Of a stretch of DNA of 64,000 nt, positions 1-64,000 are shown piece by piece. This DNA comes from SAR86 cluster bacterium SAR86B (GTDB lineage Bacteria > Pseudomonadota > Gammaproteobacteria > Magnimaribacterales > Magnimaribacteraceae): positions 51,023 to 115,022 of the forward strand of contig CAJJAM010000030.1 of the NCBI GenBank assembly GCA_905182235.1, given 5' to 3'. Below the pieces are notes generated by a model, which was not told the origin of the DNA, made no database searches, and saw only the letters and a list, made by a program, of their open reading frames with translations. Within the stretch, counting starts at the first letter, position 1. The number at the start of each line of letters is the position of its first letter. Position numbers and translations under genes: made by a program.

Positions 1-348
1 GGTGGCACTCAGCAGCTACCAAGACTTGTTGGAGAGGGATGGGCCAAAAGGATTATTCTTGGCGGAGAGCAAATTAAAGCAAACCAAGCATTAACGATTG
101 GCCTAGTAGAAGAAGTTACCGCTTCAGGAAAAAGTTTAGAAAAAGCTTTTAAACTAGCTGAGCAAGCCAATAACCAAAGCCCTACTTCGATATCAGCCTG
201 TAAGAAACTCATCCATGAAGCTCGGACCTCGAGTGAAAGTTACAGTAATGAAAAAGAACCTTTCGTAAATCTCTTTGATACCAACGACCAAGCCGAAGGT
301 GTATCAGCATTTCTAGAAAAACGAGATCCTAACTGGAAAAATGCCTGA
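1..348 (+). CDS. Enoyl-CoA hydratase/isomerase family protein, 5'-truncated by window edge
   Basis: Frame 1 reads GGTQQLPRLVGEGWAKRIILGGEQIKANQALTIGLVEEV...KRDPNWKNA*, typical crotonase C-terminal half; TGA at 346-348 overlaps next ATG at 341. Confidence 0.85.
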   Translation, partial: GGTQQLPRLVGEGWAKRIILGGEQIKANQALTIGLVEEVTASGKSLEKAFKLAEQANNQSPTSISACKKLIHEARTSSESYSNEKEPFVNLFDTNDQAEGVSAFLEKRDPNWKNA

Positions 349-1456
349 ATCAGATTTTATTCTAGTAAAAGAACTGGAAAATAATGAAGGCTATAAGACA
401 GGCTTCATAATTCTTAATTCTCCCGAAACCCTTAACTCCTTAACTCTTGATATGGTTAAAGACATATTAGATCAGCTAAAAAAATGGGCGGATGACCCAT
501 ATCTTGCTGCCGTCAGTATAGAAGGAGCTGGAGAAAAAGCTTTCTGTGCAGGCGGCGATATCAGAGCCTTGTATGAATCAATGTTGCAGCATCCCGGCGG
601 TCCTAACCCATTTTCTGAAGAATTCTTTGAACAAGAATATCGATTGGATTATATGATACATACTTACCCTAAACCTGTTATTTGTTGGGTGGATGGTTTA
701 GCCATGGGGGGTGGTGTAGGACTGGTATTGGGAAGTGATTTTAAACTCAGCACAGAAAGAACTGGTTTTGCCATGCCCGAAATTGGGGTTGGTTTATTTC
801 CTGATGTTGGCTTTACTTCTTACATAAATAAACTCCCAAAAGGAGTGGCCATGTTCTTGATGCTAACAGCAACAAAAATAAATGCTGCTGATACGCAAGC
901 CATCGGTCTGACGGATTATTTTTTGCACAGCACAAAGAAACAAGAATTTGATAAGAAACTTTCTGGAATCAACTGGATGAAAGACTCTTTTTCTAACGTG
1001 CACCTTATAAGTTCATTATTGGAGTCATTAGAGCAAAAAGAAGGATTGGGCCTTGAGTCGGAAATTAAACCAAGACTAAAGAAAATAGAGTCTTTGATGG
1101 ATGGCAGCTCTTTGCGTGAAGTTTCAGAGAATTTATTACATCTAAAAACAGATGATTCATGGCTACAAAAAGCTGTCAGAGGATTTGAAGGAGGAAGCCC
1201 TACTTCAGCTTTCATCATATGGGACCAATGCGTAAGAGCTGCAGAATTGAATCTAAAAGAAGTTTTCCAATACGAGTTAGACTTAGCCATACAAGTTACA
1301 AGACACCCTGATTTCACTGAAGGCATTAGAGCTGCGATTATTGAAAAAGACAACAATCCTCAATGGAAATATGATGAGATAAATAATGTACCCACAGAAT
1401 GGATAAAAGAACACTTGGAACCTGCGTGGGATGTAAACCCTTTAGAGGACCTTTAA
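341..1456 (+). CDS. 3-hydroxyisobutyryl-CoA hydrolase (HIBCH-like, enoyl-CoA hydratase superfamily)
   Basis: 371 aa, crotonase fold motifs (GAGEKAFCAGGDIRALYE, DGLAMGGGVGLVLGSDFKL, MPEIGVGLFPDVG) with long HIBCH C-terminus; adjacent to 3-hydroxyisobutyrate dehydrogenase. Confidence 0.88.
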   Translation: MPESDFILVKELENNEGYKTGFIILNSPETLNSLTLDMVKDILDQLKKWADDPYLAAVSIEGAGEKAFCAGGDIRALYESMLQHPGGPNPFSEEFFEQEYRLDYMIHTYPKPVICWVDGLAMGGGVGLVLGSDFKLSTERTGFAMPEIGVGLFPDVGFTSYINKLPKGVAMFLMLTATKINAADTQAIGLTDYFLHSTKKQEFDKKLSGINWMKDSFSNVHLISSLLESLEQKEGLGLESEIKPRLKKIESLMDGSSLREVSENLLHLKTDDSWLQKAVRGFEGGSPTSAFIIWDQCVRAAELNLKEVFQYELDLAIQVTRHPDFTEGIRAAIIEKDNNPQWKYDEINNVPTEWIKEHLEPAWDVNPLEDL

Positions 1457-1469
1457 CTAAGGAGTGAGA

Positions 1470-2351
1470 ATGAACAAAATTGGATTTATTGGATTGGGCA
1501 ACATGGGAGGTCCTATGGCTTCAAATCTTGTTGCCTCAGGATTAAGCGTTACTGGTTATGATCTAAATGAAGAAGCAAATCTTCTTGCCAAAGACAACGG
1601 CATACAAATTTCCTCTAATATTGAGTCTCTAATTGAAGACATCGATGTCTTGATTACCATGCTGCCTGCAAGCGAACACGTGGAGAAGGTCTATTTAGGA
1701 GAAAATCTACTGGATAAATTAGATAAATCTATTTTGATAATTGATTGCTCAACTATAGCCCCTGAAATCTCTGTAAAAGTTGCTTCAGCTGCAAAAGAAA
1801 AGGGACTTGAGATGATTGACGCCCCTGTTTCTGGTGGGGTTGCTGGAGCTCATGCTGGAACATTAACTTTCATTACCGGGGGCTCTCCAAAAAGCATAGA
1901 GCTTGCAACACCTGTGCTTAAAAAAATGGGAAATCAAGTCCTCCACGCTGGCAATAATGGATCAGGTCAGATAGCAAAGATCTGTAATAATATGTTACTT
2001 GCTGTCCATATGTGCGGGACAGCAGAAGCTATTGCTCTGGGTGTAAAAAATGGTCTTGATCCAAGCGTTATATCTAAAATTATGCAAAGCAGTTCTGGAA
2101 ATAACTGGTCTTTGGAGAAATACAATCCGTTTCCAGGAATAATGCCTAACGCGCCTTCTAGCAATGAATACAAAGGAGGGTTTTTAAATAAACTGATGTT
2201 AAAGGACTTAGGTTTGGCAGCACAAATCTCTAAAAACTCTGACGCAGAGACTCCCATGGGAGATAAAGCACGGGAACTTTATGAAGAACTATCAGAGTTA
2301 GGCTTAGGAGAATTAGACTTTTCAAGCATTCAAAAGAAATACAATAATTAA
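1470..2351 (+). CDS. mmsB: 3-hydroxyisobutyrate dehydrogenase
   Basis: N-terminal GFIGLGNMGGPMASNL, DAPVSGGVAGAHAGTLTFITGG, GSGQIAKICNNMLL; ATG at 1470 preceded by AAGGAG. Confidence 0.9.
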   Translation: MNKIGFIGLGNMGGPMASNLVASGLSVTGYDLNEEANLLAKDNGIQISSNIESLIEDIDVLITMLPASEHVEKVYLGENLLDKLDKSILIIDCSTIAPEISVKVASAAKEKGLEMIDAPVSGGVAGAHAGTLTFITGGSPKSIELATPVLKKMGNQVLHAGNNGSGQIAKICNNMLLAVHMCGTAEAIALGVKNGLDPSVISKIMQSSSGNNWSLEKYNPFPGIMPNAPSSNEYKGGFLNKLMLKDLGLAAQISKNSDAETPMGDKARELYEELSELGLGELDFSSIQKKYNN

Positions 2352-2434
2352 ATCAATATTACTATTCTGTTAGTCCTGGTGTTAGAAGCTATAATACGTG
2401 TTCAAGTATTATCTAAAATTTAAAAGGAAGAAAA

Positions 2435-3226
2435 ATGAATTTTACTTCAGTTATGAAATCAACTTTTTTTGCTTTATTCCTTCTTTCTTCTTCTTTTAGC
2501 TTCGCTGACGATTCATTAAAGGGCCTTGAAATAGCAATCAAAGCAGATAAAACATCTGATGGATTTGTTGATAGCCAATCAACCATGGAGATGCAGCTAA
2601 CAAACAGAAAAGGCAATGTTGTAACTCGAAAGATGAAATCAAAACGACTTGAAATGAAGGGCGATGGAGATAAATCTCTTATAATCTTTGAGAGCCCAAG
2701 GGACGTTAAAGGAGTCGCTATTCTTAGCTTTTCTCATAAGACTTCAGCTGACGATCAGTGGCTCTATTTACCAGCTTTAAAAAGAGTAAAAAGGATTGCT
2801 TCAAAAAATAAATCAGGGCCTTTTTTAGGAAGTGAATACACCTTTGAAGATTTATCTTCTCAGGAAGTAGAAAAATTTTCTTACCTTTTTTTAAGAGATG
2901 AAGATCTTGATGGCCAGCCCAATCATGTCATTGAAAGAACCCCTTTAGATCCTTACTCAGGTTACACCAAGCAAATTGTTTGGATAGATAAGAAAAATTT
3001 TCTTGTTCAAAAAGTGGAGTACTACGACAGAAAGTCTTTTCACCTAAAAACAGGAACCTTCTCAGGCTACAAGAAATATTTAGATAAAATCTGGCAAGCT
3101 TCACGCATGGAAATCGTTAATCATCAGAACAAAAAAAAGACTGTGTTAATTTTTAAAGATATTGCTTATAAGACCGGACTGTCAGATAAAGATTTTTCTC
3201 AAAATAGTTTAAAAAGATCTAGATAA
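2435..3226 (+). CDS. Outer membrane lipoprotein-sorting protein (LolA-like fold), secreted
   Basis: Signal peptide (STFFALFLLSSSFSFA), DDQWLYLPALKRVKRIASKNKSGPFLGSEYTFEDL motif typical of the LolA_like family paired with RND/MMPL exporters. Confidence 0.8.
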   Translation: MNFTSVMKSTFFALFLLSSSFSFADDSLKGLEIAIKADKTSDGFVDSQSTMEMQLTNRKGNVVTRKMKSKRLEMKGDGDKSLIIFESPRDVKGVAILSFSHKTSADDQWLYLPALKRVKRIASKNKSGPFLGSEYTFEDLSSQEVEKFSYLFLRDEDLDGQPNHVIERTPLDPYSGYTKQIVWIDKKNFLVQKVEYYDRKSFHLKTGTFSGYKKYLDKIWQASRMEIVNHQNKKKTVLIFKDIAYKTGLSDKDFSQNSLKRSR

Positions 3227-4444
3227 ATGCAACCAATAAAATTAAATATAAGTGTGAAAACATTTATTTTTTTAATTCTAGCTATATTTTCTGCAACTTC
3301 ATATGGAGAAATAGAGTTATTGGGAGAAGCGTCCATCGAGATAAGAAGTTTTCAAAATGAAGGCCTTTTTGGCCAAGAAAAAAATCATTCTTCCTTCACC
3401 TTTTCTCCAGAACTCTACTTTGAATCAGAGAATGGAAAAGATTTTTTTTCCATCAAACCTAAATTCAGGAAAGATGCTGAAGACAATGAAAGAAATCTTG
3501 AAGACCTTCAAGAGTTTCAATGGACGCACGTAGGTAAAAATTATGAAACCAAGATAGGTATAAGAAAGGACTTCTGGGGAGTGACAGAGACAGTTCATAG
3601 AGTAGATATACTTAACCAGACGGATTCGGTGGATGGCTTCGATGGCGAAGATAAATTAGGCCAGCCAATGATAAATCTATCTCTAGAAAGAGAATGGGGG
3701 GTGTTGGATCTATATGCGCTTATAGGGTCTCGTGAAAGAACTTTTGCAGGCGAGAAAGGCAGGTTAAGAACTCCATTTATAGTGGATACCCATAATCCTA
3801 TGTATGAATCCAATGAAGAAGAGAACAGAATCGATTTTGCCGTAAGGTGGAACCATTACTTCAATGATCTTGAATTGGCTATTTCCCACTTCTCTGGAAC
3901 CACCAGAGAGCCTTTGTTGATTCCCACTCCAGAAGGCAACTCTATAAAACTATTGCCTAAGTACGATCTCATCGATCAAACGGGATTGGAGGCTTTGTAT
4001 ATTATAGAGGGGTGGGTCTTAAAACTTGAGGCGATTACTCGTTCAGGTCAAGACGATAGGTTTACAGCTTTGACAACCGGTTTTGAGTACACGCAAACGG
4101 GGATTTTTGACACCTCTCTGGATCTAGGTTGGATTATTGAGCTCAATCATGATGACAGAGAAGACCATTCTCCGCACGCAATAGGAACCAGATTTTCCTT
4201 CAATGATATTGATGACAGCCAGCTCCTCTTGGGTGTCTTATGGAATGAATCTACCGGGGAAACTAATGTCTTTATCGAAGGTTCAAAGCGAATCGGGGCC
4301 AGAACCAAATTAAGTATTGAGGGTGTGATTTTTAACGGAGGGAAAAAGGTCGAAAGAAATAATTTTGACTTTAATAATGTTAACCCTTTAGATTTCCTGC
4401 AAGAAGAAGATTTCTTGAGAATGGAACTAACTATTTTCCTATAG
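3227..4444 (+). CDS. Predicted outer-membrane beta-barrel protein, function unknown
   Basis: 405 aa with signal peptide; alternating beta-strand-rich sequence ending in aromatic residue (FLRMELTIFL); start abuts upstream stop. Confidence 0.65.
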   Translation: MQPIKLNISVKTFIFLILAIFSATSYGEIELLGEASIEIRSFQNEGLFGQEKNHSSFTFSPELYFESENGKDFFSIKPKFRKDAEDNERNLEDLQEFQWTHVGKNYETKIGIRKDFWGVTETVHRVDILNQTDSVDGFDGEDKLGQPMINLSLEREWGVLDLYALIGSRERTFAGEKGRLRTPFIVDTHNPMYESNEEENRIDFAVRWNHYFNDLELAISHFSGTTREPLLIPTPEGNSIKLLPKYDLIDQTGLEALYIIEGWVLKLEAITRSGQDDRFTALTTGFEYTQTGIFDTSLDLGWIIELNHDDREDHSPHAIGTRFSFNDIDDSQLLLGVLWNESTGETNVFIEGSKRIGARTKLSIEGVIFNGGKKVERNNFDFNNVNPLDFLQEEDFLRMELTIFL

Positions 4445-4450
4445 AAGATT

Positions 4451-6757
4451 ATGAATACAACAAAGAATTTTACTGAAACTTGTGCAGAAAAAATAATTCA
4501 GTACAGATATTTATCAATACTCTTTTGTTTAATCCTCTTAGTAACCTCTTTTCGTGGGGTTGGCGGGATTGCTTTCTCACCCGATACAGAGCAATTTTTT
4601 CCCGAAGATTATCCTATAGCCGAAAACCATCTTCAGATTGAAGATACTTTCTATTCTAGTGATAGCGTTATTATTGCGCTCGGCGTTGATGAAGGAACAG
4701 TATTTGAACCTCGAATACTAAATTTAATTGAAGAAATTACCAATAAAGCCTGGAGCACACCTCATTCAATAAGGGTTGATTCACTAAGCAACTTCTCTTT
4801 TGTAAGGGCAGAAGGTGACGACCTTATAGTCGAGCCATTTATTGAAGAATCTCTTCAATGGAACCAGGAGAAAATTAATGAAAGATCTGCTCTGATAGAA
4901 AAAGAAGAACAGGCGTACGGAACTATTCTGTCAAAAGACAAACAAACAACGTTCATCAATATAAGTATTGATGCCCCAAAAGATGACGTAGAAAAAGAAT
5001 ATGCAGAATCCATGGAACATATTTTTGCTTTTATGGATCCTTTAAAAGAAGATTATCCAGAGGCGGACATAAGATACGCTGGTATTGTTTACGTGGAATA
5101 TTTAAGTCCGTTAATAATAAAAGCTGAAATGCCCATCCTTATCCCAACTTTACTGTTTGTAATTTTATTATCACTTTTTATCTTATTGAGAAACGTAGCA
5201 GCAGTAATAGGCTCTCTGATGGTTATTGTATTCAGCGTGATCGCCTCGGTGGGAATACTGGGTCATTTTAATACCACTGTGTCGCAACCATTCTTAATGG
5301 TTGTCATAGTGGTGGCGACGTTAGCCGTAGCTGACTGCGTTCATTTATTTAACGTCTATTTTCAAAGTAAGTTAGAGAAAAGTACCAAGGATTCGATTAT
5401 TAAAAGTTTGCAGTTAAATCTAGAACCTTTACTGCTGACTTCTCTGACAACATCGATAGGGTTTCTTTGTTTGAACCTGGCTCCAATACCTGCACTTAGA
5501 GTTGTAGCGAACGGTATAGTTATCGGCGTTTTAGCTGCGTTTATATTTTCTATATTCTTTCTTGCTCCATTAATGAGCTTTTTTAATGTTAAAGCGTCCA
5601 GTCAAATTGAGAATCAAACAAAACTATCGAGAAGAGTTGGTCAATTTAGCTTAAAAAACAGAAAAAAAATTATTTGGTTAGTGCCTCTATTTTCAATCTT
5701 CTTTATGTCTTTTATTCCTCTCAATGAAACTAAAGACAATCCAATGGAATTTTATTCGGATAGATTCACATCAGTAACAGAAGACACGAAGTGGCTTGCA
5801 AAAAGGCTTGGAGGAACCTTTTTAGTAACTTATGAATACGTTAGTGAAGATCTAATCAGTGACCCTGAATACTTACGTCAGTTGGATGACCTTACAAGTT
5901 GGTTGGAAAAACAAGACGAAGTTCTATCGGTAAATTCATTATCTAAAATAATTAAGAACCTAAATAGAACACTTAACGGAGATGATCAATCATGGTACGT
6001 CATTCCTGAAGACTCTGAATTAATTGCACAATATTTATTCTTCTATGAAATGTCACTTCCTTTTGGTCTTGATTTAGCAAGTTCCATTAATCAAGAAAGG
6101 ACTTCTACGAAGATCACAGTTTCTCTAAAAGAGATAGACAGTAAAGCGTTCATAAAATTTTACGACAAGGTAGAAAACTACGCCAACCTATCTATTGTGT
6201 CTGGTAATTTATCTGAAGGCGGGGGAACGAGATCCGTTATGTCTTTCATGGGCATGATTCTTGCTGAGCAACTCTTATATGCGCTTATTATCGGATTTGT
6301 TGTCATTACTTTGACCATTGCACTCTTTTATCGATCCTTAAGCACAGGACTCATAACTGCAATTCCGAATGTACTGCCCATAGGGGTAGCTTTTGGGATC
6401 TGGGGCATCTTTAGCTCAAACGTTAGTATGCTTGTTAGCCTTGGTATAGGTTGTACCCTGGGAATAGTCGTAGATTTTTCTGTTCATTTTTTGAGCAAAT
6501 ATTTACACGCAAGGCGAGACTTAGGTCTTACTGCAGAAGAGTCAATTCTTTATGCATTTGAAACTGTTGGTTTTCCTTTAACCATAATGACGGTTTCATT
6601 GTGTTTAGGTTTTGCTGTTCTTCTGCTGGCCAGCTTTATGCCTCTTCGTGGCTTTGCTGGTATTACAATGGTTTCCTTTGTGGCTGCTTTGATCATTGAT
6701 CTTTTACTTTTCCCAGCGATTCTAATAGCCTGGGATGGTAAGAAAAAATACAATTAA
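4451..6757 (+). CDS. RND/MMPL family transporter
   Basis: 768 aa, two duplicated halves of TM clusters with a large extracytoplasmic loop each; MMPL-like motif GCTLGIVVDFSVHFLSKY. Confidence 0.88.
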   Translation: MNTTKNFTETCAEKIIQYRYLSILFCLILLVTSFRGVGGIAFSPDTEQFFPEDYPIAENHLQIEDTFYSSDSVIIALGVDEGTVFEPRILNLIEEITNKAWSTPHSIRVDSLSNFSFVRAEGDDLIVEPFIEESLQWNQEKINERSALIEKEEQAYGTILSKDKQTTFINISIDAPKDDVEKEYAESMEHIFAFMDPLKEDYPEADIRYAGIVYVEYLSPLIIKAEMPILIPTLLFVILLSLFILLRNVAAVIGSLMVIVFSVIASVGILGHFNTTVSQPFLMVVIVVATLAVADCVHLFNVYFQSKLEKSTKDSIIKSLQLNLEPLLLTSLTTSIGFLCLNLAPIPALRVVANGIVIGVLAAFIFSIFFLAPLMSFFNVKASSQIENQTKLSRRVGQFSLKNRKKIIWLVPLFSIFFMSFIPLNETKDNPMEFYSDRFTSVTEDTKWLAKRLGGTFLVTYEYVSEDLISDPEYLRQLDDLTSWLEKQDEVLSVNSLSKIIKNLNRTLNGDDQSWYVIPEDSELIAQYLFFYEMSLPFGLDLASSINQERTSTKITVSLKEIDSKAFIKFYDKVENYANLSIVSGNLSEGGGTRSVMSFMGMILAEQLLYALIIGFVVITLTIALFYRSLSTGLITAIPNVLPIGVAFGIWGIFSSNVSMLVSLGIGCTLGIVVDFSVHFLSKYLHARRDLGLTAEESILYAFETVGFPLTIMTVSLCLGFAVLLLASFMPLRGFAGITMVSFVAALIIDLLLFPAILIAWDGKKKYN

Positions 6758-6826
6758 ATACGAAAGGTGTGCATAAAGAATAGACTATAAAATATAGTGT
6801 GTTCGATAATAACCAAGAGAAGAAAC

Positions 6827-7720
6827 ATGGGAATATCATCAGACTTTAAATACTCGAAATCTTTTATGACTATTAATGGTAAGAATTTAGCTTACGTTGA
6901 TTCAGGTGAAGGAGACCCAATAGTCTTCTTGCACGGCAATCCTACCTCCTCTTACTTATGGAGAAACGTCATGCCTCACCTTGAAGGAATGGGTCGCTTG
7001 ATTGCACCCGATCTGATTGGCATGGGAGATTCAGACAAGCTGGATAACTCTGGGCCAGGTCGATACACGTTCATCGAACATACTGAGTATTTATATGCAT
7101 TGCTTGAAGAACTGGATCTCAACAGCGTTACTTTAGTTATTCATGACTGGGGTTCTGCTCTAGGATTTAACTGGGCTGCTCTAAACCCAGATAAGATAAA
7201 ATCCATTGTCTATATGGAAGCAATAACTGGACCGATTGAGTCATGGGATGACTGGCCCGAGCAAGCAAGAAATATATTTCAACTCTTCAGATCAGATGCA
7301 GGAGAAGAATTAATTTTAGAGAAGAATTTCTTTGTTGAGAGGGTGTTCGCGGGAGATGTTGGCATGCACAGAGCTCTTGAAAAACAAGAATTAGATGCCT
7401 ACATTAAACCGTTCGAAAAAGAAGGTGAATCAAGGCGTCCGACGCTGACCTGGCCTAGACAAATTCCTATAGAAGGAGAGCCAACAGAAGTGGTTGAAAT
7501 AGTAAAAAATTACGCTAAATTTATGAGCGAAACGCAATTACCTAAATTATTTATAAACGCAGATCCTGGTTCAATTCTTATTGGAAAACAAAGGGAAGTA
7601 GCGAGAAAGTGGCCCAATCAAAAAGAAGTCACTGTAAACGGAGGCCATTTTATTCAAGAAGTATCTCCGGATGAAATAGGAGAATCTATAAAAGATTTTC
7701 TAATCGGTCTCAATAAGTAG
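6827..7720 (+). CDS. Haloalkane dehalogenase-like alpha/beta hydrolase (HLD-II type residues)
   Basis: HGNPTSSYLWRN (halide-binding Asn), VIHDWGSALGF (nucleophile Asp plus Trp), YMEAITGPIESWDDWPE (catalytic Glu), NGGHFIQE (His); ORF-track start 6797 is likely too early, RBS AGAGAAG precedes ATG 6827. Confidence 0.87.
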   Translation: MGISSDFKYSKSFMTINGKNLAYVDSGEGDPIVFLHGNPTSSYLWRNVMPHLEGMGRLIAPDLIGMGDSDKLDNSGPGRYTFIEHTEYLYALLEELDLNSVTLVIHDWGSALGFNWAALNPDKIKSIVYMEAITGPIESWDDWPEQARNIFQLFRSDAGEELILEKNFFVERVFAGDVGMHRALEKQELDAYIKPFEKEGESRRPTLTWPRQIPIEGEPTEVVEIVKNYAKFMSETQLPKLFINADPGSILIGKQREVARKWPNQKEVTVNGGHFIQEVSPDEIGESIKDFLIGLNK

Positions 7721-8971
7721 TTCTGGTTCCTTTTCATTTGATCTTGTCATGCTGGGAATGATAAATAAGCAGGGAATTAATATTATCGAACCAAGGATAA
7801 AGGACCCAGCGTAACCAAAAGCCGCGAAGCTCATAGGAGCAATTTGATTGCCTATTAATGTTGAAAAGTTAGCGAGCCCCATAAAAACACCAAAATTTGT
7901 TGCACTAGTTCTAGTAACGCATAACGACATTAGTAGAGCAAACATGATGACTTGAGAACCCACAACCGCTATATCCACTCCAAGTAAAATTAAAAACCCA
8001 TTTGAAGCTATTAACTCAACATCAGCTGTTCCTAGAAATAAATACAACAACAACTCTAAAAAAACAAAACCTAACAATAAATATCTACTGCCATAGAAAG
8101 ATACACCCACACCAACCAATAAGCCTATAGCTCCTCCTGTCCACATTCCCCATGGTCTTGCGGCCCCTATCTGCTCCCCCGTCCAAGCTAACTCTTCGAT
8201 AAAGAACTTATTAAAAAGGACATCATAAATACCAACACTAATTCCGCTTATTGTCATGAAAAGAAGTGCCCAAAGAGCAGGCTTAGTGTTAAACCCCTGC
8301 AGGATTTCAGATATTAATTCTTTTAAAGGCATCCTGTTCGCCTGCCTCACCTCTTCTTTTGAACCAACCTTATGATCTAGTTCTTGTGATAAGAGAGGAA
8401 CTAGCATTATGAGGCCTATCATTGCCATCAAAACCAACAGGCCGGCACTAACGCCAAAGCTCAAATATATCGCAACAGAAGCCGATAACCCTATGCCTTT
8501 TGCAAAAACCTTACTACCCCACATCAGTCCATTGGCTTTTCCTAAAGCCTTTTTTTCAAGGCTATCAGCAGCCAATGCATCAGTAGCGATATCTTGAGTT
8601 GCTACAAATAGATTATGTATGGCTAAGATGATTGCCATGCTCATGGAGTACTGTCCATTTTCAATAAAGAAAAGAGGAACTAAAGATAAAATCATTAATA
8701 GCTGACTTAGTAATATCCAGAACCTTCTTCTACCAAATCTAAGGACCGTAAATCCATCCACAAAAGGTCCTAAAAGAAATTTAATCGTCCACGGTATCAT
8801 TGTTATGGATAACAAAGATGATATCTCCAGAATAGAAGCCCCTTGAACAGTTAAATAGGTTGTCAGGCCAAACCCTAGAAAACCTGCAGGAAGACCTTGA
8901 GCAAAATAAAGAGCACTTAAAGAGAATAAGTGCCACGGAGATCCGTAAGCCAGTAATCTAGAATTTTTCAT
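7700..8971 (-). CDS. MFS transporter, AmpG/PAT-like
   Basis: 423 aa, about 12 TM segments; LYFAQGLPAGFLGFGLTTYLTVQG and IPWTIKFLLGPFVDGF motifs. Confidence 0.82.
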   Translation of the reverse strand: MKNSRLLAYGSPWHLFSLSALYFAQGLPAGFLGFGLTTYLTVQGASILEISSLLSITMIPWTIKFLLGPFVDGFTVLRFGRRRFWILLSQLLMILSLVPLFFIENGQYSMSMAIILAIHNLFVATQDIATDALAADSLEKKALGKANGLMWGSKVFAKGIGLSASVAIYLSFGVSAGLLVLMAMIGLIMLVPLLSQELDHKVGSKEEVRQANRMPLKELISEILQGFNTKPALWALLFMTISGISVGIYDVLFNKFFIEELAWTGEQIGAARPWGMWTGGAIGLLVGVGVSFYGSRYLLLGFVFLELLLYLFLGTADVELIASNGFLILLGVDIAVVGSQVIMFALLMSLCVTRTSATNFGVFMGLANFSTLIGNQIAPMSFAAFGYAGSFILGSIILIPCLFIIPSMTRSNEKEPELLIETD

Positions 8972-8998
8972 TTATCAATGGTTCTGTGTAAGCTTTTC

Positions 8999-9982
8999 TT
9001 ATGAATTAAAAGTATCGTTAATTAATTGATAGGATTCTTGTCTAGCAGAAAAAGGCTCGCATATTGTAATGATTTTTAGCTCCTCTGGAACCACTTTGTC
9101 TAAAAGAGGCTTTAATTTATCTTTTACTAAAGTGGGCGATCCTACAAAGGTTCGATTATCTGATTCAGTAACTGATTCAGCGTTTATCTGACTTCTTGAC
9201 TCTTCCATGGTTGGGAAGGCAGAAAATTTTCCTACTTGGCTGTTCTTTCTCCAAAGAGCAGCACTCGAAGCCAGTTCTTCGGCACGTTTATCAGTTTCAG
9301 CACAAATACTAAAAACTCCTAGACTGATTCTTGGAAATTCTGAGAATGCTGAAGGGACAAAATTTTTCCTGTAAATCTCAGCCAAGTGCAAACAATCTTG
9401 ATTGATAAAATAAGCCAAAGACATAGGAAGACCAAACTGTGCTGCGTATTCAGCACCTTGTTGAGAAGAAACTAGAAGCCAAACTTCAGGTAAATTACCT
9501 AAACCAGGCGTGACGCTAACGCTTTCAAAAGATTCTGTTGAAGAGATTTCTCCTGAAAGAAAGGATCTTAAATCATTCATCTTTGTAGGGAAAAATTCAG
9601 GGCCTGTTGTCTTTGAACCATAAGCCAAAGCTCCAGCTTGATAAGGATCGCTGCCCGGCGCCCTCCCGAGTCCTAAATCAATACGTTTTGGAAACATAGA
9701 TTCTAAAAGACGAAAATTTTCTGCAACTTTATAGGGACTGTAATGCATCAACATGACCCCTCCTGAACCAATACGAATCTTTTTAGTGGCTGCAGCCAAT
9801 CGAGGCATTAAAATTTCAGGCGAACACCCTGCAAACGAAGTAGAGCCGTGGTGCTCAGCAACCCAAAATCTATTTAGCCCAATGGAGTCAGAGAACTCTG
9901 CTAAACGAAGTGTTTCCTCAATAGCCTGATTGGCGTCGGTATTGGTAAAAATTGGAGACTGATCAACCACACTAATCTTCAA
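8999..9982 (-). CDS. LLM-class flavin-dependent oxidoreductase (luciferase-like, MsnO8-type)
   Basis: MKISVVDQSPI..., FWVAEHHGSTSFAGCSPEILM, RIDLGLGRAPGSDP. Confidence 0.88.
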   Translation of the reverse strand: MKISVVDQSPIFTNTDANQAIEETLRLAEFSDSIGLNRFWVAEHHGSTSFAGCSPEILMPRLAAATKKIRIGSGGVMLMHYSPYKVAENFRLLESMFPKRIDLGLGRAPGSDPYQAGALAYGSKTTGPEFFPTKMNDLRSFLSGEISSTESFESVSVTPGLGNLPEVWLLVSSQQGAEYAAQFGLPMSLAYFINQDCLHLAEIYRKNFVPSAFSEFPRISLGVFSICAETDKRAEELASSAALWRKNSQVGKFSAFPTMEESRSQINAESVTESDNRTFVGSPTLVKDKLKPLLDKVVPEELKIITICEPFSARQESYQLINDTFNS

Positions 9983-10102
9983 ACTACTGCCCTTATAATT
10001 TATATAACTTTGACTAATAACATTCCTGTTAAATTATAACAGTTTCAACAGTTTACTATTATGAGTTTAGGGTATAAGTTAAAGAATAATTTATAGAAAA
10101 AG

Positions 10103-11659
10103 ATGCGAACCCCTATAAAAAAAATATTTACATTTGACCCATTCGAAGAGAAGAAAGAAAGACAAATTCATCAAGTTCAGAACTTAATTTGGGGAGAATG
10201 GACAAAAGAATTAAGAGAAAATGAAGAGATTCTTGATCCAGTATCAGGTGAAATTTTTCTAAGAGTTCCTAATACTACTGATTTTTCAGAATATATTAAA
10301 AATTTTGATAGATGCCCTAAAAGTGGCCTTCATAATCCTATTAAAAACCCCGATAGATATTTAATGTTGGGTGAAGTTTCTAGAAATGCTTCAAGAATCC
10401 TGAAAGAAAAGAGTGTTGAGCAATACTTTTGTAAACTCATACAAAGAGTCATGCCTAAAAGCAAAAGCCAATGCCTTGGTGAAGTTGAAGTAACAAGGGT
10501 ATTTTTAGAAAATTTTTCCGGAGACAATGTTCGCTTTCTTGCTAGGAGTTTTTCTAATCCTGGTAATTATCTTGGTCAAGAAACTTCTGGTTACCGATGG
10601 CCATTTGGATCCGTTTGCATAATAGCTCCTTTTAATTTTCCTTTAGAAATACCCGTATTGCAAGTTATGGGTGCTTTGTTTATGGGGAACAGACCTCTGG
10701 TTAAAGTCGACTCAAAAGTCAGCGTTGTGTTTGAACAATTTTTAAGACTCTTAATACATTGTGGCCTACCTGCTTCCGATGTTGATTTCATAAATTGCAA
10801 AGGAGAAGTTATGGGTGAACTAATAAAAAGAAGTAAAAATCAAATCAGACTGCTTCAGTTCACAGGTTCCAAAGAGGTAGCTCAGCGATTAAGCCTAGAG
10901 ACTTTTGGAAAGATAAAAATTGAAGATGCAGGCTTTGATTGGAAGATAATTGGGCCCGATTATGACCCCAAATGGGCTAAACATGTAGCCTGGCAATGCG
11001 ACCAAGATGCTTATAATGCCTCTGGTCAAAAATGTTCGGCTCAAAGCTTTCTGTTTGTTCATAAGAATTGGGAGAAAGATCTTTTGCCGAGACTTAAAGA
11101 ATTAGCTTCAAAAAGAAAACTGGAGAATCTAGGTATTGGTCCTATTTTAACTTGGACTAATCAGCAAATTACAGAACATATTGATTGTTTGCTGACCATA
11201 CCTGGTTCAAGAATCTTATTCGGCGGTAAGAAATTATTAAACAACACCATACCTCCTATTTATGGTTCTTATCAGCCTACAGCTTTAGAAATACCTATAG
11301 AGAAAATTTTGGGAGATCATTTTGAAATAATAACCAAAGAAGTCTTTGGGCCATTCCAAATTATTGTCGTCTACGAAGATAAGGACATGAAGATTGTTAA
11401 AAAGACTTTAGAAAATATTTCTCAAAACTTAACTGCAGCAATAGTAAGTAATGATATTTTATTTCAACAGGAAATATTGGCCAGTACGGTAAATGGAACA
11501 ACTTATAGTGGAATGAAAGCCCGTACTACGGGAGCTCCTCAAAACCATTGGTTTGGTCCTTCTGGAGATCCGAGATCTGCAGGAATAGGAACGCCAGAGG
11601 CAATAATTAGTACCTGGAGCTCACATAGAGAAATTATTAAAGACGTAGGTCCTTTGTAG
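10103..11659 (+). CDS. ALDH12-type delta-1-pyrroline-5-carboxylate dehydrogenase (aldehyde dehydrogenase superfamily)
   Basis: GYRWPFGSVCIIAPFNFPLEIPVLQVMGALFMGNRPLVKVDSKVS, IEDAGFDWKIIGPD, QCDQDAYNASGQKCSAQS (catalytic Cys), TTGAPQNHWFGPSGDPRSAGIGTPEAI; resembles remembered plant ALDH12A1 end to end. Confidence 0.8.
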   Translation: MRTPIKKIFTFDPFEEKKERQIHQVQNLIWGEWTKELRENEEILDPVSGEIFLRVPNTTDFSEYIKNFDRCPKSGLHNPIKNPDRYLMLGEVSRNASRILKEKSVEQYFCKLIQRVMPKSKSQCLGEVEVTRVFLENFSGDNVRFLARSFSNPGNYLGQETSGYRWPFGSVCIIAPFNFPLEIPVLQVMGALFMGNRPLVKVDSKVSVVFEQFLRLLIHCGLPASDVDFINCKGEVMGELIKRSKNQIRLLQFTGSKEVAQRLSLETFGKIKIEDAGFDWKIIGPDYDPKWAKHVAWQCDQDAYNASGQKCSAQSFLFVHKNWEKDLLPRLKELASKRKLENLGIGPILTWTNQQITEHIDCLLTIPGSRILFGGKKLLNNTIPPIYGSYQPTALEIPIEKILGDHFEIITKEVFGPFQIIVVYEDKDMKIVKKTLENISQNLTAAIVSNDILFQQEILASTVNGTTYSGMKARTTGAPQNHWFGPSGDPRSAGIGTPEAIISTWSSHREIIKDVGPL

Positions 11660-11661
11660 GT

Positions 11662-12675
11662 TTATAGACCAACTGGTTTCCCGTCTACAACCTGATCTAA
11701 ATATTCGGACATTCCATAACCAACTATGCCCTTGTATGTGTATTCGGTCATGCCTTCTGAAATTCTAGTGGTTAACATTTTTCCTTCTGGATTTTCACGT
11801 CTATTTCTAAGCGGAATAAGTGACAACACTTTGCCTTCTATCTCGTATTCGTCCTTGTCTGTTTTCGCCCAAGCTTTGAAGCTAGTATGAAAATAGTCTT
11901 CATCATATTCGGTTTCAATTCTGCAATCTTTAATGGTTTGATATTCTCCATCTACCAAGACAATCCCGCCACGCTTTTCTGAGTCCTCATTTTGATGAAC
12001 AATACTTAACATAAAACCAATTTCGTCGTTAATGTTTATCGTTAACCACCTATACCACTCAATGGCTTGCCAATAACGCGGACCCCAACTCTTATCTCTA
12101 AGACCAAGTCCTTGTATAGCCCACTCCTCATCTCCTACTTTGATGGTGCCAACACCGGAAGTGTGTTGCTCGTAGTGAGCTTTAGAAAAACTCTTTTCTG
12201 GGTCTGAATTCATAGGAGATCCATCTTTACGAACTGCTTGACCACCAAACATTGGGGATATTCCTTCAATTTGAATATTAACTTCGCAAGGCTGCGTAAT
12301 GTTAGATTTAAATGCTTTTGCAGGATCCATCATTTGTTTTGGGTCTTCTAGAATCAACAACTTACCAGTGTAAGAAACTGCAAGTTTTTTAAAAGGCTCT
12401 AGAACCTTAAACTCCATTCCTCCGGCATTAAATAGCTCATTAGTGTCAATACTTGGTCTGCCAAACATAAAACCTACTTTTCCGTCTGGTAGGTATAAAC
12501 AGCAGGTCATTTCCGCGTAACCTTCGTTGGGTCTATTTCCTAATCTAAACCACCCGCCTATCTTTGATGAGTGATCAAAGACATTGAAATACATACTCTC
12601 GTTATAATTACTGACTTCATCTGGGATATGATTAAACTCATCTTCTGGCTCTAGTTTTATTATTATTTCGCTCAT
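11662..12675 (-). CDS. Conserved hypothetical protein (possibly DUF7064/DUF7065-like, lipocalin-related fold)
   Basis: 337 aa intact ORF; WAIQGLGLRDKSWGPRYWQAIEWYRWLTI motif; 4-bp overlap with queG start region; family name tentative. Confidence 0.55.
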   Translation of the reverse strand: MSEIIIKLEPEDEFNHIPDEVSNYNESMYFNVFDHSSKIGGWFRLGNRPNEGYAEMTCCLYLPDGKVGFMFGRPSIDTNELFNAGGMEFKVLEPFKKLAVSYTGKLLILEDPKQMMDPAKAFKSNITQPCEVNIQIEGISPMFGGQAVRKDGSPMNSDPEKSFSKAHYEQHTSGVGTIKVGDEEWAIQGLGLRDKSWGPRYWQAIEWYRWLTININDEIGFMLSIVHQNEDSEKRGGIVLVDGEYQTIKDCRIETEYDEDYFHTSFKAWAKTDKDEYEIEGKVLSLIPLRNRRENPEGKMLTTRISEGMTEYTYKGIVGYGMSEYLDQVVDGKPVGL

Positions 12676-13748
12676 TTTTTCTCTTTATTCTTGTGTTGCT
12701 CTATGGCCCAGTTTACATGCTCTTTTACTATCTCTGAAGGATCATCTTTCTTTGAATGGAGAACCCTTAAAACTTCAACGGAAGACTCAGCATTTCCCAA
12801 AGCAATAGCTATATTTCTTAACCAGCTTTCATAGCCTGCACGCCGTATAGGAGAGCCCTGTGTTTTTTCCAAGAATTCCTCTTCTGACCACATGAAAAGG
12901 TTCGATAAATCTATGTCATCTAGATTGTGTCTAGGTTTAAAATCAACTTCGTCCGTGATCTTTAAAAATTTATTCCAAGGACAGAATATCTGACAATCAT
13001 CACAACCAAAAATTCTATTACCCATCATTGGTCTTAATTCTTCTTTAATAGAGCCTTTGTATTCAATGGTTAAGTATGAAATACATTTTCTTGCGTCCAA
13101 TTGATTTGGACCTTCAAAAGCTTTTGTGGGACATACGTCCATGCAAGATGTGCAAGACCCGCAATGGCTTACAATTTCTGGCTCATCAATAGGTAGCTCC
13201 AGATCCGTGTATATTTCACCAAGAAAAAAATAAGAACCGGCATTCTTGTTTAAAAGAAGAGTATTCTTGCCAATCCAACCGAGGCCTGCCTTTTGAGCTA
13301 AAGCTTTTTCTAATACCGGGGCACTGTCTACAAAAACTCTATTCTCATGGGAAGAGTGAGCTTTAATTTTTGAGACCAATTTCTTTAATCTTGATCTCAT
13401 GATTTTATGGTAATCTCTTCCCCTTGCATAACCTGACACAAAGGCTTTCTTGTCTTTTTTTAACAACTCCAATCCGTTGTAATTTTCAGGCAAGTAATTC
13501 ATCGACAAGGAAATAATTCTTTTTGTTCCTTCGACCAGCTCTGCGGGTTGAGATCTTTTCTTCCCGTGCTTTTCCATGTATTTCATTTCACCGTGATAAT
13601 CTTTCTCGAGCCATTTTTCTAAGTACCTTTGATCTTGGGAAAGATCAATGTCAGTAATGCCTATCGAGCTAAAACCAAGTTCAGAAGACCAAAGCTTGAT
13701 CTGCTCTGCTAAGAGAGAAAGATCTTTTTTGGTCAATAAATTATTCAT
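12672..13748 (-). CDS. queG: Epoxyqueuosine reductase QueG
   Basis: CGSCTSCMDVCPTKAFEGPNQLDARKCISYLTIE and FGCDDCQIFCPWNKF 4Fe-4S motifs. Confidence 0.95.
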   Translation of the reverse strand: MNNLLTKKDLSLLAEQIKLWSSELGFSSIGITDIDLSQDQRYLEKWLEKDYHGEMKYMEKHGKKRSQPAELVEGTKRIISLSMNYLPENYNGLELLKKDKKAFVSGYARGRDYHKIMRSRLKKLVSKIKAHSSHENRVFVDSAPVLEKALAQKAGLGWIGKNTLLLNKNAGSYFFLGEIYTDLELPIDEPEIVSHCGSCTSCMDVCPTKAFEGPNQLDARKCISYLTIEYKGSIKEELRPMMGNRIFGCDDCQIFCPWNKFLKITDEVDFKPRHNLDDIDLSNLFMWSEEEFLEKTQGSPIRRAGYESWLRNIAIALGNAESSVEVLRVLHSKKDDPSEIVKEHVNWAIEQHKNKEKK

Positions 13749-13815
13749 GTATTAATTAGTGGAGAAAGTAAGCAAAGGCTATAATTTTAACTACAAATTT
13801 TTATATAGAAAACTT

Positions 13816-15330
13816 ATGCAACTTTATACCTCCAAACAAACTAGGAAAATAGATAATTTAGCAATTAAGCAAAAAGATATCAGTGGATATTCCTTAATGC
13901 AGGATGCTGCAGAATTCTCACTTAACGTATTAATACAAGAATGGGGAAAAGCTGATCAAGTTGTGGTGTTTTGTTCTAAAGGAAAAAACTCCGGAGATGG
14001 CTTTTTGTTAGCAAGCTATGCCAAAGAGTTTGGTCTCGATAGTTTGATTGTTCTTTCTTGTCCAATAAAAGATATCTCGGGTGTAGCCAAGAAAGCATTT
14101 GAAGAAGCTAAAGAATCCGGCGTTTCGGTTGTCAGTTTTAATTCGTTAAATAAAATAAAGATTACTAAAAACGCGGTCATTGTCGATGCACTGATTGGCA
14201 CTGGTCTCAAAGGAGAAGTCAGAAGCTCCATAAAAAAAGCTATTCAATCCATCAATAAGCTCAGTTTAAAAAACCCTGTTTTATCTTTAGACGTTCCATC
14301 GGGTATTTGTTCAGACACAGGGAAAACGAAAGGCGTAAGTGTTGTTGCGGACACTACGGCTACTTTTGTAGGCCAAAAAAGAGGTTGCTTTACTTCAGAA
14401 GGTCGTTCTTGCTCAGGTGAAATATTCTTTTCAGATCTTAATATTCCAAAAAGTGTCTCTTCTAAAGTAAAGTCAGAATGTTCTCTTTTGGATATGGAAA
14501 ACCAAATAGATAAAATTATCTTAAGAGATCTTAATTCTCACAAAGGTAATTTTGGTCACGTGCTCGTGGTGGGCGGAAATAGCGGTTACGGCGGAGCAGG
14601 CATCCTCGCAGCAAAAGCCGCAGCGTATTCGGGTGCAGGGTTAGTAGGACTGGCAACTAAACCTGAACATGTTGGACCTAGTATTGTTTCATGCCCTGAA
14701 GTTATGGCCATTGGGGTTAATTCTGGCCAAGACTTAGAATCTTATCTAGAAAACCCTAACGTAATAGCCATAGGGCCTGGCTTAGGTCAAACGGCCTGGT
14801 CGGAACAATTATTACAAAGAGTCTTTATTGAAGCTGACAGAAGACAAGTTGCAGTTATTTTAGATGCGGATGCATTGAACCTTTTGTCCACTCTTAAATT
14901 ATCAACCAAGAGACCGGACAATCTGGTTATCACCCCTCATCCAGGAGAAGCAGCTCGACTGCTTGGAAAAACAATACATGAAATAGAATCCGATCGATTT
15001 AAGTCAGTTGCACTTCTGCAAGAAAAATATAACGCCGTGGTTGTTTTAAAAGGATCAGGTTCTCTGGTTTGTTATAAAAAATCAGGTCTTCAAAAAATTG
15101 GTGTGTGTAATGCAGGAAACCCCGGTATGGCCACTGGTGGAATGGGGGATATTCTGACCGGCTTAATCGCGGGTTTATTAGCGCAAGGCTTGAACACTTC
15201 TGATGCTGTAGAAATGGGCGTGGATCTCCATGCCAAATCAGCTGATCTAGCTTCATTGGAAGTGGGTGAAATTGGTTTACTTCCAAGTGATGTTTTGGAA
15301 GAGATTAGGTATTTATTGCAATATGACTAA
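13816..15330 (+). CDS. nnr: Bifunctional NAD(P)H-hydrate epimerase / ADP-dependent NAD(P)H-hydrate dehydratase
   Basis: CSKGKNSGDGFLLA (YjeF_N), GNPGMATGGMGDILTGLIAGLLAQGL (carbohydrate kinase-like); ATG at 13816 aligns with usual MQLYT... start, ORF track GTG 13759 is upstream. Confidence 0.94.
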   Translation: MQLYTSKQTRKIDNLAIKQKDISGYSLMQDAAEFSLNVLIQEWGKADQVVVFCSKGKNSGDGFLLASYAKEFGLDSLIVLSCPIKDISGVAKKAFEEAKESGVSVVSFNSLNKIKITKNAVIVDALIGTGLKGEVRSSIKKAIQSINKLSLKNPVLSLDVPSGICSDTGKTKGVSVVADTTATFVGQKRGCFTSEGRSCSGEIFFSDLNIPKSVSSKVKSECSLLDMENQIDKIILRDLNSHKGNFGHVLVVGGNSGYGGAGILAAKAAAYSGAGLVGLATKPEHVGPSIVSCPEVMAIGVNSGQDLESYLENPNVIAIGPGLGQTAWSEQLLQRVFIEADRRQVAVILDADALNLLSTLKLSTKRPDNLVITPHPGEAARLLGKTIHEIESDRFKSVALLQEKYNAVVVLKGSGSLVCYKKSGLQKIGVCNAGNPGMATGGMGDILTGLIAGLLAQGLNTSDAVEMGVDLHAKSADLASLEVGEIGLLPSDVLEEIRYLLQYD

Positions 15331-15766
15331 AGAATTAAAAACTCTTCATGAAGAGCAAACCATTAGTGCTGGAGAAGATTTCTCTAAGGTTTTAACTTTG
15401 AAGAAAATTGACAGAGCACTCGTAATATTTCTAGAAGGCGACTTAGGTGCAGGTAAAACAACCTTTACAAAGGGGATTATGCGTGGACTTGGGCATAAAG
15501 GATTGGTAAAAAGCCCCACTTATAACTTAATAGAAATCTATGAAACAGAGCATTTAAAGATATTCCACTTTGACCTCTACAGAATAAAAGACCCTTATGA
15601 GCTAGAAGAAATCGGAATAAGAGAATACCTTGAAGAACCGTTGTCAGCTTGTATCTTTGAATGGCCCATAAACGCCAAGTCTTTATTGCCAAAACCCGAC
15701 TATCAGGTAAGCATAAAACACTTAAACGAAACTGAATCCGAAAGCAGAAAAATTAGCATCCAATAA
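15323..15766 (+). CDS. tsaE: tRNA threonylcarbamoyladenosine biosynthesis ATPase TsaE
   Basis: FLEGDLGAGKTTFTKGIMRGLGHKGLVKSPTYNLIEIYE; overlaps nnr stop by a few bases. Confidence 0.93.
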   Translation: MTKELKTLHEEQTISAGEDFSKVLTLKKIDRALVIFLEGDLGAGKTTFTKGIMRGLGHKGLVKSPTYNLIEIYETEHLKIFHFDLYRIKDPYELEEIGIREYLEEPLSACIFEWPINAKSLLPKPDYQVSIKHLNETESESRKISIQ

Positions 15767-15777
15767 TCAATACTATT

Positions 15778-16680
15778 ATGAAATTACTTATCCAATTAAT
15801 TCTTGTTTTATCAATCAATACAATCTCTGCAGACGGCCATTCAGAAATTGCAGAAAGAACAAAATTAGAGGACTTGGTTTTTTGTTTTGTTGGCGACACT
15901 GGAGAGTTAACAGACACTCAGTCTCTGGTAGCTCAATCCCTCGCCCAATCAGACTGCAGTATGATCTGGCACACAGGAGATATTATTTATCCTTCAGGGA
16001 TAGACGATGCAAATGACCCTGAATTTGATAATAAGTTTCTTACTCCCTTTAAAGAAATTTTAAATAAGGACATCCCTTTTTATCTCACGTTAGGAAATCA
16101 TGATTATAAAAAAGATCCCTCAGGCTATATTGAAATAGCAAATAAAAATCCTTTAATCAATTACCCTAATAATTTCTACGTTGAAGAGTTTGGCCCGGTT
16201 TGCTTCTTCGCTCTGGACACTTCCATTTTTGATAAACTTTATTTTTTCTACAAAAGAAGAGGACAGATCGACTGGTTAAATACTGCGGTTGATTCACTAA
16301 AAGAAAAATGTCAGTTTTCAATTGGTGTTGCTCACCACCCTCTCTTCAGTTCAGGAGACAGAGAAAAAGCAAGTCCACAGCTAGCAACTTTCTTAGAGAA
16401 ACATGTATTTGGAGTTATGGATATGTACATAACTGGACACAACCATGTCTTAGCCGATGAAGGAGATTTTCTAGGTACCACTCAACTGATTTCAGCAACC
16501 GGGAGTCTGCCTGGCGGCTCTCCAGAACAATCACCAGAAAATAAGTTTAATGTTGAAACACCTGGCTTCTTAAAGCTTCGATTTGTAACTCCCAATGAAG
16601 CAAATTACGAATTCATAAGTTCTGTAGACGGGAAATCTATCTGGGCAAACTCAAAGCAAGGACAGGGCTTAAGACCTTAA
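15778..16680 (+). CDS. Secreted metallophosphoesterase, purple acid phosphatase-like
   Basis: Signal peptide; FVGDTG, HTGDIIYPSG, LGNHDY, GVAHHPLFSSG, TGHNHVL motifs. Confidence 0.82.
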   Translation: MKLLIQLILVLSINTISADGHSEIAERTKLEDLVFCFVGDTGELTDTQSLVAQSLAQSDCSMIWHTGDIIYPSGIDDANDPEFDNKFLTPFKEILNKDIPFYLTLGNHDYKKDPSGYIEIANKNPLINYPNNFYVEEFGPVCFFALDTSIFDKLYFFYKRRGQIDWLNTAVDSLKEKCQFSIGVAHHPLFSSGDREKASPQLATFLEKHVFGVMDMYITGHNHVLADEGDFLGTTQLISATGSLPGGSPEQSPENKFNVETPGFLKLRFVTPNEANYEFISSVDGKSIWANSKQGQGLRP

Positions 16681-16733
16681 GCCTTATCTATTATTTTTAT
16701 AATAAATAGAATATAAACAGTTATATATAGATT

Positions 16734-17831
16734 TTAGTTAAAGTAATTAACTAATCTTGATTCCACTAATTTAGATAATGCCAAAGATGAAGTGAGGCCC
16801 GGAGAAGCATACCCAAGAACACTGATAATTACTGCTCCGTTAAAGTCTTCCACATCAACCACGAAATCATCCAAGCCTTCCAATGTTGGTCTAATTCCTG
16901 CATACCCTGGAGATAAATCTTCCTCTTTTAATCCAGGCCAAAAAGCTTGGACAGATTGATGAAACTCGCTCTTTCTATCTTCAGATTGAGAGTAATCTAT
17001 TTCAGAAATCTCATAAGCTGAAGGACCAAACCTAATGCCTTTCCCTAGGTCGATGGTCACATGCAGCCCTATGCTGTACTGAGTAGGAGTGGGATAAATC
17101 AAATGATTTAATTTTTCCTTACCTTGGTAAGTGTAGTACTCACCTTTTATGTATTTATTTTTAAATTTCTCTTCTTCGTAGATACTGTTGGCAATTTGGG
17201 TTGCGTTAATTCCAGCACAATTTATTAAATATTTTGTTTCTAAAATAAATTTCTCTTTTGTTTTTTTATCATGAATTAAAATTTCAAAACCTTTCCCGTT
17301 AGATTCAATGCTCAAACATTCATTGCCCAAAAGCACAGTTCCCTTTTCTTGCTCGAAGTCATTCCTTAAAGAATTCATAAAAGAGTGACTATCAAAAATT
17401 CCTGTGGAAGGAGAAAATAGAGACTCCTTTGAATAAATAAATGGGTAAGAATCTTTGATTGAATTGTCAAACTTTAGATCATGAACTCCACAGGAGTTTG
17501 CATTCTCAAAAATATTTTCTAACTTTTCAGTCTCTTCATCTGTGGTAGAAATAATAAATTTTCCGCACCGCATGTGTTGTATTTTTCTTTCCTGAAGATA
17601 GTCATAAAGCATTCTCTTTCCTTCTATGCACAACCTCGATTTAAGAGAATCTTTTTTGTAATAAATACCTGCGTGTATAACTTCAGAATTTCTGCTGGAA
17701 GTTTCTTGTCCAAGTGAAGAATTTCGTTCAACTATAAAAATATTTTCGAAACGTTTTGCTAGCCTACTTCCGATGGCAAGCCCGGAAACTCCTCCTCCTA
17801 TTATGAGACAATCTGCGTTGTATCTTTCCAT
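16734..17831 (-). CDS. FAD-dependent oxidoreductase, L-2-hydroxyglutarate oxidase-like
   Basis: CLIIGGGVSGLAIGSRLAKR dinucleotide-binding motif, SSRNSEVIHAGIYY signature, C-terminal GYAGIRPTLEG. Confidence 0.82.
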   Translation of the reverse strand: MERYNADCLIIGGGVSGLAIGSRLAKRFENIFIVERNSSLGQETSSRNSEVIHAGIYYKKDSLKSRLCIEGKRMLYDYLQERKIQHMRCGKFIISTTDEETEKLENIFENANSCGVHDLKFDNSIKDSYPFIYSKESLFSPSTGIFDSHSFMNSLRNDFEQEKGTVLLGNECLSIESNGKGFEILIHDKKTKEKFILETKYLINCAGINATQIANSIYEEEKFKNKYIKGEYYTYQGKEKLNHLIYPTPTQYSIGLHVTIDLGKGIRFGPSAYEISEIDYSQSEDRKSEFHQSVQAFWPGLKEEDLSPGYAGIRPTLEGLDDFVVDVEDFNGAVIISVLGYASPGLTSSLALSKLVESRLVNYFN

Positions 17832-17952
17832 GAAATTATCTTTTTTTTCTTTGCTTTATGTATTTGCTTTTTCTATCTTAACCAACTTATATTACAAGCT
17901 TGGTAAAAAAGAACCCTTTTATAGGTTAAAACTTGAATAAAATAGTATTTTG

Positions 17953-19017
17953 ATGAGTATTCGATACGGCATTATAGGTACCGGCATGATGGGTTGCGAG
18001 CATATACGCAATTTAATGCAAATAGAGGGGGCAGAAGTCACTGCCATAGCCGATATTAGTGAAGAATCAAGAAATTGGGGGGTAAATGCCTGTACTGGAG
18101 AGTTTTTACCTAAAGTTTTCAATAATTATGAAGAATTGCTTGCGTGTGACGATGTGGATGCCGTTGTTGTAGCTACGCCTAATTTCACCCATATAGACGT
18201 AATGAGAGAAATCTTTAAAACGGACAAGCATGTTTTGCTGGAAAAACCCATGTGCACCTCTGTAGAAGATGCAAAAGAAGTAGTGCGATCAAGTAAAACA
18301 CATAAAGGTGTTGTCTGGATAGGCCTTGAATATAGATACATGGCAACCATTTCTGCTGCTTTAGATAATTTGGAGGCTGTTGGAGACATTCGAATGTGCG
18401 CGATTAAAGAACATCGATTCCCTTTCTTAAAAAAAGTAAATAATTGGAATCGCTTCAATCGAAATACGGGCGGAACGCTGGTTGAAAAATGTTGCCACTT
18501 TTTTGACTTGATGAATCAAGTGATTCCCAGTGAACCGGTCAGTGTCTTTGCTTCTGGTGGACAAGACGTTAACCACCTTCAGGAGATCTACGAAGGTGAA
18601 ACATCAGATATTCTTGACAACGCTTACGTCATTGTTAATTACGCCAACGGTGCGAGAGCTCTTCTGGATTTGTGTATGTTTGCTGAAGGCAGTGAACACG
18701 AGCAAGAAATATCTGTGACAGGAGATAAAGGTAAGATAGAAACGACCGTTCCGGGTAAAGAATTAATTATAAGTAAGAGATCCAGCAATAATTTTAAACG
18801 AGTTCCTATTGAATCTGATCCTCGCATAAAAGAACAAGGCTTTCATCACGGGGCAAGTTACTTAGAACATTTAGGTTTCTTGGATGCTATTAACAATCAA
18901 ACCTCTCCTGCTGTCACGGTTAACGACGGTTTGATGTCAATCGTGTTGGGCATTGCTGCACAGCAATCCATAGAAACGGGGCAACTTGTAAAAATTAGCG
19001 ATACACTGGCAGAATAA
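17953..19017 (+). CDS. Gfo/Idh/MocA family oxidoreductase
   Basis: RYGIIGTGMMGCEHIRNL Rossmann motif, DAVVVATPNFTHIDVMREIFKTDKHVLLEKPMC. Confidence 0.9.
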   Translation: MSIRYGIIGTGMMGCEHIRNLMQIEGAEVTAIADISEESRNWGVNACTGEFLPKVFNNYEELLACDDVDAVVVATPNFTHIDVMREIFKTDKHVLLEKPMCTSVEDAKEVVRSSKTHKGVVWIGLEYRYMATISAALDNLEAVGDIRMCAIKEHRFPFLKKVNNWNRFNRNTGGTLVEKCCHFFDLMNQVIPSEPVSVFASGGQDVNHLQEIYEGETSDILDNAYVIVNYANGARALLDLCMFAEGSEHEQEISVTGDKGKIETTVPGKELIISKRSSNNFKRVPIESDPRIKEQGFHHGASYLEHLGFLDAINNQTSPAVTVNDGLMSIVLGIAAQQSIETGQLVKISDTLAE

Positions 19018-19020
19018 ATC

Positions 19021-19989
19021 ATGAGCTATCAATCAATTAAAGACATTCCTAACATTGGTTTTGGTTTGTGGAAAATCTCGAATGAAGTATGCGCTGACGT
19101 GGTTTACGAAGCCGTCAAGCAAGGGTATCGCCATTTTGATGCGGCGTCGGATTACGGGAATGAAAAAGAAGTGGGAATTGGCCTCAAGCGCGCCATGGAT
19201 GAAGGCTTGTGTAATCGAGAAGACCTTTGGATAACTTCTAAATTGTGGAATACTTACCACCATCCATCTCACGTGCCGATGGCGCTCCATCGAACTCTAG
19301 AAGACCTTCAGCTTGAATATCTTGACCTCTATCTGATTCACTTCCCTATCGCCCTGGAATTCATCGATTTTGAAGAACGCTACCCTTCTGAATGGTTTTT
19401 TGAACCCGAAGCAAGTAATCCCGCCATGAAACTTGCCAAAATACCGCTTGCCGACACTTGGCATGCAATGGAGGAGCTTAAAGCAAATAAAAAGGTAAAA
19501 CACATCGGAGTTTGCAATTACTCAACAGGCCTTTTAAATGACTTGATGAATTACTGTCAAACTCCGCCCGAACTTCTGCAAATAGAATCTCACCCTTACC
19601 TGTCGCAAGAAAATCTAATTCGCCTAGCAAAACAGCATGGACTTGAGGTGACTGCCTTTTCTCCTTTAGGATCACTTTCTTATGTTGAACTGGAAATGGC
19701 AGAACAAAACGAATCTATTTTGGATCAAAGTGTTGTTAAAGAAATTGCAGAACGTCTTAACTGCTCTCCTGTCCAAGTGTTATTACGATGGGGAACTCAA
19801 CGAGGCACTTCAGTTTTGGCCAAGAGCATTAATGCTGAGAGGATGGCAGAAAATCTTGCTTCAAATAATATTGAACTTACCCCAAAAGACATGATGGCCA
19901 TTTCAAATTTAAATAGAAACAGACGCTTTAATGATCCTGGAGATTTCTGTGAAGGTGCCTTCAACTCCTTCTATCCTATCTATGACTGA
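19021..19989 (+). CDS. Aldo/keto reductase, xylose-reductase-like (AKR2-like)
   Basis: YRHFDAASDYGNEKEVG, DLYLIHFPIALEFIDFEERYPSEW, IGVCNYSTGLL, LLRWGTQRG, RRFNDPGDF. Confidence 0.88.
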   Translation: MSYQSIKDIPNIGFGLWKISNEVCADVVYEAVKQGYRHFDAASDYGNEKEVGIGLKRAMDEGLCNREDLWITSKLWNTYHHPSHVPMALHRTLEDLQLEYLDLYLIHFPIALEFIDFEERYPSEWFFEPEASNPAMKLAKIPLADTWHAMEELKANKKVKHIGVCNYSTGLLNDLMNYCQTPPELLQIESHPYLSQENLIRLAKQHGLEVTAFSPLGSLSYVELEMAEQNESILDQSVVKEIAERLNCSPVQVLLRWGTQRGTSVLAKSINAERMAENLASNNIELTPKDMMAISNLNRNRRFNDPGDFCEGAFNSFYPIYD

Positions 19990-20926
19990 AGATACTTTTC
20001 CAAGCATTATCCGCAATGATGCTGGCTTAAATAATATATCGGAGGTAGTTAATTGGCTGACTAAAGAATCCTCTGTTCTAAAACTGGGCTTGTCTAATTC
20101 AGGAACAGTACTATTTCGAGGATTTCCAATTTTTACTCCAGAAGATTTTGATAGCTTCTCTTCTGCTTTTAACTACGGCAACTTTACCTACCAAGAATCT
20201 CTTTCTAATGCCGTTAGAATTAATAAAACCCCAAGAGTTTTTACGGCCAATGAAGCGCCTCCAGAGGTAGAAATCTTTCTTCACCATGAAATGGCCCAAA
20301 CTCCTTCTTATCCAGAGAAGATTTTTTTCTGTTGTCTGTCTCCAGCAGCTGAAGGTGGAGCGACCCCTCTTTGCCGATCCGACAAGGTCTATGAAACTCT
20401 AAATGATAAACATCCTAAATGGGTATCAAAATTTGAATCCCTGGGTCTAAAATACACGACACTTATGCCTAATTCAGATGAATTGGCCTCTGGACAAGGT
20501 CGGGGGTGGCGCAGCACTTTGTCAGTTCAGGATAAAAAAGCAGCTGAAGAGAGACTTATAGAATTGAACTACACTTGGGAGTGGCAAGAAAATGGATCTC
20601 TACTAGCAACCACTCCTCCATTACCAGCCACCACGAAACTAACCGATGGAAAAATATCTTTCTTTAATCAAATTATAGCGGCTTACCGTGGCTGGAAGAC
20701 TCAAGAGAACATGTCTTTACCTGCAGTCACTTTTGGTAATGGTGAACACATAGATGAAATCATACTCAATACTATTTCAGACATTGCTGAACGCTTCACC
20801 ACTGCACTTGAATGGGAACCGGGAGATGTTGCGCTCGTAGACAATAAGCGAGTCATGCACGGACGCAACCCTTACAGTGGAAATAAGAAACGCGAAGTTG
20901 TTGTTTGTCTTGCAAGAGACAGCTAA
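19982..20926 (+). CDS. TauD/TfdA-family Fe(II)/2-oxoglutarate dioxygenase (SyrP/clavaminate synthase-like)
   Basis: LHHEMAQTPSYPEKIFFCCLSPAAEGGATPLCRSD with HxE iron ligands, distal VMHGRNPYSGNKKREVVVCLARDS; ATG 19982 overlaps AKR stop, ORF-track start 19931 lies deep within AKR. Confidence 0.85.
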   Translation: MTEDTFPSIIRNDAGLNNISEVVNWLTKESSVLKLGLSNSGTVLFRGFPIFTPEDFDSFSSAFNYGNFTYQESLSNAVRINKTPRVFTANEAPPEVEIFLHHEMAQTPSYPEKIFFCCLSPAAEGGATPLCRSDKVYETLNDKHPKWVSKFESLGLKYTTLMPNSDELASGQGRGWRSTLSVQDKKAAEERLIELNYTWEWQENGSLLATTPPLPATTKLTDGKISFFNQIIAAYRGWKTQENMSLPAVTFGNGEHIDEIILNTISDIAERFTTALEWEPGDVALVDNKRVMHGRNPYSGNKKREVVVCLARDS

Positions 20927-20967
20927 TTCAGTTAAAAATAAAGTACAAATAATAAAAAGGATTAATT

Positions 20968-22239
20968 ATGCATAAGGCAGAAGATGTAGGGGTTTCGACA
21001 GAAAGGTTAAATCGCATTGGAGAAACAATGCGAAAGCTAATAGATGAAAAGAAAATACCTGGAACGGTTACTTTAGTTGCTAGAAAAGGAAAGGTTATTC
21101 ATTTCGAAACGAATGGGTTGCGTGACGTAGAGAAAAACTTGCCCATGGAAAAAGATACTATTTTTAGAATCTATTCCCAATCTAAACCAATTACAGGTGC
21201 AGCTTTAATGATGCTTTTTGAAGAAGGGAAGTTTCTTATGACTGACCCTATCTCGAAATATCTTCCAGAGTTTTCAGATATGCAAGTTTGTATTGGCGAA
21301 GAGAATGGCAAAATGAAGACGGAAGCTGCTACTTCCCCTATTACCATTCAACAGCTTGCCTCACATACCTCAGGATTATCCTATTCTTTTATACCTGGAC
21401 CTGTTGGAGCCATGTATATTGCAGAAGAAACTGAACGCGGTCTAGGTAATGTACCAAGTGCTGGAGGGGAGTTTTTCACCAGCGGTTCAAACAAAGTACC
21501 TTTTAATAATCTGCGAGAATGGACCAAAGAACTAACAGAACTTCCTCTGGTAGCTCAACCCGGAACTATTTGGAACTACAGTGTAGGCATGGATGTGTTG
21601 GGAGCCTTAATAGAGGAAGTGTCAGGAATGACATTTGGTGAATTCCTACAGGAAAGAATCTTCAACCCCTTGGGTATGGACGATACAGGTTTTATGGTGC
21701 CGGAAGATAAACTGAATAGGTTTTCAGCTAACTATGCACCTATTCCAGAAAATATGATGCTGATGGATGATCCTGAAAATTCAGGATATGGAACGCCACC
21801 TCAACTAGAGTCTGGAGGCGGTGGCTTGGTTAGTACTGTTGGGGATTATCTTAAATTTGCGCAGATGTTGTTAAATAGAGGTGAATACCAAGGAAAAAGA
21901 TATTTGGGGAAAAAGACAGTTAAGTTCATGACTGCTAATCACATGGGTTCAGTAAGTGCTGATGAGGGATTAACTAACCTATTTAATATGCTTGGAAGTG
22001 GTTATAAGGTTGGAGGTATGGGATTTGGTATTACGGGATCGGTTGTTGTGAATCCCGCTCTTACAGGTCTGCCAGTTTCAAAGGGTGTTTACAGCTGGGG
22101 TGGTGCAGCAAGTACTCATTTTTGGATAGATAACAAAGAAGACCTTATAGGCATTGTTCATACTCAGCTTTTACCTGATGGAACATATCCTGTGAGAGAG
22201 CTTATGCAGTTAGCTACCTATCAAGCAATAATTGAATAA
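20968..22239 (+). CDS. Serine hydrolase, class C beta-lactamase/esterase-like
   Basis: IYSQSKPITGAALMMLFEEGK (SxxK), WNYSVGMDVLG (Y motif), WGGAASTHFWID. Confidence 0.88.
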   Translation: MHKAEDVGVSTERLNRIGETMRKLIDEKKIPGTVTLVARKGKVIHFETNGLRDVEKNLPMEKDTIFRIYSQSKPITGAALMMLFEEGKFLMTDPISKYLPEFSDMQVCIGEENGKMKTEAATSPITIQQLASHTSGLSYSFIPGPVGAMYIAEETERGLGNVPSAGGEFFTSGSNKVPFNNLREWTKELTELPLVAQPGTIWNYSVGMDVLGALIEEVSGMTFGEFLQERIFNPLGMDDTGFMVPEDKLNRFSANYAPIPENMMLMDDPENSGYGTPPQLESGGGGLVSTVGDYLKFAQMLLNRGEYQGKRYLGKKTVKFMTANHMGSVSADEGLTNLFNMLGSGYKVGGMGFGITGSVVVNPALTGLPVSKGVYSWGGAASTHFWIDNKEDLIGIVHTQLLPDGTYPVRELMQLATYQAIIE

Positions 22240-22245
22240 AAAAAA

Positions 22246-22362
22246 TTAATCGTTCGCATGAAAACAAACTAATTGCTCTCCAATTTCTTCGTACCTTATG
22301 AAGGGGTTATGCTCCACTCCATCAGCTTGTTCTTTAAAAGCATAGAGTTCTTTAATTAATAC
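22246..22362 (-). pseudogene. Orphan coding remnant (C-terminal fragment) without an evident start codon
   Basis: Reverse-strand frame reads VLIKELYAFKEQADGVEHNPFIRYEEIGEQLVCFHAND*, bounded upstream by TAG; protein-like composition; overlaps methyltransferase stop. Confidence 0.35.
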
Positions 22363-22975
22363 CTACTGCAAATCCCCAATAGTTATACCCGGCAACCTTT
22401 GGGGTGTTAGGTAAATACATTTGATCTAATTCAATAATCTTATAACCAGAATCTTCAAGTATGGAGGGTATATCTCTGTTTAAATGACAACCTCCTGAAA
22501 ATTTTCCCCAGATTGGGTCAATTCTTGACTGCCACTTAGCAATATTTACATCGGGAGCTATTCCATGCTCACAAAAAATTAATTTTCCCGTGTCTTTTAG
22601 CACTCTCTTTATTTCGATATTAGCCCTAATAACTTCTGGAATTGTACACATCGTGTAGGTTACTAGCGCGGTATCAAAATAATTATCAGGTAAAGGAATC
22701 TCCTCAGCTCCGCCAGATATAAATTTAACATCTAAATCCAGATTTTTTGCGGTTTCTTTAGCCATGGAGCTTAATTCTTCTGAAGGGTCAAGGCCCCAAA
22801 TCTGAGTAACTTTAGAATTATCGTAGAAAGGTAAATTGAGTCCAGAACCAATACCTACTTCCAAGACTATACCTTCTGCATAAGGAACAACTTTTTTTCT
22901 TTGATACTCAACGGGTTTTGAACCGCAGGCACAATTTAAAAATTTTGGTAGTACATATTTATCATATAAACTCAT
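22352..22975 (-). CDS. Class I SAM-dependent methyltransferase
   Basis: VLEVGIGSGLNLPFYD motif I; IPLPDNYFDTALVTYTMCTIPE. Confidence 0.88.
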   Translation of the reverse strand: MSLYDKYVLPKFLNCACGSKPVEYQRKKVVPYAEGIVLEVGIGSGLNLPFYDNSKVTQIWGLDPSEELSSMAKETAKNLDLDVKFISGGAEEIPLPDNYFDTALVTYTMCTIPEVIRANIEIKRVLKDTGKLIFCEHGIAPDVNIAKWQSRIDPIWGKFSGGCHLNRDIPSILEDSGYKIIELDQMYLPNTPKVAGYNYWGFAVGIN

Positions 22976-23017
22976 TATTCCAATCTAATACTTGATTTAA
23001 ATAAAGGCAAATAAACT

Positions 23018-23881
23018 ATGAAAGAAAATTTACAAGGCAAGGTTTGTTTAATAACTGGAGCCACAAATGGAATAGGAGAAGAAGCAGCAAAACAAATTGC
23101 CTTAATGGGAGCAGAAATTGTTTTCATAGCCAGAAGCCCTGCTAAAGCAGAAGAATTAAAGCAATCTCTTAAATCTTTAACCGGCAGAGAGTCAACATCC
23201 ATAATCGCTGATCTTTCTTCACAAGAGGAGGTTAAAAGAGCCGCATCTGAATTTTTGTCAATGAACAAGCCTCTTAATATATTGCTAAATAATGCAGGGA
23301 TTATGAATACCTCGCGAAAGGAAACCGTTGATGGCCTTGAAGAAGTCTTCTCGGTGAACCATCTGGCGTATTATTCATTCACGTTAATGTTAATGAACAA
23401 GTTAATTGAAAGTGGTCCAAGTAGAGTTGTAAACGTAGCTTCAGGAGCACATATGTTTGTAAAAGATATGAACTTCGACGACCTCCAATCTGAAAAAGAA
23501 TATAAAACTATGCAAGTCTATGGAAGATCAAAACTTGCCAATATATTGTTCACTAGAGAACTGGCTGAAAGATTAAAAGGAAAAGGAGTGACTGTGAATT
23601 GCCTCCATCCAGGATTTGTGAATACTGGCATCGGTTCAAACAATAGTCCAACAATGGGTAGAATCTTAATGACTCTCGCCAGACCTTTTAGTAGAAAAAC
23701 AGATAAGGGCGCTGAAACTTCTATTTATCTGTGTGTTTCTCCAGAAGTAGAAAATGAAACGGGAGAGTATTTTTATGACTGCAAAAAAGAGAAAATTTCT
23801 GCAGCGGCTAGTGATAAAGAAAATGCCACGAAGCTTTGGGAAGTGAGCTCTAAACTAACTGGAATTGATCTATTAGATTAA
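23018..23881 (+). CDS. SDR-family oxidoreductase (retinol dehydrogenase-like)
   Basis: CLITGATNGIGEEAAKQIA, LLNNAGIM, YGRSKLANILFTRELAERL. Confidence 0.92.
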   Translation: MKENLQGKVCLITGATNGIGEEAAKQIALMGAEIVFIARSPAKAEELKQSLKSLTGRESTSIIADLSSQEEVKRAASEFLSMNKPLNILLNNAGIMNTSRKETVDGLEEVFSVNHLAYYSFTLMLMNKLIESGPSRVVNVASGAHMFVKDMNFDDLQSEKEYKTMQVYGRSKLANILFTRELAERLKGKGVTVNCLHPGFVNTGIGSNNSPTMGRILMTLARPFSRKTDKGAETSIYLCVSPEVENETGEYFYDCKKEKISAAASDKENATKLWEVSSKLTGIDLLD

Positions 23882-26089
23882 AGAAATAGGATCAACATCC
23901 ACAGACCACCTAACTTTTTTGCTAGTTGAAGGCATGTATAAGATTGTTTGAGTCAAATCCAAGAATTCATGCAAAGATTTTCTACTTCCAGAGAAAATAT
24001 TTATTTCCCACCTAAACACACCTGATTTTTTTTCCATAACGGCAGGCAATGGACCAACTACTCTTAAATCTTTTGGTAATTTTTTTACCTTACTAGCTGC
24101 TTCTAATAGATTGATTATGAAATCTCTGGAAACGTAACTGTTTGGTGACTCGGATTGTATTTTAGCTTGGAAAGAAAACGGGGGTGTTTTAGCAGATTTC
24201 CTTTCTTCCAAAAGATTTAAAGCGAAAGACTGATAGCTCCCCGTTATTAGTTCTTCTATTTGAGGATGTTCAGGGCAATAGGACTGAAGAATAACTTTGC
24301 CTGGCTTTTTATCCCTGCCTGCCCTGCCAGCAACCTGAGTCATCAATTGAGCTACTCTTTCACTGCCCCTAAAATCTGCACTGAATAAACCTGAGTCCGC
24401 ATCAAGAATTCCTACCAATGTTACATCTGGAAAATGATGACCTTTTGCTAATAATTGTGTGCCTAAAAGAATCATAGGCTTTCCTTCTTTTATGGAATCA
24501 AGGTAAACATTCAAAGAATCTTTTTTCTTAGTTGTATCGCTATCAATCCTCAGAACAGGAAATTTAGAAAACCGCTTCTTTAAGAATTCTTCTACTCTAG
24601 CAGTTCCGTATCCGTAGGATTGAAAATCATTAGAAGAGCATGAAGGACAAGACTTAGGCTTTTCTTTTTGTGCCTCACAGTGGTGACAGTGCAATCTGAG
24701 AGGGCCTGTATGTACCGTCATGTGTGCATCACACCTTTCACAATTTGAAACCCATCCACAAGACCTACATATCAATGAAGGAGCATACCCTCTTCTATTT
24801 AAAAAGATTAAAACTTGATTCCCTTTGGTTAATTCTTCTTCCGTAAGATCTACAAGCTCTCCACTCAAGCCTTCATGAAGCTCTTTGCCTCTTAAGCCTA
24901 TAGGTGTGTACTTAGGTAACTGCGCTCCAGTTGCTCGCTTGGTTAAATTCAGAACTTTATATTTATTAACTAAAGAATTATTTAAAGTTTCTAGAGAAGG
25001 AGTAGCTGAAGCTAAAACAATAGGTATTTTTTTTATCTTTGCTCTGTAAAGAGCCATATCTCTAGCCGAATATCTAAAGCGCTCTGCTTGCTTAAAAGAA
25101 AGATCATGCTCCTCATCAACCACAATTAGACCAAGGTTTTTCATGGGCATGAAAATACTGGATCTCGTCCCTATAATTATATCCACTAGTCCTTTCGAAG
25201 CTCCTAACCAGGCATCCAGTTTTTCTCTTTCATTTTTTGCAGAGTGAAACGAGAGTACTCTTTCTCCAAAATATCTCTTGAATCTTTCTTCTGCTTGCGG
25301 AGCTAGTCCAATCTCTGGAATCAGTATTAGAGCCTGCTTTCCTTGAGAGATTATATTCTTTATCGCCTGTAAATAGACTTCAGTTTTTCCACTTCCTGTA
25401 ATTCCGTTCAGCAAGAAAACCGTATTGCTATCTGTAGCTTTATTTAGTGAATTAACAGCGTGCTGCTGCTCTTCATTAAGTTTCTTTTTCTTTGAATCTA
25501 CAGAAGAATTATCTTGTTTCTTGTAAGGTGATAATTCTCTGACGTACTTTGTAATTAAACCTTTGCTTAATAAATCATTTAAGGTCGCAGTTGATATTCC
25601 ATAGGCTTTAGCTGTCATTTGAGAGAATTCTTTTTCTGTTCTAAATAACTCTAAGGCTTTACTTTGACTAGGAGCTCTTGATAATTCTGCTCTATCAAAA
25701 AACTCACCTTTACTGGTTAATTCAAAGAACTTTGTTTCAAGGAACTTTGCCTCTTTTCCTTTTCTTAATGAAGGAGGAAAAAAATAAGAAATAACCTCAC
25801 CCAATGGGTAATGATAATAACGCGATGCCCAATCGGCCAATTCCAATGATTCTTTGTCTAACAAAGGCTCTACGTCTAGAACCTCTTTTATATATTTGTA
25901 TTTTTTTGGTTTTTTTAGCTGTTTGGCGTCTGTATTCCAGACAACCCCAACTAAAGTTCTGTTCCCAAATGGGACAATGACGCGAGAACCCGGCTTCGGC
26001 GGATTGGAGTATAGTTTTTTAGGGAGTAAATAGGAGAACTTCTCTAATAGAGGTATTGGCACTAAAACTTCTATTAAATTATCGGTCAT
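23873..26089 (-). CDS. priA: Primosomal protein N' (replication restart helicase PriA)
   Basis: LLNGITGSGKTEVYLQAI, VVDEEHD, CRSCGWVSNCERCDAHMTVHTGPLRLHCHHC zinc region, QVAGRAGRDKKPGKVILQS. Confidence 0.97.
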   Translation of the reverse strand: MTDNLIEVLVPIPLLEKFSYLLPKKLYSNPPKPGSRVIVPFGNRTLVGVVWNTDAKQLKKPKKYKYIKEVLDVEPLLDKESLELADWASRYYHYPLGEVISYFFPPSLRKGKEAKFLETKFFELTSKGEFFDRAELSRAPSQSKALELFRTEKEFSQMTAKAYGISTATLNDLLSKGLITKYVRELSPYKKQDNSSVDSKKKKLNEEQQHAVNSLNKATDSNTVFLLNGITGSGKTEVYLQAIKNIISQGKQALILIPEIGLAPQAEERFKRYFGERVLSFHSAKNEREKLDAWLGASKGLVDIIIGTRSSIFMPMKNLGLIVVDEEHDLSFKQAERFRYSARDMALYRAKIKKIPIVLASATPSLETLNNSLVNKYKVLNLTKRATGAQLPKYTPIGLRGKELHEGLSGELVDLTEEELTKGNQVLIFLNRRGYAPSLICRSCGWVSNCERCDAHMTVHTGPLRLHCHHCEAQKEKPKSCPSCSSNDFQSYGYGTARVEEFLKKRFSKFPVLRIDSDTTKKKDSLNVYLDSIKEGKPMILLGTQLLAKGHHFPDVTLVGILDADSGLFSADFRGSERVAQLMTQVAGRAGRDKKPGKVILQSYCPEHPQIEELITGSYQSFALNLLEERKSAKTPPFSFQAKIQSESPNSYVSRDFIINLLEAASKVKKLPKDLRVVGPLPAVMEKKSGVFRWEINIFSGSRKSLHEFLDLTQTILYMPSTSKKVRWSVDVDPISLI

Positions 26090-26126
26090 GAGCTTATTCT
26101 AAACTCATTAAAGCAATATTATGCAT

Positions 26127-26154
26127 TTGCCTCGGTTTAATCGTCTGGTATAGT
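26127..26154 (+). promoter_or_regulatory. Predicted sigma70-type promoter for rpmE
   Basis: TTGCCT, 16-bp spacer, TATAGT, about 33 bp upstream of rpmE ATG. Confidence 0.6.
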
Positions 26155-26186
26155 GCGCGATCTAAATTTAAAGACTTTAAGAAAAC

Positions 26187-26501
26187 ATGCGCGAAGCTAT
26201 ACACCCAGATTATAAAGACATCAAAGCAACTTGTAGTTGCGGAAATGCTATTGAGATTAAATCCACTCTTGCTGAAGATATTCAGTTAGACGTTTGCTCT
26301 GAATGCCATCCTTTCTACACAGGAAAACAGAAACTAGTAGATACTGGCGGAAGAGTAGATAAATTCAGAAAACGTTTCGGCAATAAGACTAAAGCAGCTC
26401 CAGTTGCTGAAGAAGCTCCTGCTGAGGAAGTAGTTGTTGAAGAAGCTCCTGCTGAGGAAGTAGTTGCTGAAGAAGCTCCTGCTGAGGAAGAAGAAAAATA
26501 A
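26187..26501 (+). CDS. rpmE: 50S ribosomal protein L31 with acidic repeat C-terminal extension
   Basis: [27 protein letters not shown]...[29 protein letters not shown]; divergent from priA. Confidence 0.95.
26401..26490 (+). repeat. Three direct tandem copies of a 30-bp in-frame repeat inside rpmE
   Basis: yagttgytgaagaagctcctgctgaggaag at 26401-26430, 26431-26460, 26461-26490, encoding (V)(A/V)EEAPAEEV. Confidence 0.93.
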
Positions 26502-26520
26502 CTTAACTAATGGTTAAGAA

Positions 26521-26545
26521 AAAAAGGCGCTCTAAGCGCCTTTTT
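26521..26545 (+). terminator. Rho-independent terminator downstream of rpmE (potentially bidirectional)
   Basis: AAAAAGGCGC-TCTAA-GCGCCTTTTT perfect stem with U tract. Confidence 0.88.
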
Positions 26546-26615
26546 CTTTGTCTGAATTATTCTGATCCTTGTCATACTTGTGTTTAATTTACAAGAATGT
26601 GGGATGAACAAGTTT

Positions 26616-27809
26616 TTAATTGTTAGATATAAACTCTACAATCCTTTTTGCTATCTTCTTTTTACTGCTTCTATCTAATAAAACCTCTTCAGAATTTGTT
26701 ATTAAGGTCACTTCGTTCTCTTCAGAATCAAAGCCGATACTTTTATCCGATACGTCATTCGCGATAATTAAATCGAGCTTCTTTTTCTCAAGTTTTTTTC
26801 TGGCGTTTTTTAATAAATCTTCCGTTTCTGCTGCGAAACCAACCACATAAGGTCTATCTTCCTTATCGCTTACTGTTTTTAAGATATCTTGATTCTCTTT
26901 CATCTCAAGAACTAAAGATTCATTGCTGCCATCCTTCTTAATTTTAGAGCCCTCTACTTTTGTAGGACTGTAATCAGCAACTGCTGCCGTACCTATGTAT
27001 ACGTCTTTTCCACTTACATGATGCATGACCGCATCGTACATTTCTTGAGCCGTTTCCACTGAGATAAAATTACAACTGGCCGGAGGCTTAATATTCACAG
27101 GCCCACTTACTAAAGTGACTTGAGCTCCAGCCTCAACGGCCGCTTCTGCCAAAGCATAACCCATCTTTCCGGAGCTTCTATTGGTGACATAACGCACGGG
27201 GTCTATAGGCTCTTGTGTTGGTCCGGCAGTTATTAAAACACTCTTGTTGCTTAAAGAACCTGCTTTAAATAAAGAAGCAAATAATTCTACTATCTCTGAA
27301 GGTTCAAGCATCCTCCCCAACCCAATATCACCGCAGGCCTGTTCTCCGGAACCGGGGCCATAAAGTGAGAAATCTTTATTTTCAAGATTTTTAATGTTTG
27401 ATTGTGTCCTCTCGTCCTTCCACATGGCTTGATTCATTGCTGGAGCAAGGCCTATAGGTCCGTCAAAAGCTAAAGTTATGCTCGACAGCAAATCATCTGC
27501 TCTTCCAGAAGATAGCCTTGCAATGGTATTAGCAGTAGCAGGGGCTATTAATATTGCATCGGCCCATCTTGCCAACTCTATGTGCCCCATCGCCGCCTCT
27601 GCTTCTGCATCCAATAAGTCAGTTGAAACAGGGTTACCTGATAATGCTTGCAAAGTTAGAGGTGTGATAAATTCCTGAGCTGACTGAGTCATGACAACAC
27701 GAACAGAAGACCCTGCTTTTTTTAAACCCCTTACAATTTCAGCAGACTTATAAGCGGCAATTCCGCCAGTAACTCCGAGTAATATATTTTTATTTATTAA
27801 AGATTCCAC
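26616..27809 (-). CDS. coaBC: Bifunctional phosphopantothenoylcysteine decarboxylase/phosphopantothenate-cysteine ligase
   Basis: ILLGVTGGIAAYKSAEIVRGL, ITAGPTQEPIDPVRYVTNRSSGKMG, IANDVSD. Confidence 0.96.
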   Translation of the reverse strand: MESLINKNILLGVTGGIAAYKSAEIVRGLKKAGSSVRVVMTQSAQEFITPLTLQALSGNPVSTDLLDAEAEAAMGHIELARWADAILIAPATANTIARLSSGRADDLLSSITLAFDGPIGLAPAMNQAMWKDERTQSNIKNLENKDFSLYGPGSGEQACGDIGLGRMLEPSEIVELFASLFKAGSLSNKSVLITAGPTQEPIDPVRYVTNRSSGKMGYALAEAAVEAGAQVTLVSGPVNIKPPASCNFISVETAQEMYDAVMHHVSGKDVYIGTAAVADYSPTKVEGSKIKKDGSNESLVLEMKENQDILKTVSDKEDRPYVVGFAAETEDLLKNARKKLEKKKLDLIIANDVSDKSIGFDSEENEVTLITNSEEVLLDRSSKKKIAKRIVEFISNN

Positions 27810-27851
27810 TTAATTTAAGTATATAATTCTTTGGATTATAGCGTCTTAATC

Positions 27852-27880
27852 TTGCTTGCTGTTAGTGGTTCTGGTATAAA
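27852..27880 (+). promoter_or_regulatory. Predicted sigma70-type promoter for rpmB-rpmG
   Basis: TTGCTT, 17-bp spacer, TATAAA, upstream of rpmB ATG at 27910. Confidence 0.6.
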
Positions 27881-27909
27881 ACGCGACTCCAAGAAACTTT
27901 ATTTTAAAT

Positions 27910-28146
27910 ATGTCAAAAATTTGTCAAGTAACAGGTAAGAAACCACAAGCTGGTAACAACGTCTCACATGCGAAGAATCGTAACAGAAGAACGTTTGAAC
28001 CCAACCTCCATAAACACAGGTTCTGGGTAGAATCAGAGAACAGATACGTTAGCCTGAATGTTTCAGCCAATGGTATGAGGACAATTGATAAAAATGGCAT
28101 AGATAAAGTGCTTGCTGATATTCGTTCACGAGGAGAGAAAGTATGA
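27910..28146 (+). CDS. rpmB: 50S ribosomal protein L28
   Basis: [39 protein letters not shown]. Confidence 0.97.
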
Positions 28147-28298
28147 GAGAAAAAATTCGTTTAAATTCTTCTGCTGGAACTGGTCATTTTTATACTACTA
28201 CTAAGAATAAATCTACCATGCCAGATAAAATGGAAATCAAAAAATTTGATCCTGTTGTAAGAAAACACGTGATCTATAAAGAAGGCAAAATTAAATAA
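28143..28298 (+). CDS. rpmG: 50S ribosomal protein L33
   Basis: Not in ORF track; [55 protein letters not shown] overlap with rpmB stop. Confidence 0.96.
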
Positions 28299-29466
28299 TT
28301 CCAGCTGCTTCTTTTATAAACTTCTTCCTTAGCCCTGGAGCCTTCTGAGCCACTCCAAAGGCCATATTTCTACCTAATCGCACCCAAGGATTAGTCGATC
28401 CAAAACCGTTCTTAAAAACTTCCATAAAACCCATCATTCTTAAATTAATTAATTTCCTTGCTTTGCTGTATTCAATGAGCATCTTTTCACTGCCGATATC
28501 TTCGCCATGTCGCCTATTTCTCAAAATTCTATTAGCAAGTGCTTCCACGTCTCCTAATCCCAGGTTTAGACCTTGGCCGGCTAAAGGATGAATGGAGTGT
28601 GCAGCGTCACCTATCAACACCGATCGTTTGGCGTAATAATCTTTTGCATGCAGTTGGTGCAAGGGATACGAAGATATCTTTCCGTTCAGCGATAGTTTTC
28701 CTACAACAGATTCTACTTTCCGTTCTAGTTCATTCAAAAAGGATGGTTCGTCTAAGGCAAGGAGGTTTTCTGCATAATCAGTATCCGCGGACCACACTAA
28801 AGATAAGTATTCTTCATTATCTTTTTTCATGGGCAGTAATGCGATAGGGCCATTTTTAGTAAAGACTTGATAAGCAGTATTTTTATGCGACTTTTCTGCT
28901 TTTAGGTTAGCAATTAAAGCCTTTTGTTCATAACTCCAGGTCCTAATCTTAATCGAAGATAGTTCTCTTACAGACGATAGTCCTCCGTCTGCTCCCACCA
29001 CCAGCTTACAAGAAATGCTCTCACCCCCTTCGGTACAAACTTTCATTGATTCCTCTTGAGGATCCAATGTTTTTAGACTATCTCCTGAAAGAAATCTGAG
29101 GTTCTTATGGTTGGGAAGTAAAGAAAGAGTACCGGATAAAATTGCGTTGTTTGTAACTACATCTCCTAATTTAGGTTGTCCTATTTCATCAGAAGAAAAT
29201 TCCAGCGAAGAAGTGCCCTCAGAATCCCATACGTAAATATTCTTGAAAGGAGTCAAATAATTTTGTATGCCCTTTCTTACGCCAAGTTCTTCTAAAATAT
29301 CCAGAGACGCTAAATTCAAAGCAGCGGTTCTGCCTTTGTATATATCTCCTTTTATTTCAGGTGCACCTTTGTCTATCAAGCAAATGTCCATGCCCTCTTT
29401 AGCGAGCGCTAAAGCCAAAGATGAGCCGGCGACACCCGCTCCTATTATGACAACCTCAAAATCCAT
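28291..29466 (-). CDS. ubiH: UbiH/UbiF/VisC/COQ6-family FAD-dependent hydroxylase
   Basis: [55 protein letters not shown]; downstream of pepP. Confidence 0.9.
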
Positions 29467-29468
29467 AT

Positions 29469-30752
29469 TTATGAATTCATAAGGTGTTCTATATCAGCTA
29501 CTTCCCTCGGTGCATCAGGTGTTAATATTTCAAATCCATCTTCGGTAACTAAAACATCATCCTCGACTCTAATACCAATGCCATGCCATTTATCGTCTAC
29601 GCCTTCCAGGCCGTCTAAAATGTAAATACCTGGTTCAATGGTCATGACCATTCCTGGTTCAAGGTCTCTCCATTTGCCGTCAACCTTGTAATTCCCAACG
29701 TCATGAACGTCCATGCCTAACCAATGCCCCACTCTGTGCATGTAAAACTTTGTGTAGTCATTATTCCCCTTCAACAATCCCAAGTCATTCAAACCATCGG
29801 TAATAACTTCAACCGACTTATCGTGAGGGCTGTTCCATTGGTTGCCAGGTTTTACCTCGGCCATTGATTGGCGATGGGCTTCCAGTACTACTTCATAGAT
29901 TGCTTTTTGCTCTTCAGTAAACTTGCCGTTGACTGGGAAAGTTCTGGTTACATCCGAAGCGTAGTGTTCGTATTCGCATCCTGCATCAACGAGGACTAAA
30001 TCGCCATCATTAAGCAAAGCATTATTTTCTACGTAATGAAGTATGCACGCATTGTTTCCGCCACCGACTATTGAGTTATAAGCAGGGTGCCTTGCTCCGC
30101 CCTGCATGAAAGTGTGCAAATACTCTGCTTCAAGCTGATATTCATACATCCCAGGTCTCACAGTTTCCATGGCCTTGATGTGAGCATCAGTTGTTATAGA
30201 TCCTGCTTTTCTCATGATTGCTATTTCATCTGGAGATTTCTTCAATCTCATTTCATGAAGCATTACATCCAAGGACAATAAGTTTTGTGGAGCTACGGAA
30301 CCGGCTCTAGTGTTTGCTCTTATGGTAGCAATCCAATCCGATAAAGGTGCCTCTATTCCATTTGGAGAACTCATCGAATAGTAAACGTTCTTAGCTCCAT
30401 CCATAAGCTTAGGCATTAATTCATTAACATCAGAGTAACTGTAAGCAATATCAGCTCCAAACTGAGAAACAGCACCTTCCTGACCTGCTCTAAAACCATC
30501 CCACTGTTCTCTTACCGGATCTCTGTCTCTGCAGAACATTATAAATTGGTTTTCCTTAGCAGATGGCCTTATAACAAGCAAAGAATCAGGCTCACTGAAA
30601 CCTGAAAGATAATAAAAGCTACTGTCTTGTCTGTAAGGGAAATCTGCATCTGAGTTTCTTACTTTGGAAGAAGATGAGGCCAATACGATTACAGAGTCAT
30701 CTAAGACCTGATCTGACAATGCTTTTCTTCTGGCTAAAAAATCTATATTCAT
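29469..30752 (-). CDS. pepP: Xaa-Pro aminopeptidase (aminopeptidase P)
   Basis: LVDAGCEYEHYASDVTRTFPVNGKFT, HRVGHWLGMDVHDVG, MVMTIEPGIYI, GIGIRVEDDVLVTEDG. Confidence 0.95.
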   Translation of the reverse strand: MNIDFLARRKALSDQVLDDSVIVLASSSSKVRNSDADFPYRQDSSFYYLSGFSEPDSLLVIRPSAKENQFIMFCRDRDPVREQWDGFRAGQEGAVSQFGADIAYSYSDVNELMPKLMDGAKNVYYSMSSPNGIEAPLSDWIATIRANTRAGSVAPQNLLSLDVMLHEMRLKKSPDEIAIMRKAGSITTDAHIKAMETVRPGMYEYQLEAEYLHTFMQGGARHPAYNSIVGGGNNACILHYVENNALLNDGDLVLVDAGCEYEHYASDVTRTFPVNGKFTEEQKAIYEVVLEAHRQSMAEVKPGNQWNSPHDKSVEVITDGLNDLGLLKGNNDYTKFYMHRVGHWLGMDVHDVGNYKVDGKWRDLEPGMVMTIEPGIYILDGLEGVDDKWHGIGIRVEDDVLVTEDGFEILTPDAPREVADIEHLMNS

Positions 30753-30855
30753 TTTTGATTATTCCATTTCTTCTTAATATTTATAAATACTATGATAAAT
30801 CATGGTAGCAAGAAAAACCTTTGAAAGTTAAACTTAACCTTTGAAGAATAATAAA

Positions 30856-31056
30856 ATGTCAGATCAAAATTTTGAAATACTAGAAACAGAAATTAAAGAA
30901 TTAATAAAACTTAGCACGCAGTTAAAAGAAGCCAATGATCATCTCTCGAAAAAGAACACCGGTTTACTGGAAAAGAATAAAAAACTCAATGGCACTTTAG
31001 AAACAACAAAGACCAAAGTTCAGAAAGTTATAAATAAATTAAAATCTCAGAAATAA
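30856..31056 (+). CDS. Short coiled-coil protein, TIGR02449/ZapB-like
   Basis: Coiled-coil MSDQNFEILETEIKELIKLSTQLKEAND..., directly upstream of zapA. Confidence 0.75.
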   Translation: MSDQNFEILETEIKELIKLSTQLKEANDHLSKKNTGLLEKNKKLNGTLETTKTKVQKVINKLKSQK

Positions 31057-31059
31057 ATC

Positions 31060-31359
31060 ATGGCAAATGCAACAAGCGTCACAATACTGGGAACGGTATA
31101 TAAAATAGCTTGCCCGCCTGAAGAAAGAGAAGCCGTAGAGAAAGCTGCAGTGTTTCTGGATGGGAAACTCAAAGAACTAAAGGAATCTTCAAGTCTTGAT
31201 GATAATAAAGCAGCCATAATAACTGCATTGAATATATCTAATGAATACTTAAAAGATGTTGCTAAAGTGCAGCAGGTGGATGTTAACCAAGAAGGTATTA
31301 TTAGACTTGGGCAAGAAGTAAAAGAACACCTCAAAAGTATTTCTGTATTGAAAGACTAA
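31060..31359 (+). CDS. zapA: Cell division protein ZapA
   Basis: VTILGTVYKIACPPEEREAVEKAAVFLDGKLKELKE; upstream of 6S RNA. Confidence 0.92.
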   Translation: MANATSVTILGTVYKIACPPEEREAVEKAAVFLDGKLKELKESSSLDDNKAAIITALNISNEYLKDVAKVQQVDVNQEGIIRLGQEVKEHLKSISVLKD

Positions 31360-31375
31360 TAAGTTATACTTTCGT

Positions 31376-31560
31376 TGCTTCCTGGTTTATTCGATAGTGA
31401 ATACTCTACTCTCGAGCTGATAAAAAAAATCTAGGAGGTTACGTGCCGTCTTGTTGAGCATACCCTTCATAGGGGCGCCTGATCGAACTGCCGGAACCCC
31501 CGCCTTGAACGTGACAGTTCAGGGTAGTATTGATAACGGTAATTTGGGAAGCACTTTCTT
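31376..31560 (+). ncRNA. ssrS: 6S RNA
   Basis: Between zapA and 5-formyl-THF cyclo-ligase; closing stem TGCTTCC (31376-31382) with GGAAGCA (31547-31553), conserved-looking GAGCATACCC and GCCTTGAAC...GTTCAGGGT elements; TATACT just upstream, U-rich end. Confidence 0.85.
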
Positions 31561-31561
31561 A

Positions 31562-32149
31562 ATGAATGACAAACAAGAAGCCAGAGACACGGCTATCCGG
31601 ATAAGAAAAAAACTTCCTTTCAAAGACCAGGAAATATCCTCTCATCGTATCAAAGAAATTTGGGACAGCGTTAAAGGAAGCTTTAACTTTAAGAATGTTG
31701 GATTCTATTGGCCTGCTAAAGGAGAAGTTTCATCGCTACCCATAATAGAAGAGCTTCTAAAAGAGGGTTCAAGATGTTTTCTTCCAATAGTTTCTGAAAA
31801 TCCTAAAGAACGAAGATTGACCTTTAAGGAATTCACAACCAATACTCAACTAGAGGCAAATCGATTTAACATTTCAGAGCCTAAAAATGGGGAAGAAATT
31901 GCAACCAAGCAATTAGATCTCGTTTTTTTACCTTGCGCTTGTGTTGATGAAGTGGGTCATAGGATAGGCATGGGAATGGGCTTCTACGATAAAACCTTCG
32001 AAGAGTCTTCTTCTTCACAACAACTCATAGCGTTAGCTTATGATTTCCAAAAAATTGATTCTTGTTTCCCTGAAAAACAAGATGTTCCTGTAGACGGAGT
32101 AATCACTCCTTCTGGATTTTGTTCTTTTTACTCTAAAAAAGCTGAATAA
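31562..32149 (+). CDS. 5-formyltetrahydrofolate cyclo-ligase
   Basis: CACVDEVGHRIGMGMGFYDKTFE; start corrected to ATG 31562 because ORF-track start 31451 lies in 6S RNA. Confidence 0.9.
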   Translation: MNDKQEARDTAIRIRKKLPFKDQEISSHRIKEIWDSVKGSFNFKNVGFYWPAKGEVSSLPIIEELLKEGSRCFLPIVSENPKERRLTFKEFTTNTQLEANRFNISEPKNGEEIATKQLDLVFLPCACVDEVGHRIGMGMGFYDKTFEESSSSQQLIALAYDFQKIDSCFPEKQDVPVDGVITPSGFCSFYSKKAE

Positions 32150-33657
32150 GCCGGATTATCCGTTTCGTCCCAAAAGGGATATTCTAATTCTTTTAATTGT
32201 TTAATTAATTTACTTTTTTGTGACGGCTTGGCTTCAAAGCCCACTAAAACCCTTCCATAAGCTGCACCTTGATTGCGGTAATGGAACAAAGTTATATTCC
32301 AGGAATCGCTAAGCTTATCTAAGAAATTGATCAAAGCTCCAGGTTTCTCTGGAAATCTTACTCTGAACAATAATTCGCCTTTGTTTATTACTTTTACAGG
32401 CGCCCTGCCCCCCACCATGTGCTTAACATGCAATTTAGCAACTTCATTGTCTGATAAATCTTCAAGGGGATAGCCTTTCTTTCTTAAATCACTTAAAAGA
32501 GCCTTCTTTTCTTTAAGGCCATCATTAAATCTACAGGCCACAAATATACTGGCTTCGTTCTTATCATCGGCACGATAGTTAAATTCTGAAATCATCCTTT
32601 TTCCCAAGGATTTACAAAATTTTCTAAAGCTCCCCTTTTCTTCCGGAATCTTAACGCTCAACAATACTTCTTTATTTTCTCCAAGCTGAACTCTCTCCAC
32701 TATATGAGATAACCTATCAAAATTAAGGTTTGCTCCAGAATTAATAGCTACTAGATTTCTGTTCTTCCAGCCTTTCTTTTTTGTTAATTTTTTTAGTCCT
32801 GCCAAGGCTAAAGCCCCTGCAGGTTCAGGGATGGTCCTGGTTTCTTGAAAGGTATCCTGGACAGCAGCACAAATTTCATCTACCGAAACAGTCACTACAC
32901 CATCTATCCATTCTTCTATAAGAGAATAAGTTGTTTTTCCAATCTGTTTAACGGCTACTCCATCTGCAAAAAGTCCTACTTCTTTGAGAGAAACTCTTTT
33001 ATTTGCTTTAACGGCTGCATCTAAACAAGCTGCATCTTCAGGCTCAACTCCGTAAATTTTTATTTTTGGATTTATAGATTTAACATAAGCCCCTACTCCC
33101 GCTAGAAGTCCACCCCCGCCTACTGGCACAAAGATAGAATCAATATTAGAATCAAGGGCATCCAGTATCTCCATGCCGATGGTACCTTGGCCAGCTATTA
33201 CATCTGGGTCATCATAAGGATGAATAAAAGTAGCTTTCTTTTTCTTAGCCAAGTCTTTCCCAAATTTAAATGCTTCGTCAAAATTATCTCCCTGGAGAAT
33301 TACCTTTGCTCCTAGTCTCTTTACAGAATCAATTTTGATACTTGGCGTAGTTACCGGCATAACAATTGTTGCCTTTAGTCCTAATTTTAGCGAAGCAAAA
33401 GCGACACCTTGAGCATGATTTCCTGCGGATGCGGCAAAGACAGGCTTGGTTATGCCTTTTTTATGAAGTTTTGAAAGCTTGTTATAAGCCCCTCTTAATT
33501 TAAAAGAAAATACAGGCTGCATATCTTCTCTTTTAAGAAGAATATTATTTCCATACTGTAAAGAAAGGCCAACAGCTTTAGTGATTGGACTCTTTAGGGC
33601 CACATCATAAACATTAGTGGATCTAATCTTGTTTACGTATTTACTGCTTTTTTTCAT
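32128..33657 (-). CDS. ilvA: Threonine ammonia-lyase, biosynthetic, with C-terminal ACT-like regulatory domains
   Basis: LKREDMQPVFSFKLRGAYNK (PLP Lys), SAGNHAQGVAFAS, PVGGGGLLAGV, two regulatory repeats. Confidence 0.96.
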   Translation of the reverse strand: MKKSSKYVNKIRSTNVYDVALKSPITKAVGLSLQYGNNILLKREDMQPVFSFKLRGAYNKLSKLHKKGITKPVFAASAGNHAQGVAFASLKLGLKATIVMPVTTPSIKIDSVKRLGAKVILQGDNFDEAFKFGKDLAKKKKATFIHPYDDPDVIAGQGTIGMEILDALDSNIDSIFVPVGGGGLLAGVGAYVKSINPKIKIYGVEPEDAACLDAAVKANKRVSLKEVGLFADGVAVKQIGKTTYSLIEEWIDGVVTVSVDEICAAVQDTFQETRTIPEPAGALALAGLKKLTKKKGWKNRNLVAINSGANLNFDRLSHIVERVQLGENKEVLLSVKIPEEKGSFRKFCKSLGKRMISEFNYRADDKNEASIFVACRFNDGLKEKKALLSDLRKKGYPLEDLSDNEVAKLHVKHMVGGRAPVKVINKGELLFRVRFPEKPGALINFLDKLSDSWNITLFHYRNQGAAYGRVLVGFEAKPSQKSKLIKQLKELEYPFWDETDNPAYSAFLE

Positions 33658-33743
33658 TTTTACTTATCTATACTAACCCTCAACTCAAGAAGCGCGTTAT
33701 TATACTTACAGCTTTGTAATAATCACTCTAATCTTTAGTGCTC

Positions 33744-34421
33744 ATGAATCAAGACGAAAAAAAGAAAAAAGTAGCAGAATCTGCTTTTTTAACAGTTTTA
33801 CCTTCATTAAACAAAGAAACTGTCCTTGGTATTGGAACAGGTTCCACGACGAACTACTTTATTGAAGAACTAAATAGAGCAAAAGTGTCTATAAAAGGAG
33901 TGGTTTGTAGTTCAGAGGCCTCGAAAGAAAATCTAGAGACTTCCGGTATAAAAGTTATGCAATTAAACGAAGTACATGGCATAGATATTTACGTGGATGG
34001 TGCTGATGAGTTTAATTCTAGATTTGAATTAATCAAAGGTGGTGGTGGAGCGTTAACAAGAGAAAAGATACTGGTTAACTCTTCTGATAGATTTATTTGT
34101 ATAGTTGACGATACAAAATTTTCTGAATTACTCGGAAAATTTCCCCTGCCTATTGAAGTTCTTGAAGTAGCGAGGAGTGCTATCTCTAGAGAGATTATGA
34201 GAATGGGAGGAAAGCCTGTCTATAGACAAAATTTTGTTACAGATAATGGTCATCAAATCATAGATGTGCACAATTTAAAAATAGATATTCCTTATGAAAT
34301 GGAAGCAACATTAAACAACATACCGGGTGTAATTGAAAATGGTTTATTTGCAAAAAGGACCGCAGACGTAATCATACAGGCGACAGATTTAAAAATTATA
34401 ACTCTTAAGAAAGATACTTAA
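33744..34421 (+). CDS. rpiA: Ribose-5-phosphate isomerase A
   Basis: LGIGTGSTTNYFIEEL, DIYVDGADEFNSRFELIKGGGGALTREKI. Confidence 0.96.
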   Translation: MNQDEKKKKVAESAFLTVLPSLNKETVLGIGTGSTTNYFIEELNRAKVSIKGVVCSSEASKENLETSGIKVMQLNEVHGIDIYVDGADEFNSRFELIKGGGGALTREKILVNSSDRFICIVDDTKFSELLGKFPLPIEVLEVARSAISREIMRMGGKPVYRQNFVTDNGHQIIDVHNLKIDIPYEMEATLNNIPGVIENGLFAKRTADVIIQATDLKIITLKKDT

Positions 34422-34454
34422 ATTATAAGTATCTAGAAGATAGTAATTACTTAC

Positions 34455-35009
34455 TTACTTAGATATCAGAGCAACTATCTCACTAGTTAAAAGTGTGCTG
34501 TCTGGTTCAACTTTTTCATTATAATGTTTAACAGATCCATCTCTGGCTATTAAATATTTATTAAAATTCCAAGCTGGTTGAACTCCAGTTTTTTTAATTA
34601 ATTCCGCAAAGAAAGGATTGGCCTTATAGTTTCTTAGCCTGAGCTTTCCACCATTGGTTACGTGAGATCGTTTGAACATAGGGAAATCTACACCATATGT
34701 AGTTTGGCAGAATTCTTTAACCTTTTCCTCTTCAGTAAACTCTTGAAAGAAATCTCCTGAAGGAAAACCTAAGACAACAAAACCGTCTTCTTTATGTTGC
34801 TCATACAAAGCTTGAAGTGCTTCATATTGATACGTATAACCACATTGGCTAGCCACATTTACAGCAAGAACAACTTTATTTTGGAACTCACAGAGATTTG
34901 CAGTTTCAGTAGAACCCAGAACCCTTACTTTATGGTCTAGAACTGATGGGCAACTGGCAAATACACCAAAAGAAAACAGTAAACATACAATTGATATAGT
35001 TTTTTTCAT
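34455..35009 (-). CDS. Glutathione peroxidase-family protein with N-terminal signal peptide
   Basis: VNVASQCGYTYQYEALQALYEQH, VLGFPSGDFFQEF, WNFNKYLI; cleavable leader SIVCLLFSFGVFA. Confidence 0.88.
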   Translation of the reverse strand: MKKTISIVCLLFSFGVFASCPSVLDHKVRVLGSTETANLCEFQNKVVLAVNVASQCGYTYQYEALQALYEQHKEDGFVVLGFPSGDFFQEFTEEEKVKEFCQTTYGVDFPMFKRSHVTNGGKLRLRNYKANPFFAELIKKTGVQPAWNFNKYLIARDGSVKHYNEKVEPDSTLLTSEIVALISK

Positions 35010-35019
35010 ATTTTATCCT

Positions 35020-35652
35020 TTAATAAATCCAAACCTGTGTTCCTACTTCTACCAGGTTAAATAACTCAATAACTTCGGTATTATACATCCTTATGCAACC
35101 ATCTGAAGCCGGTTTACCCAATAAACCTTCTTCGGCTGTGCCGTGTATATATATGTAGCGACTCATGGAATCAACATCAAAGCCTTTATTTTTTCCTATT
35201 TCAAGACCATCAAGCCACAAAATTCTAGAAGTAACATGGTCATAATCCGTATCAATAGGATCAGAAATAATATTAGCTATGGCTCCATTCCATTTTCTAC
35301 CTTTCAAAATTGCATTTATTGGTAAATCCTTACCTATCTTTTTATAGATTAAATGTTTGCCAAGCGGAGTTTTAAGGCTATTCTGAAGACTGCCTGTACC
35401 ATAAAAGGAAGAAGATATAACAAACTCCCTAGAAACTGTACCTTTATTAACCAGAAACATCATTTGGCTATTTATATCCACTATAAGAATATCTTCATAC
35501 TCTTCATAGCCAATAATCTCAGGTATTTTACTATTTAAGATATTGTTTTTAATAGTATAATCTTCTTTTTTAATTTCTAGTGAACTGCATGAATAAAGCA
35601 GATACATTATCAATAAAAAGGTACCTTTTTTACTATTTTTACTTTTAAACAC
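35020..35652 (-). CDS. L,D-transpeptidase (YkuD) family lipoprotein
   Basis: YIHGTAEEGLLGKPASDGCIRMYNTEVIELF catalytic motif; lipobox-like LLYSC. Confidence 0.88.
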   Translation of the reverse strand: MFKSKNSKKGTFLLIMYLLYSCSSLEIKKEDYTIKNNILNSKIPEIIGYEEYEDILIVDINSQMMFLVNKGTVSREFVISSSFYGTGSLQNSLKTPLGKHLIYKKIGKDLPINAILKGRKWNGAIANIISDPIDTDYDHVTSRILWLDGLEIGKNKGFDVDSMSRYIYIHGTAEEGLLGKPASDGCIRMYNTEVIELFNLVEVGTQVWIY

Positions 35653-35687
35653 AACTTTTGCCTTGTTATAACTTAAATAAAATAAAA

Positions 35688-37172
35688 CTAAACTTTATTC
35701 TTATTTTTAAGGACGCTTATTAATAATATTAATCCCATGTAAAGGTATATTACTAAATTTCCTAAGTAATTAAAGGGCGTATTTCCTTCTTGTAAGACCA
35801 CCCTTCCAGTAAGTCTTTTTTCTTCAAAATGCTTCTGTTTGTCTACAATATTTCCTTTGTGATCAATAATTGCGCTAATTCCGCTATTTGTTGAGCGTAA
35901 AAGAGGTTTTTGGTGCTCTAAAACCCTATCTACTGCCAACTGTAAGTGCTGTTCTGGGCCTAAAGAGGATCCAAACCAAGTGTCATTACTGATGGTTATG
36001 AGAATGTTGCTGCTTGGGGCTGTTTTATTTATTAAGTTGGCATAGGCTATTTCATAGCAAATACTAGGTGAAATCTTCAAAATTGATGATTTTATAAGGT
36101 TAAATTGATCACCGGGTATAGTATTTGTTAGATTTAAGCCCATTAAATCCAATAATTTACCTAAAAATCTTTCTAGCGGCACAAATTCACCAAATGGAAC
36201 CAATTGCTGCTTGTCGTAACTACCATAAGCCGAACCGAGACCAATAATTCTATTTCTCATAAGATTATTGGCTCTTTCCTCTTCATTTCTAGCTATTATT
36301 CCTGTTATCAAAGAAATATCTTTAGTTTTACTTGCATCGTGAATGTCTTGAATCCAAGTTCCTAATTCATTCTGAGTTTGTATAAGAGCTGTTTCGGGAA
36401 ATACTACTAATTCAGACTCTAAAGCTTGATCAATAGATTTCTCAAACATTTCTTTTGTTTTAGCAATACCTTGGTAACTCCATTTTTCTTCTAATGTAAG
36501 ATTTGGTTGATAAATAGATACGGGTATTACATGAGAGGGTGTCGTCCAATTTATTGATTGTAAAGTTAAACTTGAACCAATTATAAAACTGATAATTAAG
36601 GAAGAAAGTAAGGGCAGGGGTCCTAAGTTTTTATTCCCTATAAAGAAAGTATAAAGAGAGCCACAAAAAATCATTAAAATTAATGAATTACCTTGTGACC
36701 CTATGACAGATATCCATCCACCTAGGGGGGTATCTGAAATGGTTGTTCCAGCAAGCAGCCAAGGGAAGCCGGTAAATAATATTCCTCTTAAAATTTCAAT
36801 AAAAACCCAACAAACAGGAAAGACGATAATTGCGTTTTGAGCTGAGTTAGTGGAAAGGTAATTATAGAGAATTCCAAATATTCCCATATAGATTGATAGA
36901 CAAGAAATAAATAAAAAAGTTATTAAGGAAGAACCTATAATGCTAATATCACCATGATAGTGAATACTCACATACACCCAAGAAATACCGCATAACCAAT
37001 AGCCTAAACCGTACAAAAAACTTATGATGAAACTTTCTTTTCTTCCCTGCCCATCGAGCAAGTACATGAGTATGCAAATAGATAAAATGGATAAAGGCCA
37101 TAAGAAGAAAGGGGCAAAACCTAATGCAAATAATGACCCACTGAGAACTGCAATTAAATACTTAATTTTCAC
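35688..37172 (-). CDS. lnt: Apolipoprotein N-acyltransferase
   Basis: Multiple TMs, VVFPETALI, YDKQQLVPFGEFVPLE, ISPSICYEIAY, ISNDTWFG. Confidence 0.95.
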   Translation of the reverse strand: MKIKYLIAVLSGSLFALGFAPFFLWPLSILSICILMYLLDGQGRKESFIISFLYGLGYWLCGISWVYVSIHYHGDISIIGSSLITFLFISCLSIYMGIFGILYNYLSTNSAQNAIIVFPVCWVFIEILRGILFTGFPWLLAGTTISDTPLGGWISVIGSQGNSLILMIFCGSLYTFFIGNKNLGPLPLLSSLIISFIIGSSLTLQSINWTTPSHVIPVSIYQPNLTLEEKWSYQGIAKTKEMFEKSIDQALESELVVFPETALIQTQNELGTWIQDIHDASKTKDISLITGIIARNEEERANNLMRNRIIGLGSAYGSYDKQQLVPFGEFVPLERFLGKLLDLMGLNLTNTIPGDQFNLIKSSILKISPSICYEIAYANLINKTAPSSNILITISNDTWFGSSLGPEQHLQLAVDRVLEHQKPLLRSTNSGISAIIDHKGNIVDKQKHFEEKRLTGRVVLQEGNTPFNYLGNLVIYLYMGLILLISVLKNKNKV

Positions 37173-37212
37173 AAGTATTTATATTAAATTTTGTGGGGCG
37201 ACAGAGGAAGGG

Positions 37213-38082
37213 TTATTTTAATTTAGATACCTTTATTTTCTTTATACTTCTTCTCTCGATAGAGTGAATAACGAACCTTAAATTTTCTATTGTTATGGCA
37301 TCATTGACCTTAGGGAATCTTTCACAGTGATGCATTACTATACCGCCTAAAGTATCAAAATCTTTATCGCTTAAATTTGAATTGAAGGCCATGTTGAACT
37401 CATCGATAGGTATTAAAGCAGCGACAAGAAATTCATCCTTTGTCAGTTCTTCTATTAAAATATCAGGGTTGTCATCATGCTCATCTTCTATCTCACCCAC
37501 TATTTCTTCTAAAACATCCTCTACAGTTACTAAGCCGGTGATTCCACCGTATTCATCCAAAACAATGGCCATGTGATTTCTATTCATTCGAAGTTCATCT
37601 AATAATAGATTAAGCTTTTTACTCTCGGGTATTAAGGTTGCAGGCCTGATGATTGATGAAAGCTCAAAATCCTTGATGTTTTCAGAAGAAAGGTAAGGAA
37701 GGAGGTCTTTTGCTAATAAAATACCTTCAATTTCATCTGAATCAACGTTTATTACAGGAAATCTTGAATGGCTCGATTTAATTATACGTGGCAGAAAGTC
37801 TGTTGGGCTCTCCTCAGAATCCACAAACACCATCTGAGGCCTAGGTATCATTATGTCTCTTACCTGGTCAGTTGAAACACGTAAAGCGCCTTCCATCATG
37901 TTTAGCGTGCCTTTTTCTAAAACCCCCCGCTCACTGGAGTCTCTTATAGATCCTGCTAATTCTTGTTTGTTTTGGGGTTTATAAGAGAAATTTTGATAAA
38001 TCTCTTTTATTCGGTCTTTGATTCTTTTTCTAATGCCGAGCCTACCTGGCTCAGCGGAAATACTTGGTGGTTCTTCGTTCAT
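37213..38082 (-). CDS. corC: CBS/transporter-associated domain protein CorC-like
   Basis: VRDIMIPRPQMVFVD, IVLDEYGGITGLVTVEDVLEEIVGEIEDEHD. Confidence 0.92.
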   Translation of the reverse strand: MNEEPPSISAEPGRLGIRKRIKDRIKEIYQNFSYKPQNKQELAGSIRDSSERGVLEKGTLNMMEGALRVSTDQVRDIMIPRPQMVFVDSEESPTDFLPRIIKSSHSRFPVINVDSDEIEGILLAKDLLPYLSSENIKDFELSSIIRPATLIPESKKLNLLLDELRMNRNHMAIVLDEYGGITGLVTVEDVLEEIVGEIEDEHDDNPDILIEELTKDEFLVAALIPIDEFNMAFNSNLSDKDFDTLGGIVMHHCERFPKVNDAITIENLRFVIHSIERRSIKKIKVSKLK

Positions 38083-38123
38083 TAACGCCTCAATCTATAA
38101 ACACTTAATTATAATAGGTCCAA

Positions 38124-38582
38124 TTAGTAGGGATCAGCAACACCTATTTTTGATAATATCCTTCTTTCCAAATTTTCCATAGTTTCTGCCTGAACTTCTT
38201 TTTGGTGATCATGGCCAAGTAAATGTAGAACTCCATGAATAAAAATGTGAGCCATGTGGTCGGATACTTTTTTATTTTGTTCTTTTGCTTCTTTTAAAAC
38301 AACCTCATGACAAATTGCAATATCACCCAGGCTGTCAGTTGCTAATTCAAGCCTGTTATCTATTGGGAAAGCCAATACATTTGTTGGGTGGTCCGCACTT
38401 CTAAATTTTTTATTCATTAATTGCATCTCTTCTTTTCCTAAAAATTTAATAGAGACTGAACCTTCTGAGGTTCTAATTTCATCAATTGTTAATCTGAACC
38501 AGTTTTCCAAATCATAAGAACTAAAGGCTTCTGTATTTACACCTTCAAAAGTAATTTCAACCTTGGGTTCTAGAGAGCTCAA
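38124..38582 (-). CDS. ybeY: Endoribonuclease YbeY
   Basis: HIFIHGVLHLLGHDHQ; TNVLAFP. Confidence 0.95.
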   Translation of the reverse strand: MSSLEPKVEITFEGVNTEAFSSYDLENWFRLTIDEIRTSEGSVSIKFLGKEEMQLMNKKFRSADHPTNVLAFPIDNRLELATDSLGDIAICHEVVLKEAKEQNKKVSDHMAHIFIHGVLHLLGHDHQKEVQAETMENLERRILSKIGVADPY

Positions 38583-38585
38583 AAC

Positions 38586-39548
38586 TTAATTATGTTCTTC
38601 GTATGCTTCAACAATTTTTTGCACCAAACCGTGCCTAACTATGTCTTTAGAATCAAACTTTATAAATCCAACTTCTGATAATTCTTTTAAAACATCCAAA
38701 GAATGCACTAGGCCTGATTGGGTATTCTTAGGAAGGTCAATTTGCGTTATGTCGCCAGTTACAACTACTTTCGATCCGAATCCAAATCTGGTTAAAAACA
38801 TCTTCATCTGTTCAACTGTGGCGTTTTGACTTTCATCCAGAATAATAAATGAGTTATTTAGTGTTCTGCCCCTCATAAAAGCCAAGGGCACGACTTCTAT
38901 GATATTTCTTTCTATCAGCTGGTTTGTTTCTTTAAAGCCTAGCATTTCAAAAAGAGCGTCATAAAGAGGTCTCAGATAAGGATCAACTTTTTGACTTAAA
39001 TCTCCAGGTAAAAAACCTAACTTCTCACCGGCTTCTACAGCGGGTCTAACTAAAAGTATTTTCTCCACCTCACCGCTTACTAATTGTTGAACAGCGCTGG
39101 CTACTGCCAGGTATGTCTTTCCTGTTCCAGCAGGGCCAATTCCAAAGGTTAGGACTCTTTTATTAATAGTTTCAATATATTCTTGTTGATGACTTCCATT
39201 AGGAATAATAGCTAGATTGGGAGTCTTAATTGGACTCTTAGACGTGAGACTGTTTTCCATATTTTTTTCTCTTTTTGAGTTATTTATTGCTTCTCTTAGA
39301 TACAAGTGGACGTTTGAGGGAGAAATTTCATTGACCTTTTCTAAATCGCTATAAAGCTTTGTTATAATGGTTTTCCCTATATTAAGTCCTGAAATAGGGC
39401 CTTTTATCTTAAAATTTGCACCTCTATTTATGATTTTAATATCAAGGGCTTTCTCAATCTGTTTGAGAATAGAATTAGTAGGGCCACAGAGACTGGTTAT
39501 TCTTTCTTGATCAGCTGGCTCTAATTGAAATTTAAGGTCTTTTAACAT
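38586..39548 (-). CDS. ybeZ: PhoH family ATPase (YbeZ)
   Basis: FGIGPAGTGKTYLAVA, LVRPAVEAGEKLGFLPGDL, FIILDESQNAT. Confidence 0.94.
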   Translation of the reverse strand: MLKDLKFQLEPADQERITSLCGPTNSILKQIEKALDIKIINRGANFKIKGPISGLNIGKTIITKLYSDLEKVNEISPSNVHLYLREAINNSKREKNMENSLTSKSPIKTPNLAIIPNGSHQQEYIETINKRVLTFGIGPAGTGKTYLAVASAVQQLVSGEVEKILLVRPAVEAGEKLGFLPGDLSQKVDPYLRPLYDALFEMLGFKETNQLIERNIIEVVPLAFMRGRTLNNSFIILDESQNATVEQMKMFLTRFGFGSKVVVTGDITQIDLPKNTQSGLVHSLDVLKELSEVGFIKFDSKDIVRHGLVQKIVEAYEEHN

Positions 39549-40876
39549 TCAGGTCTATAAATTCCTCTAAGAGATTTAGTTTTGGCCTCTACAATTTCTA
39601 CGGGTACAAAATTACCTATTAAGTTCTGGTCATCACAAGAAAAAATTACAACTTTATTATTCTCTGTTCTGGCCTGAAACTCTCCAGGATCTTTCTTTGA
39701 AACCCCGGTAACTAGGCTATTTGAAACTTCTCCTACCATCCTTCTGCTTATACTTAAAGCTGATTGCTCTAACTTAGTTTGTAACCTATCTAGACGTTCT
39801 TTCTTTTCTTGAGGAGACACAGTATCTTCTAGGTCTTTTGCAGTGGTGTTAGGTCTGGGGCTGTATATAAAGCTAAAAGATTCATCGTATTCAACTTCAT
39901 CAGTTAGATCTAGAGTGTCTTGGAAATCTTCCTCTGTTTCTCCTGGAAAACCAACTATGAAGTCTGATGAAATACTAATTCCTGGCCTTATTTCTTTTAA
40001 TTTATTAATGGTTTCTATGTATTCATCTCGAGTGTGCCTTCTCCTCATGGCTTTCAATATAGTATTTGAACCACTTTGGACTGGCAAATGAACATGGCTA
40101 ATTAATTCAGGAACTTCGGTATAAATATCTATCAGGTCTTGTCCAAACTCAAAAGGGTGAGATGTTGTAAAACTAACTCTATCTATCCCCTCGACATCAG
40201 CTACTGCCCTTATTAAATTAGATAAGCCCAACCCTTTAGTCTTCAATTTAGAGTCTCTGTAAGAATTTACATTTTGCCCCAACAAAACAATTTCTCTTAT
40301 TCCTTTTAATGAAAGACTGATAATCTCTTCAATAATACTTTCAAGAGATCTGCTTATCTCATTACCTCGAGTATGAGGAACCACACAAAAAGAACAGTAC
40401 TTGTTGCAGCCTTCCATAATTGAAACAAAAGCAGAAGGGCCGTCTGAAGTTGGCTCTGGTAAATTCTCAAATTTTTCCGTCTTAGGAAAAGATATATCAA
40501 TGACCGAAGAGTCTTTTTTAGTTGTATTTTCATAGAGAGTAGGGACTCTATGGACGGTTTGAGGTCCAAAAACTAAATCAACGTAAGGGGCTCTTTTGGT
40601 AATTTTAGCTCCTTCTTGACTCGCCACACAACCACCCACTCCTATTTTAAGATCGGGATTCTTTTCTTTAAGTTTCTTCCATCTACCCAGTTGATGAAAA
40701 ACTTTTTCTTGGGCTTTCTCTCGTATAGAACAGGTATTCAATAAAATAAGATCGGCCTCTTCGGCAGATTCAACTGTTTCGAAACCATGACTGAGGTTCA
40801 AAAGATCTTGCATACGATCAGAGTCGTATTCGTTCATTTGACAACCCTGGGTCTTGATGAATAATTTTTTGCCCAT
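39542..40876 (-). CDS. miaB: tRNA (N6-isopentenyl adenosine(37)-C2)-methylthiotransferase MiaB
   Basis: KTQGCQMNEYDSDRM, EGCNKYCSFCVVPHTRG, SDFIVGFPGETEEDF, TRAM-like C-terminus. Confidence 0.96.
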   Translation of the reverse strand: MGKKLFIKTQGCQMNEYDSDRMQDLLNLSHGFETVESAEEADLILLNTCSIREKAQEKVFHQLGRWKKLKEKNPDLKIGVGGCVASQEGAKITKRAPYVDLVFGPQTVHRVPTLYENTTKKDSSVIDISFPKTEKFENLPEPTSDGPSAFVSIMEGCNKYCSFCVVPHTRGNEISRSLESIIEEIISLSLKGIREIVLLGQNVNSYRDSKLKTKGLGLSNLIRAVADVEGIDRVSFTTSHPFEFGQDLIDIYTEVPELISHVHLPVQSGSNTILKAMRRRHTRDEYIETINKLKEIRPGISISSDFIVGFPGETEEDFQDTLDLTDEVEYDESFSFIYSPRPNTTAKDLEDTVSPQEKKERLDRLQTKLEQSALSISRRMVGEVSNSLVTGVSKKDPGEFQARTENNKVVIFSCDDQNLIGNFVPVEIVEAKTKSLRGIYRPEC

Positions 40877-40945
40877 ATATACTTATAATGTTACAGCGAA
40901 TTTATCTTATAAAGTTAAATCTTATTTAAAAAGGCAGGGATTGTA

Positions 40946-41281
40946 ATGGCAAAAAAGGGAATCTACAAAATAGTATTTGTGCAACTGGGTGAAATATACG
41001 AGATCTTTGCTAAATCTATTTATCAAAGTGAAATGTACGGGTTTATAGAAGTTGAGGAGTATTTGTTTGATCAAAACTCACAAATTGTTGTGGATCCAAG
41101 TGAAGAGAAGCTTAAAGCAGAATTTAAAGGAGTGAATAGGAGCTACATACCTGTCAGCTGCATCCTTCGGATTGATGAGGTCGATAAAAAGGGTAGTGCA
41201 AAGATAAAACCTAATAAAGGCAATAACGTTATGCCTTTTATGAACACCTTCCTTGATGGCGGTTCTCAGAATAAAGATTAA
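40946..41281 (+). CDS. DUF1820 family protein
   Basis: IYKIVFVQLGEIYEIFAKSIYQSEMYGFIEVEEYLF; short conserved gammaproteobacterial protein. Confidence 0.75.
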   Translation: MAKKGIYKIVFVQLGEIYEIFAKSIYQSEMYGFIEVEEYLFDQNSQIVVDPSEEKLKAEFKGVNRSYIPVSCILRIDEVDKKGSAKIKPNKGNNVMPFMNTFLDGGSQNKD

Positions 41282-41835
41282 GGCCCGGGAATAAAAAGGT
41301 TGTTTTTGAAATATTTTAGTTCGTGAATTGAATCTATTACATCTGCCATGGCTCTATGCCCGCCCTGTTTCTTATAGCCGTCCGCTAGATGAGGGTGCCA
41401 GCGCTTAACAACTTCCTTAATTGAACTAACGTCAACATTCCTGTAGTGAAAGTAAGAAGAAAGCTCAGGCATGTATCTGACTAAAAATCTTCTGTCGTGA
41501 GAGATTGTATTACCACAAAGAGGGGATCTCCCTTTGATGGTGTGATTGGATAGAAATTTTAGAGTTTCTTTTTCTGCCTCTTCTACTGTGACATTTGTTA
41601 CCCTAAGACTTTCAACTAAACCCGAACTGTTGTGTTGATTGGTATTCCATTCATCCATATTATCGATGAATTCTTGAGGTTGTTTGATAACAAGGTTTGG
41701 GCCTTCAATTATTTCAGTTAAGTCTGAGTTTGTAACAGCCGTTGCTATCTCTATGATTCTTTCAGAATCTGGATCAAGGCCTGTCATTTCTAGATCAAGC
41801 CATACTAGTGCTGGGTAATTATTGTTTTGAGACAT
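41278..41835 (-). CDS. orn: Oligoribonuclease
   Basis: LVWLDLEMTGLDPDSERIIEIATAVT, GNTISHDRRFLVRYMPEL, HRAMADVIDSI. Confidence 0.96.
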   Translation of the reverse strand: MSQNNNYPALVWLDLEMTGLDPDSERIIEIATAVTNSDLTEIIEGPNLVIKQPQEFIDNMDEWNTNQHNSSGLVESLRVTNVTVEEAEKETLKFLSNHTIKGRSPLCGNTISHDRRFLVRYMPELSSYFHYRNVDVSSIKEVVKRWHPHLADGYKKQGGHRAMADVIDSIHELKYFKNNLFIPGP

Positions 41836-41879
41836 TTTGAGGACAGAATTCTAACTGCAAACTACAATAACCCCTAATT

Positions 41880-42749
41880 ATGCTTAAGATCAATGTAAAA
41901 ATTATCCCTGCTATCAGCCTTATATTGCTGATGAGCGCCTGCTCGATTGCTGGATCTTGGGCTTTTGGAAAGCTGGATAACTACTTAAATGATTATTTTT
42001 TTACTTTTGCTAACTTTTCCGATACTCAAAAGGAAGAAATTGAAACTGTAACGGAGAACTTTAAATATTGGCTAGTAAAAGAGAAATTAACTGAAATAAA
42101 ACTGCTATTGAGTAAAGTTAACTCATTAAACTCTTCAAGTACCGGTGTAGAGATTAATTCAATATACGAAGAAGGCTCTATTATTCTTAAGTCGATCAGT
42201 TCTTATTTTGATTCTGAGTTTATTAAATTTTCCTTAACTCTTAATGAAAAACAGATAAGTGAAATTGAAAACCATTTTCTTGAATTACAAGAGAAAAGGA
42301 AGGAAGAAGAAAAAGATAGAAAAAAAGAGACATACGAAGAAAGATTACAAAAAAATTATATTTCTGGATTTAAGAGAATCGGGATAAAACTTAGCAGCGA
42401 ACAAGAGACTATTTTAGCTGCATCAATTAAAGGAATTACAGACAATGGAGATGAATGGGGTCAATTGCAGGCAAAATGGACACAAGAAATGATTTCAATA
42501 TTAAGAACAAACAAAAAAGGTTCCTTTAAGGAAGAGCTTAATAGTCATTTAGTTACTTTGTTTGATCTAGGACCTCCTGATTTTAGAAAGAAAGCTGAAA
42601 GGAATCAAATAATAAGCATTAAAGCAGTGACAAACATTGTTAACTCTATGGATGATAATCAGTTTAAAAAAATGAGGAAGCGTATCAGCGTTTACATGAG
42701 ATCAGTTGATAAAATTCTTAAAAATCAAAATCAAGAGGACGCTGCATAG
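41880..42749 (+). CDS. DUF6279-like lipoprotein
   Basis: Lipobox LLMSACS; coiled-coil helical protein; family name tentative. Confidence 0.6.
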   Translation: MLKINVKIIPAISLILLMSACSIAGSWAFGKLDNYLNDYFFTFANFSDTQKEEIETVTENFKYWLVKEKLTEIKLLLSKVNSLNSSSTGVEINSIYEEGSIILKSISSYFDSEFIKFSLTLNEKQISEIENHFLELQEKRKEEEKDRKKETYEERLQKNYISGFKRIGIKLSSEQETILAASIKGITDNGDEWGQLQAKWTQEMISILRTNKKGSFKEELNSHLVTLFDLGPPDFRKKAERNQIISIKAVTNIVNSMDDNQFKKMRKRISVYMRSVDKILKNQNQEDAA

Positions 42750-42769
42750 GGTAAAATACTTTTTTTATA

Positions 42770-43522
42770 ATGTCAGATAAAACTACAAAAGAAACGAATT
42801 TTGGCTTCCGTCAAGTAGACTCTCAAGAAAAGTCGAAGATGGTTGGTAATGTCTTTGATGCAGTTTCAGAGAATTATGATCTCATGAATGATTTGATGTC
42901 ATTTGGTATCCACAGACTTTGGAAAAAAGTTGCTATTGAGTCTTCTGGTTTAAGAGAAGACTTTAGAGTATTGGACCTCGCTGGGGGCACTGGTGATATG
43001 GTTAAGCTGATGAAAGAAACAATTAAAGAAGAAGGCTTAATAGTTCTTTCAGACATTAATAGAAAAATGTTAGAAGAAGGCAGAGACAGACTTATAGATG
43101 AGGGCATAGAGGGCATCAACCTGGCTCAGATAGATGCACAATACCTGCCTTTCAGAAATGAAACTTTTGATTTAGTTACTATTGCATTTGGACTTAGAAA
43201 CGTTACAAATAAAGAAAAAGCTCTCAAATCAATATTGGGGTCCTTAAAAAAAGGGGGAAAATTAATAGTTCTTGAATTTTCTAAACCCACCAACGAAACC
43301 TTTAGGGAAATCTACGATATTTTTTCTTTTGAAGTCATACCTAAAATTGGTGAAGTGATTGCCAATACCGAAGAAAGCTATAGATATCTAGCTGAATCCA
43401 TAAGAATGCACCCTACCCAAGAAGAACTAAAAGAAATTATGGAGAAGTGTGGCTTCATTGAATGCAATTACGACAACCTCACTAATGGCATAGTGGCTAT
43501 TCATTCAGGAATCAAAGCTTAA
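42770..43522 (+). CDS. ubiE: Ubiquinone/menaquinone biosynthesis C-methyltransferase UbiE
   Basis: VFDAVSENYDLMNDLMSFGIHRLWK, VLDLAGGTGDM, GLRNVTNKEKAL, EFSKP. Confidence 0.97.
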   Translation: MSDKTTKETNFGFRQVDSQEKSKMVGNVFDAVSENYDLMNDLMSFGIHRLWKKVAIESSGLREDFRVLDLAGGTGDMVKLMKETIKEEGLIVLSDINRKMLEEGRDRLIDEGIEGINLAQIDAQYLPFRNETFDLVTIAFGLRNVTNKEKALKSILGSLKKGGKLIVLEFSKPTNETFREIYDIFSFEVIPKIGEVIANTEESYRYLAESIRMHPTQEELKEIMEKCGFIECNYDNLTNGIVAIHSGIKA

Positions 43523-43528
43523 AATAAA

Positions 43529-45082
43529 ATGTTAAGAGACTTTATTCACCTACTACAACTATTAAACATAATCTTAAAAGCAAGATTGGACACTTTATTA
43601 ACTGAATACTCAGATTCAAAATTGGTGAATACGCTGCTTTTCATTTCCCCGTGGAAAATTTTCTCTACAAACAAGCCTCGAGGGGAAAGAATAAAAGGAG
43701 CATTGCAGGAAGCTGGACCAATTTATATAAAATTTGGACAACTATTATCCACTCGTCCTGATGTCGTCCCAACTGATATAGCAAGAGCCCTCCAGTCGCT
43801 TCAAGACAATCTGCCTCCTTTCTCTTCAAAAATAGCAATAGAGATTATAGAAGAAGAATTAGGGGCTCCGATTCATGATTTATTTGATGATTTTGAAGAT
43901 AGTCCCTGCGCAGCAGCGTCCATAGCACAAGTTCATTTAGCAACCCTTAAGGGAACTGACACAGAAGTCGCTATAAAGGTGGTGAGACCTAATATTGCTA
44001 GAAAGATAGCACGCGATATTTCCTTAATGAAAAGAGCAGCAAGAATTATAGAAAAATACTCTAAAGACGCTACTAGACTGCAAGTCTTGAAGCTGGTCGA
44101 AGAGTACGAATACGTAATTGAAGCTGAACTCAACATGAGGATTGAAGCTTCCAATATTAAACAAACTAAAAGAAATTTTACGGATAATAAGCTTCTTTAT
44201 GTACCTGAGGTTTATTTAGATTTAACAACTGATAACGTCCTGGTCATGGAAAAAATTTCTGGCATCCCAGTGGATAAGGTTGAGACTCTCAAGGAGTTGG
44301 GAGTTGACCTTAAACTTTTGTCTGAAAGAGGAGTGGAGATATTTTTAAAACAAGTTTTTATTGATAATTTCTTTCATGCCGACATGCACCCAGGAAATAT
44401 TTTTATTGAAGCAGAAGACCCTTCAAATCCAAGCTACATTGCCGTTGATTACGCCATAGTGGGCTCTCTCAGCGAGGATGAACAATTTCAAATTGGCAGA
44501 ATGCTATTGGCAGTTATCAGTAAGAATTTTTCAGAAGTAGCGTCTGTTCTCATAGAGGCCAAGTGGGTAGACCCTCACACGAGGCCTAATGAATTAGAAA
44601 GGACAATCAGAGCTGCTTGTGAACCTATATTTGATCAGCCTTTAGAAAATATAAACTTTGGAGAATTGTTGCTCTTCATTTTTGACTCTGCCAGAAGATT
44701 CAATCTAAATATGCAGCCTTCTTTAATGCTACTCCAAAAGACACTTATTAATATTGAAGGTTTAGGTAAACAACTTTATCCGGGTCTGGATTTCTGGTCC
44801 ATTGCTAACCCATTTCTAAAAAGCTGGATTGCTGAAAGATACAATCCGGAAAAGCTACAAGACTGGGCAAAAGAGAATGCAGCTCAGCTTATCGAAAAGG
44901 CACGAAAACTTCCTGAAGTTGCAGAAACAGCCATCGAGCAAATAAAGAACATTGAATCGTATCAAAGAGCAAGCGAATCAAGGCACGAGGAGCTGGTCAA
45001 GAAAATTTCAAATGAAAAAAGAAGTTTAAATCTTCTTACAATAATAATTATTGGGTCTATCATTATCTATCTCTTCAACTGA
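43529..45082 (+). CDS. ubiB: Ubiquinone biosynthesis regulatory protein kinase UbiB
   Basis: GPIYIKFGQLLSTRPDVVP, AAASIAQVHLATLKGTDTEVAIKVVRP, FHADMHPGNIF, C-terminal TM. Confidence 0.96.
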   Translation: MLRDFIHLLQLLNIILKARLDTLLTEYSDSKLVNTLLFISPWKIFSTNKPRGERIKGALQEAGPIYIKFGQLLSTRPDVVPTDIARALQSLQDNLPPFSSKIAIEIIEEELGAPIHDLFDDFEDSPCAAASIAQVHLATLKGTDTEVAIKVVRPNIARKIARDISLMKRAARIIEKYSKDATRLQVLKLVEEYEYVIEAELNMRIEASNIKQTKRNFTDNKLLYVPEVYLDLTTDNVLVMEKISGIPVDKVETLKELGVDLKLLSERGVEIFLKQVFIDNFFHADMHPGNIFIEAEDPSNPSYIAVDYAIVGSLSEDEQFQIGRMLLAVISKNFSEVASVLIEAKWVDPHTRPNELERTIRAACEPIFDQPLENINFGELLLFIFDSARRFNLNMQPSLMLLQKTLINIEGLGKQLYPGLDFWSIANPFLKSWIAERYNPEKLQDWAKENAAQLIEKARKLPEVAETAIEQIKNIESYQRASESRHEELVKKISNEKRSLNLLTIIIIGSIIIYLFN

Positions 45083-45089
45083 CCGTAAG

Positions 45090-45419
45090 ATGAAAAAAGA
45101 TATTATTCTTGAAATTTCTGCAATCTTAGAAAAAAGAAAAGGTTCTTTAGCAGATTCTTCATACACAAAGTCCCTATTTGATAAAGGGCTTGCAGAAATA
45201 CTTTCAAAGGTTTCTGAAGAATCAAATGAATTGATTGAAGCCGCAGAATCTAATGATGAAAACAAGAAAAAGAAATTGATTCATGAAACTGCCGATCTGT
45301 GGTTTCATACAATGGTATTGCTGTCTTATGAAGGCATCAGTGCTGAAGAAGTGCTAAATGAATTAGAAAAAAGATTTGGCACATCAGGCTTGGATGAGAA
45401 AGCTTCAAGAACAGATTAG
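45090..45419 (+). CDS. hisE: Phosphoribosyl-ATP pyrophosphatase
   Basis: SYTKSLFDKGLAEILSKVSEESNELIEAA, HETADLWFHTMVLLSYEGIS; ATG at 45090. Confidence 0.92.
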   Translation: MKKDIILEISAILEKRKGSLADSSYTKSLFDKGLAEILSKVSEESNELIEAAESNDENKKKKLIHETADLWFHTMVLLSYEGISAEEVLNELEKRFGTSGLDEKASRTD

Positions 45420-45435
45420 TTAAGGAGAAATTATT

Positions 45436-45612
45436 ATGGGTTTTGGTGGAATTAGCATATGGCAAATATTAATAATATTGGTGATTGTTCTTGTTATCTT
45501 TGGAGGAACTAAAAGATTAAAAAACTTAGGTTCTGACCTTGGGAACGCTCTCAAAGGTTTTAAAAAAGCCATTGATGATGACGATAAAAAAGAAGATTCA
45601 GACAACAAATAA
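45436..45612 (+). CDS. tatA: Sec-independent protein translocase TatA
   Basis: Not in ORF track; [58 protein letters not shown]. Confidence 0.95.
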
Positions 45613-45630
45613 TCGCTCTATTTTCTTCAC

Positions 45631-45879
45631 ATGTTTGACATAGGGCTTCTTGAATTATTCTTAGTTTTGGTGATCGGTCTTGTGGTCTTAGGACCTGAAA
45701 GACTTCCAGAGGTCATAAAATCTGTTACCAGATCGATAGAATGGATCAAAAGAACCGTCACATCTACAAAAGAAGAAATATCCAAAAACATAGGCCTGGA
45801 TGAAATTTATCAAGACCTTCGTAACGAAGAGATCTTAAAAAAATCTGAAACTGATGTTCATCAAAATAAAGAAGATTAG
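45631..45879 (+). CDS. tatB: Sec-independent protein translocase TatB
   Basis: MFDIGLLELFLVLVIGLVVLGPERLPEVIKSVTR; between tatA and tatC. Confidence 0.94.
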   Translation: MFDIGLLELFLVLVIGLVVLGPERLPEVIKSVTRSIEWIKRTVTSTKEEISKNIGLDEIYQDLRNEEILKKSETDVHQNKED

Positions 45880-45888
45880 GTCTAATTG

Positions 45889-46617
45889 ATGACTCAGAAT
45901 ACAAAACAACAAGATTTTATAGGTCATCTTTCGGAGCTCAGAACAAAGTTATTAAAATCATCAGCTTTTATACTCTTAGCTTTCTTGAGCTTGGTTTACT
46001 TCTCTAACTCAATATATGAATTTGTAGCGGAACCACTTCAAGCTTTCCTGCCAGAAAACTCCTCCATGATAGCTACGGAAGTTGCTTCGCCTTTCCTATC
46101 TCCCTTACGCCTAACATTTTATGTATCTTTACTAATATCAATACCCTATTTGTTGAGTCAGGCTTGGTCATTCATAGCTCCGGGTATGTATAAAAACGAA
46201 AAGATACTTTCTTCAATAGTTATTGCTTCAAGCATCTTGCTCTTTTACTTGGGCACTTTATTTGCTTACTTTATTGTTTTCCCATTGGTATTTGGGTTCT
46301 TTACAAGCACGGCCCCAGAAGGGGTGATGGTCATGACAGACATTGGTAAATATTTAGATTTTGTTCTAACAATGATCTTTGCTTTCTCTTTTTGTTTTGA
46401 AATACCCATCTTAATTTTCCTGTTGATATGGTCAGAAATTACAACAGTTGAAAGTGTCGCTAAAAAAAGACCCTACATAATTATTTTGTGTTTCGTCGTA
46501 GCAATGTTTTTGACTCCACCTGATGTTTTGTCTCAAACCTTGCTGGCTATACCGAGTTGGCTTTTATTTGAGTTGGGCCTTCTGATGGCCAGGCTAACCA
46601 AAAAAAATAAACCCTAA
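45889..46617 (+). CDS. tatC: Sec-independent protein translocase TatC
   Basis: FIGHLSELRTKLLKS, SQAWSFIAPGMYKNEK, FLTPPDVLSQTLLAIP. Confidence 0.96.
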   Translation: MTQNTKQQDFIGHLSELRTKLLKSSAFILLAFLSLVYFSNSIYEFVAEPLQAFLPENSSMIATEVASPFLSPLRLTFYVSLLISIPYLLSQAWSFIAPGMYKNEKILSSIVIASSILLFYLGTLFAYFIVFPLVFGFFTSTAPEGVMVMTDIGKYLDFVLTMIFAFSFCFEIPILIFLLIWSEITTVESVAKKRPYIIILCFVVAMFLTPPDVLSQTLLAIPSWLLFELGLLMARLTKKNKP

Positions 46618-47051
46618 GAATTGAATAAAAAAGTAATAGGCCCTTCATTTACCAATCCAATAGACATCTCAGCTCCAAAAATACCTTTCTTGACCTTAGG
46701 GTATTCTTGAAGAAGGTGATCGTTAAATTCTTTAAATAAAATTAGCCCTTCTTCGTGACTTGCAGCTTGCGAAAAGCTTGGCTTAAGACCTTTTTTGGTA
46801 CTTACAGACAAAGTAACTTGAGGAACAAGTAAAATTTCTGAGTTAGTTTCAATAATACTCAAATTGATCTTGCCATTCTTATCAGAAAAAATTTTATAGT
46901 TGAGAAGCTTTTTACTAAGCCTCTTTATTTCCTCGAAAGAGTCTTTTGGATCAAATCCAACAAAAACAAGGGCTCCTTTCTTTATAGAGGCTGATACTTT
47001 GCCATCTATTTCGACCGATGCTTGTGATACTCTTTGTAGTAGGATCTTCAA
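46614..47051 (-). CDS. dtd: D-aminoacyl-tRNA deacylase
   Basis: MKILLQRVSQASVEIDGK, LVPQVTLSVSTKKGLKPSFSQAA, GIFGAEMSIGLVNEGPITFLF. Confidence 0.95.
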   Translation of the reverse strand: MKILLQRVSQASVEIDGKVSASIKKGALVFVGFDPKDSFEEIKRLSKKLLNYKIFSDKNGKINLSIIETNSEILLVPQVTLSVSTKKGLKPSFSQAASHEEGLILFKEFNDHLLQEYPKVKKGIFGAEMSIGLVNEGPITFLFNS

Positions 47052-47064
47052 CTAGTCCAGGGAG

Positions 47065-48078
47065 CTACTTCTCAAGAGATTCGCTCCATTCTCCTCTTGC
47101 TGCCAACTTATTCATCAAGGCTCTGTGGGATAAAGCTGCTTGAGCTGCAGGTTTGTTTTCTTCTTTTCCTAACCATGCCTTTAGAGCCGGTTGTTGCAAT
47201 GCCCTTCCATAGGAGAAACTTAGCTTCCAATCAAAACCGCCTATCTTATTCATGGCATCCAAGTGTGCCGTTGAAGAAAGATCCGACTGGCCTCCCGATA
47301 AAAAAGTTATACCAGGTAAATCAGAAGGGACCTCTGATTTAAGGCATTCTAGCGTTTTTTCTGCCACTTCATCGATACTTGCTTGATTTGCAGATAAGGA
47401 TCCAGAGGTGACCATGTTTGGCTTCAATATAGTGCCTGCTAAATTAACTTGATTCTTTTCTAAACTGTTGAACAAAGCATTCAGGCATCTTTTTGATGCG
47501 TCCATACATTGATCAATCGTATGATCTCCTTCCATTAACACTTCTGGCTCTACCACAGGAACCATGTTGCTTTGCTGAACAACCTTAGCGTAATCTGCTA
47601 AAGCCTGCATATTTTCTTCTATGCTTTGATCCGAAGGCATTCCGTCACCTATTTTTATTACCGCTCTCCACTTGGTAAATTTTGCTCCTAAACCAAAATA
47701 CTCATCGCATCTATGTCCCAAGCCTTCCAATCCTTGGGTTAAAGTTTCTTCTGGATGACCATCAAGAGGCTGGAGACCTTGGTCTACTTTAATTCCAGGA
47801 AGAGCACCTTGATCAAGAATAAGATTTACTAAAGACACCCCATCCTCAGAACTTTGCCTTAAAGTTTCATCAAATAATATAACCCCCCCTATGTTGCCCT
47901 TCATACCTTCGGATCTAAAAAGCATTTCTCTGTAGTCTCGCCTACTGGTTTCTGTAGATTCCACTCCTATTGAATCAAATCTTTTACCACAAGTCGGGTT
48001 ACTTTCATCAGCAGCCAGGATTCCTTTTCCGTCAGAAACTATATAATTTGCTATTTCTTCTAAAGTATCTAGTGACAT
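47065..48078 (-). CDS. Class I fructose-bisphosphate aldolase (classical eukaryote-like type)
   Basis: GKGILAADESNPTCGKRFDSIGVESTE, GTILKPNMVTSG (Schiff-base Lys), TFLSGGQSD, SFSYGRALQQPALKAW. Confidence 0.95.
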   Translation of the reverse strand: MSLDTLEEIANYIVSDGKGILAADESNPTCGKRFDSIGVESTETSRRDYREMLFRSEGMKGNIGGVILFDETLRQSSEDGVSLVNLILDQGALPGIKVDQGLQPLDGHPEETLTQGLEGLGHRCDEYFGLGAKFTKWRAVIKIGDGMPSDQSIEENMQALADYAKVVQQSNMVPVVEPEVLMEGDHTIDQCMDASKRCLNALFNSLEKNQVNLAGTILKPNMVTSGSLSANQASIDEVAEKTLECLKSEVPSDLPGITFLSGGQSDLSSTAHLDAMNKIGGFDWKLSFSYGRALQQPALKAWLGKEENKPAAQAALSHRALMNKLAARGEWSESLEK

Positions 48079-48103
48079 TTATTTCTCCTAAATTTAATTT
48101 ATC

Positions 48104-49276
48104 CTAAGTCCTGTTATCTTGAGATTCAAGAGCTTTCAATTTCAAAGCTTCTATGGCGGGTAGATGTCTGCCTTCTATAAACTCTAAAAAAGCTCCGCCT
48201 GCAGTAGACATGTAGTCGATGTCATCGAGAACACCAATTTCTTTTGCAGCAGCAATTGTATCTCCACCTCCACCAACAGAAAAAGCCTCTGAATTAACAA
48301 TCATTTTTGCCACACAAGAGGTGCCATGAATAAATTGTTGCTTTTCAAATAGCCCAACTGGACCGTTCCATAAAATTACTTTTGCATCTGCAAGAATAGA
48401 CTTTACTGCCTCAAAACTTTCTGGGGCTATATCAAATATTGAGTCTGATGACTCAATAGAACCTACATCCACTACTCTCCCTTGTTCGTCTGATGAGTTA
48501 GCAACGACAACTTTTTTAGGCAATATAACTCCTTCTTTGTTTGCCAGCTCCAATGCTTGTTTTAGCATGTCCTTCTCACATAGCGATGAACCCACTTCAA
48601 AACCTTGAGCTGCAAGACAGGTATTGGCGATCCCTCCACCTAAAATTACATAATCCATTTTGTCAGAGAGAGAATTGATTAAATCTAATTTGGTTGAAAT
48701 TTTTGCGCCTCCAAGAACGGCTACGGAAGGTCTACTTTCATTTTGATTTAACTTTTCCAATGATTCAAGTTCTTCTTTTAGTAATAAGCCAGCACAGGCT
48801 TCTTTGGCAAAAGAGATAACTCCAGTTGTCGAAGCATGCCTCCGATGGGAGGTTGCAAAGGCATCCATCACAAAAATGTCACACATTTCAGCAAGTCTTC
48901 TTGAAAGTGAAGGGTCATTAGATTTTTCCCCTCTCAGAAACCTTACATTTTCTAACATGTTTAAGTTACCAGAGTCTGGCTCCGACCACTCTTCTATTGA
49001 ATCTATTAAATTAACTTCTCGACCTAAAAGCTCTCCTAGTTTTTGCGCAACAGGGTATAAAGAAAATTTAACTTGTATAACCCCATTTTCTTCCGGTCTT
49101 CCTAAATGACTTAAAACAGTTAATTTTCCATTATTTTCTAAGATGTGCCTGATCGTAGGCAAAGACCTTAAGATCCTTTCATCATCAGAGACCATGAAGT
49201 CTTGAATAGGTGTATTTAGATCTACACGCAATAAAACTCTTTTATTAGATAAGTCTAAATCTAAAAGAGTATTCAT
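48104..49276 (-). CDS. pgk: Phosphoglycerate kinase
   Basis: VLLRVDLNTPIQD, LSHLGRPEENG, LGGAKISTKLDLI, WNGPVGLFE, GGGDTIAA. Confidence 0.97.
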   Translation of the reverse strand: MNTLLDLDLSNKRVLLRVDLNTPIQDFMVSDDERILRSLPTIRHILENNGKLTVLSHLGRPEENGVIQVKFSLYPVAQKLGELLGREVNLIDSIEEWSEPDSGNLNMLENVRFLRGEKSNDPSLSRRLAEMCDIFVMDAFATSHRRHASTTGVISFAKEACAGLLLKEELESLEKLNQNESRPSVAVLGGAKISTKLDLINSLSDKMDYVILGGGIANTCLAAQGFEVGSSLCEKDMLKQALELANKEGVILPKKVVVANSSDEQGRVVDVGSIESSDSIFDIAPESFEAVKSILADAKVILWNGPVGLFEKQQFIHGTSCVAKMIVNSEAFSVGGGGDTIAAAKEIGVLDDIDYMSTAGGAFLEFIEGRHLPAIEALKLKALESQDNRT

Positions 49277-49281
49277 TTGTC

Positions 49282-51285
49282 TTAAATCTTTAAGTATTCT
49301 TCTAGAGAGGCTACTATTTTTTCTTTAGTGAAACCAAAATGATCAGCCAGCACATTCCCAGGAGCAGATTCACCAAAAGAATCCATGCCGATGACCTTGC
49401 CATTCAGTCCTACGTATTTTCTCCACCAATCTTCGTGAGATGCTTCAACTGCAACCCTAGAGGAACCTATTCCTAAAATACTTTTAATATAGTCTTTGCC
49501 TTGTGAATCAAACCTTTCAGTGCAAGGTATGGAAACAACTCTAACGCCCACTCTATCTTCAATTTCTTTTGCTGCTTCTAGAGTCGCTGCAAGTTCTGAC
49601 CCCGTAGACATCAAGACAAGCTTTGGTTCACCAGGCGATTCGTAAACAATATACCCGCCTTTATCTATCAAATTTAATTGGCCTGCTTCTCTATTTATTG
49701 TTGGTAAGTTCTGTCTTGATAAAATCAAAGCCGTGGGTTGAGTCTTATTTTGTATTGCTGCTTTCCAGGCAAATGCTGTCTCCACGGCATCGCAAGGTCT
49801 CCAAGTCTCTATATTAGGTGTAGTTCTTAGGCTGGTTAAATGTTCCACAGGTTGATGCGTTGGCCCATCTTCTCCAACTCCGATTGAGTCATGTGAATAA
49901 ACCAATACTGTTGGAATCTCCATTAGAGCTGCCATTCTTACTGCATTCCTGGCGTAATCTAAGAAAGTTAAGAATGTTCCGCTGTAGGGCCTGGTTCCGC
50001 CATGCAAAACCATTCCATTCATAATTCCTGTCATGGCAAATTCTCTAACCCCATAGTTCAAATAGTTTCCACTGAAATCATCTTTTGTTATATCAACGGT
50101 GCCCGACCAATTGGTATTATTTGAACCTGTTAGGTCTGCCGAACCTCCAATTAGCTCAGGCATCAACGGTCCAAGAACATTTATCACCATTTCAGATGAC
50201 TTTCTTGTTGCTAAGGTGAGTTTTTCTTGCTGCATCTTGTGCGCAAAATCCAATAAAGCTTCTTCAAGACCATTTGGATCATCCATGGACATACATCTTG
50301 TGTATTCTTCAGCTAATTCAGGAAAATTAGAGGCGTACTCTGAGAACAGGTTGTTCCAATTACCTTCTAGTTCATTCCCTTTTTTGTGAAAATTCCAAGC
50401 TTCATATACATCTTCAGGAATTTCAAAAGGCTCATGAGTCCAACAAAGTTCTTCTCGTATATTTTTTATTTCTTCTTCTCCGAAAGCAGCTCCATGTGAA
50501 GAAGAAGTCCCTGCTTTATTTGGCGAACCCTTTCCTATAATAGTTTTGCAACAAATTATAGTCGGCTTCGAGCTATCTGCTTTAGCTTCTTTAATTGCAG
50601 CGCTTATTTGCTCTGGATCATGACCATCAACATTTGCTATTGCTTGCCATCCGTATGATTTAAATCTCGCCGGTACGTCTTCTGTAAACCAGCCTTTAAC
50701 GGGCCCATCAATTGAAATTCCGTTATCGTCATAAATAACCACAAGCTTACCTAAACCTAAAGTTCCTGCCAGAGAGCAAGCTTCATGAGAGATTCCTTCC
50801 ATAAGGCAACCGTCCCCAGTAAAAGCGTAAGTCATGTGATCAACGACGTTATATCCTTCACGATTGAAACGCTCTGAAAGCAACTTTTCTGAAATTGCCA
50901 TACCTACTGCATTAGATATTCCTTGTCCTAAAGGGCCGGTGGTTGTTTCAACTCCAGGAGTTATTCCATATTCAGGATGACCGGGTGTCTTAGAGCCCAA
51001 TTGCCTAAAGTTTTTTATTTCATCTATTGATAAATCATACCCCGTCAAATGCAGAAGTCCGTAGAGAAGCATTGAACCATGGCCATTGGATAAAACAAAT
51101 CTATCTCTATTAGACCATTCTGGGTTGAGGGGGTTATGTTTTAAGTTATTTCTCCATAAGACTTCTGCGATATCAGCCATTCCCATGGGCATTCCTGGAT
51201 GTCCTGATTTAGCAGCTTCTACTGCATCCATTGCTAAAACTCTCAGGGCATTTGCTAACTGAATTGAGGTGGTGTCGTTTATCAT
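49282..51285 (-). CDS. tkt: Transketolase
   Basis: AKSGHPGMPMGMADIAEVLW, GDGCLMEGISHEACSLAG, HDSIGVGEDGPTHQPVEHL. Confidence 0.97.
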   Translation of the reverse strand: MINDTTSIQLANALRVLAMDAVEAAKSGHPGMPMGMADIAEVLWRNNLKHNPLNPEWSNRDRFVLSNGHGSMLLYGLLHLTGYDLSIDEIKNFRQLGSKTPGHPEYGITPGVETTTGPLGQGISNAVGMAISEKLLSERFNREGYNVVDHMTYAFTGDGCLMEGISHEACSLAGTLGLGKLVVIYDDNGISIDGPVKGWFTEDVPARFKSYGWQAIANVDGHDPEQISAAIKEAKADSSKPTIICCKTIIGKGSPNKAGTSSSHGAAFGEEEIKNIREELCWTHEPFEIPEDVYEAWNFHKKGNELEGNWNNLFSEYASNFPELAEEYTRCMSMDDPNGLEEALLDFAHKMQQEKLTLATRKSSEMVINVLGPLMPELIGGSADLTGSNNTNWSGTVDITKDDFSGNYLNYGVREFAMTGIMNGMVLHGGTRPYSGTFLTFLDYARNAVRMAALMEIPTVLVYSHDSIGVGEDGPTHQPVEHLTSLRTTPNIETWRPCDAVETAFAWKAAIQNKTQPTALILSRQNLPTINREAGQLNLIDKGGYIVYESPGEPKLVLMSTGSELAATLEAAKEIEDRVGVRVVSIPCTERFDSQGKDYIKSILGIGSSRVAVEASHEDWWRKYVGLNGKVIGMDSFGESAPGNVLADHFGFTKEKIVASLEEYLKI

Positions 51286-51428
51286 GATGAAATAGCCCTA
51301 TTTAGGATTAAAGAGTCATTTTCGCTGATAAGAAAATCTCTGTATATAGGTTAAATCAGTAAATGTGAAAAATTAACAAAAAAAACCCTTAAAAAGGTTA
51401 GAATGCGCTCCTTTTTAGAGGGAAAACT

Positions 51429-52586
51429 ATGTCTGAATATAAAATATTTACTTCTGAATCAGTATCAGAAGGACATCCGGATAAAATGGCAGATCAAATC
51501 TCTGATGCTGTCCTAGATGCAATGCTAAAAGATGACCCTGAATCAAGAGTGGCTTGTGAAACGCTTATTAAAGACAATTTAGTGGTTCTTGCCGGAGAAA
51601 TTACAAGCGCATCAACTCCTGATCTAGAAGCCATAACAAGAAAAGTCATCACTGATATTGGTTATGATGACATAGCAACTGGAACGGATGGGGCAACGTG
51701 CGAAGTTATGAACGCTATTGGTAAGCAATCTCAAGATATTGCACAAGGAGTTAATGAAGGCGAAGGTGAAGACCTTAACCAAGGAGCAGGAGATCAGGGA
51801 TTAATGTTTGGCTATGCCACAAATGAAACGGAAGTTTTAATGCCGGCGCCTATAACTTACTCACACAGATTGGTTGAACAACAAGCATTTATTAGAAAAT
51901 CTGGAAAGCTTAAGTGGTTAAGACCCGATGCTAAAAGCCAGGTAAGTTTTGTTTATGGGGAAGACGGAAAGCCAGAATCTATTTCTGCGGTAGTTTTATC
52001 AACCCAACACGACCCGGACGTTTCTCAAGAAGATTTAAAAGAAGGTGTTATGGAAGAAATAGTTAAGCCTATATTGCCTTCTAATTGGCTTAATGCAGAT
52101 ACAAAATATTTTATAAACCCAACCGGAAAATTTGTTATCGGCGGTCCGGCTGGAGATTGTGGTTTAACGGGAAGAAAAATTATTGTTGATACTTATGGTG
52201 GCATGGCAAGACATGGTGGCGGTGCATTCTCAGGTAAAGACCCTTCTAAAGTAGATCGCTCAGCTGCTTACGCAGGTAGATATGTGGCAAAAAATATTGT
52301 TGCAGCGGGTCTGGCCGATAAATGTGAAATACAAGTTTCATACGCCATTGGAGTTGCTGAGCCAACATCGATCAGTGTGAATACCTTTGGTACATCAACA
52401 ATTTCAGAAGAAAAAATTGCCGATTTAATAAGAGAGCATTTTGATCTCAGGCCAAGACAGCTAATTAACATGTTGGATTTAAAGAGGCCTATTTATCAAG
52501 CAACGGCAGCTTATGGTCACTTTGGAAGAGAAGAAGATGCTTTTACTTGGGAAAAAACAGATAAAGTTGATGCCCTTACGTCATAA
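51429..52586 (+). CDS. metK: S-adenosylmethionine synthetase
   Basis: [54 protein letters not shown]. Confidence 0.98.
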
Positions 52587-52614
52587 AATATAAATTTAAA
52601 TAAAATAGAAAAAA

Positions 52615-54021
52615 ATGGAAATAACAAATAATCAAGACTATAAAGTAGTTGATATGTCTCTAGCAGAATGGGGAAGAAAAGAAATTGTAATAGCTCAATC
52701 TGAGATGCCTGCTTTAATGAAGCTAAGAGAACGTTATGCCGATGAACAGCCTTTAAAAGGAGCCAAGGTCCTAGGCTGTATACACATGACCATTCAAACT
52801 GCTGTGCTCATCGAAACTTTAATTTCGCTTGGAGCAGAAGTGAGATGGTCCGGCTGTAATATATTTTCTACTCAAGATCATGCCGCAGCCGCTATAGCTG
52901 CTGCAGGAATACCTGTATTTGCTTGGAAAGGTCAAACTGATGAGGAATTTGATTGGTGTATCGAGCAAACCATCTTAAAAGACGGCGCACCTTGGGATGC
53001 CAATATGATACTTGACGATGGAGGCGATCTAACAGCGATGGCTCATACTAAATATCCTGAAATATTAGAAAATATCCACGGTATCACTGAAGAAACCACA
53101 ACAGGAGTTGTTAGGCTTCATGAAATGATAGAGTCGAACGAACTTAAAGTGCCTGCTATAAATGTTAATGACTCTGTTACTAAATCAAAAAATGATAATA
53201 AATATGGTACGAGGCACAGCTTAAACGATGGAATTAAAAGAGGAACAGATATGTTTCTGGCTGGGAGAAAAGCTCTTGTTATAGGTTATGGAGATGTGGG
53301 TAAAGGTTCAGCGCAAAGCTTAAAACAAGAAGGAATGATTGTTAGAGTTACAGAAGTGGACCCTATTTGTGCAATGCAAGCGTGCATGGACGGGTATGAA
53401 GTTGTTTCTCCTTACATTGATGGAATTAATAAAAATAGTGAAGAATCTATCAATAAACTACTTCTTGAAGATACGGATCTGGTGGTTACTTCAACGGGTA
53501 ACTACAAAGTTTGTGATAAACATATGCTTAAAGCTCTTAAAAAAGGAGCAGTAGTTTGTAATATTGGCCATTTTGATACTGAGATTGACACTGCCTTCAT
53601 GAGAGAGGAATGGGCCTGGGAAGAGGTTAAACCTCAAGTTCATAAAATCTTCAAAGATACCAAAGCGGGAGACAAGCCAGACCTCGAAAGTGATGATTAT
53701 TTAATTTTGCTATCAGAAGGAAGGCTCGTAAACCTCGGCAATGCCACCGGACATCCATCCAGGATAATGGATGGCTCTTTCGCAAACCAGGTACTAGCTC
53801 AGATGTATTTGTATGAAAAGAAATTTGCAAATATTAATGATGAAGAAGTTAAAAAAGATCTCATCAAAATAGAAGTGCTTCCCAAAAAACTAGACGAAGA
53901 AGTCGCTGCTTACATGGTAGAAGGTTTTGGAGGAGTGATGACAAAACTTTCAGACAAGCAAGCAGACTACATAAATGTTCCTACTGAAGGACCATTTAAG
54001 ACCGAGATCTACAAGTACTAA
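52615..54021 (+). CDS. ahcY: Adenosylhomocysteinase (SAH hydrolase)
   Basis: [29 protein letters not shown]-like region, [28 protein letters not shown], ends [11 protein letters not shown]. Confidence 0.97.
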
Positions 54022-54032
54022 CAGAGAAGATT

Positions 54033-54866
54033 ATGGAAACAAACTCAAAAAATTTAAGTTTTGAGTTTTATCCTCCCAGGACAGATCCGGGAAACGAGAA
54101 ACTCATATCCGTAGCTAAAGAATTAGAACTTTTTAAGCCTGAATATTTTTCGGTAACTTTTGGAGCAGGAGGTTCTACACAAGAAGGTACTTTTAATACC
54201 TGCTTGGCTTTAAAAAACAAAACGACTGTAAATCCTTGTGCTCATATCAGCGGAGTCACTGCGAGTAAAGAAGAAATTAAATCTATTCTTGATTCTTATA
54301 AAGAGGCAGGGTTTAAACGGCTAGTGGTATTGAGAGGAGATCTGCCATCTGGAGTTGGGGGCTACGGAGATTTCCCATACGCTAAAGATCTTCTTGAATA
54401 CATAAAGTCCGTTTACGGCAATCAATTCCATATAGAAGTTGGTGCCTATCCTGAAGTTCACCCTCAAGCAAAATCTGCTGATGATGATTTTATTCACTTT
54501 TCTAATAAAGTTAAAGCTGGAGCAGATGGTGCCATCACTCAATTCTTCTTTTTACCTGAAGCCTATTATGAATTCATGGAGAGGTCAGAAAAAGAAAACC
54601 TTGGAATACCAATTACTCCTGGACTGATAGCTATTACAAATAAAGAATCTCTTTTAAGAATGGCCAGCAATTGTGGCGCTAAGATTCCCAAAAAAATCAT
54701 TAAAGATTTAGATAGTTTAAATGATGAAGATGTTGCTAAATATGGAATTGATGTATTAACAAAGCTTGGAGAAGACTTATTGTCATTTGGAGCTCCAGGA
54801 ATACATTTTTACACCATCAACAAATTAGAACCGACAAAGGCTATAGTAGAATCATTGAAGTTATAA
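54033..54866 (+). CDS. metF: Methylenetetrahydrofolate reductase
   Basis: FEFYPPRTDPGNEKL, SVTFGAGGSTQEGT, VLRGDLP, ITQFFF. Confidence 0.95.
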   Translation: METNSKNLSFEFYPPRTDPGNEKLISVAKELELFKPEYFSVTFGAGGSTQEGTFNTCLALKNKTTVNPCAHISGVTASKEEIKSILDSYKEAGFKRLVVLRGDLPSGVGGYGDFPYAKDLLEYIKSVYGNQFHIEVGAYPEVHPQAKSADDDFIHFSNKVKAGADGAITQFFFLPEAYYEFMERSEKENLGIPITPGLIAITNKESLLRMASNCGAKIPKKIIKDLDSLNDEDVAKYGIDVLTKLGEDLLSFGAPGIHFYTINKLEPTKAIVESLKL

Positions 54867-54867
54867 G

Positions 54868-56268
54868 ATGAAGAAGAAAACTACAACAAATCCTCTATGG
54901 GGAGGAAGATTCACTGGAGCAGCTAGCAAATTAGTTCAAGACTATACCAGTTCTATTGATGTCGATAAAAGGCTGTACAAAGAAGATATTGCTGGTTCTT
55001 TAGCCTATGCGTTAGGGTTAAAAGAAGCTAAAGTTATTTCTGCAAAAGACTATTCAAAAATATCCAAGGGCTTAAAAAGCATACTAAAGGAAATAGAAAG
55101 TGGTAAATTTCAATGGGACAAGGGTCTTGAGGACGTTCACATGAATATAGAATCTGCCCTGATAAAGAAGGTAGGAAATTCAGCAAAAAAGCTTCATACC
55201 GGCAGATCAAGAAATGATCAAATTTCTACAGACTTAAGGCTGCATTTAGATACTGTAATTAAGAATATTCTTAATTTAATAAGCCAAGCTCAACTATCTA
55301 TTGTGGAGAAAGCTAAAGTTCACGCTGAAGATATCATGCCTGGCTTCACACATATGCAGATAGCTCAGCCCGTTACTTTAGGTCACCATCTTTTATCTTG
55401 GTTTGAAATGCTAGAAAGAGATTTTTCTAGGTTTTCTGAAACTAAAGAAAGGATGAGTGTTATGCCTTTGGGGTCGGCTGCATTAGCTGGTAGTAGGTTT
55501 AAAATAGATAGAGAGAAACTTGCCAAACGACTAGATTTTAATAGCACTTCAAATAATTCAATGGACGCTGTTAGTGACAGGGATTTTGTAATCGAATTTT
55601 CTGCAAATTCAAGTATTCTTGGTATTCATCTCTCAAGAATCTGCGAAGAACTAGTGATTTGGTCTTCTTCTCAATTCAATTATATCCAGCTATCAGACGA
55701 ATTCTGCACTGGCTCTTCTATCATGCCTCAGAAAAAAAATCCTGATGTGGCTGAGTTGATAAGAGGGGGTTCTTCTAAAACAATTGCAAGTCTAATGGGC
55801 TTATTGTCACTAATGAAGAATCAGCCTTTATCTTACAATAGAGACATGCAAGAGGATAAAGAATTTATTTTTTCAGCTTCTGATTACTGCACATCAAGTT
55901 TAGAGCTTTTTTCTCACATGATAAGCGAGATGACGGCTAACACAGAGAGAATGAAAACCGATTGCAATATGGGACAAATAACAGCAACCGACTTAGCGGA
56001 TTATCTTGTAGAACGGGATATACCTTTCAGGAAAGCACATGAAATAGTAGGGAAAATTGTGAAACATGCAGAAAGTAAAAATCTACAAATTTTTGAACTC
56101 CCGATTAGCGAACTACAAAAGTTTACAAATGTTATTTCAAACGACGTTAAAAGTTACCTTGATCCTCAGGAGGCCATAAAAGCCAGAAACCTCAAAGGCG
56201 GAACAGCACCAACGCAAGTCAAAAAGCAGGTTGCCCGAGCTCTAAAATTGATCAAAAATAGAAAATAA
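54868..56268 (+). CDS. argH: Argininosuccinate lyase
   Basis: LWGGRFTGAASKLVQDYTSSI, HTGRSRNDQISTDLRL, GSSIMPQKKNPDVAELIRG. Confidence 0.97.
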   Translation: MKKKTTTNPLWGGRFTGAASKLVQDYTSSIDVDKRLYKEDIAGSLAYALGLKEAKVISAKDYSKISKGLKSILKEIESGKFQWDKGLEDVHMNIESALIKKVGNSAKKLHTGRSRNDQISTDLRLHLDTVIKNILNLISQAQLSIVEKAKVHAEDIMPGFTHMQIAQPVTLGHHLLSWFEMLERDFSRFSETKERMSVMPLGSAALAGSRFKIDREKLAKRLDFNSTSNNSMDAVSDRDFVIEFSANSSILGIHLSRICEELVIWSSSQFNYIQLSDEFCTGSSIMPQKKNPDVAELIRGGSSKTIASLMGLLSLMKNQPLSYNRDMQEDKEFIFSASDYCTSSLELFSHMISEMTANTERMKTDCNMGQITATDLADYLVERDIPFRKAHEIVGKIVKHAESKNLQIFELPISELQKFTNVISNDVKSYLDPQEAIKARNLKGGTAPTQVKKQVARALKLIKNRK

Positions 56269-56400
56269 ATGTTTTTTTCATCAATTAAAATAATTCTACT
56301 ACTTACAGTTTGTTCTGGATTGTTTTCTGCCTGCGGTCAAAAAGGACCGCTATATATTCCAAAAGAAACATATAATGCTGCTCATGCATGGAGTAAATAA
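56269..56400 (+). CDS. lptM: LptM/YifL-like small lipoprotein
   Basis: Not in ORF track; MFFSSIKIILLLTVCSGLFSACGQKGPLYIPKETYNAAHAWSK*; lipobox LFSAC plus GQKGPLY motif; conserved position upstream of lysA. Confidence 0.9.
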   Translation: MFFSSIKIILLLTVCSGLFSACGQKGPLYIPKETYNAAHAWSK

Positions 56401-57631
56401 GAAGAATGGAGAGCTGTACCTAGACGATACATCATTATCTGATCTAGCGATTTCATTTGGAACGCCTTCTTACGTTTATTCTGCCTCCCTAATCAAAGAT
56501 AACTTCTTGGAGTATAAAGACTCCATGCGCATCAATGACAAAGTTTGCTTTGCTGTTAAATCCAATTCGAATATTGCCGTTCTTAAACTTTTAAATTCTC
56601 TGGGCTCAGGATTTGATGTTGTCTCAGGAAATGAATTAAAAAGGTGTTTGGTAGCCGGGGCCGATCCTAAAAATATTGTCTTTTCAGGTGTCGGTAAAAC
56701 AAAAGAAGAAATTAAACTGGCAGTGGAAAGTGATATTTTTTCTATCAACATAGAATCTGAAAGTGAGCTAGAGAGGATCATTAAGATTGTTGAAGAGGCT
56801 GGTAGAAAAGTAAATTGCGCAATCAGAGTAAACCCTGATATATCTGCTGAATCGCATCCTTACATTACCACAGGACTAAAAACTTCTAAGTTTGGTGTCA
56901 CCAGTCAAGTTGCATTGACTATGTCTAAAAGAATTCAAGAAATTGAAAACGTAAACTTAATCGGCCTTGCTTGCCATATAGGTTCTCAAATAACCAAACT
57001 TGAACTTATCCTCGACAGTCTTGACCATCTCACTGAGCTGGCTAATGAAATAAATAAAGAATCAAATAATATTGAATTTATAGATATTGGCGGGGGACTG
57101 GGTATTACTTACAGGGATGAAGACAGCGCAAATGCAAAAGACATAATGACTAAAGTTTTAGATAGAATCAAAGACCTTAATTTTGATTTGGTGGTTGAAC
57201 CCGGCAGGTCAATAACAGGAAACGCCGGTGTTTTATTGTCGCAAGTTGAATACATTAAAGAAACGGAAGCCACCAATTTTGCCATTGTTGATGCTGGAAT
57301 GAATGATCTGATTAGGCCGTCTCTTTATTCTGCATGGCATAAAGTTAGTGCGGTTAGAGATCTTGAAGTTCTTGAAAAAAAATACGAAATAGTGGGTCCA
57401 GTTTGTGAAAGCGCCGATAGCCTAGCTAAAGACAGGGCTCTTAAAATTGAAGAGGGCTCTGTTATTGCAATTCATGATGTTGGAGCGTACGGCAATGCAA
57501 TGGCCTCAAACTACAATACCAGATTAAGGCCCCCTGAAATAATGGTTGATGGGTCGGATGTTCAAATAATTAAGAGAAGGGAAACTTTTGAAGAACTGAT
57601 ATCTTTTGAAGATATAGATCATGAAAATTGA
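56375..57631 (+). CDS. lysA: Diaminopimelate decarboxylase
   Basis: CFAVKSNSNIAVLKLLNSLGSGFDVVSGNEL, IDIGGGLGI, VEPGRSITGNAG, GPVCESADS, DVGAYGNAMASNYN; start at 56375 or 56384. Confidence 0.96.
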   Translation: MLLMHGVNKKNGELYLDDTSLSDLAISFGTPSYVYSASLIKDNFLEYKDSMRINDKVCFAVKSNSNIAVLKLLNSLGSGFDVVSGNELKRCLVAGADPKNIVFSGVGKTKEEIKLAVESDIFSINIESESELERIIKIVEEAGRKVNCAIRVNPDISAESHPYITTGLKTSKFGVTSQVALTMSKRIQEIENVNLIGLACHIGSQITKLELILDSLDHLTELANEINKESNNIEFIDIGGGLGITYRDEDSANAKDIMTKVLDRIKDLNFDLVVEPGRSITGNAGVLLSQVEYIKETEATNFAIVDAGMNDLIRPSLYSAWHKVSAVRDLEVLEKKYEIVGPVCESADSLAKDRALKIEEGSVIAIHDVGAYGNAMASNYNTRLRPPEIMVDGSDVQIIKRRETFEELISFEDIDHEN

Positions 57632-58448
57632 AGCACACAGACTGTCTGGACTTGGAAATATAATCCTCCTAGTAGACTTGATAAGACAGCCAGGCGAAAT
57701 AAATAGCCCTAATATAAAAAAAATAATTCATGAAAGTAAGATACATTTTGATCAATTGATAACCATTGAACCTCCCAAAGAGCCTCTGGTAGATTTAAGC
57801 GTCCAGATTTTTAATAACGATGGGTCTAAAGCTAAAAACTGCATAAACGGTGCCAGATGTTTAACTAAGTATGTATCTGATAGTGGCTTAATTCCCCAAA
57901 AAAAATTCTCCGTTAATACCGATGGAGGAATCTGGCAATTGTCGGATAATCAAGACGGGAGTTTCTCGGTTGAAATGCCTCCGCCTAACTTCACGCAAGG
58001 TCAGGAGAGCCTTCCAACCATAAACTCAAATAAAAAATACGTGCTAGAAGTTGAAGATATAAGTCTTGAAGTGGCCCTTATTAATATTGGGAACCCTCAT
58101 GCCGTTCATTACCTTGACGACATTGTGGACTTTCCTCTGACATCCATAGGTATAAAACTTCAAGATAGTAGCTGGTTTCCAGACGGGATAAATTTTGGCG
58201 TTGCGAAAGTAAACTCAACGAATAACATAGATCTAAGAGTCTATGAAAGAGGTGCCGGAGAAACTCTGGCTTGTGGTAGTGGAGCTTGTGCTGCTGTAGT
58301 TGCAGGATGCCATGAAGGATTGCTTGATGATGACGTTGAGGTAAACTTTAAAAAAGGGAAACTAAACATCAGCTATAAGAAGCATTCTGGTACCTTGATT
58401 GCACGCGGCGGAGCTGATTATTTAGATCATTTATCACTAGAGATATGA
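57621..58448 (+). CDS. dapF: Diaminopimelate epimerase
   Basis: INGARCLTKYV, NIGNPHAVHY, VYERGAGETLACGSGACAAVVAG. Confidence 0.96.
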   Translation: MKIEAHRLSGLGNIILLVDLIRQPGEINSPNIKKIIHESKIHFDQLITIEPPKEPLVDLSVQIFNNDGSKAKNCINGARCLTKYVSDSGLIPQKKFSVNTDGGIWQLSDNQDGSFSVEMPPPNFTQGQESLPTINSNKKYVLEVEDISLEVALINIGNPHAVHYLDDIVDFPLTSIGIKLQDSSWFPDGINFGVAKVNSTNNIDLRVYERGAGETLACGSGACAAVVAGCHEGLLDDDVEVNFKKGKLNISYKKHSGTLIARGGADYLDHLSLEI

Positions 58449-59116
58449 AAGAAATTAAAAAAAAATCTCTTACAACTAAGGAGGTAACTAACTTCCTTCT
58501 TTTTAATCCAGATTTCTTGTCCAAAAATCCAGAAATACTTAATTCCATTGAAGTGATCCACGAAACTGGTGGAGCTGTCTCTCTTATACAGCGGCAAGTT
58601 GAGATACTAAGAGAAAATTACAATTCAACAACAAATAATTTATTAGATCTTCTGTCCATAGCCAAGACTAATGAAGAAATTTTTTCTCAAACTAAAGAGT
58701 TAATCCTTGACCTAATTGGAGCTGATTCCATAGTCGAAATTGCTGAAAAGATTGAATTTGTCTTTGAGAAGCAATTCAATGCAACAAAATGTCGTCTTGT
58801 CTTCTTTAAAGAACATAAAGATATTCCTAAAGGCCGGTTCAAAGATGCCAAACTCTCTCATGAAAATTTTGGTGATAAGTACAATGCACAAGACATCTAC
58901 TGCGGGCCCATCACAGAAAAACAAGCTACTTTTTTATTTGGTAAACGAACCAAGATTATTGAATGCGCCATGGTGCCATTAAGAAGTTCTGAATTTCCTG
59001 GTCTTATAGCGATTGGTTCAAATATTGAAGGTAAATACAACGCCGAAAAGGATACCCTGTTTTTAGATTTTATTGCTGAAGTTACAAATAAACTAATAGA
59101 GAAATTCAATCAGTAA
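58445..59116 (+). CDS. DUF484 family protein
   Basis: FLLFNPDFLSKNPEIL, VSLIQRQVEILREN; between dapF and xerC as in other gammaproteobacteria. Confidence 0.88.
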   Translation: MKEIKKKSLTTKEVTNFLLFNPDFLSKNPEILNSIEVIHETGGAVSLIQRQVEILRENYNSTTNNLLDLLSIAKTNEEIFSQTKELILDLIGADSIVEIAEKIEFVFEKQFNATKCRLVFFKEHKDIPKGRFKDAKLSHENFGDKYNAQDIYCGPITEKQATFLFGKRTKIIECAMVPLRSSEFPGLIAIGSNIEGKYNAEKDTLFLDFIAEVTNKLIEKFNQ

Positions 59117-60025
59117 ATGCTCTTAAATGAGGTGCACAATTTCCTCTCTAACTTAGAAATTGTTAAGCAGCTGTCTTTTCATACCATTGATAACTACAAA
59201 AGAGATATAGAGAAATTTTGTGCCTATCTTTCAGAAGAAGACATTTCTTCATGGCAGAACGTAAGGGAACATGAAGTAAGAAGCTACATTAATAAAGAAA
59301 GAAGAAGGGGATTAAATCCAAGGAGCCTGCAAAGAATTTTATCTTCCATAAGAAGTTTTTTTAATTATTTGGTTGATGAAAATATTGTTCAACTCAATCC
59401 TGCATTAGCGATTAATTCTCCAAAGGCAGCAAATTTATTACCAAAAGCCATGGACGCAGACCTGGTTCAAAAATTATTGGACTTCAAAGCCGAAGGAGCA
59501 ATTGAAATAAGAGACAAAGCAATGGCAGAACTTCTTTATTCTTCTGGCTTGAGGTTGGCAGAACTCTGCAGCCTTGACCTTACTAGCATTTCTATAAAAG
59601 AAAGGAGTTGTAGGGTGGTCGGCAAAGGTAATAAGACTAGAGATTTGCCCATAGGAAGGAAAGCTATCCAATCAATTAGAGATTGGTTGATACACCGAAA
59701 TAACTATATTAAAGATGAAAATTCTGAAGAGGTATTGGCTTTATTTCTTAACAATAAAGGTAAAAGGATTTCACCTAGATCTGTTCAACTGAGGTTAGCA
59801 AAATTAAGCAAAATGAGGGGGCTGCCAGTCGTGAATCCTCACATGCTAAGACATTCTTTTGCCAGTCATGTGCTTGAATCAAGTGGCGACTTAAGAGCCG
59901 TCCAGGAAATGCTGGGTCATTCAGATATAGGAACTACCCAGATTTATACTAAATTAGATTTTCAGCATCTATCAAAGGTTTACGATGCATCTCACCCAAG
60001 GGCAAAAAAGAAAGATAAAACATGA
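59117..60025 (+). CDS. xerC: Tyrosine recombinase XerC
   Basis: ELLYSSGLRLAELCSLDL, PHMLRHSFASHVLESSGDLRAVQEMLGHSDIGTTQIYTKL. Confidence 0.96.
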   Translation: MLLNEVHNFLSNLEIVKQLSFHTIDNYKRDIEKFCAYLSEEDISSWQNVREHEVRSYINKERRRGLNPRSLQRILSSIRSFFNYLVDENIVQLNPALAINSPKAANLLPKAMDADLVQKLLDFKAEGAIEIRDKAMAELLYSSGLRLAELCSLDLTSISIKERSCRVVGKGNKTRDLPIGRKAIQSIRDWLIHRNNYIKDENSEEVLALFLNNKGKRISPRSVQLRLAKLSKMRGLPVVNPHMLRHSFASHVLESSGDLRAVQEMLGHSDIGTTQIYTKLDFQHLSKVYDASHPRAKKKDKT

Positions 60026-60717
60026 CTATAAAAGTAATTTCGTTTGATTTAGATGATACATTCTGGCCAATTATGCCCACCATTTTGAATGCTGAAAAAA
60101 TAACTAATGGCTGGATTAAAGAAAACTATCCAGGAGTGGGCTCTCTTCTTGGTTCAAAAGACGTTCTTGAGATACGCGATAAATTATTAAAAGACAACCC
60201 TGGTCTTATGTACCAATTATCCAAGTTGAGGGAATTATCTTTTGTAGAACTGGGAGTATTGGCAGGTTATTCAGAAAAGGAGGCAAAAGAAATGGCGACC
60301 AGTTCTTTTGAAATATTCTATAGAGAAAGAAATAATGTTGTGCTGTATGCAGGTGTCGAAGAGTGTTTGGATAGTTTAAATAAACAATACTCTTTGGGCG
60401 TTATCACTAATGGTAATGCTGATCTAAAAATTATTGGTATAGATCATTATTTTGATTTTAACTTCTCCGCATCTGGCTTTAATGCGGCTAAACCAGATCC
60501 CGTTATGTTTGAGGCAGTCAAAGACTTTACAAAATGCAAAGGAAATCAGATTTGTCATGTTGGCGATCACCCAATCAATGATGTGAAAGCTAGTTATGAC
60601 TGTGAAATGAATCCTATTTGGTTTAATGATCAAGAGTTAGAGTGGTCCGTTCCCGAGATTCAACCTCTTGAAGTAACTCATTGGGAAAGAATGGAAGAGG
60701 CTATTAAAACTTTCTGA
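60022..60717 (+). CDS. HAD family hydrolase (YigB-like)
   Basis: ISFDLDDTFWP, GVITNGNADL, VGDHPINDVKASYDCEMNPIWF; downstream of xerC. Confidence 0.88.
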   Translation: MTIKVISFDLDDTFWPIMPTILNAEKITNGWIKENYPGVGSLLGSKDVLEIRDKLLKDNPGLMYQLSKLRELSFVELGVLAGYSEKEAKEMATSSFEIFYRERNNVVLYAGVEECLDSLNKQYSLGVITNGNADLKIIGIDHYFDFNFSASGFNAAKPDPVMFEAVKDFTKCKGNQICHVGDHPINDVKASYDCEMNPIWFNDQELEWSVPEIQPLEVTHWERMEEAIKTF

Positions 60718-60719
60718 GC

Positions 60720-61313
60720 TTATAGCTGGGATAAATAATTATCTAACCTGTCTGAATTCATGATGAACTTTGATTTTTGGTTTTGTGCTGCTTGCTTCAC
60801 TGAATCCAGATTAACAGCCTTACCTACTTGTATAACTCCTATCATTGCCATCATGACGTGAGGATCGCATTGATAAACATACACACCTTCGGCGTCCAAA
60901 GTGACGCTTATGTCTTTACTCAATTGACCCAGCCAATTCTTTGCTCCATCAGGAATCATGCCTTCTATGGATACTGAATTATGAGACATATCAACGGCTT
61001 TGAAGTGAATAGTATCTCCTTTTGATACCTTGATAACAGCGGGCTCAAAGATCATTGTGCCTCCAGCGCCCGAATTAAGCATTTTAACCACATGCTCTGA
61101 ACCTTGAGATAATTCTATCTTCTCCATAACTACTGCTGGATTTGCGGCCATTGGCATCGCCACAGCAACGTTTGAAGAACAATCTTCTCCTTCCATACAA
61201 ACCGAACCCACGGGTGCTATTCTTTTTTTAAGAGCCTCTTCCGCCTGGGAAGAGTAAGCCGGTAAAACGAAAATAAATGTAAGAAAAATTAATACAATTT
61301 TTGTGTAGTTCAT
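60720..61313 (-). CDS. Secreted pseudoazurin/plastocyanin-like cupredoxin with cytochrome-c5-like N-terminal segment
   Basis: MSHNSVSIEGMIPDGAKNW and YQCDPHVMMAMIGVIQVG copper-ligand pattern (H, C, H, M); signal peptide. Confidence 0.85.
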   Translation of the reverse strand: MNYTKIVLIFLTFIFVLPAYSSQAEEALKKRIAPVGSVCMEGEDCSSNVAVAMPMAANPAVVMEKIELSQGSEHVVKMLNSGAGGTMIFEPAVIKVSKGDTIHFKAVDMSHNSVSIEGMIPDGAKNWLGQLSKDISVTLDAEGVYVYQCDPHVMMAMIGVIQVGKAVNLDSVKQAAQNQKSKFIMNSDRLDNYLSQL

Positions 61314-61386
61314 GTTTATTCTATTTAGCTAAAGATAAGCGTCGGCATTATAAAGGAAGAGTGAATAACAATCTTCAATGTTTTAA

Positions 61387-62571
61387 TCAAAATGCAGCTA
61401 TGCCTGTTTGTGATCTTCCAAGAATGAGTGCGTGTATATCGTTAGTTCCTTCATAAGTATTAACTACTTCTAAATTAACCATGTGTCGCATGATGGGGTA
61501 TTCATCAGATATGCCGTTACCGCCCAACATATCTCTGGATTGTCTGGCTATTTCCAATGCCTTGCCTGTTGAATTTCTTTTTATTAACGAAATTAATTCC
61601 GGTGCTATTCCTTCTTGGTCCATCATTTGTCCGGCCCTAAAACAACCTTGCAAGCCCAAAGCAATGTCCGTTTGCATATCAGCAAGCTTGAGCTGGATGA
61701 GTTGATTGGCCCCAAGTGGTTTATTAAATTGCTTACGATCCATTACATAATCTCGAGCAGTCAGCCAACATGTCTCAGCAGCCCCCAATGCGCCCCATGC
61801 AATTCCATACCTCGCATTATTTAAACAGCTAAACGGGCCCTTCAAACCTTCTACTTCCGGAAGCATCTGCTCTTCCGGTACAAAAACTTCTTCCATTACT
61901 ATTTGGCCTGTAACTGAGGCTCTAAGAGCAAGTTTGCCTTCTATTTTAGGTGCACTTAAGCCTTCCATGCCTTTCTCAAGAATAAAACCCTTAATAATAC
62001 CTTCATCATTTTTAGCCCATACAACAAAGACATCGGCTATGGGACTATTCGAAATCCACATCTTAGCACCCGAAAGAGAATAACCGCCCTTTACAGACTT
62101 AGCTCTAGATATCAGACCACCAGCGTCTGACCCATAATCTGGCTCTGTTAGCCCAAAACAACCAATCCACTCCCCGCTTGCTAACCTCGGAAGATATTTT
62201 TCTCGCTGTGCTTCAGTACCAAAAGCATAAATTGGGTACATGACCAAAGAAGACTGCACACTCATCATGGAACGATAGCCTGAATCAACTTTTTCTATTT
62301 CTCTCGCGACAAGACCATAGCTCATGTAGTCAACCCCGGGGCAGTCATACCCTTGAATTGTTGACCCTAAGAGCCCTAAATTTCCCATTTCTTTAAAAAT
62401 GGATGGATCTGTCTCTTCGCTTCTGAAGGCCTCTCTAACTCTAGGAAGCAATTTATCTTGAGCGTATTGATGGGCGGTATCTCTTACCATTCTCTGATCA
62501 TCATTTAACTGCTGATCAAGTAGAAAGGGATCTTTCCAATTTAATGATTGCCAATTGCTCTTACTAGCCAT
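61387..62571 (-). CDS. gcdH: Acyl-CoA dehydrogenase, glutaryl-CoA dehydrogenase-like
   Basis: [54 protein letters not shown]. Confidence 0.92.
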
Positions 62572-62665
62572 TCTTTACTCCGCTTATGTAGAAAAAGGCT
62601 GGAGATAATAACAGGAGCATTCTATTAATAAAATAAAAGGTTGGAATTCTATATAATCTGATTTT

Positions 62666-62740
62666 GGGCTAGTAGTTCAGCATGGATAGAACGTCTGCCT
62701 CCGGAGCAGAAGGTCACAGGTTCAAATCCTGTCTAGCCCA
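62666..62740 (+). tRNA. tRNA-Arg (anticodon CCG)
   Basis: Acceptor GGGCTAG/CTAGCCC, anticodon arm TCTGC-CTCCGGA-GCAGA, T arm ACAGG-TTCAAAT-CCTGT, discriminator A; 3' CCA not encoded. Confidence 0.95.
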
Positions 62741-62767
62741 TTAAATTTAAGATAAACTCTATTGGTA

Positions 62768-63019
62768 ATGAAAAAATTGCTCTTAATCCTAGGAATCTTA
62801 ATCTTTAGTGCATATGCAATACCTTTCTTTCTATTTTGGATTGCGGCTTTAATGGGATCTTTAATTAGCGAGACTATATACCTTAATGCCCAAACCATGT
62901 TATCTCAGTTAAAATCTGAAGGTTATTTAGGTTTAGTTATAGCCCAAACGACACTCACTCCTTTGCTTTCTGCTTTGATAGCAATATTTTTGTATAAAAA
63001 ATATAAGAAACTAAACTAA
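62768..63019 (+). CDS. Small membrane protein, function unknown
   Basis: MKKLLLILGILIFSAYAIPFFLFWIAALMG..., two or three predicted TMs; no family recognised. Confidence 0.5.
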   Translation: MKKLLLILGILIFSAYAIPFFLFWIAALMGSLISETIYLNAQTMLSQLKSEGYLGLVIAQTTLTPLLSALIAIFLYKKYKKLN

Positions 63020-63079
63020 GTGTTTTTTTGCTAAATTTCCTTTTAGAACTTACGATATAACTAAATTTTGGGGAAAATT

Positions 63080-64000
63080 ATGGAATATGATCTTTTAATT
63101 AAGAACGGAACGATAGTAGATGGAACAGGCTCTGATGCCTATTCTGGAGATATTTCAATCAAAGATGGAGTTATAACTGAAATCGGCGAAGTGAGTGGTG
63201 AAGCCGCTGAGATTATAGATGCTGAAGGTATGACTGTATCACCTGGTTTTGTTGATATACATACTCATCTGGACGCACAAATTGGCTGGGACCCTGAAAT
63301 GACGCCTATTTGCTGGCACGGTGTTACCACGGCTTTGATTGGAAACTGCGGCCTCACCTTTGCTCCTTGCAAGCCTGATGATGTCGAACTTCTCGCTGGC
63401 ATGATGGAAACAGTGGAGGACATTCCAAAACAGGCCATACTCTCCGGGCTTTCTTGGAACTGGGAGCACTACGGTCAATACCTCGACATGCTGGAAGAAC
63501 TAAAACCTTCACTGAATGTTGCTGGTCTCGTGGGTCATTGCGCTGTTCGCTATTACGTTATGGGTGATCGATCTTTTGATGAGCAGGCAACTGATGCTGA
63601 AAAGCAACAGATGGCGGACATTGTAGAAAAGGCAATGAAAGATGGTGCGGTTGGATTCTCGACCAATCGTTACGAACCACATAAGGCTCCGGATGGTCGT
63701 GCAATTCCAGGAACCTATGCCGAGAGTTCTGAGCTTTTAGAGATTGCAAAGGTTGTCGGGCCTCAAGATGGTTTGATGCAACTCGTTGGCGCAGATTTTG
63801 ATATTATGAAGTCGATTGCAGACACAGAAGGCAGCAGAGTCTTATTTAGCTATGGTTGTTCTGGCGAAGAGGGATCCGGGGAAAGGGCTGCAACGCAACT
63901 GGACGAACTGAACTTAGAAGGACGTAATATCACCGGCATCAGTCACACACGTGGATCTGGCTATATGTTTGGTCTCCAGTCAGACATACCTATCTCAGGT
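63080..64000 (+). CDS. N-acyl-D-amino-acid deacylase/amidohydrolase family protein, 3'-truncated by window edge
   Basis: Not in ORF track (runs off window); MEYDLLIKNGTIVDGTGSDAYSGDISIKDGVITEIGEVSG...GFVDIHTHLDAQIGWDPEMTPICWHGVTTALIGNCGLTFAP. Confidence 0.92.
   Translation, partial: MEYDLLIKNGTIVDGTGSDAYSGDISIKDGVITEIGEVSGEAAEIIDAEGMTVSPGFVDIHTHLDAQIGWDPEMTPICWHGVTTALIGNCGLTFAPCKPDDVELLAGMMETVEDIPKQAILSGLSWNWEHYGQYLDMLEELKPSLNVAGLVGHCAVRYYVMGDRSFDEQATDAEKQQMADIVEKAMKDGAVGFSTNRYEPHKAPDGRAIPGTYAESSELLEIAKVVGPQDGLMQLVGADFDIMKSIADTEGSRVLFSYGCSGEEGSGERAATQLDELNLEGRNITGISHTRGSGYMFGLQSDIPISG

Follow-up and report, generated by a model that had tools for sequence, protein, structure and literature searches.

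The locus described here raises the question of why a marine gammaproteobacterium carries a gene resembling the plant P5C dehydrogenase ALDH12, which reaction its product may serve and where the gene came from. It lies within a 64,000-nucleotide stretch (the window) from a SAR86 relative with a genome of 1.06 Mb, 83% complete, and the host is thus a gammaproteobacterium, as a preliminary description made from the letters alone had supposed. That description also proposed a bacterial reservoir of ALDH12 or a transfer from a eukaryote, and a role in proline catabolism.

The open reading frame (Table 1) begins with ATG, has no internal stops and contains all segments quoted in the preliminary description. 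When the protein was compared with PDB structures, the best match was the characterised maize ALDH12 (6d97; 648 bits, E 1e-193, residues 22-518) with 56% identity over 499 columns, and the next PDB family reached 63 bits. Pfam assigned the protein to the general aldehyde dehydrogenase (ALDH) family only, and all NCBIfam ALDH models among the matches listed, including those for P5C dehydrogenase and PutA, scored far under their cut-offs. As the NCBIfam models do not name bacterial ALDH12, such genes are likely annotated as generic aldehyde dehydrogenases.

Table 1. Positions, within the window, of the ALDH12 gene and of the codons and loop discussed in the text
Feature	Position	Strand	Evidence
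ALDH12-family GSA/P5C dehydrogenase gene (putative activity), 518 aa	10103..11659	+	ORF, homology, tree, fold match
Codon of Asn178 (PFNFP; conserved ALDH active-site Asn)	10634..10636	+	Invariant in 83 ALDH12 sequences
Codon of Glu274 (IEDAGFDW; expected general base)	10922..10924	+	Invariant in 83 ALDH12 sequences and outgroup rows
Codon of Cys311 (SGQKCSAQS; expected catalytic nucleophile)	11033..11035	+	Invariant in 83 ALDH12 sequences and outgroup rows
ALDH12 signature loop, residues 469-501 (SGMKARTTGAPQNHWFGPSGDPRSAGIGTPEAI)	11507..11605	+	Nearly invariant in ALDH12; unlike ordinary ALDHs

The residues expected from ALDH chemistry (N178, K201, E274, C311 and E413) are invariant in an alignment of 83 ALDH12 sequences, among which RTTGAPQNHWFG is also nearly invariant. 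The C-terminal loop reads RTTGAPQNHWFGPxGDPRxAGIGTPEAI with little variation throughout ALDH12, as opposed to PFGGxGxSGxG in the two ordinary ALDHs that form the outgroup for this loop, the PutA rows stopping short of it. The assignment was further supported by an AlphaFold2 model (28 sequences, pLDDT 81), for which a fold search returned 6d97 as the top PDB entry (TM 0.86, E 5e-57) ahead of the next protein at E 2e-23; the signature loop is of low confidence in this model. In a superfamily tree rooted with PutA domains and two ordinary ALDHs, and built with ALDH4 left out, ALDH12 was split from PutA and the other ALDHs by a 100/100 branch, in agreement with the placement proposed earlier. An orthologue in a separate assembly (L001) is 96% identical, and a dN of 0.018 against a dS of 0.15 between the two genes points to purifying selection on the window gene. 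Taken together, these comparisons confirm that the 518-aa protein belongs, over its full length, to the ALDH12 family of aldehyde dehydrogenases, and they support its label as a plant-type P5C dehydrogenase. The occurrence of ALDH12 in bacteria has been noted before (PMC10888605, citing Korasick et al. 2019, the reference also for the maize enzyme), so the family assignment is not new.

The family is scattered among bacteria. Among 35 sampled genomes of the window's family, which also includes the SAR86 genome G021 with locus L004, six gave full-length and two gave fragment matches, so that ALDH12 is present in some SAR86 genera; no match at the level of ALDH12 was found in genomes of the order's other families, nor was ALDH12 found in 398 other Pseudomonadota sampled or in the viral contigs and plasmids searched. 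A scan of GTDB species genomes, which reaches close relatives only, gave at least 80 matches, and among the matches listed these came mainly from Woeseiaceae and other uncultured gammaproteobacteria, then from Myxococcota and two CPR bacteria. The "plant" dehydrogenase of proline catabolism hence has a patchy bacterial reservoir, as had been anticipated.

Gene order in relatives gives an indication of the substrate. A run of ALDH12, ornithine aminotransferase (OAT) and a CtlX-like hydrolase occurs in the SAR86 locus L004 and in seven other marine gammaproteobacteria (L006-L011, L013), and the two OATs that were scored reached 507-524 bits at an NCBIfam cut-off of 378. The SAR86 genome G057 also has OAT paired with a CtlX-like gene, on a different contig from ALDH12. 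CtlX itself is a putative citrullinase yielding ornithine (PMC9007349). The CtlX-like proteins of the ALDH12 runs score 268-291 bits, under the cut-off of 334, and at the diagnostic residues of CtlX, FPNN and HTN, they show FPNW/YPNW and HSD/HTD instead; because of this their substrate may be either citrulline or arginine. The L077 locus, from Magasanikbacteria, has ALDH12 flanked by proS and proA, and proB is close by. Both contexts, the OAT/CtlX-like runs and, as an independent link, the proB/proS/proA setting, indicate glutamate semialdehyde. A literature search that reached few subscription papers returned no paper that deals with ALDH12 in SAR86, with the ALDH12-OAT-CtlX gene order or with a grouping of the plant enzyme with Myxococcota.

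Other genes accompany these runs. In L004 the run is followed by a gene for an Xaa-Pro dipeptidase (8724-9995; NF051886, above cut-off), and a similar gene comes after the OAT and CtlX-like pair of G057 (L149). In L008 a cluster on the opposite strand (8678-10806), adjoining the ALDH12 run, encodes a diaminopropionate ammonia-lyase and an agmatinase-family ureohydrolase; this cluster and the ALDH12-OAT-CtlX-like cluster both recur in seven loci.

In the window's own genus the ALDH12 gene stands alone, and its neighbours in the window have no clear arginine or proline link. A convergent gene only 2 bases away (11662-12675) encodes a 337-aa DUF7064/DUF7065 protein and is kept beside ALDH12 in L001. 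Nucleotide identity between the window (5001-16750) and L001, which comes from a genus-mate, forms a mosaic, with 68-75% at an MFS transporter gene (7750-8750), 95-98% across most of the ALDH12 gene and about 90% beyond it, a pattern that suggests homologous recombination.

The earlier advice to look for putA or a proline dehydrogenase (PRODH) elsewhere in the genome was followed by searching genome assemblies, as for all absences reported here, and neither was found in the window's 83% complete genome. Across the family PRODH was found in 3 of 35 genomes as compared to 94 of 164 from the rest of the order, where its open frames, at around 1020 aa, are as long as PutA. Neither OAT nor PRODH, nor a CtlX-like gene, was found in the window's genome, its genus-mate G053 or G045; with completeness of 83, 86 and 88%, a single gene would be missed by chance in all three in about 0.3% of cases, if misses are independent. 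An OAT-like match in the window's genome (278 bits) was rejected as a true OAT and is an ArgD/AstC-type aminotransferase. True OAT was found in 23 of 44 ALDH12-bearing gammaproteobacteria and in 39 of 274 genomes of a class sample, although these samples are phylogenetically non-independent and relatedness inflates the significance of the difference.

Since PRODH was not found and OAT is linked to ALDH12 in relatives, ornithine is a likelier source of substrate than proline. We therefore favour, with a probability of roughly three in four, a role in which the window's ALDH12 would oxidise GSA/P5C to glutamate, and in which SAR86 and neighbouring marine gammaproteobacteria would obtain this substrate mainly from ornithine, independently of proline dehydrogenase. 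The CtlX-like hydrolase would convert citrulline or arginine to ornithine, OAT would convert ornithine to L-glutamate gamma-semialdehyde, which is in equilibrium with P5C, and ALDH12 would complete the path to glutamate, presumably by attack of Cys311, hydride transfer to NAD(P)+ and deacylation assisted by Glu274. For the window's genus, one possible source of the semialdehyde is the ArgD/AstC-type aminotransferase acting on ornithine; alternatively, an OAT may sit in unassembled sequence. By this reading, some members of SAR86, one of the major lineages of the ocean, would use ornithine and citrulline instead of proline.

The proline-catabolic role originally proposed for the gene loses ground by the same evidence, but it is the alternative that survives best. 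The enzyme would then act as it does in plants, where the literature assigns ALDH12 to this pathway, and the PRODH would be either unassembled or non-homologous (for example an FAD amino-acid oxidase-like protein). Several ALDH12-bearing marine gammaproteobacteria do carry small monofunctional PRODHs, and G097 has a PRODH, the only one to do so of the family's eight genomes with ALDH12 matches (fragments in two cases). The other seven, however, have no Pfam proline dehydrogenase, and none of the loci inspected had a PRODH adjoining ALDH12, which makes this alternative improbable. An apparent closeness of PRODH and ALDH12 in the genome of L078 was rejected, as the contigs were of differing size.

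Somewhat less probable again is that the ALDH12 fold was kept and the substrate drifted to another aldehyde. This would fit the window's genus, where no feeder enzyme was found, and also the many Woeseiaceae that carry ALDH12 together with a full-length PutA (PRODH of PutA length), since a second P5C dehydrogenase would be redundant there; the ornithine route likewise leaves these ALDH12 bearers unexplained. Against drift, the signature loop and catalytic residues are unaltered from maize to the window protein, and the OAT and proB/proA contexts speak for the semialdehyde.

As to the origin of the gene, the six SAR86 sequences formed one clade (98/99) neighbouring other marine gammaproteobacteria, and maize ALDH12, the only eukaryote in the tree and on a long branch, was sister to Myxococcota (99/95), with CPR sequences next. 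A tree without the distant outgroup agreed (SAR86 100/98; maize with Myxococcota 98/94), and a clade of maize with SAR86 was rejected (p-AU 0.0016). Because maize joins Myxococcota and not SAR86, the proposed eukaryote-to-bacterium transfer is unsupported in its recent, plant-to-SAR86 form, and by this phylogeny unlikely. Recent plant or algal transfer, or an assembly contaminated with eukaryotic DNA, for which the 56% identity to maize and the rarity of ALDH12 in Pseudomonadota might be cited, is very hard to reconcile with the bacterial sister group, the p-AU value, the bacterial gene context, a GC content of 36% in the gene against 38% in the whole window, and the intact L001 orthologue flanked by matching neighbour genes. 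The trees suggest instead that the window gene is a member of a scattered bacterial family. Myxococcota are a concrete candidate for the bacterial sister group of the plant enzyme, and a bacterial donor of ALDH12 to plants is possible, as judged from one plant sequence. A wider scenario, in which ALDH12 is an old bacterial family, a Myxococcota-like donor gave plants their mitochondrial P5C dehydrogenase, and marine gammaproteobacteria use ALDH12 in a proline-independent pathway from citrulline/arginine via ornithine to glutamate that replaces PutA, is offered tentatively, and we would sooner doubt than assert it as a whole.

Compared with known systems, the window protein shares with maize ALDH12 the expected catalytic residues, the signature loop and the fold, whereas it starts about 20 residues later in the alignment and has no long N-terminal transit extension. 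The settings differ as well: in relatives the bacterial gene is found together with OAT, and the search of the window's genome yielded no PRODH. ALDH4-type P5C dehydrogenases (TIGR01236/01237/01238) and the P5CDH domain of PutA have the same general ALDH fold and would be expected to catalyse the same reaction, but the window protein scores only 62-86 bits with these models, at cut-offs of 485 or more, and the PutA domains stand across the fully supported branch described above. The closest parallel to the proposed ornithine route is citrulline utilisation by ctlX with ocd or aruFG (PMC9007349), in which, as would be expected of the CtlX-like hydrolase here, ornithine is supplied to the next enzyme; the known ctlX goes with ornithine cyclodeaminase or succinyltransferase, whereas the CtlX-like gene of the marine gammaproteobacteria adjoins OAT and ALDH12.
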